Below are positions 1 to 64,000 of a DNA stretch of 64,000 bases, piece by piece. The translations under genes were made by a program, and so were the position numbers. Origin of the DNA: Thermoplasmatota archaeon (GTDB lineage: Archaea; Thermoplasmatota; Thermoplasmata; UBA10834); the NCBI GenBank assembly GCA_018818785.1, contig JAHIRF010000006.1:62001-126000 (forward strand), written 5' to 3'. A model generated the notes under the pieces. It was not told where the DNA came from. It saw only the letters and a list, made by a program, of their open reading frames with translations, and searched no databases. Within the stretch, counting starts at the first letter, position 1; each line of letters begins with the position of its first letter.

Positions 1-132
1 GAGACTGCATATCTTCTAAGAGGCAGGTTCAACGGCGAAAAAGCCGCGAAGATGAACAAGAAGCTCATGAGGATCGGCCTCGACCTTAGCACATTCCCAA
101 GAAATCTGAAGGTTCTATTGGATATGGAATGA
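1..132 (+). CDS. C-terminal end of an unrecognised protein (partial)
   Basis: An open frame enters from the left edge and runs 43 codons to a TGA at 130-132. The tail is basic and helical-looking (K/R-rich, ending LKVLLDME). The start lies outside the window, so the family cannot be named. The frame has no internal stop and is followed by a gap before the next Shine-Dalgarno-led gene, which fits a genuine gene end. Confidence 0.45.
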   Translation, partial: ETAYLLRGRFNGEKAAKMNKKLMRIGLDLSTFPRNLKVLLDME

Positions 133-262
133 TCATCCCGCTCAATCACAGCGTCATCCATCCACACGCAGTTGGAGAAGAAATCACTGGGTAGGTTTAA
201 TAATCGCCTCGAATATTCACAGGGCGTAGTCCTGGCAACAGTACTATCTGGAGGAACGGGGC

Positions 263-1090
263 ATGGGAAAGATTTCACGTGGGTGGCAGCTGACCAAGAT
301 GAGCTTGAGGATCATACGGAAGGACAAGGAATTGTTGCTCTTTCCAGTTTTGTCAGGAGTCTTCACGATACTGATCATCGTCGGATTCCTAGCAGGCATG
401 TTCTATTCGATCGGTATCGAAGGAATCTTCGATGTGACGGAAAACTACTCGTTCATAGCGATCTTCGCTGGGCTATACTTCCTGTGCTACTTTGTGACCA
501 TATTCTTCAATGCAGCAATCGTGGGCTGTGCAATGAAACGACTCGACGGAGGCATACCCAAATTGCGTGACGGGTTCAGAATCGCTAGGGAGAATATTGG
601 TAGGATCCTCGCATGGACCCTCTTCGCTGCCACGGTCGGTCTGGTCCTGAGAATGATCCAGGAAAGGGCAGGAATCATCGGCAGGATAATCATCGGGTTC
701 ATAGGCATTGCATGGGCTCTCGGAACATTCTTCGTCGTGCCCGTCCTGATATTCGAGAAGGTCGGTCCCCTGACCGCGATGAAGCGCAGCGCATCGGTTT
801 TCAAAGGCGTCTGGGGGGAGACACTCGCGGGCAACATAGGCCTGGGGTTCATATTCATCCTTGCTGGCCTGCTAGGTCTGCTGGCAATCATACTGGGTGC
901 CTTGCTGGGCGGAGTCACGGGACTGATCATCGGACTTGCCATTGCAGTCGGTTACTGGATTGCGCTTGCGGTGGTCGCATCGGCTGCACAGTCCATCCTG
1001 ACAGCAGCTCTGTACAGATACGCCACGACAGGCAAGGTGTCGAGGGAGTTCGGATCGAAGCAGTTGTTCGAGAACCCGTGGAGATACTGA
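263..1090 (+). CDS. DUF6159-type polytopic membrane protein
   Basis: A 275-residue integral membrane protein. The first 25 residues are a basic amphipathic cytoplasmic stretch (GWQLTKMSLRIIRKDKELL) leading into a hydrophobic helix, followed by about five further hydrophobic segments rich in Gly, Ile and Leu. This layout and the opening motif resemble the DUF6159 family of uncharacterised membrane proteins; function is unknown. The ATG is preceded by GGAGGAACGGGGC, a clear Shine-Dalgarno site, and an AT-rich TTTAATAAT element lies near 195-203. It appears to be a single-gene unit. No catalytic motif is visible, so no activity is proposed. Confidence 0.75.
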   Translation: MGKISRGWQLTKMSLRIIRKDKELLLFPVLSGVFTILIIVGFLAGMFYSIGIEGIFDVTENYSFIAIFAGLYFLCYFVTIFFNAAIVGCAMKRLDGGIPKLRDGFRIARENIGRILAWTLFAATVGLVLRMIQERAGIIGRIIIGFIGIAWALGTFFVVPVLIFEKVGPLTAMKRSASVFKGVWGETLAGNIGLGFIFILAGLLGLLAIILGALLGGVTGLIIGLAIAVGYWIALAVVASAAQSILTAALYRYATTGKVSREFGSKQLFENPWRY

Positions 1091-1279
1091 TGCACAGAAT
1101 CACTTGGGATTGAGCTCGATGAGTCCGACTCGTTTGATCAGCCGTGCGACCTCGAGACAAGCCGCAAAGGAAGTCAATCATAAGATAGTCTACCACAATC
1201 CGTAATAAGGCATCGAACCGCGCGTATGTCATCAAGAAAGAGATAGAAACGCGTCTGACGCAGGGAAGAGATCGCTAGG

Positions 1280-1396
1280 ATGGAGCAGACCATAGATGTT
1301 TCGAAACTCATGCGCTCATCCAGGATCTCCAAGGTTGACACAAAGATAGCGTCAGGGATCAGAATTGACTATTCAGGACGGGCGATGTTCATATAG
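1280..1396 (+). CDS. doubtful 38-residue ORF in an otherwise empty interval
   Basis: Between the DUF6159 gene and the protease gene there are about 355 bases. The only orderly thing there is a short ORF starting MEQTIDVSKLMRSSRIS. Its last codons (TTC ATA TAG) coincide with the TATA-like element of the next gene, which argues that it may be chance or a decayed remnant. No family is recognised. Confidence 0.15.
   Translation: MEQTIDVSKLMRSSRISKVDTKIASGIRIDYSGRAMFI
1387..1396 (+). promoter_or_regulatory. TATA-like element for the clostripain-like gene
   Basis: TTCATATAGC lies about 52 nt before the ATG at 1447. With the usual archaeal spacing the transcript would start near 1418, giving a leader of about 30 nt containing a GGGGG Shine-Dalgarno-like run at 1433-1437. 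Confidence 0.4.
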
Positions 1397-1446
1397 CATC
1401 ATTGCAATTCCAGGGTTGCGTTTCCGAACGCATGGGGGTTTAATGA

Positions 1447-2601
1447 ATGGCTTTTAGATCTAAAGGGATATCAGCTTCCCTGACAGTCTTTATCGTGATT
1501 GTATCAGGAACGATGTTAGCGTTTTCCACATCAGCGGCTCATGGGCCACCAGTCGATGATTGGACTGTGGCGTTGTATATAGCAGCTGATAACAACCTGG
1601 AAATTGCATGGGACCATTATACTCTACGAGGGCTTCTGGATATTCCTGACTCAGATGATGTGAACATCGTCGCTATGGTCGATCGACTGAGCACGAACGG
1701 CACTGAATTATTGGAGTTCTCAGGGGACACATACGAAGTAGTGGCGACCTACCCCGAGATGAACACCGGCCTTGGCGAGACCTTCTCGTTCTTCCTCAGC
1801 GAAGTGACGACAATGTATCCGTCTGAGAACCTGTGTGTGATCGCGTGGGACCATGGCGGCTCATGGCTCGGCTTCTGCTCAGATGACTCCCAGGGAGGGC
1901 TCATCGGCATGAACGATTTCAGCTATGCCTTGAATGACGCAGGCGTCTACATCGATGTGTTCGCCTTGGATGCGTGCATCATGTCGACCACAGAGGTGAT
2001 CTATGAAGCCTACACGACTGGCCTGGTAAGCTATGTCATATCGTCCGAGATGTACGTACCGTACGATGGCTTCCCGTATGATGACATGTTCGCGCCCCTG
2101 GTAGAAGATTCGTCCGCCACCCCAGAGGAACTATGTTCGATCATGCTCGACGGCTGGGAGTCGTACTACCACAGAGGAAGGAGTATCAACCTAGTAGTCG
2201 CGGATGTCAATGCCTTCGGTGAGTCACTCCCCAAGTTCCAGACCTGGTCAGACGCCCTCCTCGAAGGGCTGGCGGAGCACGGGGATGAGTATACGATTGC
2301 AGTTGATGAATCTCTCACGAACGATTACATAGCCACCACGGTCGATCTGTACGACCTCTGTGAGCAGATAATCGCGAATGTCCAGGACCAGGCGATCATA
2401 GATGCATCAATGGCGATCATGTCCGTTGTCGACACAACAGTGGTTGGTCTGACTACCTCAGGATGGGCCCAAGGCATGCATGGCCTGACCATATGGTGGA
2501 TGTCGGCCGACTATGTGAGATATCTCCCACGATACATGGAAGAGGTGCAATTCGCGACCGATTCAGGCTGGGGAGCATTCCTGGAAACACTCTATGTTTG
2601 A
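1447..2601 (+). CDS. secreted clostripain-family (C11-like) cysteine protease
   Basis: A 384-residue exported protein. Residues 1-31 form a signal peptide (basic start, hydrophobic core, SAA-H end). The body begins with WTVALYIAADNNLE and carries the caspase-like dyad of the clostripain family: His136 in AWDHGGSW and Cys177 in ALDACIMS. Both positions follow the expected beta-strand contexts, so the protein is predicted active, cutting peptides outside the cell, probably after a basic residue as in characterised members. No C-terminal anchor is seen. A paralogue lies at 24628-25836 on the other strand. Protease plus the downstream oligopeptide importer suggests peptide scavenging (inference). 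Confidence 0.85.
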   Translation: MAFRSKGISASLTVFIVIVSGTMLAFSTSAAHGPPVDDWTVALYIAADNNLEIAWDHYTLRGLLDIPDSDDVNIVAMVDRLSTNGTELLEFSGDTYEVVATYPEMNTGLGETFSFFLSEVTTMYPSENLCVIAWDHGGSWLGFCSDDSQGGLIGMNDFSYALNDAGVYIDVFALDACIMSTTEVIYEAYTTGLVSYVISSEMYVPYDGFPYDDMFAPLVEDSSATPEELCSIMLDGWESYYHRGRSINLVVADVNAFGESLPKFQTWSDALLEGLAEHGDEYTIAVDESLTNDYIATTVDLYDLCEQIIANVQDQAIIDASMAIMSVVDTTVVGLTTSGWAQGMHGLTIWWMSADYVRYLPRYMEEVQFATDSGWGAFLETLYV

Positions 2602-2621
2602 TGGTCCTGATTGGACCAACT

Positions 2622-2644
2622 TCCCCGGCAGACCGTGCCGGGGA
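2622..2644 (+). terminator. perfect 9-bp hairpin after the protease gene
   Basis: TCCCCGGCA and TGCCGGGGA form a perfect 9-bp stem with a 5-base loop, 20 nt after the stop codon. There is no strong T-tract after it, so it may act as an RNA 3' stabiliser or terminator; this is inferred from position only. Confidence 0.4.
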
Positions 2645-2770
2645 GTCTACATTCTTACGCAGCGATAATGCATCCTTGATCGTGGATATTTTCGGCAATA
2701 TTGACACATGCCATATTGAGATGAGAGTCGCTGGTCCACTTTTCGCAATCGTGATCCAATTATCATCTTT

Positions 2771-3235
2771 TCAAGCGTAGTAGCGTCTGACGCCTCCGAA
2801 GCACAAGACCACGACGATGAGCATCTGTACGATCAGCCAGACATAGGTGAACGAGAAGATTCCGATGAGGATGACCTCCACGCACATCCATGCGACCTCA
2901 AGTCCGGAGATGACTAACGCTCCGGTCCAGGCCCAATGCCTGATGGACAACTTCTTCAAAAGCCGGGCAAGGTCAAGTTCGCTCCTTGTGATCAACCCCC
3001 AAGAAACGATGAATGGACATATGCCAAAGGCGATCAGCAGGAAGAGACCGACCAGGAAGAAATCACCGACCGGAAGCCCTTCCAGGAGCTCTGCATCCAG
3101 GCCCATGAGCTCCCCTGAAGGAGCAGCCAGGAACAATAGCCCGCTCACCGTTCCCATGAGTCCGTTGAACAGCTCCAGGCCAATGACCGCCAGGACTATC
3201 CCCGGCCTACCCACGCGATCCAGAACCATATCCAT
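2771..3235 (-). CDS. four-helix membrane protein, unrecognised
   Basis: A 154-residue protein with four clear transmembrane segments (about residues 13-37, 57-80, 100-120 and 124-145) and short loops; the end is RRYYA. A central LDLARLLKKL segment after helix 2 could be a cytoplasmic amphipathic helix. No family is recognised. The ATG sits about 25 nt from the centre of AAATATC at 3257-3263 on the minus strand, so the mRNA is probably leaderless. The intergenic region is shared with the divergent pirin gene. Confidence 0.6.
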   Translation of the reverse strand: MDMVLDRVGRPGIVLAVIGLELFNGLMGTVSGLLFLAAPSGELMGLDAELLEGLPVGDFFLVGLFLLIAFGICPFIVSWGLITRSELDLARLLKKLSIRHWAWTGALVISGLEVAWMCVEVILIGIFSFTYVWLIVQMLIVVVLCFGGVRRYYA

Positions 3236-3256
3236 GCAGGGATGCGATTACAGATG

Positions 3257-3263
3257 ATATTTC
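3257..3263 (-). promoter_or_regulatory. TATA-like box for the four-helix membrane protein
   Basis: On the minus strand this reads AAATATC; its centre is about 25 nt before the ATG at 3235, the distance expected for a leaderless archaeal transcript. The rest of 3236-3454 shows no gene. Confidence 0.4.
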
Positions 3264-3454
3264 ATTTGGGGTGAATGAGGAGCCGGAGGAGGAATCGACA
3301 GCCATCCTCGACAGTATGCGCTCATAATGGGATATTTTCCATCGAGAATATCGCCCATCGGTCTTCTGACCTGAAGGCCTTCGATGTCATACCAATGCCG
3401 TCCTTGCCTTTCGAATCAACGATCGATGACATTCCGATGCCAACGAACCAGATG

Positions 3455-3464
3455 GAAATATAAG
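3455..3464 (+). promoter_or_regulatory. TATA-like box for the pirin gene
   Basis: GAAATATAAG is centred about 28 nt before an in-frame ATG at 3488 and about 19 nt before the ATG at 3479. The spacing favours a leaderless mRNA beginning at the second ATG. Confidence 0.45.
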
Positions 3465-3478
3465 GCGCCATTCACGTT

Positions 3479-4411
3479 ATGGATGCGATGAAGACAAGGG
3501 CGGTCAAGAGTGTCCTCAGGAGCATGCCAACGATAGAAGGCGCAGGAGTCCATCTCAGAAGGGCGTTCGGCCCGCATGAGGCGCACCTGGCAGATCCATT
3601 CCTGCTTCTCGATCACTTCCAATCAGAGAACCATTCGGACTACACCGCAGGATTCCCATGGCACCCTCATAGAGGGATAGAGACGGTCACATACATGATT
3701 CGAGGGACGATCGAACATGAAGACAGTCTGGGGAATAAGGGAGTGATAGAATCCGGCGACGTCCAGTGGATGACCGCTGGGAGCGGCATCCTCCATCAGG
3801 AGATGCCAAAACCGTATGCAGGGGATTTGCTGGGGGTCCAACTCTGGGTGAATCTGCCCGCGTCCAAGAAGATGAAGGAACCTCGATACAGGGAGATCAG
3901 AGCGGACCAGATACCTGCATATTCTGCCTCCGACGGAGTGGAGATCAAGATCATCGCGGGGAACCTGAACGGAATAAGGGGACCCGTCAGAGATCTTGTG
4001 GCGGACATCGCGTTTCTCGATGTCACTCTTGAGAGAGATCGAGAATTGGCGCAAGAGGTCGACCCGATGAATTCGTGTGTCGCATATGTCTTCGAAGGTG
4101 ATGGAATCTTCTCAGAGGAAGCAGTCCGCGTATCACATGGCAACACCGTCTTCTTCAAAGAAGGCAACAGCATCAAGGTCAAATCTGACAAGACAGGCAT
4201 GCGGCTCCTGCTCATCACGGGACGAGCATTGAGGGAGCCGATCGCTTGGGGTGGACCCATAGTGATGAACAAGCAGAGTGAGCTGGATCGGACGTTCGAT
4301 GAGCTCAGGAATGGCACTTTCATCAAATCAGAGCGGCCTTCAGATCCCAACCGTCTGCAATCCTTCCACGGCCCCTGGGAAGGCTCGACAAAGAAATGGA
4401 AAATGGTTTGA
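3479..4411 (+). CDS. pirin family protein
   Basis: A 310-residue bicupin. The N-terminal cupin holds the pirin signature FPWHPHRGIETVTY and GSGILHQE, giving metal ligands His62, His64, His106 and Glu108, which match the iron site of characterised pirins. The C-terminal cupin-like half (about 170-290) lacks ligands, as usual. Pirins include quercetin dioxygenases and redox-sensing co-regulators; which applies here cannot be told. Length is normal. An alternative start at 3488 (MKTRAV) fits the promoter spacing better. It is divergent from a membrane protein and convergent with a lipoprotein gene. Confidence 0.9.
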   Translation: MDAMKTRAVKSVLRSMPTIEGAGVHLRRAFGPHEAHLADPFLLLDHFQSENHSDYTAGFPWHPHRGIETVTYMIRGTIEHEDSLGNKGVIESGDVQWMTAGSGILHQEMPKPYAGDLLGVQLWVNLPASKKMKEPRYREIRADQIPAYSASDGVEIKIIAGNLNGIRGPVRDLVADIAFLDVTLERDRELAQEVDPMNSCVAYVFEGDGIFSEEAVRVSHGNTVFFKEGNSIKVKSDKTGMRLLLITGRALREPIAWGGPIVMNKQSELDRTFDELRNGTFIKSERPSDPNRLQSFHGPWEGSTKKWKMV

Positions 4412-4412
4412 A
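4398..4412 (-). terminator. CAAACC-type 3' motif after the lipoprotein gene
   Basis: On the minus strand CTTCAAACCATTTTC lies about 40 nt after the stop of the 4453-4965 gene, overlapping the end of the convergent pirin gene. It is one of eight similar downstream motifs in this window. Confidence 0.3.
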
Positions 4413-4452
4413 GTCCATTGCTCATCATTCTGCAATCACAGAATACTAGCCA

Positions 4453-4965
4453 TCACTCGAAGCCGATCCACATTGTGTAAGTGCCCACCGTCGCAACGTT
4501 ATCCAGATATGCGCTGCCGTACCCGACGACGTTGGCGAAGTCGTCAGTTCCACCGACAAGTTCGAAGTGAATCTCGAATGATTCGAAACTAGTGTCCCCC
4601 TTGACAATCGTCCTCATATCGATAGAGCCCTCGAGGCCTTCCCAGTCATCGACATTGAGCGTACCCCACTCATCTACGGTCACTAATCCACTATTCGCAT
4701 GTACGATTATCTCAATAGAGGAGATCGAATCGCCGACGATATCTCCAGACCATTCCCATGTCTTGTCGTCAACGGTATAGAATACATTTACGCCTTCATG
4801 CTCTAGTTGAACCATTTCGGGGTTGTTCGGATTCTGGAACGTCCCTTCGGCCTTTGTCAACTCGACGTCCGGTAGATTGCAGTCAGAAGTACAGCCAGAG
4901 GCTGGGAGTGACAACATCAGTGCGGCAACCAGGGTGCTGGCGACCACCAGAGCTATTCTCATCAT
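4453..4965 (-). CDS. predicted lipoprotein, unrecognised family
   Basis: A 170-residue exported protein. The first 25 residues are a signal peptide ending in a lipobox-like LPASGC, so Cys25 is a likely lipid-anchored N-terminus. The mature part is acidic, beta-rich and without cysteines after residue 30; it resembles small archaeal outer-surface proteins but no family is named. It has the strongest ribosome-binding site in the area (GGAGGAGGTGAAAT before the double ATG). A paired ATG ATG start leaves a one-codon uncertainty. Downstream it carries the CAAACC motif described elsewhere. Confidence 0.6.
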   Translation of the reverse strand: MMRIALVVASTLVAALMLSLPASGCTSDCNLPDVELTKAEGTFQNPNNPEMVQLEHEGVNVFYTVDDKTWEWSGDIVGDSISSIEIIVHANSGLVTVDEWGTLNVDDWEGLEGSIDMRTIVKGDTSFESFEIHFELVGGTDDFANVVGYGSAYLDNVATVGTYTMWIGFE

Positions 4966-5289
4966 ATTTCACCTCCTCCTCGAACCACCCAACGAGGTGA
5001 CGTATCTATGGTCGAGTCATCGTATTTCTTCGTTTCCGAGAGGATGAACGACACCCGTCGATACAGCAATACATATCGCCGTTCCCAGCGTCGTTGATTC
5101 GATATTCACACAGGAGAGCTGATCCAATGATACTAATGAATCGACTCATCTCAAGGAGTATGGATACTTCTCGGAATTGAATTCGGTGACTCTGTCGCAA
5201 GGGAATACCCGCATCACTCCGCTTCGGATCATTCGTGCGAACAGACATCCAGATAACAAATCGAGAAGCTCGATCGACTCGAGAGGAAA
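4966..5289. other. intergenic region without a recognised gene
   Basis: These 324 bases hold the lipoprotein leader with its Shine-Dalgarno site and a weak AAATACG promoter candidate near 5027-5035 on the minus strand. A single AGATAAC near 5251-5257 matches one arm of the palindrome at 5311-5326. Nothing else was recognised. Confidence 0.4.
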
Positions 5290-5299
5290 GTTATTTATA
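5290..5299 (+). promoter_or_regulatory. TATA box for the DUF2178-HTH operon
   Basis: GTTATTTATA is a good archaeal TATA box. Its centre predicts transcription start near 5321, inside the palindrome at 5311-5326. Confidence 0.6.
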
Positions 5300-5310
5300 A
5301 CGCACATTTA

Positions 5311-5326
5311 GTTATCTGTAGATAAC
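5311..5326. promoter_or_regulatory. operator palindrome GTTATCTGTAGATAAC
   Basis: Two perfect 7-base arms, GTTATCT and AGATAAC, flank a 2-base centre. The site covers the predicted transcription start of an operon that encodes its own XRE-type DNA-binding protein, so negative autoregulation is the simplest reading. A further AGATAAC half-site lies near 5251. Confidence 0.6.
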
Positions 5327-5339
5327 ATGGTGGTTCATC

Positions 5340-5771
5340 TTGCGTGAAAGGGTCAAGTTCTCGCTTGTTGCGGCAATTCTCATGACATTGACAGGGCTCT
5401 CGTGGATTCTGCCGATAAGGCTCATCATCACGGACCACTCCATACCAGTGATCGTGCTCGCTCTGCTGCTCACCATAGCCATAACGATTCTATCAGTGAT
5501 TTACATCAGAAATGAATACATGAACGCGAGAGAGGGATATCCTCTGATGGATGAGAGATCCAAGACGATTCGATCGCAAACGGGCAATTATGCATTCTTC
5601 ATGAGTGCAGTCGCCACAATCATTCTGTTTGCATACACATTGACGGGAATTGATCTCGTAGGCAAAGAGACCGTCCAGGCACCGGAGGCGCTTTTCGCCG
5701 TCATAATCCTCATGGTTTCCATATATCTCGGATCCTGGGCGTTCTTGACTTTCAAGTGGAGGATGGACTGA
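5340..5771 (+). CDS. DUF2178-like four-helix membrane protein
   Basis: A 143-residue protein with four transmembrane helices (about 7-27, 35-53, 84-103 and 115-135). The loop between helices 2 and 3 contains YPLMDERSKTIRSQT; the DER motif is typical of DUF2178-type proteins, which are commonly found beside small XRE regulators. Start is TTG with a GGTGG site 7 bases upstream; the ATG at 5326 is out of frame. It is followed within 6 bases by the regulator, so the two are surely cotranscribed. Role unknown; membrane-linked signal to the regulator is a possibility (inference). Confidence 0.75.
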   Translation: MRERVKFSLVAAILMTLTGLSWILPIRLIITDHSIPVIVLALLLTIAITILSVIYIRNEYMNAREGYPLMDERSKTIRSQTGNYAFFMSAVATIILFAYTLTGIDLVGKETVQAPEALFAVIILMVSIYLGSWAFLTFKWRMD

Positions 5772-5777
5772 GGTGGT

Positions 5778-5987
5778 TTGCTGAGATCCAGGGTCAAGGA
5801 GTTCAGAGCACGCCACAATCTCACGCAGGAGGACCTGGCGAAGACCGTCGGTGTCCGAAGGGAGACGATACTCGCCATAGAGAAGGAGAAATACAGCCCT
5901 TCGCTCGAACTTGCTCATAGAATCGCGAAGGCACTCAAGACTTCGCTCGATGAATTGTACATATTCGAAGAAGACGAGGATAAGTGA
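5778..5987 (+). CDS. small XRE/Cro-type HTH regulator
   Basis: A 69-residue protein that is essentially one helix-turn-helix domain: [19 protein letters not shown] contains helices 1-2, and [16 protein letters not shown] the recognition helix and following turn. The acidic tail (FEEDEDK) ends the protein. It starts at TTG directly after AGGTGG, 6 bases behind the DUF2178 gene, and its stop overlaps the next gene. It is the natural candidate to bind the palindrome at 5311-5326. The family regulates adjacent membrane-protein genes in many archaea; the ligand is unknown. Confidence 0.85.
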
Positions 5988-8113
5988 TGAAGGGGAAATC
6001 CAGGATGATGATGAGAAGACGATCTGACCGAACGCATGTCTGCGCGATCATGATAATGCTGATGATGTTCAGCACATATGGTCTCGGTGCGCTGTCGATC
6101 TTTGAAGATGATTCCGTGATGATGCCAGTCTCGTCGAAATACACGGAATATGACTTACACGACCCGATAATGATCGATGGCGATGAAGCATTCACGGAAG
6201 AGAACGGTGTTGTGGGGGGAAATGGCACTGAGGGCGAACCATACATCATCTCAGGATGGATGATCGATACTATTGACCTGACAGCATGGTCAGCAGCAAT
6301 TGAGATAGTGAACACGACGGAACACTTCCTTGTCACCAACGTATCAATCAAACGAGAGAACAATGACAACTCGTTTCGAGGCATCTATTTCGAGAATATC
6401 ACATACGGAGCAGTGATGGCTTGTGAAATCGATTCCCGATACCATTGCATCGGTGTGCAGTCATCATATAATATTAGCATCGTCGGAAACATCATATCCG
6501 GCACCGATGTCTTTTATGGAGTGGCCATCTCTGGATCGGATAACGTAACCTTCGCGGAGAATGCGTGTCACCGCCTATCAGTCAAGGTTGGAGCCTCATC
6601 GAACATATCCATACTGGACAATTCAGTCTACAGCTTTGCGTCCGACGAGAGATCCGAGGGAATAGAAGTGAGCATCAGCTACAGTGAACTCTGCACCATA
6701 AAGAGGAACACGCTCTGGGCATACAACGTTTCAGATATGGGTAATGGCAACATCATTCTCGAAAGTAGCACCTCATGCACAATCGACGACAATATAATGG
6801 GAGAAGGCGGAATAGGATTCTCAGGCACCGAGCTATGGCATTACTCGACCCATCAAATAGGCACTAACAATACGGCTAGCACATTGCCAGTCATTGTTCA
6901 CATGAACATGGATGGTGTGAGAGTCGACGATGGTGGCACTGGGGAGTTGATCATCATCAATTGCACGGATGTACGTCTGCAGGATGCATCATTCTCAGGA
7001 GACTCATGCCATGTCGGCATCTACTATGGTTCTGATATCGACATCAGTGATTGCATATTCGAGGAGTCAGAGACCGCATTCAGAGTGGCGAGAGCGTTTG
7101 ATGTTCGCATCAGACACAATACATTCATCAACACGTCGATAATCTACATCGATCACTGCAACGATACTGACTTCTCCGACAATGATCTGACTTTGTGCCA
7201 GAATTCGAATGTGATGATCGGTAGCACAACGAATTGTGCTTTTGAGGACAATATGTTCGGTTCGGGATCAAGAACGGCGGTTTATCTTAGCAATTCCACC
7301 CACTTCGTCCCAAAAAGAAACCATCTTGCGCTCGGAGGATTTCGAATCGAAGGGCTGTCAATCGAGGATTTTAATTCGCACACGATCGATGATTCGAATC
7401 AATTCGCGAATGGAAAGCCAGTCCTGTATCTCACCGATGTGGCCGACAGGGAATACGATATAAGCGACTATGGCCAACTGATCATGGCAAACTGCACAAA
7501 TGTAACTGTCCACGGCATGATAACGGGCGCAGAACAATCGATCCAGATCGGCTTTTGCAGAGACATCGTTGTCCGTGAGTCGAAGACATATGGCTTCGCT
7601 CCAATCAGCCTATCTTATGCAGATGGTGTAACTTACACAGAGAATGATTTCGTCAATCCAGGGTTGGAAATGCATCTTATCATGACTCATAACGTGACTA
7701 TTTACCACTGCAATTTCATGGGCAATTTTGGAATGTGGATAGTAGGTGGCTTTGATGGCTATACTCCAACGGGGATTCGATGGGATAACGGCTACCCAGA
7801 TGGCGGCAACTACTATGAACTATGGTCTAAGACGGATAACTATAGCGGCCCTGGTCAGGATATCTTGGGACCGGATGGCATATGTGATCGAGCATACAAT
7901 CATCATGAAGGTGTAGACCGGTATCCGCTCATGGAACCATTTGTGCGGGAACAGACGGTCGGCGATGAAGGAGGCTGGGATGATATGATCCTGTGGCTAT
8001 CTGCGATTGGTGGAATAGTTCTTGCATCGTCATTGATATCGTATATCCTGTTCCTGCGAATGGGACCCAAGAAGACAAACGATGAAGGAAGGAACGAACC
8101 AGACTCGGATTGA
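5987..8113 (+). CDS. NosD-like right-handed beta-helix surface protein
   Basis: About 708 residues from the ATG overlapping the regulator stop (a GTG three bases earlier is also in frame). After a Met/Arg-rich signal segment the protein opens with HDPIMIDGDEAF and GEPYIISGW, the entry signature of NosD/CASH-type beta-helix proteins, then shows many short Ile/Val-x-N-N/D-x rungs typical of stacked coils. A transmembrane helix near the C-terminus (ILWLSAIGGIVLASSLISYI) precedes a charged tail, so the helix is outside and membrane-anchored. Copper delivery is only the family label, not shown here. It overlaps the regulator gene, so it is probably in the same operon. Confidence 0.75.
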   Translation: MKGKSRMMMRRRSDRTHVCAIMIMLMMFSTYGLGALSIFEDDSVMMPVSSKYTEYDLHDPIMIDGDEAFTEENGVVGGNGTEGEPYIISGWMIDTIDLTAWSAAIEIVNTTEHFLVTNVSIKRENNDNSFRGIYFENITYGAVMACEIDSRYHCIGVQSSYNISIVGNIISGTDVFYGVAISGSDNVTFAENACHRLSVKVGASSNISILDNSVYSFASDERSEGIEVSISYSELCTIKRNTLWAYNVSDMGNGNIILESSTSCTIDDNIMGEGGIGFSGTELWHYSTHQIGTNNTASTLPVIVHMNMDGVRVDDGGTGELIIINCTDVRLQDASFSGDSCHVGIYYGSDIDISDCIFEESETAFRVARAFDVRIRHNTFINTSIIYIDHCNDTDFSDNDLTLCQNSNVMIGSTTNCAFEDNMFGSGSRTAVYLSNSTHFVPKRNHLALGGFRIEGLSIEDFNSHTIDDSNQFANGKPVLYLTDVADREYDISDYGQLIMANCTNVTVHGMITGAEQSIQIGFCRDIVVRESKTYGFAPISLSYADGVTYTENDFVNPGLEMHLIMTHNVTIYHCNFMGNFGMWIVGGFDGYTPTGIRWDNGYPDGGNYYELWSKTDNYSGPGQDILGPDGICDRAYNHHEGVDRYPLMEPFVREQTVGDEGGWDDMILWLSAIGGIVLASSLISYILFLRMGPKKTNDEGRNEPDSD

Positions 8114-8233
8114 ACGGCATCCTAGCCGATGCAAATCAACAGATTGCATCGCCATCATAAGCCGGATGATGTCGTTCGTGCAAAAGATGAATATCAGATG
8201 AAATCTATCCGATGAATCGCTCCAGGAGGGGTT

Positions 8234-9883
8234 ATGATGAGAAGCGATGATCATGGTTTGACATGTGGCAGGACAGATACAAGAAACCGTCAGCACAAAG
8301 AAAATGATGGATCTCGTCCTGTGGACTCGGGCAGAGGGCGCAAGTTATATGCCACATTCCTGGTGCTGGCAGTCGCAACCCTCGCCGTATCTGCTCTCGC
8401 ATTCATAAGTTCGAATTCATCAGCGTACACCGCTCACGACCCAATCATAATTGCCAGCAACGCTGATTTCAACGGTGCCAATGGCGTGACCTCGGGCACA
8501 GGCACCATAAGCGACCCGTACATCATCGACGACTGGTCGATATCCGCGGGGACGGCCAATGGGATATCGATCAGCGACACCAGCGCGTATTACGTCATAG
8601 CGAATGTATCGATAAGTCACGACACCTACAACTACAACAACTATAATGGGATCAACCTCGACAACGCCCCCAACGGGCGCGTCGAGAACTCCACGATATC
8701 CGGATGGGTCAAGATCGGGGTCTATGTCAAGTCCTCATCGAATGTGGAGTTGTACAATAACACAATCTCGAATACCGGATTTGCCTCAAACGACAGATAC
8801 TGCATAAGGATGGATTCTTGCCTCCAGGATGTCTCAATCACCCAGAACAATCTGTCGGATGCGAACTACGGGGTCCTTGCGTATGCATCTACAGATATCC
8901 AAATCGATCACAACAACATCACCGGCACGGAACGCGGAGGAGTGTCGCTCTCATCGACAAAGTATTCCGTGATCTCGCAGAACACAATGGACATCGGCGG
9001 AGTCGCCATCTATGGCTATGTCATCTCTGATTTCAACACGCATACCATAAGCACGGATAACGTCGTGAACAACAAACCCGTACGATACGAGCGGAACGCG
9101 ACGGCTCTGGATATCGACGGTGAGGATCTGGCACAGGTCATACTGGCCAACTGCTCTTCGACGATCCTATCGAACATGGTTCTGGGCGATGCCGCGATCG
9201 CGGTCGACCTAGGGTATTGCAACGACACAACCATCGCGGACTGCACCCTCATGAACAACGTATGGTATGGCATATGCACCCAATACTCGACGAACCTTAC
9301 GGTGACGGACACCACTATACACAATTCCACCTTCGGTGTGTACGCGTATGTCGGAAGCGTGATCAATGTGAACCGAAGCCGGGTCAATTCGAGCTCAAAC
9401 ACTGGGTTCTACATGTACAGTGTGAGCAAGGTGAACATATCCTATTCGACGATCTCCAACTGCACACCGTTCTATGGCGCAATAAGATATCAGGGGACCA
9501 GCAGCGCTGTCGATCTTGATTCGTACATAACCTATAATGTGATCAGGGACAACTCGATCGGCGTGACGTTGATAAACGCCGGAGGAGTCCATGTCAACCA
9601 CAACGATTTCATCAACAACGACCTACATGCCAACGATACCTCCGCGGGCGATAACTTCTGGGACGATGGCATCGAGGGGAACTATTGGGACAACTACACT
9701 GGGGACGATCTTGTGGCACCTTTCGGAATAGGTGACGAGCCATTGCTGATAGACTTCGGGACCTATGACAATTACCCGCTCATGGAATATCAGGCCATAC
9801 CCGAGTTTCAGGATGTCGTCGTGCCGGTGATGTTCGTACTGGTCATATTCGGACTGTTCCGAGCGAGAATGACCAGGCAGTGA
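8234..9883 (+). CDS. NosD-like beta-helix surface protein with PEF-type C-terminal anchor
   Basis: A 549-residue paralogue of the preceding gene. A long basic N-region (about 35 residues) precedes a hydrophobic signal segment; the mature part opens HDPIIIASNADF and DPYIIDDWSIS, followed by beta-helix rungs with many N-x-S/T sites. The C-terminus is I522-P-E-F, a hydrophobic span and a basic RARMTRQ tail, which looks like an archaeosortase (PEF-CTERM-type) sorting signal. A strong AGGAGGGG site precedes ATG ATG at 8234/8237. The 120-base gap to the previous gene has no clear promoter. Substrate or binding partner unknown. Confidence 0.75.
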   Translation: MMRSDDHGLTCGRTDTRNRQHKENDGSRPVDSGRGRKLYATFLVLAVATLAVSALAFISSNSSAYTAHDPIIIASNADFNGANGVTSGTGTISDPYIIDDWSISAGTANGISISDTSAYYVIANVSISHDTYNYNNYNGINLDNAPNGRVENSTISGWVKIGVYVKSSSNVELYNNTISNTGFASNDRYCIRMDSCLQDVSITQNNLSDANYGVLAYASTDIQIDHNNITGTERGGVSLSSTKYSVISQNTMDIGGVAIYGYVISDFNTHTISTDNVVNNKPVRYERNATALDIDGEDLAQVILANCSSTILSNMVLGDAAIAVDLGYCNDTTIADCTLMNNVWYGICTQYSTNLTVTDTTIHNSTFGVYAYVGSVINVNRSRVNSSSNTGFYMYSVSKVNISYSTISNCTPFYGAIRYQGTSSAVDLDSYITYNVIRDNSIGVTLINAGGVHVNHNDFINNDLHANDTSAGDNFWDDGIEGNYWDNYTGDDLVAPFGIGDEPLLIDFGTYDNYPLMEYQAIPEFQDVVVPVMFVLVIFGLFRARMTRQ

Positions 9884-9916
9884 CATTCCGGCAGATGCAT
9901 GGCGCAGCTGGAGAGG

Positions 9917-10930
9917 TCACTTCCTCGCCACCATATGGCACGCGACCATATGGTTGTTCCCCACATCTATGAGCGGCGGCTCCTCGTTCCTGCAAATATC
10001 CTTTGCGAGCGAGCACCTGGGATTGAACCTGCAACCCTTCGGAGGATTGATAGGACTAGGCACCTCGCCTTCTATCCCCTTTCTCACCTTCAACCTCGTG
10101 GGGTCGGGGATAGGTATCGACGCGATCAAGGCCTGAGTGTAAGGATGGAGCGGATTGTTCAGGAACTCTGACGAGTTCGCTATCTCCACTATCTTGCCGA
10201 GATACATCACTGCTATCCTGTCGCTCATGTGCGCCACGACCGATAGGTCGTGGGATATGAACAGATAGGTGAGGCCGAGCCTGTGCTGAAGGCTCTTGAG
10301 CAGGTTGAGGGCCTGGGCCTGGACGGATACGTCCAACGCGGATGTCGGTTCGTCGAGGACCACCAGGTCGGGTTCTAGGGCGAGCGCACGCGCGAGCGCT
10401 ATCCTCTGCTTCTGCCCACCACTGAACTCGTGCGGAAGCCTGGACAGGTGGTCATGGGAGAGGCCGACCTCCTCGATGAGCTGGTGCACCTTCTCCCTTC
10501 TTGCGATGTATGGATCCCCTCCTGGCGGCCCGGGCGGTCCGTGGATGGCAAACCCCTCGCCGATTATCTTCTCCACCGTGAACCTGGGATCGAGGCTGGA
10601 ATAAGGGTCCTGAAATACTATCTGCATGCGCTTCCTCATCTTCCTCATCTGGGACGCCGACAATGCGGTGATATCCTTGCCATCGAAGATGATCTTCCCG
10701 CCAGTCGGCTCCACGAGCCTGAGGACAGTTCGTCCGTATGTGGTCTTGCCACAGCCAGACTCACCCACTAGCCCAAGGGTCTCGCCTCGCAGTATCTTGA
10801 GGTCTACCCCATCGACAGCGTGCACGTAGTCGACCGCCCTGCCGAACACGCCTTTCCTAACCGGGAAGAGTTTCTTTAGGGCCACCGTCTCCAGGAGCGG
10901 CCCCGGATTCTTCCTATCGTTAGCGCTCAT
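9917..10930 (-). CDS. oppF: oligopeptide ABC transporter ATP-binding protein, OppF-like
   Basis: A 337-residue ATPase that powers the peptide importer. It shows Walker A (GESGCGKTT), the ABC signature [15 protein letters not shown], Walker [13 protein letters not shown] and the switch His in LFISHDL, then the oligopeptide/dipeptide C-terminal domain with [14 protein letters not shown], whose cysteines belong to the metal-cluster motif of this family. The frame is open 37 codons further upstream, but the ATG at 10930 (MSANDRK) overlaps the oppD stop by 11 bases and fits the normal family N-terminus. It is the last gene of the five-gene operon. Confidence 0.92.
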
Positions 10931-11927
10931 CCGACTGCACACCTCCGTGCTTGTCATATAGATGACAGGAGACGAAATGCCCGGGCGATGCCTCGATCCT
11001 GGTCGGCCTGACTGCGCGGCAGACATCCATCGCGCTGTCACACCTATCCACGAATGAGCAGCCAGGGAACGCGTTCATCAGGTTCGGCACCGTGCCCCTG
11101 ATGACCGCCAGCTCGTCCTTCTTCTCCCCGAGCTTCGGGAAGGCCAACATCAGGCCGGAGGTGTACGGATGGAGAGGCCTCGCGAATATCTCCTTCGTGT
11201 CCGCCTCCTCGACGATCCTGCCTGCGTACATGATGCATATACGGTCGCAGGTTTCGGCGACCACGCCGAGGTTGTGAGTAATGAGTATCATCGAGCTGCC
11301 CGCCTTCTTGGCGAGCTCCTTGAGCAGGTTGAGTATCTGCGCCTGGATAGTGACATCCAAGGCCGTGGTGGGCTCATCAGCCAAGAGGAGGTCGGGTGAG
11401 CAGGATAGCGCGAGCGCGATCATGACCCGCTGTTTCATGCCCCCGCTGAGCTCGTGAGGATACTGCTTCATCACGCTCTTGGAATCGGCCATCTTGACGA
11501 GGTCGAGTATCTTGATTATCTCCTTCTCGAGCTCCTCCGGATCGTATATGCCCTGGTGAAGCGAGATCACCTCTCCAAGCTGGAAGCCGATGGTGAACAC
11601 GGGGTCGAGTGATGTCGATGGGTCCTGGAATATCATGGATATCCTCTTTCCCCGGACTCCCCGCATCTCGTCCATGGATAGTTTCATCAGGTCGATGCCC
11701 TTGAACTTAATCGAACCCGCCACTATCTTCCCAGGGGATGGCACCAGTCTCAGGATGGAGAAGGCAGTCATGCTCTTGCCGCACCCAGTCTCACCGACCA
11801 TGCCGACGGATTCTCCCTCGTATATGGTCAGGTCGATCCCGTCCAGGGCGGTCACGGTTCCCTCGTCCAGGAGGAACTGGGTCCTGAGGCCCTTTATCTC
11901 AAGAATGGGGGTCCCCTGCCCGCTCAT
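10920..11927 (-). CDS. oppD: oligopeptide ABC transporter ATP-binding protein, OppD-like
   Basis: A 335-residue ABC ATPase: Walker A GETGCGKSM, signature LSGGMKQRVMIALAL, Walker B LLLADEPTTALD, switch His ILITHNL, then the oligo_HPY-type C-terminal region with CSFVDRC. It pairs with OppF as the ATPase heterodimer under the two permeases. It overlaps oppC by 4 bases and oppF by 11, so translation is coupled. Length is normal for the family. The peptide preference cannot be read from the sequence. Confidence 0.93.
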   Translation of the reverse strand: MSGQGTPILEIKGLRTQFLLDEGTVTALDGIDLTIYEGESVGMVGETGCGKSMTAFSILRLVPSPGKIVAGSIKFKGIDLMKLSMDEMRGVRGKRISMIFQDPSTSLDPVFTIGFQLGEVISLHQGIYDPEELEKEIIKILDLVKMADSKSVMKQYPHELSGGMKQRVMIALALSCSPDLLLADEPTTALDVTIQAQILNLLKELAKKAGSSMILITHNLGVVAETCDRICIMYAGRIVEEADTKEIFARPLHPYTSGLMLAFPKLGEKKDELAVIRGTVPNLMNAFPGCSFVDRCDSAMDVCRAVRPTRIEASPGHFVSCHLYDKHGGVQSDER

Positions 11928-12832
11928 CTTCTCATCCCCTTCATGCGCGGGTCGAGCACATCACGCAGGCCATCACCCAGCAGGTTGAATCCGAGTATGG
12001 TCAGCAGCAGCACCAGCCCAGGGAAGGTGGATATCCAAGGAGCCTCTGAGAGGTATGTCATCCCGCGGAACAACATGTACCCCCAGCTAGGGGTCGGAGG
12101 TTGCGTGCCAACTCCCAGAAAGCTCAGGCTGCTCTCAATTGTGATGGCGTCTGCGACACCGATAGAAGCCCACACTATCAGCGGCGCGATGCAGTTGGGG
12201 AGCACATGCGAGAACATTATCCTCGGGTGCCTCGCACCCAGCGCCCGACTCGACTCGACGAACAACCTCTCGCGCACTGACAGAGCCTGTCCACGCATCA
12301 GTCGGGCGAACCCTGCCCAATAGGATATCGATATGGCAAGAATGACGTTCATCAGGCTGGGACCCAGGGCCGCTGCGAATGCCAACGCAAGCAGGAAGGC
12401 AGGAAAGGTCCAAAACAGATCGATCGTGCCCGCGATGATGTAGTCGACATAACGTCCGAAATATCCCGCCGTCAGGCCGAGCATGACGCCTATTATGAGC
12501 GAGAAGAAGATGGCGAGGGTCGCAACCGTGAGCGAGACTCGGGAACCCCATATGACTCTGCTGAATACATCCCGACCAAGTTCATCAGTGCCGAACCAGT
12601 GATCGGTCGATGGGGGCTGCAATTTCTCCTCTGGCACAAACATGGTCGGATCGGCCATCGGCAGGACCGGTGCGAGCAACGCGAGCGCGATTATGGTCAC
12701 GATTATCGTGGTGCCTACCACGACCATATTGTTCTTGCTCCCTCTTTCGACGATCTCGACGACGAGCTGTTTGGCGCCGCCAGACATCTTCCAGCTCAAT
12801 AGCCTGTCGTTGAGCGCTTTGCGGAACCTCAT
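11924..12832 (-). CDS. oppC: oligopeptide ABC transporter permease, OppC-like
   Basis: A 302-residue permease with an N-terminal helix, the OppC-type periplasm-side segment HWFGTDELGRDVFSRVIWGSR, and five further transmembrane helices. The EAA loop is RALGARHPRIMFSHVLPN, which contacts the ATPases. It overlaps oppB and oppD by 4 bases each. The conserved FGTDELGRD block distinguishes it from OppB. Confidence 0.93.
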   Translation of the reverse strand: MRFRKALNDRLLSWKMSGGAKQLVVEIVERGSKNNMVVVGTTIIVTIIALALLAPVLPMADPTMFVPEEKLQPPSTDHWFGTDELGRDVFSRVIWGSRVSLTVATLAIFFSLIIGVMLGLTAGYFGRYVDYIIAGTIDLFWTFPAFLLALAFAAALGPSLMNVILAISISYWAGFARLMRGQALSVRERLFVESSRALGARHPRIMFSHVLPNCIAPLIVWASIGVADAITIESSLSFLGVGTQPPTPSWGYMLFRGMTYLSEAPWISTFPGLVLLLTILGFNLLGDGLRDVLDPRMKGMRR

Positions 12833-13770
12833 CCCAACCTCACCCTTGGATCGACGAGCGCGTAGAGTATATCAGCGACAAGATTACCGATGACCACGAA
12901 AAACGCGAGTAGGAGTATGCAGCCCTGCACGGTGGGAAAATCATGGCTGCTGATGGAGTTTATCACGAGAAGACCAATCCCTGGCCATTGGAAGACCGTC
13001 TCGACTATGACTGCGCCGGCGACGAACCAACCTATGTCGAGACCGATGACAGTTACGACCGGTAGGATGGCGTTCTTGAGGGCATGTCTGAATATGACCT
13101 CCCGCTCGGGGAGGCCTCTCGAACGGAGCTGGGTTATGAAGTCCTGCCTCACGACCTCGAGCATGCTGGACCTCATCATCCTGGTGGTCAATGCAGCATT
13201 GCCTAGACCCAGCGTGAGAGCAGGTAGCAGCACGCTGCTTAACCCGCCGACCGTGCCCTCAGCGGGAAGGATATGGAATTGGACTGAGAGCAGGAGGAGC
13301 AGCAGGATGCCTAACCAGAAGGATGGCATGGCATAGGCTACCAGGGTGAAGACCATCACCGACCGGTCCTTCCAGCTGTTCTGATTCAATGCCGACAGGA
13401 TGCCCAGAGGTATTCCCAGGGAATACGATATCGTGAGACCGATGGCCATGAGCTCCAGCGTCTTAGGGAGCCGCTGCATCAGGAGATAGCTCACATCCAC
13501 GTTCAGAGTGCCAGTAGAGACCGATTGTCCCAGGTCACCTTGAAGGAGCCGCTCAAGGAACTTCCCGTACTGTATCAGGAACGGCTGGTCGAAGCCATAC
13601 TGTTCACGCAGCTCCTGCAGCTCATCCACAGACGCGTGCGGAGGAGCGATCGCGAGGATGGGGTCCCCGGGAGTCATATAGAGCATCAGAAAGACGATGA
13701 ATGTCGCGAGGAAGATCACGGGAATGGCCAGTAGAAGCTTCCGTATCACGTAAGATATCAGATCCGCCAT
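12829..13770 (-). CDS. oppB: oligopeptide ABC transporter permease, OppB-like
   Basis: A 313-residue permease with six transmembrane helices and the OppB-type N-terminal signature TFIVFLMLYMTPGDP. The EAA loop is SRGLPEREVIFRHALKN. A perfect Shine-Dalgarno site (GGAGGTGA) stands 3 bases before the ATG. It follows the binding-protein gene by 116 bases, within which the CAAACCCTTT motif lies, so OppA may be expressed at a different level from the rest. Confidence 0.93.
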   Translation of the reverse strand: MADLISYVIRKLLLAIPVIFLATFIVFLMLYMTPGDPILAIAPPHASVDELQELREQYGFDQPFLIQYGKFLERLLQGDLGQSVSTGTLNVDVSYLLMQRLPKTLELMAIGLTISYSLGIPLGILSALNQNSWKDRSVMVFTLVAYAMPSFWLGILLLLLLSVQFHILPAEGTVGGLSSVLLPALTLGLGNAALTTRMMRSSMLEVVRQDFITQLRSRGLPEREVIFRHALKNAILPVVTVIGLDIGWFVAGAVIVETVFQWPGIGLLVINSISSHDFPTVQGCILLLAFFVVIGNLVADILYALVDPRVRLG

Positions 13771-13859
13771 CCGTCACCTCCTCACACGATCGTCAGCCGT
13801 GTCCTCGAGCATCCTCCGTTGCATCTGCCCTCGTAAGCATATGAGGACGGAATGAAATG

Positions 13860-13875
13860 GTAAAGGGTTTGAGCG
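13860..13875 (-). terminator. CAAACCCTTT 3' motif after oppA
   Basis: On the minus strand CGCTCAAACCCTTTAC begins 11 nt after the oppA stop. It may end or process the oppA message before oppB, which would fit the usual excess of binding protein over permease (inference). Confidence 0.35.
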
Positions 13876-13886
13876 GGTTTATCGAC

Positions 13887-15614
13887 CTAATTCACTATGT
13901 CGACATCAACGATATCGATAGTCTGCTCCTGGCCCAGCGGATGGACATACCAGCCCGTGACGTGATCGTGCACCGCAACTATCTGATGCCAGAACAGGAT
14001 GGTCGCCCATGGGCCCTGAGTCAGCAGCCTTATGTGCCCTGCCGTGGCGTTGTCGGAGAACTGGTCCTCCGTCTCGGCGTATGTCCAGTTGGTCACATAG
14101 CCATCGAAGACATCATCCTCGTACCAACCAGTGTTGGACCCTCCCGAAGCCCATGTTCCGAAGTGCCAGTCAAGGATCTCGGCCCTCGGCCAGGAATACC
14201 AGAACAGGATCGCCTCCTGCTCCCCTGCAGCCGCCCTCGACCTCAGCTCAGTCTCGGAATACTGGGTCAAGGACACATGCAAGCCCACATCCTCCAGCTG
14301 ACTCTGGATTATCTCGGCCATCGAGACATCCTCGCCCTTGTTGGTCGTCCAAAGGTGCAGCGTCAACTCCTCGCCGTCCGCGTCCTCCAACCATACGTCG
14401 CTGTCGGTGTTGTCCCAGCCAGCCTCGAGGAAGTATGCCTCGGCCTTATCCACATCGTACGAGTAGTTGTATTGCGCAGGCACGTTCGTCGATTCGGGCT
14501 CGACCGGGGAGAGATAGTTCACTCCCTCCTCACCTATGCCGTTCCAGACAGTATCGAGTATCTGCGCCCTGTCTATCGCATAGCACACGGCAAGCCTCAA
14601 CGGTACGCTGGTCCATGGGGCCTTCTGGCAATTGAATTCGACATGGTAGGTTCCCTGTCCAGGTCCGGTTATGAGGGTCACATCGTCTTGCGCTTGGTAA
14701 GTCGGGACTCTGTTCGGCGGAACCTGCATCAGGATGTCTACCGATCCGGAATCGAAACCTGCGAGCCTCGCGGTCTGGTCGGTCATTACCCTGTAGATGA
14801 TCTTGTCGATCTTAGCCGGTCCCTTGTTAACGTACCATGATGCGCCCCAGTCGTAGTCCTCGTTCTTCACTAGCGTGATATGATCTCCCGCGACCCACTC
14901 CGATAGCTTGTACGGACCCGTCCCTATGACCTTGTGTCCTATCGTGCCGTAGTTATCTAGTCCATCCGACTCGAGAGCGTCCGGACCCATCATCGACCCG
15001 TACAGGTGGGACAGGTTGAATATCAACGCGACATCAGCCCAGGTCAGGTTCAATGTCATGGTGTAATCGGTCTTGCACCATATCCCAGCATCAGGCCAAC
15101 CAGTCTTATTCTGACATCCGAATATGCACCAGAACTCGTATTGCACCCAGCTGTCATCCGCAGAGTAGTAGTTGATGATCCTCTTGACCGCATCGGAGTT
15201 GAATGGCGTATCGTCGTGGAACTTCACTCCCTGCTTCAATGTCAAGTCGAGAGTGGCGTTGTACGGATAGTCAGTGTCCCTCTTGCTCGTGAGCAGCCAT
15301 GACTCGGCAAGACCGGGCACATAAGCGCCTGTCTTATCTCTTCCGATCAGAGTCTCATATATCATGCCCGGCGGACCGTACATGGCACTAGTCTTGGCAG
15401 GGTCCATCGTCTCCACATCGGAGCTCATGGCGATGACCAAGACTTTCTCGTCACTCGTTCCTCCAATCAATCCGAACGCCCACGCACCCGCGACCGCAGC
15501 GACTACGAGCACAAGAACGATTACGACCGCGACAAGAACCTTGCTCTTGGGTCGAACGGGTCTGGCTTTCGGCTGAGCGATCTCACTCTTTGGTTCACTT
15601 CCTGAACTCCCCAC
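13887..15614 (-). CDS. oppA: membrane-anchored oligopeptide-binding protein, OppA-like
   Basis: A 575-residue SBP_bac_5-type extracellular binding protein. A basic N-terminal stretch with Lys/Arg/Pro is followed by one hydrophobic helix (about residues 27-50) that anchors it to the membrane; the mature part begins with EKVLVIAMSSDVETMDPAKT and has the conserved YETLIG and IDRAQILDTVWNG segments of peptide-binding proteins. The start chosen is GTG at 15614, since GGAGGAG lies 7 bases before it; the frame is open further to an ATG at 15650. It is the first gene of the opp operon and has its own TATA-like box at 15735-15742. Confidence 0.9.
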   Translation of the reverse strand: MGSSGSEPKSEIAQPKARPVRPKSKVLVAVVIVLVLVVAAVAGAWAFGLIGGTSDEKVLVIAMSSDVETMDPAKTSAMYGPPGMIYETLIGRDKTGAYVPGLAESWLLTSKRDTDYPYNATLDLTLKQGVKFHDDTPFNSDAVKRIINYYSADDSWVQYEFWCIFGCQNKTGWPDAGIWCKTDYTMTLNLTWADVALIFNLSHLYGSMMGPDALESDGLDNYGTIGHKVIGTGPYKLSEWVAGDHITLVKNEDYDWGASWYVNKGPAKIDKIIYRVMTDQTARLAGFDSGSVDILMQVPPNRVPTYQAQDDVTLITGPGQGTYHVEFNCQKAPWTSVPLRLAVCYAIDRAQILDTVWNGIGEEGVNYLSPVEPESTNVPAQYNYSYDVDKAEAYFLEAGWDNTDSDVWLEDADGEELTLHLWTTNKGEDVSMAEIIQSQLEDVGLHVSLTQYSETELRSRAAAGEQEAILFWYSWPRAEILDWHFGTWASGGSNTGWYEDDVFDGYVTNWTYAETEDQFSDNATAGHIRLLTQGPWATILFWHQIVAVHDHVTGWYVHPLGQEQTIDIVDVDIVN

Positions 15615-15734
15615 CTTAACTCCTCCAGTCAACGAGGAAGCTCTCGGCACGAATGTCGAACGCTAAATAACAGGCCTTCGAACAACTCGCGACCTGCTTC
15701 CCCACATTAGCTATATTCGCATCGGCATCGGGCG

Positions 15735-15742
15735 TATTTATA
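15735..15742 (-). promoter_or_regulatory. TATA box for the opp operon
   Basis: On the minus strand this reads TATAAATA, close to the archaeal consensus. It predicts initiation near 15712 and a leader of about 100 nt before the GTG. Confidence 0.55.
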
Positions 15743-16068
15743 ACATCCTGATATCTTAGCGCGAAACTGGGCGATAGGGCGCGTTTTCCGAACATGCTGG
15801 CAAGCCTGTCGTGCATCGTACAGCAATGTACTTGCGTGTAGGATTCTGAGCGGACAGAAACTCTCCGTGGAATCGGGCAATGAAATGAGCTCAGTCAAGT
15901 GGAAGATGAGGGGTCAGCGCATCAGGAGATTCGCTTCATGACTGACTGATAGCTTGCGATTGGGTCATATGATAAAGAAAGGAAGAAATGGTTTGACAGA
16001 TCATGCGGACCGTGCCTGTTGCCAAAGGCAATATATCCGAACCGATGATTCGTGGATGGGTTGAACAG
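15743..16068. other. intergenic region between opp operon and zinc-ribbon gene
   Basis: No gene is recognised here. At 15981-15997 the minus strand carries CTGTCAAACCATTTCTT, very like the 3' motif found after eight genes, but no minus-strand gene ends nearby. Confidence 0.35.
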
Positions 16069-16758
16069 ATGACGAACTGTCCATCATGTGGAACTCAGGT
16101 AGTCGAAGGGGGCGCATTCTGCGCGAAATGTGGCGCGAGAGCAGATGTCAGTGCAGGCGCACGACCTACAGGAACCGCCCATAATCCGATATGGTATCAG
16201 AACTTCTATCGAATACGCAAGAAAGTCATCGCCATAGCGAACAAGTATTGGATCGAGGATGCGCAGGGGACCATGCTCGGTTTCTCCAGGCAGAAGATAC
16301 TGAGGATCAAGGAGAACATACGAGTGTTCGCGGACGACAGCATGAACCAGGAGCTCTTCAGGATACAGCAAGAGCAGATCGTGGACATGTGGGGTACGTT
16401 CGCCGTTATCGACACCGGGTCGGAGATGTGCGTTGGCAAATTGCGCAGGCAGGCGTTGAAGTCCGGTTTCTACAAGGACGAGTATCTTCTTCTCAACGCG
16501 AACAATCAGACCATCGGGAAGGTGGCTGAACGCGGAGGAAGAGGGCTGATGAGGAAATACATGCCGGGTGGTGCCTTGGTCCCCGAGCAACTGGTGGTAG
16601 AGTTCTACGGTCAGCCAGTCACTGAGATCAAGCAGCAGTTCAAGATCATAGGGGACATCTGGGAGGTCGATTGCTCCAGGCTCCCACCCGACTTCGACCG
16701 AAGGACGCTCCTTGCATGCATGCTCATCATGGGCATGATAGAGCGCGACAGGAAGTGA
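16069..16758 (+). CDS. zinc-ribbon protein with LURP-one/Tubby-like domain
   Basis: About 229 residues. The first 25 residues form a zinc ribbon (CPSCG and CAKCG pairs), followed by a short linker and a beta-rich domain (about 45-225) with ANKYWIEDAQGTMLGFSR and repeated strands, which resembles LURP-one-related/Tubby-like folds seen in archaeal scramblase-like proteins. The ATG at 16069 puts the ribbon at the very N-terminus as in related proteins; the frame is open back to 16003. Cytoplasmic or membrane-associated; phospholipid binding is possible but not shown. No operon partner. Confidence 0.65.
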   Translation: MTNCPSCGTQVVEGGAFCAKCGARADVSAGARPTGTAHNPIWYQNFYRIRKKVIAIANKYWIEDAQGTMLGFSRQKILRIKENIRVFADDSMNQELFRIQQEQIVDMWGTFAVIDTGSEMCVGKLRRQALKSGFYKDEYLLLNANNQTIGKVAERGGRGLMRKYMPGGALVPEQLVVEFYGQPVTEIKQQFKIIGDIWEVDCSRLPPDFDRRTLLACMLIMGMIERDRK

Positions 16759-16880
16759 CATCGGGTCAGATAGTAGAGGAGATCCATCAACCGGATCATC
16801 GGTCAGACCACCTTCGGTATCACCATCGAGCCGGAGGGGGAGATGATCTGTTTGTTGAGAGGGACCATTGGGACCTCGAC

Positions 16881-17200
16881 CTATGCGAGATGCGCGTAAA
16901 GAGAACGACCTCCGCCATGAAAAATGGGGAATGAAAGTGGTTTCCTGAGCGCATGTACTGATTCATTGCACATCGTGATGAACTCGTCCCATTGCGTCTC
17001 CTCGGCGAACCGTAGGTTGTCGACGTACCAAGAGTCGATCGAATCCCAGGTACCAGCCCAGCTCCACCATATCATCACATCACACGCATCGCGCGCGACG
17101 GAGCCCGTCGCTATTCGAAGGATTCCGATAGAAGAGTCGCAGGGAAACTCAATTATGAACTCATGGACATTCCCGCCAGGAAGATCATGAGCTATTCATT
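16881..17200 (-). pseudogene. possible remnant of a secreted beta-sandwich protein
   Basis: In the 404-base gap the minus strand is open for about 100 codons down to 16881, starting after a stop near 17190. The middle reads WWSWAGTWDSIDSWYVDNL, like the last strands of an extracellular jelly-roll domain, but only an internal GTG/ATG near 17078 could start it and there is no Shine-Dalgarno site. A decayed 3' fragment is the likeliest explanation; chance is possible. Confidence 0.25.
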
Positions 17201-18368
17201 GCGAACCCAGGTGTTCCTGTCGATAGCGATCATCGCCATTCTCATATCCCCCGTGACAGAGGCATGGAGCAATGGAGGGTACTCTGCGGTCCAGGAGGAC
17301 CCCGACTATGGAACTCACGACTGGATCGCGGACATGGCTCTTGAGATACAGACCGCAGATGTCACCTTCCTCAAAACCACATATCACTCGCTGTTCCTGC
17401 TGGGAACTGAAGCTCCGGACAATCCAGAATACATCGGAGATTCCACGAACCATCACATATACTTCTATTCGGACGGTGGTCTGCAGGATGACATCTGTGC
17501 GCGAAGGGCCGCACAGATCTACGATACTGCACTGGAATACCTGCTCGACGGCGACTATGGTAGCGCGGCATACGACATCGGAGTGATGGCGCATTACATC
17601 TCTGATCCAGGCGTTTTCGGACATACGATGGGGGCATACACCGATTGGGGCGCAGAGATCCACCACTTGGACTACGAGAACGCTTTCGAGTCGATGCTCG
17701 ATTCGATATCCGCGCCGTCGGACATCGTACTCAGAAATACGAGCGCCTATGACGCAGCGTTGAATCTGGCGGAGACCATTACCTTTGGATATGGCACGAT
17801 AAAGGCCAATACTTGGATGGACGCGAACTATGACTGGGAGGATGATGTCTTCACATCCAGCGCAATGGCTTCGCTCTATGCTGCGGTGGATGCAGTTGCC
17901 GCAGCCGTGAACCATCTCATGGCAGAAGCGTTCTCGGTCGCACCTGTCCCCGAATCGCCCATCCCACCTCAACCGCCAGCTTCACTCACTGCAACATTCC
18001 TCGATTCGACTGTATCGTTATCATGGACTCCCCCCACGAACAATGGAGGATCAAGCATAACGAATTACCATATCTATAGGTCGACCGATCCCCAGGACCA
18101 GTTCCATGTTGATTCCGTTTGGGGGAGCGTGTCGATATGGATAGACGACTCCGTCGAGGAAGGGGAGACATACTATTACTGGGTCGTCGCTGAGAACATC
18201 GCAGGCGTGAGCGACATGACTTGCATGACATATATCAGCATCACGACAGAGCAGGGTGATTCTCAGGCGAATGATGATCCTCTGACGGCCATAGCAATCG
18301 TTTCGGCCGTGGCGGCTGCATTCACATCAGGCGGACTGATCCTATGGCGAAGAAGGTCCCGCGGTTGA
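17163..18368 (+). CDS. secreted zinc-dependent phospholipase-C-like protein with FN3 domain and C-terminal anchor
   Basis: A 401-residue exported protein. The signal peptide should be cut after TEA so that the mature chain begins with Trp35, exactly as in zinc-dependent phospholipase C where Trp1 binds zinc. The other ligands are present in order: His52 (GTHDW), Asp86 (EAPDN), His97/98 (NHHIYF), His144 and Asp148 (AHYISD), His154 (FGHTM), His167/168 and Glu172 (HHLDYE). A fibronectin type III domain follows (about 262-355), then a transmembrane helix and RRRSR. An in-frame ATG at 17187 with AGGAAG upstream is an alternative start. It probably hydrolyses phosphoesters at the cell surface. Confidence 0.8.
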   Translation: MDIPARKIMSYSLRTQVFLSIAIIAILISPVTEAWSNGGYSAVQEDPDYGTHDWIADMALEIQTADVTFLKTTYHSLFLLGTEAPDNPEYIGDSTNHHIYFYSDGGLQDDICARRAAQIYDTALEYLLDGDYGSAAYDIGVMAHYISDPGVFGHTMGAYTDWGAEIHHLDYENAFESMLDSISAPSDIVLRNTSAYDAALNLAETITFGYGTIKANTWMDANYDWEDDVFTSSAMASLYAAVDAVAAAVNHLMAEAFSVAPVPESPIPPQPPASLTATFLDSTVSLSWTPPTNNGGSSITNYHIYRSTDPQDQFHVDSVWGSVSIWIDDSVEEGETYYYWVVAENIAGVSDMTCMTYISITTEQGDSQANDDPLTAIAIVSAVAAAFTSGGLILWRRRSRG

Positions 18369-18450
18369 ACACCATCATTCAACAGCTCATGTTCGGCTCG
18401 ATAGTCCATGAAGGAAACTGTATTATGCAAAGGGAGCCATTTCAAAGCTG

Positions 18451-19461
18451 TTGATCGAGAAAGAGAGGTCCGATGACCATCGGTACGGTGCCGTTGTAGC
18501 GGTTGTCTTCATATTGGTCGTGGCAGTGCTCCTGTTGCTGGAGCTGAGGCATGGCGTCATCCCGATTCTCGATCTGACGGACATAGATGGAGACATCGAG
18601 CGGTTCCTCATCGCGATAATCGCAATATCCGCGACGTGGCTCGTGCTGCACAACATCCGGTATTTCTTCGAGAAAATCACGATCCCCAAGGTCGGCAGCC
18701 ATGCGCAGGCACGATCGATGTGGAGGCTCCTGAGCACGGCTGTCTGGATATTCGTCTTAATCACGCTGGTGCTCACGCTCATAGGCGAGGTGAGCTCACT
18801 CATATTGTATGTCGGCTTGATAGGCGCAGCCCTCACCCTGATACTCCAGAAGCCTCTGCTGAACGTAGGTGCTTGGGCGCTTGTGACCTATAGACGTTTG
18901 TACAGGATAGGCGACAGGATCGCGATCGGAGGCGTGAAGGGTTACGTCCTCGACATAACCGCGATGTACACCGAACTCAGAGAGTTCGGCGAATGGATGA
19001 AAGGTGACACATTCACTGGAAGGATCGTCACGATTCCGAACGGCTTGATCTTCGACCAGCCTCTGCACAATTACACCCGCGATTTCCCGTTCATCTGGGA
19101 CGAGATAGTCAACCTCGTGACTTACGAGAGCGACATCGAACTCGCAAAGAAGTACATGATCGACTCGGCCAAGGAGATTGTCGGCGAGCTGATGGCAAAG
19201 AATTACGAGCTGTACCGGAGGAAGCTGGAGATACGGGACCTGGACCAGCTGCTCCTGAAGGAGCCAGAGTACAGGATGGAGCTCTCCGACTCGGGTGTGA
19301 ACATATATGTTCTCTACTTCTGCCCCGTAGAAACCCGTAGGAAGATCAAGACGCAGATCACTGAATTGATATGGAAGAGGTTCATGGCGGACCCGCGGGT
19401 CGGGATAGCCTATCCGCACATGCATATCGTCGGAGACGTGAATCACGAGAATAAGACGTGA
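18451..19461 (+). CDS. MscS-family mechanosensitive channel
   Basis: A 336-residue membrane protein. Four hydrophobic helices lie at about 12-32, 50-68, 90-112 and 115-135; the last contains the pore-lining GLIGAALTLILQKPLLN. The MscS beta domain follows (YRIGDRIAIGGVKGYVLDI, then IPNGLIF), and a cytoplasmic alpha/beta tail. The channel opens under membrane tension to release solutes during osmotic downshock. Start is TTG; a TGTATTATG element is centred about 28 nt upstream, so the transcript may be near-leaderless. No neighbours share its direction closely. Confidence 0.88.
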   Translation: MIEKERSDDHRYGAVVAVVFILVVAVLLLLELRHGVIPILDLTDIDGDIERFLIAIIAISATWLVLHNIRYFFEKITIPKVGSHAQARSMWRLLSTAVWIFVLITLVLTLIGEVSSLILYVGLIGAALTLILQKPLLNVGAWALVTYRRLYRIGDRIAIGGVKGYVLDITAMYTELREFGEWMKGDTFTGRIVTIPNGLIFDQPLHNYTRDFPFIWDEIVNLVTYESDIELAKKYMIDSAKEIVGELMAKNYELYRRKLEIRDLDQLLLKEPEYRMELSDSGVNIYVLYFCPVETRRKIKTQITELIWKRFMADPRVGIAYPHMHIVGDVNHENKT

Positions 19462-19539
19462 TTTGGCAAGCAATGATTCGAGTTCTTTGACAAAATACGA
19501 TTACGAATTATTTTAACGGAAAGGTTTCCCAACATGAGA

Positions 19540-19548
19540 TTTATATAG
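19540..19548 (+). promoter_or_regulatory. TATA box for the binding-protein/PKD fusion gene
   Basis: TTTATATAG predicts initiation near 19570 and a leader of about 50 nt that ends in GAGGGGGAA, a strong ribosome-binding site before the ATG at 19621. Confidence 0.6.
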
Positions 19549-19620
19549 CTTGTAACAAATCTTTGGGACCTGGCCTCGACGGGGAGATGGTCAGTACAGT
19601 CGTAGAGGGGGAAATGCGCA

Positions 19621-22600
19621 ATGCAGATTAGCTCAAGTAAGAGGATCGGATTCGGGTGTTTTGTAGTCTTGATCGCAGTGGCCATGACGGCCGTATCATT
19701 CGCCTCGACGATTTCAGTCCAAGCTGAGGATGTGATGTTGGAATCGTCTGTGGAGAGTTATGTGCGAGTGGGTTGGCTGAGTGATGTCTACAGTTGGAAT
19801 CCGTTGACATCGACCATGGTGGAGGACTATGTCGTCAGCCATCTGATGTTCAGCACACTCTTCACATATGATCAGGATTGGAACGGCCCCGTCTGGGACT
19901 TGGCCACTGGATATTGGCAGATCGTCAATTCGCAGACGGGCAAGATGACAACATACATCAATATCACGACTACCGCATACTTCAGGAACTTGCAGAGTGT
20001 ATACGACGTAAGCCATCCGTTGACCGCAGAGGATGTTGCATTCACACTCAACCTTATCAGGGATAATCCTGGGGGAGCCTATGACTGGTATCTGCAGGAT
20101 GTCTCCAACATAACAGCCGTCAACACACGCACGGTCAGCATGGACACGCCCTATGCAAAGGCGACATTGATCGATGACCTCGCAGGCATTCCCATCGTTC
20201 CCAAGTACATATGGGAGGACATCTCAAGACCGCTTGGAGCTATGAGCCCGGGCACACTCGTCGGCAGCGGACCCTTCGTGTTTGAATCATACCTCAAGGG
20301 AGCATGGTGCAAGTTCATGACCGCGCCAAACTACCATGGACAGTCGGACTATGGCGCGTATAGGACCGTCAGTATCGGAGGCATACTCTATACGGTCTAT
20401 ACATCGACACAAGGATTGACCCTGGACATAAATTCTGGTGTGCAAGACTTCGTTGTCCTCACAGGGGACATGAGATCGTTCTTGGAAGCACTGGGTGCAG
20501 GGGCGAGTGTTAACGTCTATAAGGCCGCGGTCCAGGAACCAGGGATATGTGATATCGCAATCAATGCGATTCCGCAGAGCTTCCAGACCTCCACCTATGG
20601 GACACACCACCCCGCACTGAACGACCCAAATGTCAGGAAAGCGCTCATGATGACGCTGAACAAGGACTACATCGTCAACGTGACCCTTGAAGGATACGCC
20701 ACGGTGGGGTCATCGGTCATCCAGCCAGGATACTGGCAGGCCCAGATCGAGAACCAGTTGCCGTACGATCCCGTTGCAGCCAAGACATGGCTCATGACGC
20801 ACGGATGGAGCGCCGATGCAGACAGCGATGGCTACTTGGAAGCCACCGTAGGCAATGCTTACGGAGTGCCTGCTGGCACTGAGCTCAGTGGCATAAGATG
20901 CCAGGCACCTGATACCGACCCGACCTACGGAACCATCGCAATGGCGTGGCAGGGCTGGGCAAGGTCGGCAGGCATAGGATTTGTATCCACCATGGAGTCC
21001 GAGATCACAATGATCAATATCGCCTGGTACAAGGCGGATTACGACATCTGGGTCTGGCACTGGGGCTGGGGACCTGAGCCGCTCGGCGGCGCTCTCAGCT
21101 GCTGGCTCACCTCTGAGATTGAGACCGGCGGCGACAACTGCCAGATGCCGATGGGGCCGTGGTGGTATGATAAGACCAACTATACGCTCGCCCCCTCGGA
21201 ATGGGGATTGACTGGACCGTATTCCGCATACGATCAGAACTACACGCTTGCGATGGAAACGCTCAACATCGCCGATAGAAAGGTGACCGTCGATAAATTG
21301 CAGCAGTGGATATATGACTCTCACACGGAAAACCCGCCATACTACGACCTCGGCCTGTATGGATACACTGACGCGAGGTTCGACAATTGGGGAGATGTGA
21401 GCGGGCACTCTGGCCTGAACGTGGCATCCGATCTGCTCTGGATATGGTTCAATGTGAGGCCGGTCATAAACAGCGCGCCGCTATTTGCCTATGGATTGGA
21501 GGATGGCTATCTCACTCAGGTGAGTGACAGTATCACAATCTCGGTCAATGTATCAGACGCTGATGGTGACGATCTTGATGTCGTCTTCGACTTCGGGGAT
21601 GGCAGTACAGCCCAGTACACTCTGACTGGCGACACCACAATGCCAACGGGGGTCGTCACTGAACATGCGTATGAGATGGTCGGAGTCTATACTCTGTCCG
21701 TCTCGCTCACTGATAACTTCGTGGACCCGGTCTCCGGACCCAGGGACCCTATCGTGATGACATCGGTCGTCGAAGTGGTTGACGAACTGAATATGGCACC
21801 ATTGATCAGGACATTCGGCATAGACGACCCGCCACCGGCGAATGTCGGATACGATACGACCTGGACAATCGGCGCCTCGGACGCCGAATCGGATGAATAC
21901 GGCTTGAGGATAACATGGGATTGGGATGACGGAACCTATGACGTATATGACATAGCTCCGTTTCCAGCGAACGAAATCGTGCTCTGGGATGCGATCCATG
22001 CATGGGATCAGCCCGGGACATATCTTGTCGAGGTCAGCGTATGGGACAACTACGGTCTCGAATCTGGAATGCACAATGTCTCTATAACGACGAGCTATTG
22101 GATTCAGATCAACCAGCCGCCCGAGGGTCCGTATATCTACGACATATTGGCTACACCTGGCGTCCCAGAGACGTGCTACGCGGTTGCATATGATACGGGC
22201 TATGAACTATTGAAGTTCACTTGGGAATGGGACGATGGAACGTATACGATAGACGAGGTCTACTCGATTCCGGACCAGCCGACCTATTCCTCCGTCGTGC
22301 ACACCTGGTGGGACGAGGGAGCGTACCCTGTGACAGTCTGTGTCGATGACGGGGAGTTCAATGTCTCTGTCATCACTACCGCGTTTGTGAGCATTTCGAT
22401 GAACCCACCGAACGTCTGGTTCGACGTGTATCCTGGTGTAGGGACCACTGAGACATACTTCACCTTGGATCCATCGTACACGTGGGACATTGAGGACCCG
22501 TACAGCGCTCTGGTAGGCAGATGGGACTTCGAAGCGGACGGCGTCTGGGACACCCCATACGAGAGCCTAGAGGTCAAGTATGTGCAGTACGACACCATCG

Positions 22601-23271
22601 GGTTCAAAGACATCCTGTTGGAGGTCATGGACACCTCAGGGCTGACGTCCATCGCGAACAACACTCTGGTCGTCGACGACCAGGCACCCACAGCCGATGC
22701 CGGGCCTGACGCATCGATAGCCGTAGGAGATATCTACACCTTCGATGGCACGGGCTCGAGCGATGACCTCGGGATATCGTACTATCGTTGGACATTCGTC
22801 TACAACGGATATACCCAATACATGTTCGGGCCGACACCATCATTCATGTTCGATATCGAGGATGTGTACGCGGTCACCCTGACAGTGTGGGACCGAGCGG
22901 GCAGGACAGATACGGACACGATGGTGCTGACGGTATCTGATGCGATCGTCGTGACGAAGAACCAGGGAAGCTCCAAGGACAGCGTGATGAGCTGGGCGTA
23001 CACTCCGGATGAGAGCGGTGCCTGGATCGCGTGGATAGAGAACCATGGACTCAGATCTTTGACCATAGAGATCTACGATACATCGGGAAGTCAACAGACA
23101 CTGGTCGCAGAGATGAAGATACGGTTCAGCGCGTATGACGCATATCCGATTGGAATCGTCTGGACGGACGCCGTGCCGATGGATGCCGGGAAGACGTATC
23201 AGATAGTCGTGTCCCCACAGGGAAGCGAAGGGACATATGCGATCCTGAACCAGAAGTTCGTCGGATACTAA
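19621..23271 (+). CDS. orphan peptide-binding-type protein fused to PKD repeats
   Basis: A 1216-residue secreted protein. A signal peptide (1-35, ending VQA) leads into an SBP_bac_5-type solute-binding domain (about 45-610) with the usual WNPLTSTM, PLTAEDVAFTLNLI and PNVRKALMMTLNKDYI segments. From about 620 there are five PKD or PKD-like beta-sandwich repeats (recognisable by DFGDGS, WDWDDGTY, WEWDDGTY, WDFEADG, APTADAGPD) and a terminal beta domain (about 1106-1216). No transmembrane anchor is seen and no permease or ATPase genes adjoin it. It may capture peptides or polysaccharide at the surface and pass them to the opp importer (inference). Confidence 0.8.
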   Translation: MQISSSKRIGFGCFVVLIAVAMTAVSFASTISVQAEDVMLESSVESYVRVGWLSDVYSWNPLTSTMVEDYVVSHLMFSTLFTYDQDWNGPVWDLATGYWQIVNSQTGKMTTYINITTTAYFRNLQSVYDVSHPLTAEDVAFTLNLIRDNPGGAYDWYLQDVSNITAVNTRTVSMDTPYAKATLIDDLAGIPIVPKYIWEDISRPLGAMSPGTLVGSGPFVFESYLKGAWCKFMTAPNYHGQSDYGAYRTVSIGGILYTVYTSTQGLTLDINSGVQDFVVLTGDMRSFLEALGAGASVNVYKAAVQEPGICDIAINAIPQSFQTSTYGTHHPALNDPNVRKALMMTLNKDYIVNVTLEGYATVGSSVIQPGYWQAQIENQLPYDPVAAKTWLMTHGWSADADSDGYLEATVGNAYGVPAGTELSGIRCQAPDTDPTYGTIAMAWQGWARSAGIGFVSTMESEITMINIAWYKADYDIWVWHWGWGPEPLGGALSCWLTSEIETGGDNCQMPMGPWWYDKTNYTLAPSEWGLTGPYSAYDQNYTLAMETLNIADRKVTVDKLQQWIYDSHTENPPYYDLGLYGYTDARFDNWGDVSGHSGLNVASDLLWIWFNVRPVINSAPLFAYGLEDGYLTQVSDSITISVNVSDADGDDLDVVFDFGDGSTAQYTLTGDTTMPTGVVTEHAYEMVGVYTLSVSLTDNFVDPVSGPRDPIVMTSVVEVVDELNMAPLIRTFGIDDPPPANVGYDTTWTIGASDAESDEYGLRITWDWDDGTYDVYDIAPFPANEIVLWDAIHAWDQPGTYLVEVSVWDNYGLESGMHNVSITTSYWIQINQPPEGPYIYDILATPGVPETCYAVAYDTGYELLKFTWEWDDGTYTIDEVYSIPDQPTYSSVVHTWWDEGAYPVTVCVDDGEFNVSVITTAFVSISMNPPNVWFDVYPGVGTTETYFTLDPSYTWDIEDPYSALVGRWDFEADGVWDTPYESLEVKYVQYDTIGFKDILLEVMDTSGLTSIANNTLVVDDQAPTADAGPDASIAVGDIYTFDGTGSSDDLGISYYRWTFVYNGYTQYMFGPTPSFMFDIEDVYAVTLTVWDRAGRTDTDTMVLTVSDAIVVTKNQGSSKDSVMSWAYTPDESGAWIAWIENHGLRSLTIEIYDTSGSQQTLVAEMKIRFSAYDAYPIGIVWTDAVPMDAGKTYQIVVSPQGSEGTYAILNQKFVGY

Positions 23272-23287
23272 GCGTGGGCGAGTACTT

Positions 23288-23303
23288 TCGCAAACCCTTT
23301 ACA
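23288..23303 (+). terminator. CAAACCCTTT 3' motif after the binding-protein/PKD gene
   Basis: CGCAAACCCTTTACAT begins 17 nt after the stop codon and is followed by T-rich sequence (CTCTTTTATCTTTT). It is the plus-strand example of the recurrent downstream motif. Confidence 0.35.
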
Positions 23304-23309
23304 TCACTC

Positions 23310-23318
23310 TTTTATCTT
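23310..23318 (+). promoter_or_regulatory. TATA-like box for the alkyltransferase gene
   Basis: TTTTATCTT predicts initiation near 23340, about 10 nt before the ATG at 23350. It overlaps the T-rich tail of the preceding 3' motif. Confidence 0.35.
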
Positions 23319-23349
23319 TTCGAGACATACAGCGTCAGCCATTGATGCA

Positions 23350-23718
23350 ATGAGGGTGATGATCGTGCGAAAGGCCGATGTGAAGACGGACAAGGACATC
23401 GTCGAGTATCTGAAGGATTGGCCGGAATTCGAGAGGAAGGTCTATGTCGCAGCCTTCAAGATACCGAGAGGGAAGGTGAGCACGTATCAAAGGGTTGCCA
23501 AGATGGCGGGCAACCCTAGGGCCTGTCGCGCCACTGCGAACGCGTTGCACAAGAATCCCCTCTACCCGATCGTTCCATGCCACAGGGTGGTAAGGGCGGA
23601 TGGGAGCTTCGGAGGGGACGAGAAGAGGGCCGCCGGAAGGAGGAAGCACGTCAGAGAGGAGGGCGTGCCCATCAAGAATGGGAAAGTCGACATGAGCGAC
23701 GACATCGTTTTCGGATGA
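23350..23718 (+). CDS. ogt: methylated-DNA--protein-cysteine methyltransferase, short form
   Basis: A 122-residue protein corresponding to the DNA-binding/active-site domain of O6-alkylguanine-DNA alkyltransferase. Helix-turn-helix-like FKIPRGKVSTYQRVA and RACRATANALHKNP precede the active site VPCHRV with acceptor Cys77. The cysteine is present, so this is an active-type enzyme and not an alkyltransferase-like protein. The usual N-terminal domain is absent, as in several archaeal and bacterial short forms. It repairs alkylated guanine by suicidal alkyl transfer. A second ATG at 23359 is an alternative start. Confidence 0.88.
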   Translation: MRVMIVRKADVKTDKDIVEYLKDWPEFERKVYVAAFKIPRGKVSTYQRVAKMAGNPRACRATANALHKNPLYPIVPCHRVVRADGSFGGDEKRAAGRRKHVREEGVPIKNGKVDMSDDIVFG

Positions 23719-23772
23719 AACCATCAGAAAGAGTCTTACACTCCCTTACGCATTAAGCAATGGTCGCAATCC

Positions 23773-24585
23773 ATGAAGTGCCCTTATTGTGGAACTGAGA
23801 ACCTGAGTACTAGCAAGTCTTGCGCGAGATGCGGTCGACCACTAGGCAGGGTTACCTCAGAGGCCGGGGACCCCGTTAAGGCAAGGCCAGCGTTCCAGAG
23901 CGGACCGACTCGGATCATGAACAATCGACCTCGAGACCTCAACGAAAAGCTCACGACGGAAGAGGTCGCCTCAAAGATGAAGACGGACTACAAGAGATGC
24001 TCGATGGACCAGTCGACGAAGGTCCTGGATGGGTTTCAGACCCTCCTTGCATCTCTTCGAAAGAAGGACATCGACCTCAATGGGCTCATGGAGAAGGCCG
24101 CGAAGACGATTCAGCAACAGTTCAGGATACGATGGGTGGCGATCGGTCTCAAGAGCCATGCGGATGACAAGTTCAGATACGAGGTCATGGCTGGATTCAA
24201 GAACGATGCCGCTGAGGCAAGGAAGAAGCAGGTGTTCGAGCTATCAGACTTCTTCGAGGACAAGAAGTACAAGGGAAGGATGATAAGCGAATACACCAAA
24301 CTGTTTCTGGAAGAGGACCGTCCATTCACCGAAGGTGCAGAGGTCACGTTCAACAGACCGATGCTCATGAACTCCAAGAGGCGGGAGATGGATGACGCCC
24401 TCGAAGCAGACTATCTGGACGTGAACATCTATGGGATCAACAACGAGCTCAATGGATGGATAGAGATGTCCGGGACCATCATGGGCAAGCTGCCCGACGC
24501 GCCCACCATGAAGGCAATAGAAGTGATCGCCGAGATAATCGGTGAGGCGGTAATGCGCGTCCAGAACAATCGTTATGGAAAATGA
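23773..24585 (+). CDS. zinc-ribbon protein with GAF-like domain
   Basis: A 270-residue cytoplasmic protein. Residues 1-25 are a zinc ribbon (CPYCG, CARCG). A flexible linker follows, then a helix and a GAF-like sensor fold (about 95-265; FRIRWVAIGLKS, YEVMAGFKND, LNGWIEMSGT). Similar zinc-ribbon/sensor fusions are frequent in Thermoplasmatota-type genomes. No output domain is visible, so it may act through protein contact. The ATG at 23773 places the ribbon at the N-terminus. No ligand can be inferred. Confidence 0.6.
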   Translation: MKCPYCGTENLSTSKSCARCGRPLGRVTSEAGDPVKARPAFQSGPTRIMNNRPRDLNEKLTTEEVASKMKTDYKRCSMDQSTKVLDGFQTLLASLRKKDIDLNGLMEKAAKTIQQQFRIRWVAIGLKSHADDKFRYEVMAGFKNDAAEARKKQVFELSDFFEDKKYKGRMISEYTKLFLEEDRPFTEGAEVTFNRPMLMNSKRREMDDALEADYLDVNIYGINNELNGWIEMSGTIMGKLPDAPTMKAIEVIAEIIGEAVMRVQNNRYGK

Positions 24586-24592
24586 ATTGAGG

Positions 24593-24606
24593 TAATGGGT
24601 TTCATC
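24593..24606 (-). terminator. AAACCCATTACC 3' motif after the second protease gene
   Basis: On the minus strand GATGAAACCCATTA lies about 22 nt after the stop of the 24628-25836 gene. It is a weaker member of the downstream motif set. Confidence 0.25.
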
Positions 24607-24627
24607 GGAGCAGAGCGTTGCTCGGGT

Positions 24628-25836
24628 TCAAGCGACTCCCCAGTATTTCTCGAGGAAGTCCCACCAGCCGTTGTGAGGGAATTCGAACTTCATGTACATG
24701 TCATACGAAGCGGCGCTCGCGACCGTGTACATCGAGTACGATGGTGGGAACAGTATCCCCACACCCTGATATCCTAGCTTCTCGCTGATCGGTGTGACCC
24801 CCATGCCCTTTATCACATCGGATAGCTCATCGAGCACGAGCTGGCAGCCCGCATACACGGGAGACTTCGCAGGAACATGCTTCTGGATGCTCTCGAGGAA
24901 TGTCGGCAGGTCGATCCTTCCGGCAGACCGAGAACCCCACGGGGTCCTCGAATCGGCTTCAGCGATGTTGATCGCGCTCTTGTACTGACCTATATCAGCC
25001 GCCAGCATCGATGCGAGCACGTTCATCGCATTTGCGGCGTCTGTGATCTCGCTGAGCTTGAATACCGTCTGCGTCGTGAGTATCTCAGACATGAACGGCG
25101 AGACGCTGAACAACTTCGTGAACTCGTCCACAATCACCAGCGACAGTTCTTCCGAATCCATCTCCGGGTCTGCGGCAAGCCTCTCGAGTATCTTATCGTA
25201 GGAGAACCCGCGCCAGCCGATATAGCTCTCACTCGCAACGATATAATCGGTATCGACTCCCTTCGCAGCGTATTCGTAGATGGTCTCTATTTGACCGATC
25301 GAACACTCATCCATGGCCATGACATCGACCTTCAATCCGTCGAGCGCACCCATCAGCTCCTGATGAGTTAGCCAATCGCCACCTGCACTACCATCCTCCA
25401 TCGTCTCGTCGTAGCCGACACCGCTGACTCCAGAACCATGATCCCAGAAGAACAGGCACATGTGCTCAGCAGGATAGTGCTTGTTGCTGTAATCGATGAA
25501 AGACCTGAGGACCGATGGATCGCCCATATTGAGTTCTCCATACTCCTCGAGAAGCACCATCTCACCGAGGTCCACTCGGTAAAGGTTAGCAGGTGTGTAC
25601 AGTCCATCGACTATGGTCAGCACATTCACATCGTCCCCTGTCCCCACTGTCATGAGCTCATCCAGGTCAGTCTGGATGTAATCATCCAGATTGTTGTCCG
25701 CGACGAGATAGACCAGAACAGACCATTTTGCCGGCGTCTGTTCCAGCTCTTCCTCGGCTATCGCAAACCCAGCGAATGCTGAGGCCGCGAATACGATCGC
25801 AAGCAGTACGCAAGAAGTCCTCTTGATCACTGACAC
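24628..25836 (-). CDS. secreted clostripain-family cysteine protease, second paralogue
   Basis: A 402-residue exported protein. A signal peptide (1-27) ends GFAIA. The catalytic pair is His133 (FFWDHGSG) and Cys178 (AMDECSIG), in the same contexts as the paralogue at 1447-2601; the opening WSVLVYLVADNNLDDY is also shared. Start is GTG at 25836 with GGGGG 9 bases upstream; an ATG just before it is out of frame. A TATA box at 25911-25919 gives a leader of about 53 nt. Probably degrades protein outside the cell. Confidence 0.85.
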   Translation of the reverse strand: MSVIKRTSCVLLAIVFAASAFAGFAIAEEELEQTPAKWSVLVYLVADNNLDDYIQTDLDELMTVGTGDDVNVLTIVDGLYTPANLYRVDLGEMVLLEEYGELNMGDPSVLRSFIDYSNKHYPAEHMCLFFWDHGSGVSGVGYDETMEDGSAGGDWLTHQELMGALDGLKVDVMAMDECSIGQIETIYEYAAKGVDTDYIVASESYIGWRGFSYDKILERLAADPEMDSEELSLVIVDEFTKLFSVSPFMSEILTTQTVFKLSEITDAANAMNVLASMLAADIGQYKSAINIAEADSRTPWGSRSAGRIDLPTFLESIQKHVPAKSPVYAGCQLVLDELSDVIKGMGVTPISEKLGYQGVGILFPPSYSMYTVASAASYDMYMKFEFPHNGWWDFLEKYWGVA

Positions 25837-25910
25837 TAGTCATATCCCCCTTTCCCCTGAGACCAAGAGTGGTAAACGGCAATCCGAGACTTAGCACCTT
25901 CGATACTGAC

Positions 25911-25919
25911 TATATAAAA
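25911..25919 (-). promoter_or_regulatory. TATA box for the second protease gene
   Basis: On the minus strand TTTTATATA, near the archaeal consensus, centred about 79 nt from the GTG start. Confidence 0.5.
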
Positions 25920-26340
25920 TGGCGCGGTTCCGTTCACACGATTCTGACGGCCATGAGCAACCAGGCGGACAGCTCATCATCGAGGTATGATGTGCCTGAA
26001 GATCATGTAGGACTGAGGAGAAGCATAGCAGCCAACTGACTCGACCAGGGACACCAGAGAACAAGCAAAGGCGGTTTCTTGATCATTATTTGTTTCCATT
26101 CACAACGCATCAATCACTCCGGTGTCGTGAAATCGGTCGGGGAGGTCATATCATCCAACGATCCACAGCCTATCGAATGGGAAAATGCATCGACCGAATG
26201 ATAAACGGTCACTCATATGGACAACCCTGTCGGAGCAGATGCCCATGAAGATCTAGATACTGACCGATGGACATATCCATACATGACTTTACAAACATAT
26301 GCCAAAGAATCATTGAGTAGGAAGCCATTCTACGGACGAT
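25920..26340. other. intergenic region, nothing recognised
   Basis: About 420 bases between two divergent genes with no supported ORF, repeat or RNA. Only weak AT-rich promoter candidates precede the gene at 26341 (TTTACAAAC near 26289). Confidence 0.35.
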
Positions 26341-27396
26341 ATGCTGAAGCAGGAAATAGATAGAGCCGTCGAAGAATCTGCCAGGAAGCTCTATCAAATG
26401 TCCATCCCGCCCGTCCGAAGATGGTTGCTCGAGACTGTGATGGACAAGGATGAAAATGACCCGAGTGTCCAGCGAGCAATCGAAGAAAGTCAGAAGTATC
26501 CTTTTCTCGCAAGAATGCTGGCGAAGCAGAGGAAGGATGGCACATGGCCGATTCCGACCCAGAGAAGGATCGAGGAGGATGCTGGTCCCGGACCACCATA
26601 CGGATGGACTTACATCAGCATGGTCAGGAACCTTTACATCGCTTACGAATATTGTGTGCGCAGTGATGACCCGCACATACAGCTTGCTCTGGAACGCATA
26701 CTGAGCTGGCAGCATGAGGAGGGATACATCAACGGACCCTACCCCGATATGATCCCGAGGGCTCATTACAACGGCATCGTGCTTGGAATCCTGCACAAGT
26801 TCGGCTATGGAAACGACCCTCGAACCAAGAAGCTCGCCAACTGGCTATTAAAAACACAGAGGAAGGATGGAGGTTGGAACATACCTTACATCCAAGACAT
26901 GAGGTACAGACCAGAGTACAAATTCCTCAGGAACGATGAGTTCATTGATTTGGTCAAGGCAGGGAAGACCCCCGAATACGACCCTCAGGATTACATGGAC
27001 ATACCCAGCTGTATATGGACCACCGCAGGAGTGAACAGAGGTTTGGCATGGCTGCGGCCATTTCACGCGAGCAAGGCTGCGCACAGGGGAGGGGAGTTCG
27101 TGCTGGACAGGTTCTTCAAGAGCAATTACCATTCCAACTTCTATCAATCCGGGAAGAACTGGACCATGTTGAAGTTCCCGACATATGCGGGATCCGGACT
27201 CACCGTCCTGGACTCGTTGATCTATCTCGGCTTCGGGCCCGATGATGAGCGGATGGAGAAGCCCATCAGATGGTTGCTGGGCGAAAGGAGGAAGGACGGG
27301 TTCTGGTACAGATCCCACCGACCCCACCCAATAGACGACCAGTGGCTCACGGTGAGCGCGCTATTGGTCCTCCACTTGTACTCGTCGAAGTACTAG
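26341..27396 (+). CDS. prenyltransferase/squalene-cyclase-like alpha-toroid protein
   Basis: A 351-residue protein with repeated QW-like motifs: LAKQRKDGTW, LKTQRKDGGW and LGERRKDGFW, spaced by helix pairs with Pro/His-rich loops. This is the alpha6/alpha6 toroid plan of the terpenoid-cyclase/prenyltransferase superfamily. The DxDD acid motif of squalene-hopene cyclases is not seen, so cyclase activity is unlikely; substrate unknown. No signal peptide or membrane helix. The gene is flanked by long non-coding sequence and stands alone. Confidence 0.6.
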   Translation: MLKQEIDRAVEESARKLYQMSIPPVRRWLLETVMDKDENDPSVQRAIEESQKYPFLARMLAKQRKDGTWPIPTQRRIEEDAGPGPPYGWTYISMVRNLYIAYEYCVRSDDPHIQLALERILSWQHEEGYINGPYPDMIPRAHYNGIVLGILHKFGYGNDPRTKKLANWLLKTQRKDGGWNIPYIQDMRYRPEYKFLRNDEFIDLVKAGKTPEYDPQDYMDIPSCIWTTAGVNRGLAWLRPFHASKAAHRGGEFVLDRFFKSNYHSNFYQSGKNWTMLKFPTYAGSGLTVLDSLIYLGFGPDDERMEKPIRWLLGERRKDGFWYRSHRPHPIDDQWLTVSALLVLHLYSSKY

Positions 27397-27413
27397 TATG
27401 ACGAGGTGGGTAT

Positions 27414-28484
27414 TCAGAGCTTGTACTCCTTGTACACGCCCTCGCAGGGATTGCCCATGCATAGCAGCATCCTCAACTTCGTCGTGTCCAATATGACGGC
27501 GAAGGTGGTCTTGGACCATTCATGCTTCGGCTCTGTCGTGACCGGGTGCCTGCATATCGATGCGGGACGGTTGGCATGGTCTCCCAGGATGCTCGCAAGC
27601 GATTCAATCGTGACATTGCCCAACTGAGACCGGATCAATCTTAGAGCGCGGTGATATCTGACAACCGTGCTGGACGATTGATGCATGGTCCTCGAACCGA
27701 CTGGGCCGAAGGCGTTCTCGTACCTGTGCATATCTGGGCTCAGGTAGTGGTTCGCATGTACGAGAAACCCGTCGACTGGATAGAGTAATCCGAAATCGGT
27801 CGCTGATGCTTCTATGCAGTACATCTCGCCGCTCGAATGACATATGTTATGGTTGTAGCTCGATGCCCTGGCAGCCGGCGTTGCGTGTTCAAGTGCCTCC
27901 CCGATCCTCGTCGCACCGAGTATCTTTGGGGCCATCATCAGCTTGGGGATGCCGATCCGCGTATCATTCATGTAGAGGGAATTGCCTGTGACGCTGATCC
28001 CGGCAGAGTTGATGCCAGATATCCATTCGAGACCACCCATGGACATCACCATGAATCTGGGCCCGGTCTTGGGCTTGCACTTGATAAGAACCAGCTGCTC
28101 CTCTGAGCTCGGAGTCCAATCCTCACTGTGGGCGGAATAAACCGATCCATCCGCGGTCACATCGCCGTTGACGGCGATGTCAGTACACTGACCAGCCTCG
28201 TCCTGGCAGAATAAGTAGAATATCTCGTCGAACGGCACCTTCGCAGCCTCGGAATACGATCGTATGAATTCCAGGTACTCAGGGTTGTAGTCCTCGGCGT
28301 ATGGCAAATTCTTGCCGACGTTCGCGGTGACCTTTGACCAATCGAGGGAGCGTCTCTTGACACTTTCCTTCGCATCGGCTAGCATACCCTTCAGCTCTTG
28401 CTTGCAGCTCGCACCGATCTTCTTGCCCATGCTGGAATATGAGCCCGATGCCTCGATAATCTTCAAACGACGCCTGCTCACCAT
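27414..28484 (-). CDS. C45-type acyltransferase/amidohydrolase (penicillin acyltransferase-like)
   Basis: About 356 residues of the Ntn-hydrolase family related to acyl-CoA:6-aminopenicillanate acyltransferase. The key site is EAGQC100TDIAVNGD, where self-cleavage before Cys100 would expose the nucleophile; SAHSEDW and the GLEWISGINSAGISVTGN block that follow are typical. Substrates are probably N-acyl amino compounds, but not determinable. The frame is open to 28532, yet that ATG lies in a TATA-like GTTTTATGAA; the ATG at 28484 has AAGGTG upstream and gives the usual family N-terminus. No signal peptide, so cytoplasmic. Confidence 0.82.
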   Translation of the reverse strand: MVSRRRLKIIEASGSYSSMGKKIGASCKQELKGMLADAKESVKRRSLDWSKVTANVGKNLPYAEDYNPEYLEFIRSYSEAAKVPFDEIFYLFCQDEAGQCTDIAVNGDVTADGSVYSAHSEDWTPSSEEQLVLIKCKPKTGPRFMVMSMGGLEWISGINSAGISVTGNSLYMNDTRIGIPKLMMAPKILGATRIGEALEHATPAARASSYNHNICHSSGEMYCIEASATDFGLLYPVDGFLVHANHYLSPDMHRYENAFGPVGSRTMHQSSSTVVRYHRALRLIRSQLGNVTIESLASILGDHANRPASICRHPVTTEPKHEWSKTTFAVILDTTKLRMLLCMGNPCEGVYKEYKL

Positions 28485-28520
28485 GGTAACACCTTGGTAT
28501 GAGCGACTAGGGCACACCCC

Positions 28521-28530
28521 TTCATAAAAC
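28521..28530 (-). promoter_or_regulatory. TATA-like box for the acyltransferase gene
   Basis: On the minus strand GTTTTATGAA predicts initiation near 28500, 16 nt before the ATG at 28484. A second candidate, CAATATATAGG, lies near 28574-28584. Confidence 0.4.
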
Positions 28531-28659
28531 ATGCGTATGAAACAACGCAGAAGGCATGTCCGAAAGAACGATACCTATATATTGAGCAAGCGTGACATTC
28601 GAAAAGGAGGGGGCGCTCTGCTAATCGAACTGAGCAATCTTCGATATGCAAGCACCACA

Positions 28660-29463
28660 TCAATGAAACAACAGACTGTATATCATCCCGCAGGCCGCAA
28701 GATAGACGCCGCCAGTGAAGATGGCTCTGACGACTTTGGTCTTCAGCTTCTTCAAGCCCCATGTCGATCCTATTAGTCCCATGACGAACACTATCGGAGT
28801 CAGAACGAGGACGAGGTCGTAGTTTATTGATACGCCTTCTTGGAAGGCGTACGCTGCGAACGCAGCAGGTGTAAGGATTGCGCCCATGAACGCAGACGTG
28901 CCGATCGCCTTCCGCGTCTCAAATCTGAACACATATATTATGAGGGGAACGCTCACCACGCCCCCACCGATGCCGAAACTGCCAATCAGGAATCCTGTAA
29001 GGATGCTCACGCCAACGCCGGCGAGTCTGCATTTCAAGCTGAAGACCATAGGGCAGACGGTATTCTCCTTCTTGGCCCTGTACAAATCATACATCATCTT
29101 AGTGGCGACTATCAAGAGCAATATCACGAAGCCGATCTTAGCGATGCGGTCCTCGACCGAAGTGGTGAACATGACGCCGGCGAGGACTCCTGCCAGGCCT
29201 CCTGCAGCAAGCATCGAACCCAATCTGAAGTCTACGAGACCTTTCCTGCTGTGCGTATAGGTCGCACTGAGCATCGTGACGAACGCGAAGCAGAGTGAGA
29301 GAGGGACTATCTCGCGCATATATAGGGTGGTGAAGAGGAGGACCATTATGGGAACATATAGCTGACCTCCGCCAAGTCCGAGGTTCGAGTAGAAGAATGC
29401 GACCGCTCCGACAAGGATGGCCACGATGATGACAGATTCGATGCCGAGCGATTCGAAGGCCAT
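28660..29463 (-). CDS. TauE/SafE-family anion transporter
   Basis: A 267-residue membrane protein with about eight hydrophobic helices in two repeats. Each half has the Gly-rich motif of the family: FFYSNLGLGGGQLYVP near residue 24 and IGSFGIGGGVVSVP near 165. Family members export sulfite, sulfoacetate or other organic anions. The neighbours give no clue to the substrate. The ATG is 26 nt from the centre of GTTTAATATC at 29484-29493, so the message is probably leaderless. Confidence 0.9.
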   Translation of the reverse strand: MAFESLGIESVIIVAILVGAVAFFYSNLGLGGGQLYVPIMVLLFTTLYMREIVPLSLCFAFVTMLSATYTHSRKGLVDFRLGSMLAAGGLAGVLAGVMFTTSVEDRIAKIGFVILLLIVATKMMYDLYRAKKENTVCPMVFSLKCRLAGVGVSILTGFLIGSFGIGGGVVSVPLIIYVFRFETRKAIGTSAFMGAILTPAAFAAYAFQEGVSINYDLVLVLTPIVFVMGLIGSTWGLKKLKTKVVRAIFTGGVYLAACGMIYSLLFH

Positions 29464-29483
29464 AGTCGGATAAAAGGAAGGCG

Positions 29484-29493
29484 GATATTAAAC
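29484..29493 (-). promoter_or_regulatory. TATA box for the TauE/SafE gene
   Basis: On the minus strand TTTAATATCC; its centre is 26 nt before the ATG, the leaderless spacing. Confidence 0.5.
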
Positions 29494-29583
29494 AGGTTTG
29501 ATTATACTCTTGTTCGAATTGCACATTCATTTTGCGAAATACATACAATAATGTGATTGCTTTTATCAATGCGAGCTCAATCG

Positions 29584-29595
29584 TTTTATATATTA
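29584..29595 (+). promoter_or_regulatory. TATA box for the AOR gene
   Basis: TTTTATATATTA predicts initiation near 29615, about 18 nt before the ATG at 29633. The 170 bases between the divergent genes hold only these two promoters. Confidence 0.55.
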
Positions 29596-29632
29596 TGGCA
29601 ATTCATTCGGTGAACGTCCAGGGGTTACTAGC

Positions 29633-31429
29633 ATGAGAATTCTGAGGGTGAATCTCAGGTCGGAGAGGTTTGAAGATTACGACGTCGCAGAGGATGATTG
29701 CCGCAAGTACCTTGGCGGCCGAGGATTGGCGGCCAAGATACTGTATCTGGAGAACAAGACCAAGGTCGAACCACTCGACCCAGAGAACCGACTCATCTTC
29801 ATGACGGGCCCTTACACGGGGACCTTCGGATCATTCACGGGATTCTACAATGTCACCACCAAAGCGCCGCTGACGGGAGCGATCCTGTCCGCACACTCGG
29901 GCGGTCATTGGGGACCCATGTTCAGGAAGACTGGATATGATGGCATCATCATCAAGGGCAAGACTGCGAAGCCCTCCTATCTTCTGATCACCGATGATGG
30001 TCCCGAGCTGAGGGATGCATCGGATCTGTGGGGCAAGGACGTCTTCGAGACGATCGATCTATTGAAACAGAGACACGAGAAGGCTAGATCGGCAGTGATA
30101 GGACCCTCTGGTGAGAATCTCGCCAAGTACGCAGCGATAATGAACGACCACCACAGGGCGGCGGGCCGCGGTGGAGTCGGCGCGGTGATGGGGTCCAAGA
30201 ACCTCAAGGCGGTGGTTGTCCACGGGACAAAGGATGTCCCACAGGCAGACCCTGAGAAACTGAGAGAGACTTTCAAGACGGCGACACAGACGGTTAAGGA
30301 GAAGTCTGCCGCATTCATGAAGTACGGTACATCCATGGTCGTCGGGATAACTGGAAAGGCTGGAACGATCCCCACGAGGAACCTGCAGACCGGCTACTTC
30401 CCCGACTACGAGAAGATAGGTGGAGACGCACTCGTGAACAATCACAAGACGGGGGATGTCGCATGTGCCAGGTGCCCTCTGCATTGCGGGAACGAGACGA
30501 AAGCAGATAAGGATTACACAGCGAAGACCGAGGGACCTGAGTACGAGACCCTCGCCATGTTCGGCTCGAACCTGGGCAACTCCAACCTCGAATCGATAAT
30601 CATGGCGAACGACTTGTGCAACAAGTACGGCATGGACACGATATCCTGCGCGGACACCATCGCATGTGCATTCGAACTGTTCGAGAAAGGCATCATCACC
30701 GAGGAAGACACGGGAGGACTCAAGCTCGAATGGGGAGACCACAAGACGATCATCAAGCTCGTGGAGATGACCGGCAGAGGAGAAGGGTTCGGGAAGCTCA
30801 TAGGCGAGGGATCGAGAAGGCTGACCAAGAAGTACGGTGGCGAGGCGACGAAGTACGCGATGAATGTCAAGGGGATGGAGTTCCCTGGTTACGATCCCAG
30901 AGGAATCCAGGGGATGGCTCTGGCATTCGCCACATCAACGAGGGGCGCCTGTCATCTAAGGGCGACAATGTACGTCCCGGAGCTGTTCCAGGGGGTCCTG
31001 GACAGGTTCACTGTCAAAGGGAAGGCGCAGACATTGAAGGACCTGCAGGAGCTTTTCACAGTCCTCGACTCAATGATACTCTGCAAGTTCGGCGCGAGGA
31101 ACGCCTTTGCCAACTCATGGGATAGCATGGTCATGTTGACCAATGCCGCCACGGGCTACGGATATACGGTCGATGAGCTAAAGCAGGTAGGCGAGAGAGC
31201 GTGGACCGTTGAACGGATGTTCAACCTGAGGGAAGGGCTCGGACGCAAGGACGATACGCTGCCGGACAGGTTCTTCACGCTACCCATACACGATGGGCCG
31301 TCGAAGGGAGCGGTCGTCAACAGGCAGGATTTCGATATCGAGATAAGCGAGTATTACAGGCTGTGGGGCTGGAACGATAACGGCGCCCCATCCCAGGAGA
31401 CTCTCGACAGACTCGACATACGCATGTAG
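29633..31429 (+). CDS. aor: tungsten aldehyde:ferredoxin oxidoreductase
   Basis: A 598-residue enzyme that oxidises aldehydes to acids with ferredoxin as acceptor. The [4Fe-4S] ligands are Cys278, Cys281, Cys285 (ACARCPLHC) and Cys484 (SMILC). Tungstopterin-binding segments are visible as GRGGVGAVMGSKNLKAV and TSTRGACHL. Length matches characterised archaeal enzymes. In peptide-fermenting archaea AOR disposes of aldehydes made from 2-oxo acids, which suits the aminotransferases and peptide importer nearby (inference). Cytoplasmic, no signal. A good promoter lies at 29584-29595. Confidence 0.93.
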   Translation: MRILRVNLRSERFEDYDVAEDDCRKYLGGRGLAAKILYLENKTKVEPLDPENRLIFMTGPYTGTFGSFTGFYNVTTKAPLTGAILSAHSGGHWGPMFRKTGYDGIIIKGKTAKPSYLLITDDGPELRDASDLWGKDVFETIDLLKQRHEKARSAVIGPSGENLAKYAAIMNDHHRAAGRGGVGAVMGSKNLKAVVVHGTKDVPQADPEKLRETFKTATQTVKEKSAAFMKYGTSMVVGITGKAGTIPTRNLQTGYFPDYEKIGGDALVNNHKTGDVACARCPLHCGNETKADKDYTAKTEGPEYETLAMFGSNLGNSNLESIIMANDLCNKYGMDTISCADTIACAFELFEKGIITEEDTGGLKLEWGDHKTIIKLVEMTGRGEGFGKLIGEGSRRLTKKYGGEATKYAMNVKGMEFPGYDPRGIQGMALAFATSTRGACHLRATMYVPELFQGVLDRFTVKGKAQTLKDLQELFTVLDSMILCKFGARNAFANSWDSMVMLTNAATGYGYTVDELKQVGERAWTVERMFNLREGLGRKDDTLPDRFFTLPIHDGPSKGAVVNRQDFDIEISEYYRLWGWNDNGAPSQETLDRLDIRM

Positions 31430-31517
31430 AGTCAGCATCAATTGAGATCCACCATACTGGCTATAAGAACTGGGTGCCTTGAATACATTATCAGATGCGA
31501 TAACGGCCATGCGCGGC

Positions 31518-31526
31518 TTTATAATC
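31518..31526 (+). promoter_or_regulatory. TATA box for the ABC exporter operon
   Basis: TTTATAATC is centred 36 nt before the TTG at 31558, giving a leader of about 10 nt. Confidence 0.45.
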
Positions 31527-31557
31527 CGACCCACTCCTAAACACTCCCGGTGTCTAC

Positions 31558-32472
31558 TTGATAGAAACCACCGGCCTGGTCAAGGACTATAAGACTGTGA
31601 GGGCGCTCGACGAGATAAGCCTCAAGGTAGGCAGAGGAGAGATTTTCGGATTCTTCGGACCTAACGGTGCCGGAAAGACCACCGCGATCAAAGTGCTATG
31701 TGGACTCACCTCCGCTACGCAGGGCGATGCCTCCGTGATGGGCATAGACGTCATCAAGAGACCAGTGCACGTCAGGGACAACATCGCGATATTGAGTGAG
31801 GAGCCAAGGTTCTACGAGGAGATGTCACCACGCAGATACCTCAACATGTTCGGCAAGTTCATGCTGATGTCGAGGACGGAGAGGACTGCTGCCATAAACA
31901 GGGCTGCCGATCTCGCGGACCTCAGAGGGTACATAGACAGGAAGATTGGACAACTATCAATGGGACAGAGACAGAGGGTCTCTCTCGCAAGGGTGTTGAT
32001 GTCAGATGTTCCACTCATATTCCTGGATGAACCTTTCGAAGGAGTCGATATATTGCACAGACGGAAGCTGAGGGAGCACTTCAGACAGTACGTCGAAAAG
32101 GGAAACACGGTGTTCTTCACATCTCACAATCTGATCGAGGCGGAGCAGATCGTCGACCGCTTCGCGTTCATCCACAAAGGGAAGCTCATAGCAGTCGGTA
32201 CCGCGGAGGAGTTGAAGGAGAAGTACCTCGCGCCATCTTACCTCCTGCATGTCGCTGACCCGCAGAAGGCAAAGGAACTGCTGGATAGCAATCTGAGGCT
32301 CCAGTCGATCCAGATATCAGAAGGTAATGTATCCGTCGTGTTGCAGAGGAGGAGCGATGCCCCAATGGTCGCCAAGATACTTGTCGAAGGGGGTGTGGAC
32401 CTCTACGAGATGAAGACGACTGGCACGATGGAAGAGGTGTTCGAGAGGACTTCGAGGGGTGATTACCAATGA
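31558..32472 (+). CDS. ABC-2-type transporter ATP-binding protein
   Basis: A 304-residue ATPase. Walker A is GPNGAGKTT, the signature LSMGQRQRVSLARVL, Walker B LIFLDEPFEGVD and the switch His FFTSHNL. A C-terminal extension of about 80 residues follows, ending GTMEEVFERTSRGDYQ, as in DrrA/CcmA-type exporter ATPases. Start is TTG after a short leader. The stop overlaps the permease start by 4 bases (ATGA), so the two form a coupled pair. Substrate unknown. Confidence 0.9.
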   Translation: MIETTGLVKDYKTVRALDEISLKVGRGEIFGFFGPNGAGKTTAIKVLCGLTSATQGDASVMGIDVIKRPVHVRDNIAILSEEPRFYEEMSPRRYLNMFGKFMLMSRTERTAAINRAADLADLRGYIDRKIGQLSMGQRQRVSLARVLMSDVPLIFLDEPFEGVDILHRRKLREHFRQYVEKGNTVFFTSHNLIEAEQIVDRFAFIHKGKLIAVGTAEELKEKYLAPSYLLHVADPQKAKELLDSNLRLQSIQISEGNVSVVLQRRSDAPMVAKILVEGGVDLYEMKTTGTMEEVFERTSRGDYQ

Positions 32473-34313
32473 CGCCCGCACCGCCTCCACCGAATGACGA
32501 TGAGCTGCCTCCGCCACCTTCGGACATGGCTGAGGAGACGAATCACTATCCAGGGATCAAGATCAAGAAATCCGGCACATTCGCGACACTTCGCAGAGCC
32601 GTGACGATATTCGAAAAAGACCTGAGGACGATGGCGAAGCATGGGCTCATAAGTTCTGTCGTCCTGCTGATCTTCCTCGCGCTGATATTCTACATCGCGA
32701 GCTATACGATGACATTCGCGTTGACATTCGAGTTCGGAGAGGGCGAAGACGGGATGTCCATACCAGGTGCGACCGAGAACATCCCTCCGATCGCTGATGC
32801 TGGCGCCTATGGAACCAGGGATGCAGGGGAGACTGTGGCGCTAGACGCGTCCGGATCCACAGACAACGCTGAAATCGTCTACTATATCTGGAGCTTCAGA
32901 GATTCAGAACGAGATATCGAACTCTACGGAGAGATTGTCCAATACACGTTCATGGCCGCAGGGACGTACAACATAAATCTGGTCGTGGTAGATAGTTCAT
33001 GGAACATGGATGAGGATGAGACGACCATCACCGTCATGAGCACCGGAACGGATAACGAATCGCCGATCTCGAACCCGGCGTCAGTCTCCGATATAAACGC
33101 GGGAAGCGTGGCATCATTCGATGGCTCCGGATCCTACGATGATGTTGGTGTGATCAACTACACCTGGACGTTCTATGATTATCGAGATATCGCATTGTAC
33201 GGTGTTTCCCCTGAATATCGATTCCAGAACGCAGGGTCCTATTGGGTATCTCTGACCGTGAGGGACGCTTCGGGGAACATCGGCCAGAATGGGTTCAATG
33301 TCAATGTGGCGCAGACCGGGTTTGAGGATTACAATCAACCAGAAGCGCGTATATCCACCGACGAGCTGATCAACCAAGGAGACACTGTCACCCTTGACGC
33401 AACGGAATCCTGGGACGACCGAGAGATAGTCGCGTACACATGGTATGTCAAGCAGAATGCGACCACAATGGTCTACACCGGAGAGACTGCGATATTCACC
33501 GCGGACCATTGGGGACCTTATGACGTCACCTTGGTAGTCAGGGATGCCGCTGGCAACGCAGGGAGCGAAGAGACGATGATCATCGCACTCCCCCTCGGAA
33601 TCGATGTGGACGCGATCCCATGGACTGCGACGCCGTTCGGTCAGGATGTCTCGTTCAACCTGCTGACTTTCGCGTACGGTGCCGCGCTCCTCGCATCGGT
33701 CATCTACATAGGCGGCCTGTTCGCAAAGGGATTCGCCCACGAGATACAGAAGGGTACATTGAAGATCCTGTTCTTCGGACCTATCTCTGTCACGACGATG
33801 ATCTTCTCGAAGATACTCTATCCGATCGTGGTGGGGCCGATATTCATCTTCCCGTTAGTCCTGATATCGCTGTCACCATTCGACCAGTCCGCGAACGACA
33901 TACTCATGATAACGCTGGTATCGTACATACTGGCCGTGCTCACGATGGTATCCGCGGCTTATGGGTCATGCCTCATCTATTTCGGCGCCAAGAGGATGGT
34001 CCTCAAGCCGACCGTCGTCTCCAGGATGTTCATGTACTTTTCACTCATGGGCACGATGACCGTCTTCGAGTGGCTCTCGTTCCTGTTCGACCAATGGTTC
34101 AAAACTAGCTACTGGGGCGACCTATACCTTAGCCATGGGTCGACGATCGCAATATTCTCTCCGTTCCATCAGGGAGGGGTGTTGCTGTCGAACATGATGA
34201 CAGGCAGCGAAAAAGTCCCGGACTGGGGCGTGTTCATCATACCCGTCCTGCTCATAGTACTCGGAGTGCTCGCATCGCGCAAGCTATACCCGGACCTGTT
34301 CACTAGAGAATAG
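32469..34313 (+). CDS. ABC-2 permease with three PKD domains in the first outside loop
   Basis: A 614-residue permease. A Pro-rich cytoplasmic N-terminus (1-30) precedes transmembrane helix 1 (about 57-85). Three PKD domains then lie between helices 1 and 2: 105-190 (IPPIADAG, ALDASGS), 198-281 (SFDGSGSYDD, YTWTFYD) and 289-374 (TLDATESWDD, YTWYV). About five helices follow (397-418, 445-468, 474-496, 518-540, 586-603), giving the ABC-2 layout. PKD domains face outside and usually bind polysaccharide or protein. Such a large domain array inside an ABC-2 permease is unusual. Partner of the overlapping ATPase. Confidence 0.8.
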   Translation: MTPAPPPPNDDELPPPPSDMAEETNHYPGIKIKKSGTFATLRRAVTIFEKDLRTMAKHGLISSVVLLIFLALIFYIASYTMTFALTFEFGEGEDGMSIPGATENIPPIADAGAYGTRDAGETVALDASGSTDNAEIVYYIWSFRDSERDIELYGEIVQYTFMAAGTYNINLVVVDSSWNMDEDETTITVMSTGTDNESPISNPASVSDINAGSVASFDGSGSYDDVGVINYTWTFYDYRDIALYGVSPEYRFQNAGSYWVSLTVRDASGNIGQNGFNVNVAQTGFEDYNQPEARISTDELINQGDTVTLDATESWDDREIVAYTWYVKQNATTMVYTGETAIFTADHWGPYDVTLVVRDAAGNAGSEETMIIALPLGIDVDAIPWTATPFGQDVSFNLLTFAYGAALLASVIYIGGLFAKGFAHEIQKGTLKILFFGPISVTTMIFSKILYPIVVGPIFIFPLVLISLSPFDQSANDILMITLVSYILAVLTMVSAAYGSCLIYFGAKRMVLKPTVVSRMFMYFSLMGTMTVFEWLSFLFDQWFKTSYWGDLYLSHGSTIAIFSPFHQGGVLLSNMMTGSEKVPDWGVFIIPVLLIVLGVLASRKLYPDLFTRE

Positions 34314-34362
34314 GTCTGCGGCCTAGCGAAAGCATAATCCACCGGACGACGATAGCACCCAC

Positions 34363-34734
34363 GTGAAGGTCTGCATACCGTGCACGGATCCAGGCGGTCC
34401 AGATTCGGTGATAGCCACCAGATTCGAGGAGACGGACCTTCTAGACTATTATGACGTAGACGCTGATGGGCGCTTCGAGCACACCGCGCAGATGAGGAAC
34501 TGCGGTGGAGCGACCTGTGTCGACCCAATCGATGCGATAATCGGCCGGGGAGTCGATGCTGTAATCATCACAGGGCTCACCCCTGATTCGCTGATGAGGT
34601 TCCACCAAGGCTCCGTAAGGGTCCTGATGACGTCGGACCCGGCCGTAAGGGCGACCCTCGACGCACTCGCAAGGAACGAGCTGGAAGAGATCACGATAGA
34701 CCAGTTCGCCCGCCTCGAGAAGTGCAGAAAATGA
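34363..34734 (+). CDS. NifX/NifB-domain (dinitrogenase cofactor family) protein
   Basis: A 123-residue single-domain protein of the NafY/NifX/NifB C-terminal family (RNase H-like fold). Visible family features are MKVCIPCTDPGGPDS at the start, the FEHTAQMRNCGGATC turn and the DAIIGRGVDAVIITG strand. Related archaeal proteins bind metal clusters or take part in Fe-S or Mo/W cofactor handling; with a tungsten AOR close by, a cofactor role is possible but unproven. Start is GTG at 34363. Cys6, Cys47 and Cys52 may be metal ligands (inference). Confidence 0.8.
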   Translation: MKVCIPCTDPGGPDSVIATRFEETDLLDYYDVDADGRFEHTAQMRNCGGATCVDPIDAIIGRGVDAVIITGLTPDSLMRFHQGSVRVLMTSDPAVRATLDALARNELEEITIDQFARLEKCRK

Positions 34735-34747
34735 AGGGTTTTGAGTG
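34733..34747 (-). terminator. CAAAACCCTT 3' motif after the helical protein gene
   Basis: On the minus strand CACTCAAAACCCTTC lies about 21 nt after the stop at 34768 and is followed by ATTTTC. Member of the recurrent downstream motif set. Confidence 0.35.
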
Positions 34748-34767
34748 AAAGAGTTGGTCCTGTGGCT

Positions 34768-35217
34768 TCAAAGGGCATCGAGCTTGCTCTTGTTGACGAG
34801 ATTCTCCTTGGCCATCTTCTCCATGATCCTGGCCGCCTCGGATAGCAGGTTCTTCGCGATCTTGGATGAATCGTTGTAGAACTCCGCGGATGTGCTCTCG
34901 ATCCCGGCGGCAAAACTGGCCGATTTCTTCAGGTCTGCTCCCGCAGGGATGTTCGGATCGACAATATAGCGTTCCCGGTCCAGGTCCTGGATCGGTTCGA
35001 GGATCATCTCGTTGAGCTTCTCGCGTCTGGTGTTCACCAGCAGGATCTCGCGCTTCTTGTGGTTGGCAGCGATCTCCCTGAACGTCTCCGATGCCGATGC
35101 CAGCTTCGGGTCGTTGGCCAACTGTTCGTTCACAGTCGCGGCGACCATCTCGAGCTCGAGAGCGAAGCGTATGACCGTTCCGAACGAGTTCAGTTCTGGG
35201 AAATCGCATTCGACCAT
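34768..35217 (-). CDS. all-alpha protein, possibly ferritin-like, coupled to mmsA
   Basis: About 149 residues, almost entirely helical. Four amphipathic helices can be drawn, with Glu-rich LELEMVAATVNEQL, REIAANHKKREIL and GIESTSAEFYNDSS, a pattern compatible with a ferritin-like bundle, though no clean ExxH pair is present. The ATG at 35217 shares one base with the mmsA stop (TGATG), so translation is coupled; an upstream GTG inside mmsA is less likely. Function unknown; it may serve or bind the dehydrogenase (inference). Confidence 0.55.
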   Translation of the reverse strand: MVECDFPELNSFGTVIRFALELEMVAATVNEQLANDPKLASASETFREIAANHKKREILLVNTRREKLNEMILEPIQDLDRERYIVDPNIPAGADLKKSASFAAGIESTSAEFYNDSSKIAKNLLSEAARIMEKMAKENLVNKSKLDAL

Positions 35218-36698
35218 CAGAACCACCGGGTGATGACGACCTTCCTGTCCGTGAAGAAGGCCACAGCGTCCTTGCCCTGGCCGTGCAGGTCACCGAAGAA
35301 CGAGTCCTTGTATCCCGCGAACGGGAAGTACGCCATCGCTGCGACGACACCGACGTTTATGCCGATGTTGCCGCACTGGACCCTATACCTGAAGTCCCTG
35401 GCCCACTTGCCGTTCTGAGTGTATATCGATGCCGCGTTCCCGAACGGGCTCGTGTGTATGAACTCGATCGCATCGTCCAGGGAATCCATGGCCATGAAGC
35501 TCACGACCGGTCCGAATATCTCCTCCTTCGCGATCGTCATGTCTGGGCTGACATCTTTGAACACAGTCGGGCCGATGAAGTGTCCCTTCTCGTAGCCAGG
35601 GACCTTGATATTTCTTCCGTCGAGGAGCAGTTTCGCGCCTTCCTCGACTCCCTTGTCTATGTACCCTAGGACCTTCTTCTTCGCCGCTCCCGAGATCACA
35701 GGTCCCATGTTGGACGACTCGTCCAGACCATAACCTACCTTGATCTTCTGTGAGGCATCGAGCAGCTTCTTGAGCAGCGGCTCAGCGATATCTCCGACCC
35801 CGATCAGGTTGGATCCTGCAAGGCACCTCTGTCCGGCGCAACCGTAGAAGGATGCGAGCATGTTGTTCACGGTCTTGTCCAATATCGCATCGGGCATGAC
35901 CACGAGCGAGTTCTTTGCGCCACCCTGGGCCTGGACGCGCTTTCCATGCTGTCCGCCCATCTTGTATATCCACTTGGCCACCGGAGTCGAGCCGACGAAC
36001 GAAACGCCCTTCACCGCGGGGTGCTCGAACAGCGGGTTGACTGCGTCCTCCCTGCCGTTCACGAGATTCACGACGCCCGGAGGGAAGCCCGCCTCATCTA
36101 TCAGCTTGAAAATGTACTGACTGGTCATCGGGACCTGCTCGGAGGGCTTGATGATGTACGTGTTTCCCGTTGCCACGGCATAGGGCCAGAACCAGAACGG
36201 GACCATGCCAGGGAAGTTGAACGGACATACCGCCGCGAACACACCTAGTGGAGATATGATTACCTCCTCATCGATATTGGCCGCGGCTCCATCCTCGAGG
36301 TTGTATCCCATCTGGAGAGATGTTATGCCGGATGCTACCTCGACGTTCTCGATGCATCTGCGGGTCTCGCCACGAGCGTCGTCGATCGTCTTACCCTGCT
36401 CCTGTGAGATTATCCTCGCGATGTTCTCGAACTCACGCTCCATTATGGCCTTCAGGTTGAACATCAGCCTGGCGCGAGAGACCGGCGATGTCTCCCTCCA
36501 TGCCCACCAAGCGTCGCTGGCCGCCTCTATCGCGGCGTTGGTCTCATCACGCGTCGAGAGCGGGACCTGGCCAATCACATCCGTCGTCGCTGGATTCTCC
36601 ATATCGAGGAGTTTGGATGAGTTCGAATCCACCCATTCCCCGTTCACGTAATTCTTCATCTTCCCGTAGTTCTTCTTGACTTCAGACAATACAGCCAT
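35217..36698 (-). CDS. mmsA: methylmalonate-semialdehyde dehydrogenase (CoA-acylating)
   Basis: A 493-residue aldehyde dehydrogenase. The catalytic Cys292 is in GCAGQRCLAGS. At the usual general-base position the sequence is QAQGGAKN instead of ELGGK, the hallmark of CoA-acylating methylmalonate-semialdehyde dehydrogenases, which use CoA to resolve the thioester. PFNFPGMVPFWFWPYA and EEIFGPV are other family blocks. It converts methylmalonate or malonate semialdehyde to propionyl- or acetyl-CoA in valine and beta-alanine breakdown. It lies downstream of two aminotransferase genes on the same strand, which could supply semialdehydes. Confidence 0.92.
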   Translation of the reverse strand: MAVLSEVKKNYGKMKNYVNGEWVDSNSSKLLDMENPATTDVIGQVPLSTRDETNAAIEAASDAWWAWRETSPVSRARLMFNLKAIMEREFENIARIISQEQGKTIDDARGETRRCIENVEVASGITSLQMGYNLEDGAAANIDEEVIISPLGVFAAVCPFNFPGMVPFWFWPYAVATGNTYIIKPSEQVPMTSQYIFKLIDEAGFPPGVVNLVNGREDAVNPLFEHPAVKGVSFVGSTPVAKWIYKMGGQHGKRVQAQGGAKNSLVVMPDAILDKTVNNMLASFYGCAGQRCLAGSNLIGVGDIAEPLLKKLLDASQKIKVGYGLDESSNMGPVISGAAKKKVLGYIDKGVEEGAKLLLDGRNIKVPGYEKGHFIGPTVFKDVSPDMTIAKEEIFGPVVSFMAMDSLDDAIEFIHTSPFGNAASIYTQNGKWARDFRYRVQCGNIGINVGVVAAMAYFPFAGYKDSFFGDLHGQGKDAVAFFTDRKVVITRWF

Positions 36699-37041
36699 TA
36701 TATCGATTCCTCATGGTCTGCGCGACCAAATTCATGACAATTGAGTTGAACCCGCATAGCAGGTGATTGGAGAACGACAAACACCTTATTACAGGTTCGC
36801 CTGCGACACATGTCACTGTCAACATTTCATCGTTCCGTTCGTAATATGTTCAACTCATGGGGCGTATTCCGCACTTATGTTCTATATACCCGCCCCGATT
36901 TTGCCCGAATGTTGTCCTCCGGTATATATATTGCGGCACGGGCCAGGCCTCCGCCCATTAGCTGGACTTCGATGCATGAAACAACGGGTGAAAGGATGGA
37001 AAACGAGTGAAGAGGTTTGAACGCTTGATCCGTCAAACTCG
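36699..37041. other. intergenic region upstream of mmsA with two TATA-like sites and an inverted repeat
   Basis: Minus-strand TATA-like elements occur at about 36881-36890 (GGTATATAGA) and 36923-36932 (AATATATATA), implying a leader of 160-200 nt. TGAGTTGAAC at 36742-36751 and GTTCAACTCA at 36848-36857 are a perfect 10-base inverted repeat that flanks part of that leader. No ORF is supported. Confidence 0.4.
37010..37024 (-). terminator. CAAACCTCTT 3' motif after the first aminotransferase gene
   Basis: On the minus strand CGTTCAAACCTCTTC lies about 18 nt after the stop at 37042. Member of the recurrent downstream motif set. Confidence 0.35.
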
Positions 37042-38403
37042 TCAGAGGCCGGCCTTCTTGCTCTCCTCTGCGATAGCGGATTCGATTATGCCCAGACCCT
37101 TCTCCAGCAGATCCTGTTGGATCACCAAGGGCGGGTGCAGTCGTATGACGTTGCCAAATGACCCCGCGGTCAGGATGTACAGTCCCTTCTTGTGGCAGTT
37201 CAGCTGTATGTTCCTGGCGATCTCAGGTATCGGTTCCTTGCCTGCCTTCGTCTTCACCAGCTCGATACCCATCATGGCGCCCAAGCCGCGGACATCACCG
37301 ACGATCTCGAATTCCTTCTTCCACTCGTTCAGCCGCTTCTTCTCGACCTTGTGGATCATCTTGGTGTTCGGAAGGGCCTTCTTGGTGAGTTTGATCGACT
37401 CGAGCGCGCCCGCGCAACACACAGGGTTGCCGCCGAATGTGCCGCCAAGGCTGGCCGGTCCCGGAGATGCCATGATCTCCTCCTTGCCCGTGACGCCGCC
37501 GAGCGGCATGCCTAGTGAGAGGCCTTTGCCGGATACGAGCAGGTCGGGGACGACATTCCAGTTCTGAATCCCGAACATCTTGCCAGTCCTTCCGAACCCG
37601 GTCTGTACCTCATCATCAATCAATACGATGCCATTGTCATCGCATATCTCCCGGATCTTCTCCCAGTAGCCCGGTGGCGGCGGTATGAAACCACCCTCAC
37701 CCTGGACGGGTTCGCCGACGAAGGCACAGACATCGTCTGCGAGAGGTGATGTCTCGATGGCGGTCCTGATGGATTCCACGCACGCCAGACCGCAGGACGG
37801 GTGCTCGAGGTTGAGAGGGCATCTGTAGCAGTATGCGAAGTCGACATGCTGTACATATGGCATGAGAGGGTGGAAACCCTCTCTGTAGGGCTTCTCCTTT
37901 CCGGTCAACGAGATGTCCATGAAGGTCCTGCCGTGGAACGAGGAGCGGTAGCTCACGACCCACTTCTTCTTCGTGTACGACCTCGCGATCTTCAGGGCGT
38001 TCTCGACAGCTTCGGAACCGCTGTTGAGGAAGATGCTCTTAGTGAGCTTCCCCGGACAGATGCGAGTCATCTCCTCTGCCAACTTGATGTACGACTCGTA
38101 GGGTGAGACCATGAAACAGATGTGGATGAACTTGTCCAGCTGGTCCTTGCATGCCTTGACCATCTCAGCTGGTCTGTGGCCACAGTTGTGCACACCGATA
38201 CCGACCGTGAAATCGAGATAGACGTTCCCGTCAACATCCCTCATGAACGGCCCCTCGGCATATTCGAGCGCAGCCGGAAGACCGATCTTGATGCCGTCGG
38301 TCACGGATCTCTCCTTCCTCTTCAACATCGCCCTTGTCTTGGGTCCCGGTGGTTCGACCACAATCTTCGGACCCTTCAACTTCACAGATTTCTTGCTTGC
38401 CAT
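37042..38403 (-). CDS. class III aminotransferase (GABA/ornithine type), with Cys4 motif
   Basis: A 453-residue PLP enzyme. Visible are the phosphate-binding NSGSEAVENALK, Asp264 in LIDDEVQTGFGRTGK and the Schiff-base Lys293 in SGKGLSLGMPLGG. An insertion at 190-208 carries C192-x2-C195-x8-C204-x3-C208, also present in the paralogue next door. Related archaeal enzymes act on 4-aminobutyrate, ornithine or other omega-amino acids, or as amino-acid racemases; the substrate cannot be fixed. AGGAG precedes the ATG and CTTTTATGATG 26 nt upstream could be its own promoter. Confidence 0.88.
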   Translation of the reverse strand: MASKKSVKLKGPKIVVEPPGPKTRAMLKRKERSVTDGIKIGLPAALEYAEGPFMRDVDGNVYLDFTVGIGVHNCGHRPAEMVKACKDQLDKFIHICFMVSPYESYIKLAEEMTRICPGKLTKSIFLNSGSEAVENALKIARSYTKKKWVVSYRSSFHGRTFMDISLTGKEKPYREGFHPLMPYVQHVDFAYCYRCPLNLEHPSCGLACVESIRTAIETSPLADDVCAFVGEPVQGEGGFIPPPPGYWEKIREICDDNGIVLIDDEVQTGFGRTGKMFGIQNWNVVPDLLVSGKGLSLGMPLGGVTGKEEIMASPGPASLGGTFGGNPVCCAGALESIKLTKKALPNTKMIHKVEKKRLNEWKKEFEIVGDVRGLGAMMGIELVKTKAGKEPIPEIARNIQLNCHKKGLYILTAGSFGNVIRLHPPLVIQQDLLEKGLGIIESAIAEESKKAGL

Positions 38404-38439
38404 CTTATCATGCTCCTTTTTAACATCATAAAAGTCGAA

Positions 38440-38454
38440 CGTAAAGAGTTTGGT
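38440..38454 (-). terminator. CAAACTCTTT 3' motif after the second aminotransferase gene
   Basis: On the minus strand CACCAAACTCTTTAC lies about 28 nt after the stop at 38482 and just before the promoter candidate of the next gene. Confidence 0.3.
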
Positions 38455-38481
38455 GGGGAGTCGCCGATCGTGGTCGGCAAC

Positions 38482-39840
38482 TCACTTCCCCTTCTCCACC
38501 TCCTTGATGGACTCCTCGAGCGCGTCGATTCCGAAATCGACCTGCTCACGGGAGATCACCAGAGGCGGGGCGATCCGGAAACAGTTCTCCCCTGCACCGA
38601 TGGCCACCACGCCCTTCCTCCATGCATTGTGGATGATGTCGTGGGCGCCTTCGCCGTGCTTCGCCTTCGTCTTCTTGTCCTTGACGATCTCGATACCGAT
38701 CATCAGACCCTTGCCACGGACATCGCCGATGATCTCAGAGCGTTCCTGTATCTCCCTCATGCGCTTCATGATGTAATCGCCCTGCTTCGTGGCGTTCTCC
38801 ATCAGCTTCTCGTTCTCGATCACGCGGATGGTCGCGAGTGATGCTTCGCAAGCCACTGGAGTGCCGCCGAGTGTAGTACAGTGGGAGCCTGCATCCCAGT
38901 CGAAGACATCGGCGCGTCCGATTGTGGCACCGAGAGATATCCCTCCACCGAGTGCTTTCGAGCTGCATATGACATCTGGGGCGACATCGAAGTGCTCGAC
39001 CGCCCACCATTTGCCGGTCCTGCCCATGCCGCACTGGACCTCGTCCACGCCGAACAGGATGCCGTACTTGTCGAAGAGCTTCTTCAGACGCTTGAGATAG
39101 TCCTTCGGAGGAACGACATATCCGCCTTCGCCCTGGATCGGTTCTATCAGAGATGCGGCCACCTCCTGCGGCGGTACATATTTCTTCAGGACATAATCAT
39201 CGATGAAGTCGACGCACCAGTAGTCGCAGTCAGGGAAGTTCATCTTGTACGGGCAGCGATAGCAGTACGCATATGGTACATGGTACACGCCAGGCATCGT
39301 TGGGAAGTACCGTGCCTTCTGCACGATGCTGCTTGCCGTGAAGCTCAGGGCGCCCATGCTCCTCCCGTGGAACGCTCCAGTGTACGCAATGAACAGAGGT
39401 CGTTTCGAATGCCATCGGGTCACCTTCGCGAAAGCTTCGATGCTCTCGGCTCCGCTCCCGCTGAAGAAGACCTTCTTGGGAAAATCGCCGGGAGTGATCT
39501 CATTGAGCTTCTCCGCGAGCTCGACGGCGTACCGGTAGTAGAAATCCGTGTACGAGTAGTGCAGCAGGCGTTTCGCCTGGTTCTCAATGGCCTTCACCAC
39601 CTCGGGGTGGCAATGGCCCACATTCATGGCACCCAAGCCGGAATTGAAATCGAGGAACTCGTTCCCATCGATGTCCTCTATTATGCAGCCGCTTCCCTTC
39701 TCGGCCACGAACGGGTAGTAGAAGGGTCGGTTATACGGCGAGAGGACGGCTTTGTCTCTCGCGACGACTGCTTTTGCCTTCGGTCCTGGGGGATCCACAA
39801 CTCTTTTCAAAGAAAGCTTCTTGTTTTGTTCAGTATTCAA
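38482..39840 (-). CDS. class III aminotransferase, paralogue with Cys4 motif
   Basis: About 452 residues, paralogous to the adjacent gene. Signature blocks: SGSGAESIEAFAK, GAFHGRS, FGVDEVQCGMGRTGK and Lys295 in SSKALGGGISLG. The same C193-x2-C196-x8-C205-x3-C209 insertion is present. TTG at 39840 is preceded by AGAGGGG at ideal spacing, so it is preferred; the frame is open to a GTG at 39882. With mmsA it could form an omega-amino-acid breakdown route such as beta-alanine to malonate semialdehyde to acetyl-CoA (inference). Confidence 0.87.
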   Translation of the reverse strand: MNTEQNKKLSLKRVVDPPGPKAKAVVARDKAVLSPYNRPFYYPFVAEKGSGCIIEDIDGNEFLDFNSGLGAMNVGHCHPEVVKAIENQAKRLLHYSYTDFYYRYAVELAEKLNEITPGDFPKKVFFSGSGAESIEAFAKVTRWHSKRPLFIAYTGAFHGRSMGALSFTASSIVQKARYFPTMPGVYHVPYAYCYRCPYKMNFPDCDYWCVDFIDDYVLKKYVPPQEVAASLIEPIQGEGGYVVPPKDYLKRLKKLFDKYGILFGVDEVQCGMGRTGKWWAVEHFDVAPDVICSSKALGGGISLGATIGRADVFDWDAGSHCTTLGGTPVACEASLATIRVIENEKLMENATKQGDYIMKRMREIQERSEIIGDVRGKGLMIGIEIVKDKKTKAKHGEGAHDIIHNAWRKGVVAIGAGENCFRIAPPLVISREQVDFGIDALEESIKEVEKGK

Positions 39841-39943
39841 TTTACCCCTCTTCGGGCTCTGAACACGTGAACGCGGAACCACTAATTTAGATTTTCCTTC
39901 TAGAAATGGTCTACGGATGAAAGCTTTATTCGAGGACAGCTAC

Positions 39944-40813
39944 ATGGCCGTCGTGATGCCAACACTACTGGTCAGATACGGCGAGCTCGGTCTCAAGAGC
40001 GACAGCGTAAGGAGCAGGTTCGAGCAGGCCTTGGTCCAGGACATCAGAAGAAAACACGTACTGGCAGGAGTCCCATGCGTGATCACATCGCCTCGCGGCA
40101 GAGTATTCGTCGACTCCGACGATTGGCAGAGGAGCTGCGAGATACTGTCCCACACATTCGGTGTAGTATCATTCAGCCCGGTCACCAGGGTGTCAAGCGA
40201 TTTCGAGACCATGAAGCAAGGGATCCGAGCGTTCGCAGAGCCACTGGTATTCGAAGGTGCCACCTTCGCCATAAGGGCCAGGAGGACAGGGAACCATCCC
40301 TACACCAGCCAATCACTGGGCAGGGACCTGGGTTCGGTCGTGTTCACATCATTCATAGACAAGAACCTGAAGGTCGACCTCGGAGAGCCAGATGTCGAGA
40401 TATTCGTCGAGGTGAGGGAACGTGAGGCGTATCTGCACAGCTCGAGATTGCCTGGGCCCGGAGGGATGCCGAAGGGGACTCAGGGAAAGGTACTCTCGAT
40501 CGTAGAGTCAGAACGAGGTCTAGCATCCTCCTGGCTCCTCATGAAGCGCGGGTGCAACGTGCAGATCGCCACGCAGAACCACGATCTTACGGCACCCCTG
40601 ACCGCATGGAACCCGGACCTGAAGGTCATGGACCCGGAGGACAACCTCTTCTCGCTCGCATGGAGGAAGGAATGCTCGGGGTTGGCGTTCGAGTGGGGGA
40701 TCACCGAGCTCGACAATAGGCCAGCGCCGAAGGGAGACCTACCGGTATTCTATCCATTGGTGGGCATGACCTCGGAAGAGGTGCACGCGCTCATCAAGCG
40801 GGTGAATGCCTAG
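39944..40813 (+). CDS. ThiI-like THUMP protein with degenerate PP-loop
   Basis: About 289 residues. The start LLVRYGELGLKS and the THUMP domain (FAIRARRTGNHPYTSQSLGRDLG, VEIFVEVREREAYLHSS) match tRNA 4-thiouridine synthetase ThiI. After GGMPKGTQGKVLSIV the expected PP-loop SGGxDS is replaced by ESERGLASS, and the adenylation domain is shortened, so ATP-dependent thiolation is doubtful. It may be an RNA-binding paralogue. ATG at 39944 has GAGG 8 bases before it; earlier (39917) and later (39956) ATGs are in frame. It converges on rpl15e with a 4-base overlap. Confidence 0.75.
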   Translation: MAVVMPTLLVRYGELGLKSDSVRSRFEQALVQDIRRKHVLAGVPCVITSPRGRVFVDSDDWQRSCEILSHTFGVVSFSPVTRVSSDFETMKQGIRAFAEPLVFEGATFAIRARRTGNHPYTSQSLGRDLGSVVFTSFIDKNLKVDLGEPDVEIFVEVREREAYLHSSRLPGPGGMPKGTQGKVLSIVESERGLASSWLLMKRGCNVQIATQNHDLTAPLTAWNPDLKVMDPEDNLFSLAWRKECSGLAFEWGITELDNRPAPKGDLPVFYPLVGMTSEEVHALIKRVNA

Positions 40814-41505
40814 GTACCCTTTCTGTTGTGAGCGCCGAGCGAGGGTCTGACCTTCTCAGCACCTCTGCCCCTCGTCCTTACCAGACCACGGCCCCTCTTT
40901 CCGGCCGGGGTAAGGCCCCTGAATGCCCGTGTAGAGTTCTTCGGACTGCATATCCAGTTGATCTTCGGGTCGGACTTGATGACCGGGTGATTCGGGTCGA
41001 CCATGATGACTTCGAACCACTTGTGCTTGCCATCCTCTCCAACCCAGTAAGACGCAAGAGCCTCCAGGTTCGGGTACTTCTTGGACACCCTCTCCTCTGC
41101 GACCCTCTGGATGTTCTTCCTCATTGTGATCTTCAGAATTCCCTTCCGCTTGGGCTTGCGACCCTTTCGGATCCTGTGCTTTCTCAGGCCACCCTTCCTG
41201 ACCTTGGCCCTGACGATGACGTAACCCTGCTTGGCCTTGTACCCAAGGGCGCGTGCCTTGTCAATCCTTGTCGGTTTGTCAACACGAACGAAGGTCCCTT
41301 CCTTCCTCCAGTCGACATATCGCTGCCACATGACATCGTACATGTCGTCCGTGGACAGGTCCTTCCAGGCCTCTCCGACATAATGATACATGTTCCTTCC
41401 GCTGGGGCCCTTCTTCGATTCCGCTGCGGGCTTCGCCGCGGATGCCTCAGCTGCCTTCGTCTTCTGCTCCTTCTTCGGAGGAGCTGCTTTTCCCTCTTTT
41501 GCCAT
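40810..41505 (-). CDS. rpl15e: 50S ribosomal protein L15e with N-terminal extension
   Basis: A 231-residue protein. Residues 39 onward are ordinary L15e (MYHYVGEAWKD, RDWRK-like region, KRKGILKITMRKNIQRVAEER, RGLTPAGKRGRGL). The first 38 residues are an Ala/Lys/Glu-rich low-complexity extension. The ATG at 41505 has GGGAG upstream; a second candidate ATG at 41391 begins exactly at MYHY and follows GGAAGGAAC, so the extension could be optional. It binds 23S rRNA in the large subunit. A TATA box at 41607-41615 gives an 80-nt leader with a hairpin. Confidence 0.92.
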   Translation of the reverse strand: MAKEGKAAPPKKEQKTKAAEASAAKPAAESKKGPSGRNMYHYVGEAWKDLSTDDMYDVMWQRYVDWRKEGTFVRVDKPTRIDKARALGYKAKQGYVIVRAKVRKGGLRKHRIRKGRKPKRKGILKITMRKNIQRVAEERVSKKYPNLEALASYWVGEDGKHKWFEVIMVDPNHPVIKSDPKINWICSPKNSTRAFRGLTPAGKRGRGLVRTRGRGAEKVRPSLGAHNRKGT

Positions 41506-41556
41506 TGAAATCACTCCCAGCTGTTCACGGGTTCACGCCAGAGCGCACATTCCCAT

Positions 41557-41577
41557 GCGAGACCGAGGGGGTCTCAC
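41557..41577 (-). promoter_or_regulatory. leader hairpin before rpl15e
   Basis: On the minus strand GTGAGACC and GGTCTCGC pair over 8 bp (one G-T) around a 5-base loop, between the promoter and the ribosome-binding site of rpl15e. It may be a translational control element for the ribosomal protein (inference). Confidence 0.4.
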
Positions 41578-41606
41578 CGCTGCGAACTGGAACAAAAGGA
41601 TAGGGA

Positions 41607-41615
41607 TATTTAAAC
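41607..41615 (-). promoter_or_regulatory. TATA box for rpl15e
   Basis: On the minus strand GTTTAAATA, a strong archaeal TATA box; initiation would be near 41585. Confidence 0.6.
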
Positions 41616-41670
41616 GTGTTGTGACCGGGCATCGTTTCGGCGACGCACATGGAACGCATCACCCTTGAGG

Positions 41671-44058
41671 TCACATGAAATCGTCCAGGTTCAGTTTCTT
41701 GTCGGTCTTCTTGGCGTGATTGATCGGCGCCGTGACGGTCTTCTTGCTCCCGAAATCGTTGTCGAACAAGGTGACCTGTTGGGTGCCGCTCACGAGGGAT
41801 TTGCCGTCCCATCCGAAGGAATCGGTCACACGGGATATGGTCGATGCGAGGCGTGTGGCGTAGTATCTGTAATCCGGTTTCGCTGTGAACTCCCTGCCCT
41901 CCACCCAGGGCTCCACGTCGTTCGGGGACTTCCTGCCGTCGATGACGACCCATGAGACCTTCATGCCAGGCTGGAACTCGTAGCCCATCTCCTGTAGCTT
42001 CTTGGCCGCGCGGACGTTGACCATCCGATCGCTCGATTTGTATGAGGCGAAGTCACGGACGGTCCTCGAAATGACCAGTCGGGAAGGGTCCACATTCCCT
42101 GCCAGGAGGTCGTCTATGACCTTGCGGGTGTATTCCACCGCACCCTCGTTGTCACCGTCGAGCACCTTCTCCAGCACCATCTGGAGGGCCTCGCTCTGAA
42201 GGTCGAACGAATCGGACCGTCTCATCTCATACCCGCGGATGACAAGTTCCTTCCTGGGCCATACCATCCTGCCGACATACCTCTTCTTCACACCGTGCGA
42301 GAAGAACGGCTCCATGATCTTCTCGAACTCCAACACCATCCCGCCTTTGGAGAACCTCTCAGCTATCTGCTGGCCGAACTTGACCGACCCTTCCAGGTTC
42401 TGCTGGGGTGATAGGAAGAAGACGGAATCAGTGTCGGAGTAGATCACCGTGAGGGCTTCGGACTCAAGCTTCTTTATGAGCTCCTTCGTCGCCTCACGAG
42501 CGAATGAGGTTATGCTCGCTCCGATGCTCGGGTCTGTGAACCTGTAGAACGAAGAGGCCAGAACTCCGTAGAAGGAGTTCATCAGTATCTTGATGGCATC
42601 CTGGAGACCGTTATAGTAATCCTTCTCTTCCGCGGTCTCGGCATCCTTCATGGCCGCCTTTGTCGCAGCCCTCTCAGCCATCAGGTTCTCGAGTATCCTA
42701 GGGAGCAGACCGACCCTCTCGCTCTTGTCGAGGAACCTCGCACCTGATGGAGACACTATCGTGCCGTCCGGATGCAGCGTCGTGAAGCAGATGTTCTTGG
42801 ATATGATAGTGCTAGGGTACATGCTCCTGAAGTCTAGCGTAAGCACCCAGTGATGCAATCCAGGGGTGATATCGTGCACGTATCCGCCCTCGATCATCTC
42901 CGCATCGTCGTAGTTCCTCGAGGTCATCGGCACAGCGATGTTGTTCTCATCTGCCAACCGTATCAGGATAGAGTCGATGAGCTGTGAGGTGGTGCCGTTC
43001 ACGACATCGTCCAGCGGCAGTTTGGACACCGCGGCGAGGTCCATGCTCCGGGGGAGCATCGAGACCTTCTCCAGGACTCTGAGCGCCAAGTGAGCGTCGT
43101 GGGTGCAGTACTTCATCACCCTCTCCTTGTCGCTCGCCCATTCGGCATCCATCTTCTTCGGGTCGACGTCGTGCTTCTCCTCCCCGAGAAGTTGCTTCGA
43201 CACTGCGTTCAGGGTCTCCTGTTTGGGCTTCAATGTCTTCTTGACCGCCCACCAGGCATCGATGATGACCCTACCCTCGCACCTCCAGAACCGCTTGTTG
43301 TACTGCTTGATCGCACCGGGATATCTGCCCCATGCGGGTTCGGGCAGTTTCAACTCATCCACGCGCTTCATTATCTGAGGTATGTCGAAACCATCGATGT
43401 TGTATCCAGTGATGACGTCTGGGTCCGATTTCAAAATGTAGTCGGAGAAGTCTTGGATCATCTTCGCCTCGTCGCCCTCGAACATCTTCGACTCGATTTC
43501 GTCGCCGGCCTTGACCACGCAACAGATGGTGAATATCTTCGATTCCCTGAGGCTCGTTTCGATGTCGAAGCTGAGAATCTTCAGCTTCGGTCTGAACGGC
43601 TTGATATCCTGGAATTCTTTCGCCTTGACGAACAGGTCCGTCCTGTACCGCTCGTCCTTGGACTCCTCTCCGATCACGCGGACGCATGATCCTAGACCTC
43701 GATCGTAGATGAATCTGAAATGGAAGGGTATGTCCGCCGCAAGGACAGTCGTCCTATGGATGACCTGGCCGCGGATATCTGGCACGAGCCAGGGATAAGT
43801 GACAACGACCTTCTTTGCGGGCTTCTCCGCAGCCTTGTGATACAGCTTGGCATCTTCGAGGCGTACCACACGGGGGTCGTTCTGGAGGGTGCCGATGACG
43901 CCATCATCGGGATCCAACACATAGAAATACGGCTCGAAACCAGTGTATTTGATCGCTATAGATCTCCCGTCATCCGTCTTTCCGAACAGGTGCAGAGCGA
44001 GCTCGTCCTCTACCATCGAATAGGATACACTAATCAAGCGAACGTCCCACTGTCCCAT
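41671..44058 (-). CDS. polB: family-B DNA polymerase
   Basis: A 795-residue replicative-type polymerase without inteins. Exonuclease motifs: FDIETS (164-169, Asp165 and Glu167), GYNIDGFDI (218-226) and YCTHD (317-321). Polymerase motifs: A DFRSMYPS (409-416), B KILMNSFYGVLAS (490-502), C YSDTDS (540-545). The C-terminus KKLNLDDFM looks like a PCNA-binding box. The gene begins 5 bases after the OBG GTPase stop, so they are cotranscribed. Proofreading and synthesis residues are all intact. Confidence 0.96.
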   Translation of the reverse strand: MGQWDVRLISVSYSMVEDELALHLFGKTDDGRSIAIKYTGFEPYFYVLDPDDGVIGTLQNDPRVVRLEDAKLYHKAAEKPAKKVVVTYPWLVPDIRGQVIHRTTVLAADIPFHFRFIYDRGLGSCVRVIGEESKDERYRTDLFVKAKEFQDIKPFRPKLKILSFDIETSLRESKIFTICCVVKAGDEIESKMFEGDEAKMIQDFSDYILKSDPDVITGYNIDGFDIPQIMKRVDELKLPEPAWGRYPGAIKQYNKRFWRCEGRVIIDAWWAVKKTLKPKQETLNAVSKQLLGEEKHDVDPKKMDAEWASDKERVMKYCTHDAHLALRVLEKVSMLPRSMDLAAVSKLPLDDVVNGTTSQLIDSILIRLADENNIAVPMTSRNYDDAEMIEGGYVHDITPGLHHWVLTLDFRSMYPSTIISKNICFTTLHPDGTIVSPSGARFLDKSERVGLLPRILENLMAERAATKAAMKDAETAEEKDYYNGLQDAIKILMNSFYGVLASSFYRFTDPSIGASITSFAREATKELIKKLESEALTVIYSDTDSVFFLSPQQNLEGSVKFGQQIAERFSKGGMVLEFEKIMEPFFSHGVKKRYVGRMVWPRKELVIRGYEMRRSDSFDLQSEALQMVLEKVLDGDNEGAVEYTRKVIDDLLAGNVDPSRLVISRTVRDFASYKSSDRMVNVRAAKKLQEMGYEFQPGMKVSWVVIDGRKSPNDVEPWVEGREFTAKPDYRYYATRLASTISRVTDSFGWDGKSLVSGTQQVTLFDNDFGSKKTVTAPINHAKKTDKKLNLDDFM

Positions 44059-44063
44059 TCAGA

Positions 44064-45251
44064 TCAAGCCTTCGCGACTATCTTGATCACATCGCCTTCC
44101 TTGAGCAAGTGATCGTGGCCTATCGCCATGTGGGTCTTTCCGTCGATCGCCCTAATAAAGTTATCACCCAGGTCCGTGTGAACTTTGAACGCCAAATCCT
44201 TGGCGTTGGTGCCCCTTCGCATCAGGTACGCGTCGGGCAGTACGCGACCTTGCTTATCGGACCATTTGTGTTCGTCCTCAACAGGATAAACCACCATCAT
44301 GTCGAGTACTCTGAACACTACCTCTTCCAGGACCGTCTGCACGCCTGTGCTCTTGTTCTCCTTCAACCAGGAGGCCATCTTATCTAGGGCGGCCACCTGG
44401 TTCGCGTTCAGCTTCGACTTGTCCGGGAGCTCGAACCTGTCCTCGCCTGGAACATATGATATCATGCCGGCCTTAGAGGCCTTCCTGAGCGCGAGCTCGA
44501 ACTCGGCGCTCGTGGGAACCAACGGATGTCCTGTGGCCTTCAGTCGAGCGATGTTCTCCGGAGGCGCGATATCCACCTTGTTGGCGGCGATGATCATCGG
44601 TTTGCTGATCTTCTGAAGCAAAGAACAGAACTTCAGAAGGTCTGCATCGTTCCAACGTGTTGGGTCAGCATCCAGTGCAGCTTGTCTGAGTGTCGCAAGG
44701 ACCTGTGCCTCTGAGATGGACAGTCCGGTCAATTTCTCATGCAGCATCTTCTCGAACTTGGATCCTGCGATCTTCGACTGCTTGGCCATCTTCTCAAAGT
44801 TCTTCTCAAGTATGCCGAATATCCAATAGGTGAGTTCCTTCTCGAGGAAGTTGACATCTTGCACGGGGTCGTGGGTCCCAATACCGACGGGATTCCCCTC
44901 GAAGTCAGTGCCTCCGCTCGCATCGACCACGTGGATGAATGCATCAGCCTGCCTCAAATCGTCAAGGAACTTGTTGCCGAGACCCCTCCCTGCATGTGCA
45001 TCGGGGACCAGGCCCGCGACGTCTAGCACCTCGATCGGTACGAACCTCGTGCCGTCCGTGCATATGGAGTTGTTGGGTGTGCACGGTTTTCCGAAATCGA
45101 CATGAGGGCACGGACTCCTGACATAGCCGACGCCTTTGTTCGGCTGTATGGTCGTAAAAGGATACGACGCAATCTGAGCTGTCGCCAATGTGAGCGCGGT
45201 GAAGAAGGTTGACTTACCTACGTTTGGCTTGCCGACAATTCCGACTAACAT
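44064..45251 (-). CDS. OBG/YchF-type redox-regulated GTPase
   Basis: A 395-residue GTPase of the OBG family. G1 is GKPNVGKST near the N-terminus, G3 DVAGLV and G4 NKVD; a C-terminal TGS domain (about 320-395, ending KEGDVIKIVAKA) follows, with the family insertion rich in Asn/Asp. The start is ATG at 45251, with GGGGGAG just upstream; the frame is open further to 45500, beyond a weak TATA near 45283. These proteins bind GTP or ATP and associate with ribosomes; exact role unclear. polB follows after 5 bases. Confidence 0.92.
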   Translation of the reverse strand: MLVGIVGKPNVGKSTFFTALTLATAQIASYPFTTIQPNKGVGYVRSPCPHVDFGKPCTPNNSICTDGTRFVPIEVLDVAGLVPDAHAGRGLGNKFLDDLRQADAFIHVVDASGGTDFEGNPVGIGTHDPVQDVNFLEKELTYWIFGILEKNFEKMAKQSKIAGSKFEKMLHEKLTGLSISEAQVLATLRQAALDADPTRWNDADLLKFCSLLQKISKPMIIAANKVDIAPPENIARLKATGHPLVPTSAEFELALRKASKAGMISYVPGEDRFELPDKSKLNANQVAALDKMASWLKENKSTGVQTVLEEVVFRVLDMMVVYPVEDEHKWSDKQGRVLPDAYLMRRGTNAKDLAFKVHTDLGDNFIRAIDGKTHMAIGHDHLLKEGDVIKIVAKA

Positions 45252-45372
45252 TCTGCTCCCCCAGAGCTCAATGACGGTATTCATAGAAAAAGATGATTGC
45301 CCGAAATTGAGAGTAGCCCTCCATGGACCATCCATTCTGCCAGTGCACGAAGGCGGATACCATCTCAAGAGA

Positions 45373-45380
45373 TTTATATG
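45373..45380 (+). promoter_or_regulatory. TATA box for the DUF1611 gene (leaderless)
   Basis: TTTATATG is centred 25.5 nt before the ATG at 45402, so the transcript should start at or next to that ATG. This also decides the start, since the frame is open to 45297. Confidence 0.6.
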
Positions 45381-45401
45381 CGGCTCACGGTCAACCGAGC
45401 C

Positions 45402-46475
45402 ATGGAAACTGCCATCATCCTTTGCGAAGACGGTTTTGGAAGAGTGAGAGGGAAGACCGCAGCTGGGCTCGTAAGGCATTCCCTGAGATTCCAGATTCAA
45501 GGGGTCATCGATAGCAAGCAGGCAGGGAAGGATGCTGGCGAAGTGCTCGACGGGAAGAAGGTCGGTATCCCGATCTTCGCGTCAGTCGAGGAATCGATCA
45601 AGGCACTTGGTCAGAAACCGCAATGGATGATCATTGGTGTGGCGACGATAGGAGGCATGCTGCCACCCGAGTTCAGAGAGCCCGTGAAGACCGCGATATC
45701 CAGTGGGATGAGCATACTCTCTGGACTGCACGAATGGCTCGCGAACGACAAGGAGTTCGGGCCGCTCGCCCAGAAGCATGGCGTCGAGATAGTCGACATA
45801 CGGAAGGAGCCTCCGCTGGGAGAGATGCATTACTACAAGGGTCTCGCGGAGAAGATCGATGCGGTCAGGATACCGATACTCGGCACGGATGCTGCAAGTG
45901 GCAAGCGGACCACAGCGGTCATCCTAACCAAGGAACTCAACGCGAGAGGCGTCAAGACGGTGTTCGTGGCGACGGGCCAGACCGGTCTGCTCCAGGGTTC
46001 GAAGTATGGAGTCCCGGTCGATGCGATACGCGGAGACTACGTCGTGGGCGAGCTCGAGAACGCGATATGGATGGCATACGAGAACGAGAAACCGCAGGTC
46101 ATAATCGTCGAAGGACAGGGAGCGCTCAGCCATCCAGCATACGTGACCGGTTCGAGGGCCATAGTCAGCGCCTCGAAGCCCAGCACGGTGGTGCTCCAGC
46201 ACGCTCCAGGCAGGAAATACAGGAGCTATCATGCGGACGAATTGCACATCCCGAACGGGACCATCGACCGTGAGCTGGAGCTCATACGGGTCTACGCGCA
46301 CTCGGACATCATAGGGATCACGCTCAACCATGAGAACCTCACGAGAGAGCAGGTCCAGGAGAAGACGGTAGAGTACGAGAAGCAGTATGGAGTGCCGGTA
46401 GGCGACATGCTCGTGGACGGACCCGGCAAGATCGCGGACGCCATAATCAAGAGGTTCTTCCCTGAGAAGGCTTAG
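45402..46475 (+). CDS. DUF1611-family P-loop protein
   Basis: About 357 residues. An N-terminal Rossmann-like part (about 10-110, ending GVATIGGMLPPEFR) is followed by a P-loop domain with GTDAASGKRTTAVIL and the switch-like VEGQGALSHP. This is the DUF1611 arrangement; related proteins include epimerase/ligase-like enzymes such as the dipeptide-epimerase-associated DgcN family. Function not defined here. It converges on ksgA with a 29-base overlap of the coding ends. Leaderless start at 45402. Confidence 0.85.
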   Translation: METAIILCEDGFGRVRGKTAAGLVRHSLRFQIQGVIDSKQAGKDAGEVLDGKKVGIPIFASVEESIKALGQKPQWMIIGVATIGGMLPPEFREPVKTAISSGMSILSGLHEWLANDKEFGPLAQKHGVEIVDIRKEPPLGEMHYYKGLAEKIDAVRIPILGTDAASGKRTTAVILTKELNARGVKTVFVATGQTGLLQGSKYGVPVDAIRGDYVVGELENAIWMAYENEKPQVIIVEGQGALSHPAYVTGSRAIVSASKPSTVVLQHAPGRKYRSYHADELHIPNGTIDRELELIRVYAHSDIIGITLNHENLTREQVQEKTVEYEKQYGVPVGDMLVDGPGKIADAIIKRFFPEKA

Positions 46476-47283
46476 TCAGCTCGAACAGCGCATCTGACAG
46501 CTCGCCCATCATCTCTGGCGTCAAGTCCTGTGCGCGCTCGGAAGCAAAAGGCAGTGCCCTTAGGGATTCTCGCATGTCGGACCTAACGACGCCTGAGACC
46601 GCTGGATCCACCTCGAGCGAATTCGACACCTTCTTGCGTCGGTGCGAGAATATTGCGCGGACGACGTTGAAATACAGCTTCTCGTCGAGCACGGTGAACG
46701 GTGGCTTCCTGGGCGTCAGCTTCACCACGCACGAATCGACCTTTGGCTGGGGCCAGAAGGCATGTCTAGGCACTTTCATCGCGATCTCACAATCCGCATG
46801 ATAGTAGATCCCGACGGATAGACGACCATAGCTGGATGTCCCTGGCTTGGCCACCATCCTCTCGGCGAACTCTTTCTGCAGCATAAGGATCGCGACCTCG
46901 AAACCGATCTCCAACAGTTTGAACGTGATGGGAGACGATATCTGATACGGGAGGTTCGAGACGACCTTCGAGAACTCTGGCAGGAAAGCCTTGACCGCAT
47001 CAGCTTGGATCAACTCTATCCTATCGCCGAATCGCTTCTTCAGGAACTTGCAGAACTCCCGGTCCTGTTCGACCGCTACGAGAGAAACACCGTACTTGAG
47101 TATCTCATCCGTCAGATTCCCTATGCCCGGACCGATCTCCAGCACTCGTTCTCCGGCTTTCAATTCCGCGAGAGCGACCTGTCTCTGGATTATCGAATCG
47201 TCCAATAGGAAGTTCTGTCCCAACCGCTTGGTCGGGCGCTTGCCTATCGAATCAAGGACCGTCCTGACCTCTTCGGCTCTCAT
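46447..47283 (-). CDS. ksgA: 16S rRNA dimethyladenosine transferase (KsgA/Dim1)
   Basis: A 278-residue SAM-dependent methyltransferase that dimethylates two adjacent adenosines in the 3' helix of 16S rRNA. Motifs: KRLGQNFLLD, SAM-binding LEIGPGIGNLT, ADAVK and the catalytic NLPYQISSP. The C-terminal domain ends in a basic/helical tail. Last gene of the pus10-rpl21e-rpoF-DUF655-ksgA operon, 19 bases after DUF655. Length is normal for archaea. Confidence 0.95.
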   Translation of the reverse strand: MRAEEVRTVLDSIGKRPTKRLGQNFLLDDSIIQRQVALAELKAGERVLEIGPGIGNLTDEILKYGVSLVAVEQDREFCKFLKKRFGDRIELIQADAVKAFLPEFSKVVSNLPYQISSPITFKLLEIGFEVAILMLQKEFAERMVAKPGTSSYGRLSVGIYYHADCEIAMKVPRHAFWPQPKVDSCVVKLTPRKPPFTVLDEKLYFNVVRAIFSHRRKKVSNSLEVDPAVSGVVRSDMRESLRALPFASERAQDLTPEMMGELSDALFELTKPSQGRTS

Positions 47284-47302
47284 GAGAACATATCCTCAGG
47301 GA

Positions 47303-47851
47303 TCACCTGGAGACGAACAGATGGTACTTCTCGCCAGGGTTGGAGAGCTCCTCCTCTATCCTCTTAGCGAGCAACTTGTCCAGCTGGTGCGCCATCGGGA
47401 CCCGATCCTCGAGTTCCTTCAGGGATTTGAACAATCCCTTCTTCCTCTCCTCAAGGATGCTCCACATGGTCTTCTTGCCCAAACCCGGGAGCAACTCGAG
47501 CATGTGGAACCTAGTGGTTATGGATTGAGACTCGTTGAAGAACCTGACGAACCTCGGTTCGTTGGTCTTTATGACATCCGCGATGATGTAGGGAAGCTCG
47601 CTCTGAGCGGCATTGGTCAGCTCGGAGTAGTTAATCCTCCGCTTGACATGCAGGATCTCCTGGCGCAGGTCCAGGTCCTTGCCTATGTAGACCCTGTCCC
47701 CAATCGTCATGTTGATCCCTTCCTTCGGGACAAGCTCGAAGAGCTTGAACTGGTCCTCTCCCATTGCGTAGGCTACTTGCTCCCGCTTGAACTTCCTCTC
47801 ATCAGGAAGGCCCTGAGGTAAGAAATCTAGAATCCTTGCGTAGTCCTCCAA
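47303..47851 (-). CDS. DUF655 protein (OB fold plus helix-hairpin-helix)
   Basis: A 182-residue protein. The N-terminal part has an S1/OB-like strand pattern (FKREQVAYAMGEDQFKLFELV, IGDRVYIGKD), and the C-terminal part a helix-hairpin-helix, LELLPGLGKKTMWSIL, which usually binds nucleic acid. DUF655 is constantly found between rpoF and ksgA in archaeal genomes; a role in rRNA processing is often assumed. Start is TTG, preceded by GGGGGGAT. It sits 21 bases after rpoF. Confidence 0.9.
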   Translation of the reverse strand: MEDYARILDFLPQGLPDERKFKREQVAYAMGEDQFKLFELVPKEGINMTIGDRVYIGKDLDLRQEILHVKRRINYSELTNAAQSELPYIIADVIKTNEPRFVRFFNESQSITTRFHMLELLPGLGKKTMWSILEERKKGLFKSLKELEDRVPMAHQLDKLLAKRIEEELSNPGEKYHLFVSR

Positions 47852-47872
47852 CGAAAATCCCCCCGAAGCTCG

Positions 47873-48193
47873 TCAGAGATACTTCTCTACTATGCTAAGA
47901 ATCTTTTCGATGTCCTTCTTATCCAGGTTCGCACGCTCTTTGGCGAACAACGCCCTGATGTCGTCAGGGTGATCTGGCATAATGTCTACGATCTTGATTG
48001 CATTAAGATCAGAGACGAATCCGAGTTCCATAAGCTCCTTCACGAGCTTCTTGGACTTCTTCGAGTCGATCTTGGCGAACTTCTGACTGTGCTCCAGAGC
48101 CAATCTCTGCTCGCCGGTCAGCTCGCCGTCCTTCTCGCGCTCGAGGAGGATGTCCTTTACCTCGGTAAGAGTGGCCACCTTCTTGTCTTCCAT
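47873..48193 (-). CDS. rpoF: DNA-directed RNA polymerase subunit F (Rpb4)
   Basis: A 106-residue all-helical protein homologous to Rpb4, which forms the polymerase stalk with subunit E (Rpb7). It shows the family pattern TLTEVKDILLEREK, LEHSQKFAKIDSKKSKKLVKEL and a C-terminal KKDIEKILSIVEKYL. The ATG at 48193 has GGTG upstream; a GTG three codons earlier is less likely. Third gene of the operon. Confidence 0.93.
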   Translation of the reverse strand: MEDKKVATLTEVKDILLEREKDGELTGEQRLALEHSQKFAKIDSKKSKKLVKELMELGFVSDLNAIKIVDIMPDHPDDIRALFAKERANLDKKDIEKILSIVEKYL

Positions 48194-48216
48194 GAAAAAC
48201 ACCGTCCGGAATTATA

Positions 48217-48510
48217 CTAATGAGCCTTCCTCAGGTGCTCTGGCCTGACAATCAGCTGCTTGCGCTTGCCGCCGACCTTGATATTGATGAGATAGGCATC
48301 TCCCTGCATGCCTGCGACGGTGCCAGTATGTCCCTGGAACCTCACATGAGGCTGGCCCTTGTGCAAGCTGGGGTCGATGGTCACCGATGCTTGTTCTCCG
48401 ACGTCGAAAGTCTGGAACTCTTTTGTGATCGGAGAGAGACCCCTGTCTCTCGCACGCTTCTGCATGACGGACCTAGTTCTGCGTCTGTATCCCTTGGAAG
48501 CTTTAACCAT
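48217..48510 (-). CDS. rpl21e: 50S ribosomal protein L21e
   Basis: A 97-residue protein with the L21e signature: MVKASKGYRRRTRSV at the start, VTIDPSLHKGQPHVRFQGHTG in the SH3-like barrel and KQLIVRPEHLR at the end. It belongs to the large subunit. The start overlaps the pus10 stop by 8 bases, so translation is coupled. Confidence 0.96.
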   Translation of the reverse strand: MVKASKGYRRRTRSVMQKRARDRGLSPITKEFQTFDVGEQASVTIDPSLHKGQPHVRFQGHTGTVAGMQGDAYLINIKVGGKRKQLIVRPEHLRKAH

Positions 48511-49735
48511 GTCCTTCCGCCTCTTTGTCCCCGATCCTTATAACGTCCAGCTGAAGCACCTCGCAGGGGATTCCGGCCACATCAGCGACATTGGGGTTGG
48601 TTCTCCCCTGGTCACCATGCATCAGTTCCTTTATATATGTCCCGCTGTCCGCCTCCACGACGAACACGACCTCCTGGCCCTCGACAGACTCGATTTCGAT
48701 CCGTCTGACCGTCCTCAGTCTTTCGAGGTCAGCACGTCGGTGGGACACCCTGGTGGGCGTCTGCTGACTTATAGGGTTTTCGGCCAATACACGAACTATG
48801 TCTTTAAGCTTTCTGTCGTCCAAAACGTGCTGGAAGCGCACTCTGACCCTGTAGGTCTTAGGGTGCGCTGACTCCTTGATGGCCCTCATCTCCGAACGGC
48901 TGCTGGACCTCAATCCTTCGATCTCGATCAGGCCTTTCGCGGACGAATTTATCTCCGATTCTATTGCGGACAGGTCGAGGGTCCTCCTCTTGGGGTTCCT
49001 GACCTCGGTCACGAACGGACGGCCGTTTCCCAGCATGCAGGCATCGATATCCTCCCTGCCCATACCGTGGAAGAAGTCCTCCTCACCCTCGGCATGCCTC
49101 ATCGCGATCGGTCCTATCTGGTCTTGAACACTCGTCTCGTACATCCTACCCTTGCCAGCACATCTAGGACACCCCTTGCCTCTGCACTCCCTGCAGGGCC
49201 AGCGGGTCTGAGGAATCTCTCTGGAGAATTTCCGGTATCTACCGTATATGAACAACGGCGTGACGGAGCGCACTACCCGGTCGAACCGGGTATCGACCAG
49301 GAACACCATCTCGGGGTTCGAGAAATCGGCGGTGATTGCCAATCGACTCTCCACGATCTTCCCGATCTCCCTGTTCAATTCGGATTTGAGCGACTCGACC
49401 TCTTCTGCACCGATATCTGCCCAGAGCTGCTCTTCGGCTTCGAGCAGATCGACGTCCACCTTCGTCCCGAGCAGAAAAGTCGTGAACTCGTAGCCCTCGC
49501 CTGACCGAACGCACAAGTCGGCGAATTTCTCGATCTCGAGGAATATGCCTTTGCATATCGAACATCGTGTCGGGTCCGATGGTTCCGGAGCCGCATCTGT
49601 CAGGCTGATCCTGACCAGGAGCCCTCTCTGTTCGTTGGTGAGACCTGATGTAACCTTCGCAAAAAGCCGTCCCAGGCAATGGTTACACAAGGGGCGCTGA
49701 AGCGCCTGACTTGCGATTTGCAGCCGTTCGGACAT
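48503..49735 (-). CDS. pus10: tRNA pseudouridine(54/55) synthase Pus10
   Basis: A 410-residue pseudouridine synthase that modifies the T-loop of tRNA. An N-terminal zinc-binding part has CNHC (17-20) and CSIC (58-61); a further Cys cluster CRECRGKGCPRC lies at 181-192. The catalytic Asp231 is in GREDIDACMLGNGRPF. A THUMP-like segment lies between them. First gene of the operon; the ATG is about 5 nt from the start predicted by a TATA box at 49762-49769. Confidence 0.94.
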   Translation of the reverse strand: MSERLQIASQALQRPLCNHCLGRLFAKVTSGLTNEQRGLLVRISLTDAAPEPSDPTRCSICKGIFLEIEKFADLCVRSGEGYEFTTFLLGTKVDVDLLEAEEQLWADIGAEEVESLKSELNREIGKIVESRLAITADFSNPEMVFLVDTRFDRVVRSVTPLFIYGRYRKFSREIPQTRWPCRECRGKGCPRCAGKGRMYETSVQDQIGPIAMRHAEGEEDFFHGMGREDIDACMLGNGRPFVTEVRNPKRRTLDLSAIESEINSSAKGLIEIEGLRSSSRSEMRAIKESAHPKTYRVRVRFQHVLDDRKLKDIVRVLAENPISQQTPTRVSHRRADLERLRTVRRIEIESVEGQEVVFVVEADSGTYIKELMHGDQGRTNPNVADVAGIPCEVLQLDVIRIGDKEAEGHG

Positions 49736-49761
49736 CGTCGGTCATCAGGGACGTATGCCGA

Positions 49762-49769
49762 GTATATAT
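49762..49769 (-). promoter_or_regulatory. TATA box for the pus10 operon
   Basis: On the minus strand ATATATAC; predicted initiation near 49740, so the leader before the ATG at 49735 is at most a few nucleotides. Confidence 0.55.
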
Positions 49770-49884
49770 TGATTGTGAACTGGCGCGGCATTGATATTCA
49801 TTCCTGCATTGCGGAGTGATGACATTCTTCGATGGCAGTCAGATAGCAACGAACGTGGCTTTCAGATATTGGTTCAGCGCGCAA

Positions 49885-49899
49885 CTCTGACCGTCAGAG
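49885..49899. terminator. CTCTGAC-C-GTCAGAG palindrome after a minus-strand gene
   Basis: Two perfect 7-base arms with one central base, starting 8 nt after the stop of the 49907-50452 gene. It could be a terminator or a protein-binding site; no T-tract follows. Confidence 0.3.
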
Positions 49900-49906
49900 G
49901 TCCACC

Positions 49907-50452
49907 CTAGACATCTACGAATTCAAGACTTTCCTTGCAGTAGGTCGATAGCGGCTCTTCGCTGCGTGCTCTTATCGTCTCCACCCATTTCGGAAGCGCG
50001 TCCTTTATCGCGTCCAATACTGGCCCTATGGCAAACTCTGTCAACGGGGCGTCGTAGAGAAGATAGTTCATGGGCAAAGGTCTCCCCTTCACATCCTCCT
50101 CATCCAGGGCGAACACGAGTCTCATCCGCTCCTCCCCCTTCTTGTTGTAGCTCTCCGCAACCAGCGCATGCCTCTTGCCGTAGGTGCCGGAGAGTTCGAC
50201 CTGAGGGAGGTCCTTGTAGTTCAACGCCTCGTTGAGGACCCAATTCATCTGACCGTGATATATGCCCAGAGAATACTGATACGGAGTCATGGTGAGCTTC
50301 TGGCCGGTTTCCAACGCGATCCTCGTCCACAATCCGAGCATTATATGGGCACATAGTTTCATGATACGCTCGTTGTAGGTCTCGCCCGTGATAGTGCTCA
50401 GAGGTATCGACTCGATGTCAGACTCGAACGCTCTCACAATTTCTTCGACCAT
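49907..50452 (-). CDS. unrecognised protein downstream of the aIF1A-rio1-KH operon
   Basis: About 181 residues, mixed alpha/beta, no signal peptide or membrane helix. Notable stretches are LCAHIMLGLWTRIALETGQKL and YSLGIYHGQMNWVLNEAL. No family is recognised. It follows the KH gene by about 60 bases on the same strand, so it may be cotranscribed and linked to translation or RNA work (inference). A GTG three codons earlier (50461) is an alternative start. Confidence 0.55.
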   Translation of the reverse strand: MVEEIVRAFESDIESIPLSTITGETYNERIMKLCAHIMLGLWTRIALETGQKLTMTPYQYSLGIYHGQMNWVLNEALNYKDLPQVELSGTYGKRHALVAESYNKKGEERMRLVFALDEEDVKGRPLPMNYLLYDAPLTEFAIGPVLDAIKDALPKWVETIRARSEEPLSTYCKESLEFVDV

Positions 50453-50511
50453 ATCACCCACGCTTATGGAATTGATGGTATTTCAATCGTCCCGATCATG
50501 GATCATGGTAT

Positions 50512-51054
50512 TCAGAAACCCATGCCATCGATCTTGATCGCCATACGCCTACCCTCGAGGAACTTGTAGACTGCAGAGTGTTCGCTCCCGTTCAGGAGCA
50601 TGTCCAGACCCCTTCGGGCAATATCGATCTGAAGAAGGTCTCCGATGATGGCCACTGTGTTCCCTTGGACGGAAAGGTCGATCCCCGTGAGCTCCTCGAA
50701 TATCTGACGGGTCTTGCCATTCGAGCCTATGACCCTTGCTCTCATCCGGACCACATGGGTGGCTTTCTTGCCGACATAATCCCTGATGTCCAGCACTTCG
50801 AGGTATATGTCCACATTCAGAAGTTTCAGCGCCTTCTCCGCGGAGAAACCGCGGCCGACTGCGACGACGACATCCTGCACTGCCAAGGCCATGGCGGGAT
50901 CCTCTGCGTGGGAGTGGTCCATCTGCACGTCCCCTTCCTCCGAATCCACGGATATCTTCACGCCAGTGAGTTTCTCGATCTTGCGCTTGACCGCACCGTT
51001 CTTGCCTATCAGAACCCCGATCCTCTCAGCCGGGATCTTAACGGACCTTATCAT
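50512..51054 (-). CDS. KH-domain rRNA-processing protein (Dim2/Pno1 type)
   Basis: A 180-residue protein with two KH domains. The first holds IGVLIGKNGAVKRKIEKLTG, the second RVIGSNGKTRQIFEELTG, both with the RNA-binding GxxG loop (GKNG and GSNG). It matches archaeal Dim2/Pno1, which binds the 3' region of 16S pre-rRNA during small-subunit assembly. It overlaps rio1 by 4 bases, in line with the known functional link between Rio kinases and Dim2. Confidence 0.93.
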   Translation of the reverse strand: MIRSVKIPAERIGVLIGKNGAVKRKIEKLTGVKISVDSEEGDVQMDHSHAEDPAMALAVQDVVVAVGRGFSAEKALKLLNVDIYLEVLDIRDYVGKKATHVVRMRARVIGSNGKTRQIFEELTGIDLSVQGNTVAIIGDLLQIDIARRGLDMLLNGSEHSAVYKFLEGRRMAIKIDGMGF

Positions 51055-51818
51055 TCTCTTCGTATCTCCTCGAGTTCTGCAGCTGCATCGATCGCTAAGT
51101 CGTACTTTTTGAAATACCTTGCCACGTTCCTGACATCACGTTCCAGCCACTCGCCGGACCGGGAATGAGAGAGCATTACCGCCTGGCCGACATCTATCAC
51201 GACCGGTTCGCCGTTCAGCATCAATATATTGAACTCGCTGAGGTCGGCGTGTACGAGCTTCGCCTTCTGGTATGCGAGTCTGATGTAGTCCAGTATCTTC
51301 CGGGCAATCGCCTCGGGATCCTCCAAACGCACGTTTCTGAGTTCCCGGGCAGGCTCGACACCGTCCCCGATGTACTCCATGACGATGATGTTGTCCTTGT
51401 GCACGTACGGCTTCGGTACCCTGACGCCGGCCCTGTCGAATGCGTGCAGGTTGAGGAACTCCTTCTCGGCCCATGCTAGAATGAGCTTCTTTCGGTTCGA
51501 GATGAGACCTCCGAAGCGTGGGTCACCATGGACATACTTCACCATGTCCTTGAATGTCGATGTGGATGTCCTGAATATCTTGACGGCGCGCAACTCCCCA
51601 TCCTTGGTGGTCGCTCGGTAAACGTTCCCTTCCTTGCCAGTTGATATTGGGAAATCGAACTTGTCTATGACACCGCCAGTGAACAGCTTGTATATCCTCA
51701 TCAGGTTCTGATGGTCGAAGACCTCATCGTACGACTTCCGATCATCAGAATCCTTGCGACGTTTCCGCCAGCCATCGATCTCGCGTTCAAAGGCGTGATA
51801 ATCCTCGTCACGAGTCAA
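51051..51818 (-). CDS. rio1: serine protein kinase/ATPase Rio1
   Basis: A 255-residue atypical kinase. Nucleotide loop STGKEGNVYRA, catalytic HADLSEFNIL and metal-binding VVIDVGQ are intact. Rio1 acts in 40S/30S maturation and ATP hydrolysis drives its release. It lies between aIF-1A and the KH gene, the conserved archaeal order. The start ATG is 23 bases behind the aIF-1A stop. Confidence 0.95.
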   Translation of the reverse strand: MTRDEDYHAFEREIDGWRKRRKDSDDRKSYDEVFDHQNLMRIYKLFTGGVIDKFDFPISTGKEGNVYRATTKDGELRAVKIFRTSTSTFKDMVKYVHGDPRFGGLISNRKKLILAWAEKEFLNLHAFDRAGVRVPKPYVHKDNIIVMEYIGDGVEPARELRNVRLEDPEAIARKILDYIRLAYQKAKLVHADLSEFNILMLNGEPVVIDVGQAVMLSHSRSGEWLERDVRNVARYFKKYDLAIDAAAELEEIRRE

Positions 51819-51841
51819 GAGAATTCACCCGACCGCTGCGG

Positions 51842-52192
51842 TCAGAAAATGTCGACGGACTTCGGTATCATCTTCTTCCTGCTCAGGTACATCGCCTGAG
51901 TCTTGGTGTATCTGTAGAGGATGTTTGCCTTCTCATCCTGGAACTCCCAGGGTTGCACAATGACCAGGTCGCCCTCCCTGATCCACATGCGCTTCTTTAT
52001 CTTGCCAGGTATACGACCCATGCGGGCCTTGCCGTCCGCGCACATGATTTTGATCCGGGATGCACCGAGGAGCTGATCCGCTATGCCGAATATCTCTCTA
52101 TCCTTCTTCCTCGGCAATCGGACCCTGACAAACTCTGGTTGGCCATCTGCACCGATGACTGGCTCCTCGACTTCCTGCCTATAGCGTGCCAA
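51842..52192 (-). CDS. eif1A: translation initiation factor aIF-1A
   Basis: A 116-residue OB-fold factor. The core is IKIMCADGKARMGRIPGKIKKRMWIREGDLVIV, flanked by a basic N-terminal tail and a KKMIPKSVDIF end. It binds the ribosomal A site during initiation. A TTTAAGTATA box at 52228-52237 predicts a leader of about 14 nt. First gene of the operon with rio1 and the KH protein; divergent from argG. Confidence 0.95.
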   Translation of the reverse strand: MARYRQEVEEPVIGADGQPEFVRVRLPRKKDREIFGIADQLLGASRIKIMCADGKARMGRIPGKIKKRMWIREGDLVIVQPWEFQDEKANILYRYTKTQAMYLSRKKMIPKSVDIF

Positions 52193-52227
52193 ATAACTCC
52201 TTCCGTATATGGAAGTAATATTGTGCG

Positions 52228-52237
52228 TATACTTAAA
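52228..52237 (-). promoter_or_regulatory. TATA box for the aIF1A-rio1-KH operon
   Basis: On the minus strand TTTAAGTATA, centred 40 nt before the ATG at 52192. Confidence 0.5.
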
Positions 52238-52365
52238 GGGTGCTGGAACTGAACCGTGGCATGCCAGACCTCATTGGAAACCAGAAAAATGAAATCTCCC
52301 GAAGTATCGACTGTCGAGAATCAGACAGCTATCGGGCGACTATGTTCTCGACAAGTCACAGCACC

Positions 52366-52374
52366 CATATACAT
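52366..52374 (+). promoter_or_regulatory. TATA-like box for argG
   Basis: CATATACAT predicts initiation near 52396, 13 nt before the ATG at 52409. This favours that ATG over the upstream in-frame starts. Confidence 0.4.
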
Positions 52375-52408
52375 GCCTTTCAATCGAACACTCAGAGGCG
52401 ACTTTGCC

Positions 52409-53692
52409 ATGGAAGGCTCTGGTCAGAAGAAAGAAACGCAGAAGATTCTGCTCGCATACTCGGGCGGCCTGGATACGTCAGTGGCAATACACTGGCTGAA
52501 GGAGAAGTACGGCTGCGAGATCATAGCCGTGACCGTCGATGTCGGTCAATCTGATGATCTCAAGGATGCGATGAGGAGGGCCAGAGAGATAGGTGCGTCG
52601 CGGGCGTGGGTAATCGACGCGAAGAAGGAATTTGCAGATGACTACGTGCTGCCTGCTCTGAAAGCCAACTCACTCTATGAAGGGAACTATCCCCTCGGGA
52701 CCGCGATCGCAAGACCTCTGATGGTCGCCAAGCTCGTCGAGATGGCTAGGCGGCTCGGCGCGGACACCATCGCACACGGTTGCACAGGAAAGGGGAACGA
52801 CCAGGTGAGATTCGAGGTCTCGATAATGGGACTCGCGCCTGAGATGAAGATACTCGCTCCGACTCGGGACTGGAAGATGTCCAGGGAAGAGGAGATCGAT
52901 TACGCCAAGCAGAACAACATACCAATACCTGTCACGTTGGACGCTCCGTACAGCATAGACGAGAGCGTCTGGAGCAGAGCGATCGAATGCGGTATCCTGG
53001 AGGATCCCTGGATCGAGCCACCGGAATCCATCTTCGGATGGACTGATGGCATCGAGAAGACCCCGGATCAACCTGCATATATCGAGATCGGCTTCATCGA
53101 GGGAAAGCCCGTGACGATGAACGGCACGCAGATGGAGCTGCTGGACATGATAGTCGCCCTCAACGAACTGGCGGGCAACCACGGTATCGGCAGGATAGAC
53201 CACATCGAGAACCGGCTCGTCGGCATCAAGTCGCGAGAGGTCTACGAAGCGCCTGCGGCCACGGTACTCATCAAGGCTCATCAGGACTTGGAGAGCCTCG
53301 TAATGACGAAGGACCTGCATCATTACAAGAAGGTCGTCGAACAGCACTATTCGGATCTTGTCTATAACGGCCTTTGGTTCTCGCCCCTGAAGGAATCATT
53401 GGATGCATTCATCGAGAAGACCCAGTGCAATGTCACAGGCACTGTCAGGATCAAATTATTCAAGGGAAGCGCGACGGTGGTCGGGAGAGAATCCCCGAAC
53501 TCGCTGTACAACACGGCGTTGTCCACGTACGATAAGGGAGATGAGTTCGATCATTCCGCCGCCAAGGGCTTCATCTATGTTTGGGGCCTGCCGCTGAAAG
53601 TGGGGGCACTTGCCAAGGCAGCCAAGTTGAACGGGAACGGTGTGATGAGTGAATGCGCGGTCAACCAGGAATGCATCCCCGTGTGTAAGTGA
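52409..53692 (+). CDS. argG: argininosuccinate synthase
   Basis: A 427-residue ATP-dependent enzyme joining citrulline and aspartate in arginine synthesis. The PP-loop is LLAYSGGLDTSVA near the N-terminus; HGCTGKGNDQVRFE, PVTLDAPYSIDESVWSRAIE and ARGMEVP-like segments match the family. The frame is open back to 52256, but the first conserved residues begin right after the ATG at 52409, where the promoter also points. argH follows with a 44-base overlap. Confidence 0.94.
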   Translation: MEGSGQKKETQKILLAYSGGLDTSVAIHWLKEKYGCEIIAVTVDVGQSDDLKDAMRRAREIGASRAWVIDAKKEFADDYVLPALKANSLYEGNYPLGTAIARPLMVAKLVEMARRLGADTIAHGCTGKGNDQVRFEVSIMGLAPEMKILAPTRDWKMSREEEIDYAKQNNIPIPVTLDAPYSIDESVWSRAIECGILEDPWIEPPESIFGWTDGIEKTPDQPAYIEIGFIEGKPVTMNGTQMELLDMIVALNELAGNHGIGRIDHIENRLVGIKSREVYEAPAATVLIKAHQDLESLVMTKDLHHYKKVVEQHYSDLVYNGLWFSPLKESLDAFIEKTQCNVTGTVRIKLFKGSATVVGRESPNSLYNTALSTYDKGDEFDHSAAKGFIYVWGLPLKVGALAKAAKLNGNGVMSECAVNQECIPVCK

Positions 53693-55088
53693 TGAATTCC
53701 TAGAATTCACAGCCTCTGTCAGGTACGACAGAAGGCTCTGGAGACATGACATAGCGGGTAGCATCGCCCATGTCCAGGGCCTCGAAGAGGCTGGGGTCCT
53801 GACGAAGAAGGAGAAGGACCGCATCATCTCCGCACTGAAGAATCTAGCCAAGGATATCCGGAACGGGAAGGTCTCGTTCGACCCCAGACTCGAGGATATC
53901 CACATGAACATAGAGCATTTGCTGACTGAGCGAATAGGGGAGGCAGGTGCGAAGCTTCACACTGGCAGGAGCAGGAACGACCAGGTGGCCCTCGATACGA
54001 GGCTGATGGTCCGAGAGGCCCTGGTAGCGGTGCTCTCCGAAGTGCTCTCGTTGCAGAGAGCCCTGGTTCTCAAAGCAGTGGAGAACAAGGGCACGATCAT
54101 GCCTGGTTACACTCACATGCAGCATGCCCAACCCGTGCTGCTTGCTCATCACTTCATGGCACATTTCTGGCGACTCGGACGCGATTGTGATAGGATCATC
54201 GATTGTTATCAAAGGATGAACGTGTCCCCTCTGGGGTCTGGCGCTCTTGCAGGGACCTCGTTCGGGATCGATAGGACGATCGCATCACGATTGCTGATGA
54301 TGGACGGCACTACGGAAAACTCCCTCGACGCCGTATCGGACAGGGATTTCGTTGCGGAGAGCGCGTTCGCCCTCTCGATGTTGATGATCCACCTCTCATC
54401 CTTGTGCGAAGAGCTCGTGCTATGGTCATCGCAGGAGTTCGCTTTCGTACGACTGCCAAAAAGGTTGGCAAGCGGTTCGAGCATGATGCCACAGAAACTG
54501 AATCCGGACATACCGGAGCTGATCAGGGGCAAGACAGGCAGAACCGTTGGTCACCTCGTCGCGATCCTCACCGTACTCAAATCTCTTCCCCTCGCGTACA
54601 ACCGCGACCTCCAGGAAGATAAGGAGAACCTCTTCGATGTTTTCGACACCGTTGGGGCCTCGCTCCATGCCCTCACAGCCTTCCTGGGAGAGATGGAAAT
54701 AGATCCGGTGAGGATGAGGGAATCGGCAGAGGCTGGGTTGATGACCGCGACCGACCTCGCCGATTTCCTCACAACAAGGGGTATTCCTTTCAGGAAGGCG
54801 CATGGAATCGTGCGCGAGATAGCGATTGAGGCCGATGGAGATATGGATGAGTTCTTGAAATTGGCCGAGGAGAGGCTCCCAAAGGCAGTGAAAGGGTTGA
54901 AGTCGAAGGAACTGGCATTCCTCAGACCGGAACGCTCTATCTCAAGACGCGAATGCAGCGGCGGAACCGGCAGCAGGGCGGTCGGGAATCAATTGAAGAT
55001 GGCAGAGAAGCGGCTGAACTCAACGAAGAAGATAATACAGAGGCTCACCACGCAGGTAGAGGCCGTCAACGCTCTCCTCGACAATTGA
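53649..55088 (+). CDS. argH: argininosuccinate lyase
   Basis: A 479-residue enzyme of the fumarase/aspartase superfamily that splits argininosuccinate into arginine and fumarate. Key segments are TGRSRNDQVALD, GYTHMQHAQPVL and the signature SSMMPQKLNPD. The first conserved block normally preceded by WGGRF starts at residue 14 (SDEFLEFTAS), so the family N-terminal motif is missing. GTG at 53649, inside argG, is the only good start. The stop abuts that of the convergent ACT gene with no space. Confidence 0.92.
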   Translation: MNARSTRNASPCVSDEFLEFTASVRYDRRLWRHDIAGSIAHVQGLEEAGVLTKKEKDRIISALKNLAKDIRNGKVSFDPRLEDIHMNIEHLLTERIGEAGAKLHTGRSRNDQVALDTRLMVREALVAVLSEVLSLQRALVLKAVENKGTIMPGYTHMQHAQPVLLAHHFMAHFWRLGRDCDRIIDCYQRMNVSPLGSGALAGTSFGIDRTIASRLLMMDGTTENSLDAVSDRDFVAESAFALSMLMIHLSSLCEELVLWSSQEFAFVRLPKRLASGSSMMPQKLNPDIPELIRGKTGRTVGHLVAILTVLKSLPLAYNRDLQEDKENLFDVFDTVGASLHALTAFLGEMEIDPVRMRESAEAGLMTATDLADFLTTRGIPFRKAHGIVREIAIEADGDMDEFLKLAEERLPKAVKGLKSKELAFLRPERSISRRECSGGTGSRAVGNQLKMAEKRLNSTKKIIQRLTTQVEAVNALLDN

Positions 55089-55781
55089 TCATCTGTGCGA
55101 ATTGTTCTCCGGCACGATTCTGTCCTCGATGCAAGCGGACAGCACATCGAACGCCAGCATCATGTCCTCTCTGCTGACTATGAAGATCGTATCCGTATAG
55201 CAGCTGACAGCCTCGAACAGATTGATCCCCTGCTCAGACAGCATCGAGACCAGGTATGAGAAGGCGCCCCTCGTCTCCTCGATCCTCGCTGGGCTCTTGA
55301 CGGTGATCTCGGCGATGTTCTGCTTGATCGTGATGATATGGTCTTCCCCAATCGCTTTCACGATGCTCGGCAGGAATTTATCCTCCGATATCACCGTTAT
55401 CGCATTGGTGCCCTGGAGGACCTGCATGGTGCTCTTGTCCGACAGGATCTTGCGCACGATCTCCTCGAGATTCTTCAGAACGATCCACTCGTTCTTCGCC
55501 ACGACTATGCATATGCGGGTCTTGAGTTCCAGCCGGCTCTCCTCGAACACTCGCATGATATCGCCCTCGCAATCGCTCCTGGCCAGTTTGGCCGCGTAGC
55601 GCCTGCTGGCCGCGAGGACCGCCTCCTCGTGGGTCACACCCATCTCCTTCATTATGAGTCTCGACAGGGATGAGAAGTTGATCAGGTCCTTGCTGATGCA
55701 GTCCCTGATGCTCGGGTGTCTGTCGATATACTTGCGGGTGACCTCCGCTACACTCACCTTGTCTTTGCCGGACTTGTCCAT
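55089..55781 (-). CDS. ACT-domain protein
   Basis: A 230-residue cytoplasmic protein. The first 80 residues are helical and charged; the C-terminal 100 contain ACT-like repeats (KNEWIVLKNLEEIVRKIL, then ARIEETRGAFSYLVSMLSEQGINLFEAVSCYTDTIF). ACT domains bind small effectors, usually amino acids; similar stand-alone proteins resemble the regulatory end of aspartokinases. Being convergent with argH, an arginine sensor role is possible but unsupported by sequence. An ATG start with AAGCTTAAGG upstream. Confidence 0.75.
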   Translation of the reverse strand: MDKSGKDKVSVAEVTRKYIDRHPSIRDCISKDLINFSSLSRLIMKEMGVTHEEAVLAASRRYAAKLARSDCEGDIMRVFEESRLELKTRICIVVAKNEWIVLKNLEEIVRKILSDKSTMQVLQGTNAITVISEDKFLPSIVKAIGEDHIITIKQNIAEITVKSPARIEETRGAFSYLVSMLSEQGINLFEAVSCYTDTIFIVSREDMMLAFDVLSACIEDRIVPENNSHR

Positions 55782-56218
55782 CTGATGGGCAATCCACAGA
55801 GGTCCCCTTAAGCTTTATCTTCGGCCGGTTCCGCATAGTTATCGGATGATGATGTTGATGGTGCCTCTCTCGATGCCACAAATGTCTCGTCGATAGCATG
55901 TGTGATGTGCATGTAGCCGCGTGAGGGGATATGCCCATAGCCAGATGCGTCCTTCGGTGCTCAACCGAGCAATCGTGTTCCAGTCAGCATAAGCCTGCTG
56001 CAGACAGCCCTCCCGGAAGGGATGGCAGGGGGCTTACGGTTCAGCCCCAGCGTGTTCCAGCATGGCGTGGTGATGACTCTCTACGACCCAGAGAGGGGCG
56101 CAAGGCCGGAGCCAAATGGGACGAATCGATTGGTCGGGGGGCCAAAATGTTCACCACCTGATCAATTGACAGAGCCTCTTCGGTCAGGCCTGCGGACGGA
56201 TCCGCCTGGTCCCGACAA
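55782..56218. other. 437-base region without a supported gene, several short hairpins
   Basis: Short inverted repeats occur, such as TCGGTGCTCAACCGA near 55961-55975, CTCTCT/AGAGAG near 56079-56097 and CCCGGAAGGG near 56010-56019, and CGTGTTCCAG appears twice (near 55975 and 56050). The stretch is GC-richer than its surroundings. A structured RNA is conceivable, but the consensus elements of RNase P RNA and SRP RNA were not found. Confidence 0.25.
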
Positions 56219-56228
56219 GCATTAAATA
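56219..56228 (+). promoter_or_regulatory. TATA box for tRNA-Glu
   Basis: GCATTAAATA lies about 43 nt before the mature tRNA, predicting a short 5' leader of about 16 nt. Confidence 0.5.
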
Positions 56229-56266
56229 TGGACAGGCCATAGGCCCGACCGCGAGCCAACACAACT

Positions 56267-56344
56267 GCTCCCGTGGTGTAGTCCGGCCAATCATCCCAGC
56301 CTTTCGAGCTGGTCACCCGGGTTCAAATCCCGGCGGGAGCACCA
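56267..56344 (+). tRNA. trnE: tRNA-Glu (anticodon UUC)
   Basis: A cloverleaf can be drawn: acceptor GCTCCCG/CGGGAGC, anticodon stem CCAGC/GCTGG with loop CTTTCGA (anticodon TTC), T-arm CCGGG-TTCAAAT-CCCGG, and an encoded ACCA end. No intron is present. It reads GAA and GAG codons. Confidence 0.95.
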
Positions 56345-56388
56345 TGGTCCATCAACCTCGGCAGGGTTTTTTCAAGAATAGGAGATCT

Positions 56389-56402
56389 GAAGGGGTTTGA
56401 GG
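56389..56402 (-). terminator. CAAACCCCTT 3' motif after the peroxiredoxin gene
   Basis: On the minus strand CCTCAAACCCCTTC lies about 11 nt after the stop at 56413. Member of the recurrent downstream motif set. Confidence 0.35.
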
Positions 56403-56412
56403 TAACAGAGCG

Positions 56413-57072
56413 TCACAGCTTCTTAGTGCAGAACCACCAATCATAGCAGTCGAACTCCGACAGACGCTCCTTCGCAGTCTTCTCGTCCGTAGCTGGCGGT
56501 ATTATCACCTTGTCGCCCAGGAAATCGTTCTTTGGCCAGTTGGCTGGCATCGCGACCTTGTTCTCATCGGACGTCTTCAGAGCCTTCACAGCCCTGAGCA
56601 CCTCATCCATGTTTCTGCCGATCTCCTGTGGATAGTACATCATCAGCCGTATCTTCCCATCAGGGTCGACGAAGAACACCGCTCTGACGGTGTTGGTCCC
56701 CTTACCAGGATGTATCATACCCAAGGCCCTAGCTACATTGGCGGACCCGTCAGCGATCACAGGGAACTTTACCTCCACACCCAACTTCTCCTTGATCCAC
56801 TCGACCCATTTGATGTGCGAGAACACCTGGTCTATGGAAAGGCCGATCAATTCGCAATTCTCCTTCCTGAACTGCTCATGCATCTTCGCGAAGGCGACGA
56901 ACTCGGTGGTGCACACTGGCGTGAAATCACCAGGGTGGCTGAATAAGACGAACCATTTTCCCGCGAAAGCTCTGGGCAGGGTCATCTTTCCGTGCGTCGT
57001 CTGCACTTCCATCTCAGGGAACATCTCTCCGAGCAGAGGTATACCTCTGACGGATTCCTCTTGACAAGTCAT
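56413..57072 (-). CDS. thioredoxin peroxidase-type peroxiredoxin (Prx6-like, archaeal)
   Basis: A 219-residue peroxidase. The peroxidatic Cys54 is in [13 protein letters not shown]. The C-terminal CYDWWFC pair is the resolving-cysteine motif of archaeal decameric thioredoxin peroxidases. It reduces hydroperoxides, protecting an anaerobe from oxygen exposure. The frame is open to an ATG at 57096, but GAGG stands 8 bases before the ATG at 57072, which fits the family better. Monocistronic, preceded by tRNA-Glu on the other strand. Confidence 0.93.
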
Positions 57073-57259
57073 GACATCATCCTCGGACCCATCCATTCAC
57101 AGTTGCAGTATTATCGTTTTCCCCAAATTCGGCGTATCACACCGAAGCGACCAACGAATGACGAAGAGGTCCGGGAATATGCTGTGCTAGCAGTGATCTA
57201 CCGGTTGAAAACCCAAATTCATATTGAAAACAGTCTCACCCAACCCATTCCGAGGCCGC

Positions 57260-57988
57260 TCAGATGACTTGGCTCATCTCACGTTCGATGAGGGAGAAGT
57301 CCTTCGGGTCCATGGTCGCCGGGTCCACGGGCACGAACAGGAAGCCTTTGTCCAGCACGATCTGCTCATTGATCAGCTGCACGAACTTGAGCACGCTCTT
57401 GAAATCATTCTGGGTGTTGAGATACTCCAGCCCCTCGATTATGACGGCGCCGTTCTCACCTTTGGAGAGGAATTCCCGTATAGACGACGCCAGATGCGCC
57501 AGGTTGTTGGGAGAGACGAATTCGACGCCTTTCTGGTCGGTCGCCTTCTGAGGAGTCTCCGTCTTTGTGAGCCATATCACGCTCGCATCGAAACCGTACT
57601 TCTTCTTGAGCATGTCAGGATGGGCCCTGGATATGCAGAGGCCTCTGGCACCGGAGGATACGAGGGAAGAGAACAGTGCGAAGCTCTTCGCGGGTCTTTC
57701 CTCTTTCACCACATAACTCCAACCAGGCATCAGTTCCACACGGTCTTTCCCAGCAGCCTCGGACGGCATCTCGGGCAAGTCCAACTTCCTGCCAAGAACG
57801 CGCTCCAGTTCATCCTTCTTCAGCTTCACTCTCTGGAACATCATCGACTTCTTCGTCTTTGCCATGATCTGGAGTTCTCTGGAAGTATAACCTTTGGTAG
57901 AGAGCTTGATAATCTCCTCCCAAGCATCCTGAAGGCCTTCCTCGAACCCTTTGAGGAGCCCTCGAGCATAGTCCTCGTCCTGAGACAT
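57260..57988 (-). CDS. DUF835-domain protein
   Basis: A 242-residue cytoplasmic protein. The first 75 residues are helical with a Lys-rich middle, followed by a DUF835 domain (about 85-225) with SYVVKEERPAKSFALF, GARGLCISRAHPDMLKKKYG, VIWLTKTE and NGAVIIEGLEYLNTQNDF. DUF835 proteins have a P-loop-like fold related to RecA-type or sensor (MEDS) proteins, common in Euryarchaeota; function unknown. Probably near-leaderless. Divergent from the cysteine-motif gene. Confidence 0.82.
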   Translation of the reverse strand: MSQDEDYARGLLKGFEEGLQDAWEEIIKLSTKGYTSRELQIMAKTKKSMMFQRVKLKKDELERVLGRKLDLPEMPSEAAGKDRVELMPGWSYVVKEERPAKSFALFSSLVSSGARGLCISRAHPDMLKKKYGFDASVIWLTKTETPQKATDQKGVEFVSPNNLAHLASSIREFLSKGENGAVIIEGLEYLNTQNDFKSVLKFVQLINEQIVLDKGFLFVPVDPATMDPKDFSLIEREMSQVI

Positions 57989-58118
57989 CTAGATCATCCA
58001 CATCCCGATGACGTCCTTATGGGGTGGGCGAACTAATAATCTTTTCTTGATGACTGGCTAGTGGGAAGGATTCAAGGGCAAAAACCTTGTACCTGAGGCA
58101 GTTATCAGGTCCACTCAA

Positions 58119-59678
58119 ATGAAGCGAAACAAGAACATGCGCTTGAGGGTGAACGCCCGAATAGCTTCCAAGGTCAGGGAGAAGGATCTGATAGATAAGG
58201 CCAGGGCGATCATGGATGACCCCCAGATCGTTCTGCCTGAATGCGCGCGTCCATGTGGTTCCTGCCAGTTCAAGAAGACCAAGGTTCATCTCGAACGGGT
58301 TGCGAAGTTCAAAGATGACCCGGTCAAGCTCGCCAAGTTGGCCAAGAAAGGCGATAGACTCGCGCGCGCTTGCGCGGCGACCATCGGTCTGGTCCATGAG
58401 GAGAAGGCCCCATACCTGGCATCCGCCAAGTATCCCACGGGGACAGTGATGTTCGCCCTGAGAGGTCGCACAAGCAAGGAGATGCTGATAGGGGTGCAGA
58501 ACTTCGATTCGCCGAAGTGGCGCGTCCTCTCTGTGATTGACCTCGTGAAGAGGAAGGGATTGCATTTCTATTCATACGACGATGAATTCATCTGCACAGG
58601 CAAGGATTCGAGCCCACCAGAGGAGTATATAGAGGACGCAGCACGCGCTGTCGGTGCTACTAGGCACGAAGCGGACTCGTATCTATGTCCACACATCTCG
58701 AGCGAGACCGACCGGATCGAGTTCGGGTTCATCAACTCGAAGTCAGAGGTCGTGGTTTGCGCTCAGTGCGGTGCGAAGAACAAGAACACACTCAGTGTGC
58801 TCGCCGAGGGTATGGCCGTGCCGAACATACTCCACGAATTCGAAATAAAGATAAGACGGCCTGTCAAGATATTATCTGGAAATGAAGATCTCGAGGATGT
58901 CTTGTTCGAAGACATCGATAATGACCTGCTCGACAAATACTCATCGGGAGAAATAGGTGACAAGGAGCTCATGGAGAGGCATATGGACGATGTCCGTGAT
59001 GCGCTTGAGAAGAGAAGCGAGCGGATGTACATCATCGGGTCCAAATGCTTCGGACATGATGTGGATTCATTCGTCGATGAGATGACCGAGGATGAAGTCG
59101 AGGGTGATTCGCTAAAGGGCCTGATTAAGGGTATCACGCATCCATTGATCGTCGCGCCCGGCACTACCGTCAACAGCCTTCTTTCAAGATATTGGTCAGA
59201 GCATGGTCTGAATGCACTCAAGGCAGTTGTGCCAGATAAGATCGCGAGCAAGCTATACAAGGACGACGATGAAACGGTGGCGTCCCCCATGAAACTCATC
59301 AGGCAGGCCATCAAGAAGGCTGAGCATGACGAGGTCAATTCCCAGATACCAGCGTATGAGAAGCTATCACAATATGCGGGATTCACAGATGACACCGTCA
59401 GGGCGTACAAGACAAAGGGCGGCGCTGGTGCGAACGCGGTCCTTGACGCGGACACTTCGAACGATTACCGCATGCGCTCGATCGCACACGCATTCTACCT
59501 CGCGATGGGCATCTCGACCAAATCCTGGAAGTTCACAAACGAGGAGCTCGAGTTCGGCAAGCATCTGTCCGGCTTCGCGGACAAACTCCTCAAAAGCGAT
59601 GGCATCCAGGAGCATCATGAGGCATTCACTAGATTCATGAAGGAAGCCGGAAGCACGGAAGAGCTCAAAAGGATTTGA
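58119..59678 (+). CDS. unrecognised protein with Cys-x3-Cys-x2-Cys motif
   Basis: A 519-residue cytoplasmic protein, highly charged. Near the N-terminus C42-A-R-P-C46-G-S-C49 with C85 (RACAATIG) could bind an Fe-S cluster or zinc; a central SYLCPH and VVCAQCGAKN (about 195-220) adds a zinc-ribbon-like pair. The middle (about 230-330) is acidic, and the C-terminal half is helical, with LLSRYWSEHGLNALKAVVPDKI. No family is recognised. It overlaps the convergent Taw2/Trm5 gene by 14 bases. ATG start without a clear Shine-Dalgarno site; AATAAT upstream may be the promoter. Confidence 0.65.
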   Translation: MKRNKNMRLRVNARIASKVREKDLIDKARAIMDDPQIVLPECARPCGSCQFKKTKVHLERVAKFKDDPVKLAKLAKKGDRLARACAATIGLVHEEKAPYLASAKYPTGTVMFALRGRTSKEMLIGVQNFDSPKWRVLSVIDLVKRKGLHFYSYDDEFICTGKDSSPPEEYIEDAARAVGATRHEADSYLCPHISSETDRIEFGFINSKSEVVVCAQCGAKNKNTLSVLAEGMAVPNILHEFEIKIRRPVKILSGNEDLEDVLFEDIDNDLLDKYSSGEIGDKELMERHMDDVRDALEKRSERMYIIGSKCFGHDVDSFVDEMTEDEVEGDSLKGLIKGITHPLIVAPGTTVNSLLSRYWSEHGLNALKAVVPDKIASKLYKDDDETVASPMKLIRQAIKKAEHDEVNSQIPAYEKLSQYAGFTDDTVRAYKTKGGAGANAVLDADTSNDYRMRSIAHAFYLAMGISTKSWKFTNEELEFGKHLSGFADKLLKSDGIQEHHEAFTRFMKEAGSTEELKRI

Positions 59679-60693
59679 CCACGCGAGCGTCGAGTACAAC
59701 ATGACTGACGCCTGGTGAGTATGATTTTATCTCCTTGAACCTGAGGACCTCGACCCTATGGTTCCTGGCGGCACTTCTAAGTCTCTGGACAGGCCTGCCA
59801 GGTAGAAGCTCGTTAGGACAGGTCTCATGATAATGGATCATGCCACCGTCCTTGACGAGCCGCATCGCTGTAGGAAGGAATTCGTGAGTGGTCTTCACAT
59901 AGCCCATGATAACGCGGTCTGCGAAGGCATCCCCAGGAAGCTCTCTGTTATCCCCAAGGATCGGCTCGACGACCCCTTCGACATCGTTCAGACGTACGTT
60001 CTCCAAGAGATAAGAATAGGATATCTCGTTCATTTCGCACGATATGACCTTCTTCGGCAGCTGATTGACTGCCAGAGGCAGCGAGAAATATCCTATTCCC
60101 GCGAACATGTCCACGATGGTCTCGCCATTGCACATGATCTCAGACATCCTCAGCCGTTCCTCGACGTTGCCTGATGAGAACATCAATCTGGCGGCATCGA
60201 ACTTGTAGAGTATACCGTTCTCCTTGTGTATGGTGACCGTATCTGACCCGTGGATCGTCTTCACGATAGGCATCCTGAACATGCCGGTCACCCCACCTGT
60301 ATCCCTGAGGACCGCCTTGACACCCAGTACGCGTGCGTATATGTCACCGACCGATGATTCGTGACCATCGAGGGCTTTCGGGAGTCGGATGACGACGACA
60401 TCGCCGAACTGCTCCCATTTGTCTGGCAACAGGCCCCTGAGAGTGTCCGGGACTTCGGCATCCTTGCGTATCGTCTCGATCGGGTCCACCCTGCTCTTTC
60501 CTGTCGGAAAATCTAATGAGGTCATCTGCGCACAATGGTCGGCAAGCAATCTCTCGTCCGGCTCCTGCAGAACAGGAATGATCACGAAACCGTCCTCCTC
60601 GATTATGAGGAAGCGCTTGTCCACGAGGTTGGAACGGGTCAGTTTCAGTCGAATGGCCTCTGCCGATCCCTTGGGTACTCTTACGCCCAACAC
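59665..60693 (-). CDS. Taw2/Trm5-superfamily tRNA-modifying enzyme, Taw2 more likely
   Basis: About 342 residues. Features: N-terminal LGVRVPKGSAEAIRLKL, LPDKWEQFGDVVVIRLPKA, KENGILYKFDAARLMFSSGN, SAM-binding DMFAGIGYFSLPL, then DRVIMGYVKTTHEFLP and MIHYHETCPN. Trm5 carries NLP where this has MGYV, and Trm5 usually reads YFSPRL where this has MFSSGN; both favour Taw2 (TYW2), the aminocarboxypropyl transferase of wyosine synthesis on tRNA-Phe position 37. No other wyosine gene is nearby. The GTG at 60693 matches the conserved N-terminus; the frame is open to 60996 across the divergent neighbour's start. Confidence 0.75.
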   Translation of the reverse strand: MLGVRVPKGSAEAIRLKLTRSNLVDKRFLIIEEDGFVIIPVLQEPDERLLADHCAQMTSLDFPTGKSRVDPIETIRKDAEVPDTLRGLLPDKWEQFGDVVVIRLPKALDGHESSVGDIYARVLGVKAVLRDTGGVTGMFRMPIVKTIHGSDTVTIHKENGILYKFDAARLMFSSGNVEERLRMSEIMCNGETIVDMFAGIGYFSLPLAVNQLPKKVISCEMNEISYSYLLENVRLNDVEGVVEPILGDNRELPGDAFADRVIMGYVKTTHEFLPTAMRLVKDGGMIHYHETCPNELLPGRPVQRLRSAARNHRVEVLRFKEIKSYSPGVSHVVLDARVVKSF

Positions 60694-60755
60694 ATCTGAG
60701 TCAATATTGGGACGGGTAATTACTCTTTCCCTGCTTTTCTGAGAAGACCGAAAAC

Positions 60756-60762
60756 GATATAG
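60756..60762 (+). promoter_or_regulatory. TATA-like box for the exported protein gene
   Basis: GATATAG is centred 29 nt before the ATG at 60788, giving a near-leaderless transcript. Confidence 0.4.
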
Positions 60763-60787
60763 TCGGATTCGGACTTCCCAGCTTGAA

Positions 60788-61600
60788 ATGAGAGCGATCT
60801 GCGGGGCGTTATCAATCATCATGGCGCTCATCATCGCCCTGCCCAGCATGGCATCTGCGGACATAGACAAGCCAGGCGGCCCTCGGTATGCCAATAACAT
60901 CTTCACGGATTTCTCCACGCCGACCGTGGCCCCCGGAGACACATTTGTGTTCTCATTCAACCTGACAAACCCATACGATGACGCCATGGCAGTCATGACT
61001 AATGTCAGCTTGACAGTCGGGATCTACCGCTATGCCACCCAGGAAGAGGTCATCGATGTCGATCAGGACTTCGAATCGCCGCCCTGCTTCGAGAACGGGG
61101 ATGTTGAGACATCTGTCATCATCGATGAACTGGACATCGGAGAGACTGAGAGGATAGAACTCGGCATAGCCGTCGGAAAGAGCACACCACATGGCTCATA
61201 TTTCTCACAGGCGACATATTTCATCAGGCTGAAGCTATCATTCCTGTTCGAGGGTAATTCGACCCCGGTGATCCTCCAATCCCGAGGTTACTTCTCGCAG
61301 GAGGAGTGGGACGACCTCGTCTCCTTCGACCCTGGCGAGTCCATAATCGACATGGCATACATGGAGTCGCTCGGAATCGATGGACTCATACCAGACTCGT
61401 CCTTCGGCGTCAAGATCCCGATCCCGAAATGGCCATTGGGATTGTTGATAGGCGCTTCGTGCGCCCTCGGATTCGGGGCGCTCTACTACTTCGTGTTGGA
61501 TAACCCTGGCAAATACCCGTCACTTGAGAAGAGATTCTATAAGTTGAGGGGAAAAGCGCGCGAGCTTTGGGGCAAGCTTAAGCACATAAGGAGAAAGTGA
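60788..61600 (+). CDS. exported, C-terminally anchored protein of unknown family
   Basis: A 270-residue protein. The signal peptide (1-24) ends MASA-D. The mature region is a beta-sandwich-like domain with TVAPGDTFVFSFNLTNPYDDAM and strand repeats, like archaeal surface NEW3/CARDB-type domains. A transmembrane helix (about 218-238, LGLLIGASCALGFGALYYF) precedes a basic cytoplasmic tail rich in Lys/Arg. Function unknown. The last 81 bases overlap the coding end of the convergent reductase gene, which is a long tail overlap. Confidence 0.65.
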   Translation: MRAICGALSIIMALIIALPSMASADIDKPGGPRYANNIFTDFSTPTVAPGDTFVFSFNLTNPYDDAMAVMTNVSLTVGIYRYATQEEVIDVDQDFESPPCFENGDVETSVIIDELDIGETERIELGIAVGKSTPHGSYFSQATYFIRLKLSFLFEGNSTPVILQSRGYFSQEEWDDLVSFDPGESIIDMAYMESLGIDGLIPDSSFGVKIPIPKWPLGLLIGASCALGFGALYYFVLDNPGKYPSLEKRFYKLRGKARELWGKLKHIRRK

Positions 61601-62680
61601 CGAGGGATAGTCGATGTCCCCTCTGTCTCTTATCAGAGACAGCATCTCCGGATCGTCGAACATTCTGAGCGCTCGGTCCATCTTCTTGTCACTCAGCGAT
61701 ACAAAGACCTTCCTGATTCGGAATGCACTCGCCAGCTCTCTCCCGAAATCGTCCTTCCACATGCGGTCGTACTTCCTCAACTCAACCTCTTGCATTGTGG
61801 TCAGGTATCTGCCGGCACATTCCGAGGCCAATTGCGCGCCACGGATCCCGGTGAAGACTCCACCTCCGGATAGGGGCTTCGCATGGCATGCGGCGTCCCC
61901 GGCCAATAATATATTTCCGCAGATAGCAGTCTTCGCAATCCCTACGGGTATCTTCCCCGCCGATGACGAGATCTTCTTACCTCCTCTGAATTCCGGTCTC
62001 GAGAGCAGTTTCTTCAGATAGACCGAGGGGAGGTCATCACTCTTCCATACACATAGTCCCACCCTCACGCGATCCCCTGCGGGGATCGACCATGCAAAGA
62101 ATCCTGGAGCGACCTTGTTCCCTATGTAGAGATTGACGAAATCAGGGTCGTGCTCCACCCCGATGAGGTCCACCTGGAATCCGGACAGCATGTGCTTCGG
62201 CCCGCGAATCCCGGCGGCAGATCTCGCGATGGACCTGTATCCGTCGCAGCCGATCAGCACCGTCCCCTCGAATTCCTGTATGTTATTCTCGACGCGGGCT
62301 TCGATACGGACATGCCCATCTACCGCTTTGACCGCCCTGACCTTCGCGCCGGTCAATGGTTTCGCACCAAGATCGACGGAATTGTGGAAGAGACATTCGT
62401 CGAATCTGGCTCTGTCGACGACCAATGCTTTTGTATCCCTCGCATCCAGGGTAAGCGTGAATCCCGATGGAGAATGTATCTTGGCGCCCCGGATCTTGTT
62501 GATCAGCGACCCTCTCGCGAATTCGGGCATCGCTCTAGGAGTTATCAATCCAGCGCACTGGATAGGAAGGCCGGGTGTTTCGTGTTCTTCGATTATCGTC
62601 ACTTCATGATGGTCCGCAAGGCATCCCGCCGCGGTTGAACCCGTAGGGCCTGCACCGATGATCAACACTTCAGAGTGCAC
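61520..62680 (-). CDS. geranylgeranyl reductase family flavoprotein
   Basis: A 386-residue FAD enzyme. The dinucleotide fold is VLIIGAGPTGSTAAGCLA; the FAD second motif GNILLAGDAACHAKPLSGGGVFTGI is intact; PIQCAGLI is the Cys-containing block common in this family. Family members reduce the double bonds of archaeal lipid tails or of isoprenoid quinone/chlorophyll precursors, so a membrane-lipid role is likely. Start is GTG at 62680, 25.5 nt from the centre of a TATA box, so leaderless. It converges on the exported-protein gene with an 81-base overlap. Confidence 0.88.
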   Translation of the reverse strand: MHSEVLIIGAGPTGSTAAGCLADHHEVTIIEEHETPGLPIQCAGLITPRAMPEFARGSLINKIRGAKIHSPSGFTLTLDARDTKALVVDRARFDECLFHNSVDLGAKPLTGAKVRAVKAVDGHVRIEARVENNIQEFEGTVLIGCDGYRSIARSAAGIRGPKHMLSGFQVDLIGVEHDPDFVNLYIGNKVAPGFFAWSIPAGDRVRVGLCVWKSDDLPSVYLKKLLSRPEFRGGKKISSSAGKIPVGIAKTAICGNILLAGDAACHAKPLSGGGVFTGIRGAQLASECAGRYLTTMQEVELRKYDRMWKDDFGRELASAFRIRKVFVSLSDKKMDRALRMFDDPEMLSLIRDRGDIDYPSSLSPYVLKLAPKLARFSPQLIESLLK

Positions 62681-62700
62681 GGGTTGCCTAGAGCCATCCT

Positions 62701-62710
62701 ATGTATATCA
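62701..62710 (-). promoter_or_regulatory. TATA box for the geranylgeranyl-reductase-family gene
   Basis: On the minus strand TGATATACAT, centred 25.5 nt before the GTG at 62680, the leaderless spacing. Confidence 0.55.
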
Positions 62711-63165
62711 GCATTTTCGACTCATATCAGGTTTTTCAGTCGCGCGGATCAATCCTCAAGCGGTTCAATATGATGATTGTGAAAAGGATCCGTTCGTACG
62801 GGGAGCTGCTGGATAGTGGTCGCGACCTCATAGTAGTGTTTGAACCGGTGAGAACATTGATGGGAATGAGCACAGGCATGAACGAGGGGGTTGGTGCGGA
62901 GGCCATCGAGTTCCTAGCGGCTCAAAGCCTGTCAGAATCGAAGGGCATCACAGGCGAGAGGGTGGCCAGAACAGCCATTCGCCCAATTCGCGGTAGACTT
63001 CTCGAAGTTCATACCGAAGCTCGTGTATCCGGGCCATGGATGGAAGTCTCAGATCGAGCCGTAGATAGAACCCATGAAAGGCTTCGACCGATCCAGCAGA
63101 TCACCATACATAGGATGAGCCGCGCGTGTCCGATCACTTCTTCGGGACGGTCTCCCAATCCTTGA
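62701..63165 (+). CDS. doubtful 154-residue ORF in the gap before transaldolase
   Basis: The gap of about 450 bases holds one plus-strand ORF that begins inside the opposing TATA box and ends inside the transaldolase coding region. The product ([16 protein letters not shown] start) has no recognised family, signal peptide or membrane helix. No Shine-Dalgarno site is seen. It may be spurious; the rest of the gap shows nothing. Confidence 0.2.
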
Positions 63166-63781
63166 GGAACTTCCGGATGCCCTCGTCCGTCAGGTTGTGC
63201 TTGATCATCTTCTTCAGGACATCGTATGGGATTGTTGCTATGTCGCAACCCGCTAAGGCGGCTTCAGTCACATGGACCGGGTGGCGTATGCTGGCTGCGA
63301 TGACCTCGGTCTCGTAGTCGTAGATACTGAAGATATCGACTATGTCCCTGATCAGATCCATTCCAGTGTGGCTGATGTCGTCCAGGCGTCCAATGAACGG
63401 AGAGACATAGGTCGCACCCGCCTTCGAAGCGAGCAATGCCTGGTTGGTAGAGAATACCAATGTGACATTCGTCCGTATGCCTTCCTTTGAAAGCACCTTG
63501 ACGGCCTTGAGACCCTCGGCGGTCATCGGTATCTTCACCACGATGTTCTTGTGTATCTTCGAGAGCGCCCTTGCCTCGACGATCATGCCCTCTGCGTCCA
63601 TCGAAACCGCTTCTGCGCTTATCGGGCCGTCGACGATGGCGCATATGGCATTGACACGTTCCTTGAAGTCACAACCCTCCTTCGCGATCAGGGAAGGGTT
63701 GGTCGTCACTCCGTCCAGGATCCCCCAGCTGTTGACTTCCTTGATGTGTTCAAGGTTCGCCGTATCTATGAATATCTTCAT
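63134..63781 (-). CDS. tal: transaldolase (TalC/MipB-like short form)
   Basis: A 215-residue (beta/alpha)8 aldolase. The catalytic Lys83 is in NIVVKIPMT, and [15 protein letters not shown] and [11 protein letters not shown] are family blocks. It transfers dihydroxyacetone units in the non-oxidative pentose phosphate pathway, or acts as fructose-6-phosphate aldolase. The ATG at 63781 has GAGGTG 7 bases upstream; the frame is open 5 codons further. It follows the transketolase stop by 11 bases, so both belong to one operon for pentose synthesis. Confidence 0.92.
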
Positions 63782-63792
63782 TTTTGGACACC

Positions 63793-64000
63793 TCACTTCT
63801 TCCTCTTCAGAACATCATGAGCCGCCTCGACTATGTGCTCCACAGTCAGGCCGTACTTCTCCATCAGTTCGTTGCAGGAACCTGATTCCCCGAACGTGTC
63901 GGGTATGCCAACCCTCTTCATAGGCACATGGAAGTTCTCAACGAGGCACAACGCCACCGCGCTCCCCATGCCCATAATGACGGAATGTTCCTCAGCGGTC
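63793..64000 (-). CDS. tktB: transketolase C-terminal subunit, partial
   Basis: The frame is open from the right edge to a TGA at 63793-63795. The visible 68 residues read [16 protein letters not shown], then [18 protein letters not shown] and [12 protein letters not shown], which are the last part of the C-terminal transketolase subunit of archaea with split transketolase. The 5' end lies outside the window. It is followed by transaldolase. Confidence 0.88.

Follow-up and report, generated by a model that had tools for sequence, protein, structure and literature searches.

What does an archaeal ABC-2-type permease do with three PKD domains in its first outside loop? The window analysed here, a 64,000-nucleotide stretch of contig JAHIRF010000006.1, comes from a Thermoplasmatota archaeon (1.97-Mb genome in 12 contigs, 94.5% complete) and contains an ATPase gene followed directly by such a permease gene. 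The initial annotation suggested that the pair is an ABC-2 exporter that grips polysaccharide or S-layer cargo on the outside of the cell. The single frame, the exporter class and the placement of the PKD domains in loop 1 held up; the cargo-gripping part did not. The reading that we prefer, with a probability of about one half, is a two-gene exporter of the ABCA/DrrA type in which the PKD cassette anchors or places the transporter in the cell surface rather than selecting its cargo, and in which a cytoplasmic ELPPPP tail docks a partner. The features of the pair are:

31558..32472, + strand: ABC ATPase, ABCA/DrrA-like, 304 aa, TTG start (ABC_tran, 5e-28)
32469..34313, + strand: ABC-2-type permease with PKD insertion, 614 aa
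32502..32519, + strand: E-L-P-P-P-P in the cytoplasmic Pro-rich N-tail, residues 12-17
32646..32720, + strand: transmembrane helix 1 (TM1), residues about 60-84, by hydropathy
32784..33038, + strand: PKD domain 1, residues 106-190 (HMM; AF2 pLDDT 95.8; Foldseek to PKD domains)
33057..33311, + strand: PKD domain 2, residues 197-281 (HMM), with invariant sequon N230
33333..33587, + strand: PKD domain 3, residues 289-373 (HMM), with invariant sequon N330
33657..34310, + strand: transmembrane helices 2-6, residues 397-614, by hydropathy and homology to the PKD-less permeases of family f23
33738..33782, + strand: ABC-2 cytoplasmic motif H-E-x3-G-T-x7-P, residues 424-438, following TM2, where coupling to the ATPase is expected

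The two ORFs share 4 bases (ATGA), and hydropathy together with profile matches gives the permease the order Pro-rich N-tail, TM1, three PKD domains and TM2-6, that is, one helix before the PKD domains and five after them. Pfam PKD_4 matches the permease frame in three stretches (7.2e-35); the boundaries were placed by our own PKD profile. A single-sequence AF2 model of the whole permease (pLDDT 38.5) agrees with hydropathy in the order of helices and strands and is otherwise meaningless. An orthologous match is present in 13 of the 18 other genomes of the family (14 of 19 counting the host's own). Full-length permeases number nine including that of the window, and the other eight align with it end to end at 47-63% identity; the same architecture and gene order are found in full-length orthologs of three genera. 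Separate assemblies thus give full-length orthologs of like architecture, which rules out an assembly fusion of two genes. The overlap, the helix count and the three PKD domains within one frame were all described in the initial annotation and are confirmed here. The PKD-bearing pair is a real, conserved and family-restricted version of a known transporter design, not a new kind of system.

The ATPase has intact motifs (Walker A GPNGAGKT, signature LSMGQ, Walker B LIFLDEP, H-loop TSH), and the solved chains nearest to it in the PDB are those of ABCA1, ABCA3, ABCA4 and ABCA7 (6e-52). Its best NCBIfam model is DrrA (TIGR01188, 1.8e-63), with a score of 214.7 against a cut-off of 312.45, which leaves it outside the DrrA subfamily at that cut-off. 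The permease has the six helices and the E-x3-G-T-x7-P motif after TM2 that characterize an ABC-2 permease. The window permease had no match to the Pfam ABC2 models at E<1; ABC2_membrane_4 was matched, below its curated cut-off, by the orthologs (0.0013-0.55) and by a PKD-less homolog (7.8e-6). A profile of the membrane part gave no match to PDB sequences. There is good support for placing the pair among the ABC-2, ABCA/DrrA-like exporters, and from this family we infer that it would export a small lipid-like or hydrophobic compound.

Two known systems are close enough for comparison. DrrAB-type ABC-2 exporters (daunorubicin resistance) resemble the pair in that the drrA model scores its ATPase best and in that the ATPase gene lies directly before the permease gene; unlike them, the window ATPase falls below the drrA cut-off and the window permease has a large first loop, which to our knowledge typical DrrAB-type permeases lack. 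The ABCA (type V) lipid exporters, such as ABCA1 and ABCA4, have the nearest solved ATPases and a similar six-helix membrane half, and ABCA proteins carry a large exocytoplasmic domain between TM1 and TM2 (PMC8501128). The window permease has an exocytoplasmic domain at this very site. However, the domain consists of three PKDs and does not have the ABCA fold, and the pair is half-size, encoded by separate ATPase and permease genes instead of one full-length chain with fused TMD and NBD.

A TM2-TM6 profile run on 400 genomes of the class gave close matches in the host's own family and in family f23, plus three weak ones, and no PKD-bearing homolog of the permease was found outside the family among these genomes. 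The f23 pair (loci L040-L043 and L055-L060) is similar to the window pair in its ATPase (46% identical) and its permease (21-25%), but the f23 permease is about 290 aa long, its loop 1 measures about 35 aa, and it has neither a PKD nor an ELPPPP tail. The residues E425, G429, T430 and P438, which make up the E-x3-GT-x7-P motif after TM2, are invariant in an alignment that includes the PKD-less homologs. Common invariant residues, these four among them, identify the membrane parts of the two kinds of permease as homologous, so that a common permease gained the PKDs or, by a less simple route, lost them. With the short loop 1 of the f23 permease, the PKDs seem to have been inserted into a pre-existing ABC-2 permease. 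The comparison indicates that an ABC-2 permease can gain a ready-made surface domain at the site of the ABCA domain, which makes the first loop an insertion point filled differently by lineage, and the natural versions with and without PKDs form a small system for probing what an exocytoplasmic domain in the first loop does.

Elsewhere in the class, ABC-2 permeases (PF12679) carry CarboxypepD_reg, Big_1 or Fn3-like domains in loop 1, and given these beta-sandwich domains the filling of loop 1 happened more than once. The Thermoplasmata ABC2_membrane_2 permeases with such domains (for example L109, L111, L112 and L114) are like the window permease in having a TM1-TM2 region of ~200-300 aa, a beta-sandwich in several of them, but they belong to a different subfamily (PF12679) and use a different domain type; the likeness of their loop-1 domains to the PKD cassette is probably convergent. 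Large first-loop domains, some of them unassigned, were also seen in ABC-2 permeases of other Thermoplasmata families (L105-L114 and L118). Among the matches listed, no PKD was found in the other ABC-2 permeases at 16 class loci chosen for long frames or match spans, and no PF12698 match in 194 genomes of the phylum had a span long enough for a PKD cassette. We found no paper on PKD-bearing ABC-2 permeases in the open-access literature.

The assignment of the loop domains to the PKD family rests on the HMM match and on a PKD beta-sandwich model. A PKD1 model built from seven PKD sequences (taken from the window and L027) had as its top PDB matches in Foldseek the PKD domains of AAVR, ColG and ColH, and the archaeal surface-layer protein 1l0q was also among the matches. 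The linkers that join the cassette to the membrane are about 20 residues long at each end; since both ends are held at the membrane by short linkers, the three PKDs should form an arch. Loop 1 with its PKDs should lie on the outer face. It is acidic in 9/9 proteins (25-56 D+E versus 7-16 K+R), and the sequons N230 and N330 are present in 9/9 full-length permeases. Across the orthologs there are 36 sequons in 2872 loop residues versus 2 in 2750 residues elsewhere, yet the loops have no excess of sequons over shuffled loops; glycosylation as proof of the outside location was accordingly rejected.

If the PKDs gripped cargo, as the initial annotation proposed, they would bind a polysaccharide or S-layer protein as it emerges. 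The modelled resemblance of PKD1 to collagenase PKDs and to the PKD of an archaeal surface-layer protein is consistent with such a role, and a position over the pore would suit it. However, mean identity across the full-length orthologs is 45-51% for the PKDs, compared with 66% for the membrane part and 53% for the N-tail, and the invariant PKD residues are chiefly at PKD core positions. With invariants mostly in the core and PKDs that diverge faster than the membrane part, a specific cargo-binding surface is not indicated, and the recurrence of loop-1 beta-sandwich domains in ABC-2 permeases of the class speaks against it too. The permeases gave no match to the Wzm-type ABC2_membrane model, and the Pfam-annotated genes around the pair include no glycan or S-layer partner; the conserved glycan or S-layer neighbours of a Wzm-Wzt-like exporter are missing here. 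We therefore consider cargo gripping quite unlikely, and a dedicated polysaccharide or S-layer export system does not emerge from the conserved neighbourhood.

Anchoring in the surface, our preferred role for the cassette, fits a genome in which PKD is a generic surface module, a fact that also weighs against dedicated cargo gripping. Together with the recurrent loop-1 domains and the faster divergence of the PKDs, it points to a general surface role. PKDs are carried there by a peptide-type, family-5 solute-binding protein, a zinc carboxypeptidase, a PLD-like protein, a 1346-aa repeat protein and a second long PKD-array protein. The nearest PKDs to those of the permease in this genome are in large surface proteins, at best 42-51% identical to single permease PKDs. 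The family-5 extracellular solute-binding protein, encoded in the window at 19621-23271, has four PKD domains on its C-terminal side; an oligopeptide ABC transporter about 4 kb away (9917-15650) has a separate binding protein, which lacks PKDs.

Upstream of the pair, two candidate regulatory elements were found:

31488..31503, + strand: dyad TTATCA-N4-(T/C)GATA(A/T), putative operator preceding the TATA-like box
31518..31525, + strand: TATA-like box TTTATAAT, about 33-40 bp ahead of the TTG start; orthologs have an A/T-rich box in this position too

The position of the TATA-like box suggests that the leader is short and that the pair does not share a promoter with the oxidoreductase gene upstream. 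The dyad TTATCA-N4-TGATA(T/C)C precedes the TATA-like box in eight other aligned orthologous promoters, and the window copy differs from the exact consensus; the core TTATCA-N4-TGATA was noted at this place in L029-L037. Exact matches in the 19 genomes fall at the ABC-pair promoter in 10 of 18 cases, compared with a single match for the control. The eight remaining exact sites lie at unrelated genes with no common function, and a wider dyad regulon in these genomes was rejected. One-mismatch sites in the host's own genome (25 versus 4 for a control with differing dinucleotides) are not interpretable. The dyad is likely a regulator site of the ABC pair.

The Pfam-annotated neighbours are AFOR, TauE, AAT, a NifX-like protein (not over the cut-off) and an aldehyde dehydrogenase. 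Neither among them nor in the synteny survey was a glycosyltransferase, an S-layer gene, a sortase or another third partner conserved beside the pair, so the survey for a third partner gene that the initial annotation had proposed gave no dedicated candidate in related genomes. One neighbour alone is constant, an aldehyde ferredoxin oxidoreductase, and the order oxidoreductase-ATPase-permease is kept wherever the contig extends far enough. Synteny extends over the entire surrounding region, and a TATA-like box and dyad belong to the pair itself; the oxidoreductase is thus probably a separate unit and was rejected as a dedicated third partner.

In three g2 genomes, a gene for a GyrI-like small-molecule-binding protein lies between the oxidoreductase and the dyad (L032 1669-2139, L035 12795-13268 and L036 2811-3398). 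It is not beside the window's pair, and a truncated copy is present in genome G007; it may hint at the type of compound that the pair transports. In the G007 scar (L039 9810-10117), the first half of the GyrI-like gene runs directly into the final ~52 permease residues. A single deletion there removed the ATPase, the promoter and most of the permease, with intact flanks; the pair was thus lost as a unit and is dispensable.

These observations bear on whether the pair is a DrrAB-like exporter for multidrug resistance or self-protection against an antibiotic, with the PKD loop as a neutral lineage decoration. The GyrI-like gene directly upstream in the g2 genomes, with its truncated remnant in G007, would fit such an exporter, as would the regulated expression suggested by the conserved dyad and an ATPase nearest, among NCBIfam models and below cut-off, to the DrrA subfamily model. 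Every full-length ortholog keeps three PKDs, however, which is unlikely for a neutral insert, and the window's copy has no GyrI-like gene next to it. Drug export or self-protection is a possibility to which we give less weight than to the surface-anchored exporter.

The ELPPPP tail adds a second line of comparison. E-L-P-P-P-P is invariant in 9/9 permeases. DNA matches in the 19 family genomes number 42 for [DE][LF]PPPP, 29 for [DE][AV]PPPP and 2 for K[LF]PPPP, raw counts that are overstated because some matches lie in short or antisense frames. About 18 of the matches are within 14 residues of the C-terminus of membrane-helix proteins, for example EELPPPPEDGEL-end and EEVPPPPKE-end. Five of these C-terminal motif proteins are of the surface type, each with about five PKDs, one helix and a PPPP tail, and in KaiC-like ATPases and zinc-ribbon membrane proteins the motif is slightly farther from the end. 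Many membrane proteins of the family have an acidic-[L/V/A]-PPPP-x-acidic pattern at their cytoplasmic end or close to it (loci L121, L130, L132, L135, L141, L148, L153, L166, L172, L177, L186, L187, L194, L196-L198, L200, L203, L205 and L206). With PKDs outside and the PPPP motif inside, the permease has both marks of a class of surface proteins.

For the exporter anchored in the surface, we propose the following mechanism. Two ATPase and two permease copies would make up the working complex, and, to judge from the family, ATP binding and hydrolysis would drive a small lipid-like or hydrophobic compound out through the six-helix permease. The PKD cassette, absent from relatives elsewhere, sits between TM1 and TM2 at the site of the ABCA exocytoplasmic domain. 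Its three rod-like PKDs probably form an arch, and two such arches would rise over the pore; the job of the cassette is probably to position or fix the transporter in a cell surface rich in PKDs and not to choose the cargo. The acidic ELPPPP tail probably docks a cytoplasmic partner common to the PKD surface proteins. A tail motif common to a KaiC-like ATPase and surface proteins could also be reconciled with a signalling or sensing pair, in which the PKD loop would respond to a ligand or to strain at the surface and pass the signal inward by way of the ATPase and the Pro-rich tail, with no net transport. However, the ATPase motifs are intact and the ABC-2 coupling motif is standard, and we regard this as highly improbable.

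Taken beyond the exporter, the PPPP motif might be a lineage-specific docking tag whose reader, a putative archaeal polyproline-binding protein, would bring the exporter and the surface proteins together in one membrane assembly, an idea that we put forward as rather doubtful. Polyproline motifs in Escherichia coli are overrepresented close to starts and on the downstream side of membrane helices (PMC5811046), and the motif could be read as a translation pause instead; a pause would leave the conserved acidic residues and the extreme C-terminal position unexplained. If it is a docking tag, the terminal PPPP motif would be an unrecognised organising principle of archaeal membrane proteins; it is a more surprising lead than the PKD loop and, although a side finding, perhaps the more important one. 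A long acidic Pro-rich N-tail was also observed in a large-loop ABC-2 permease of a different Thermoplasmata family (L112 309-2159).
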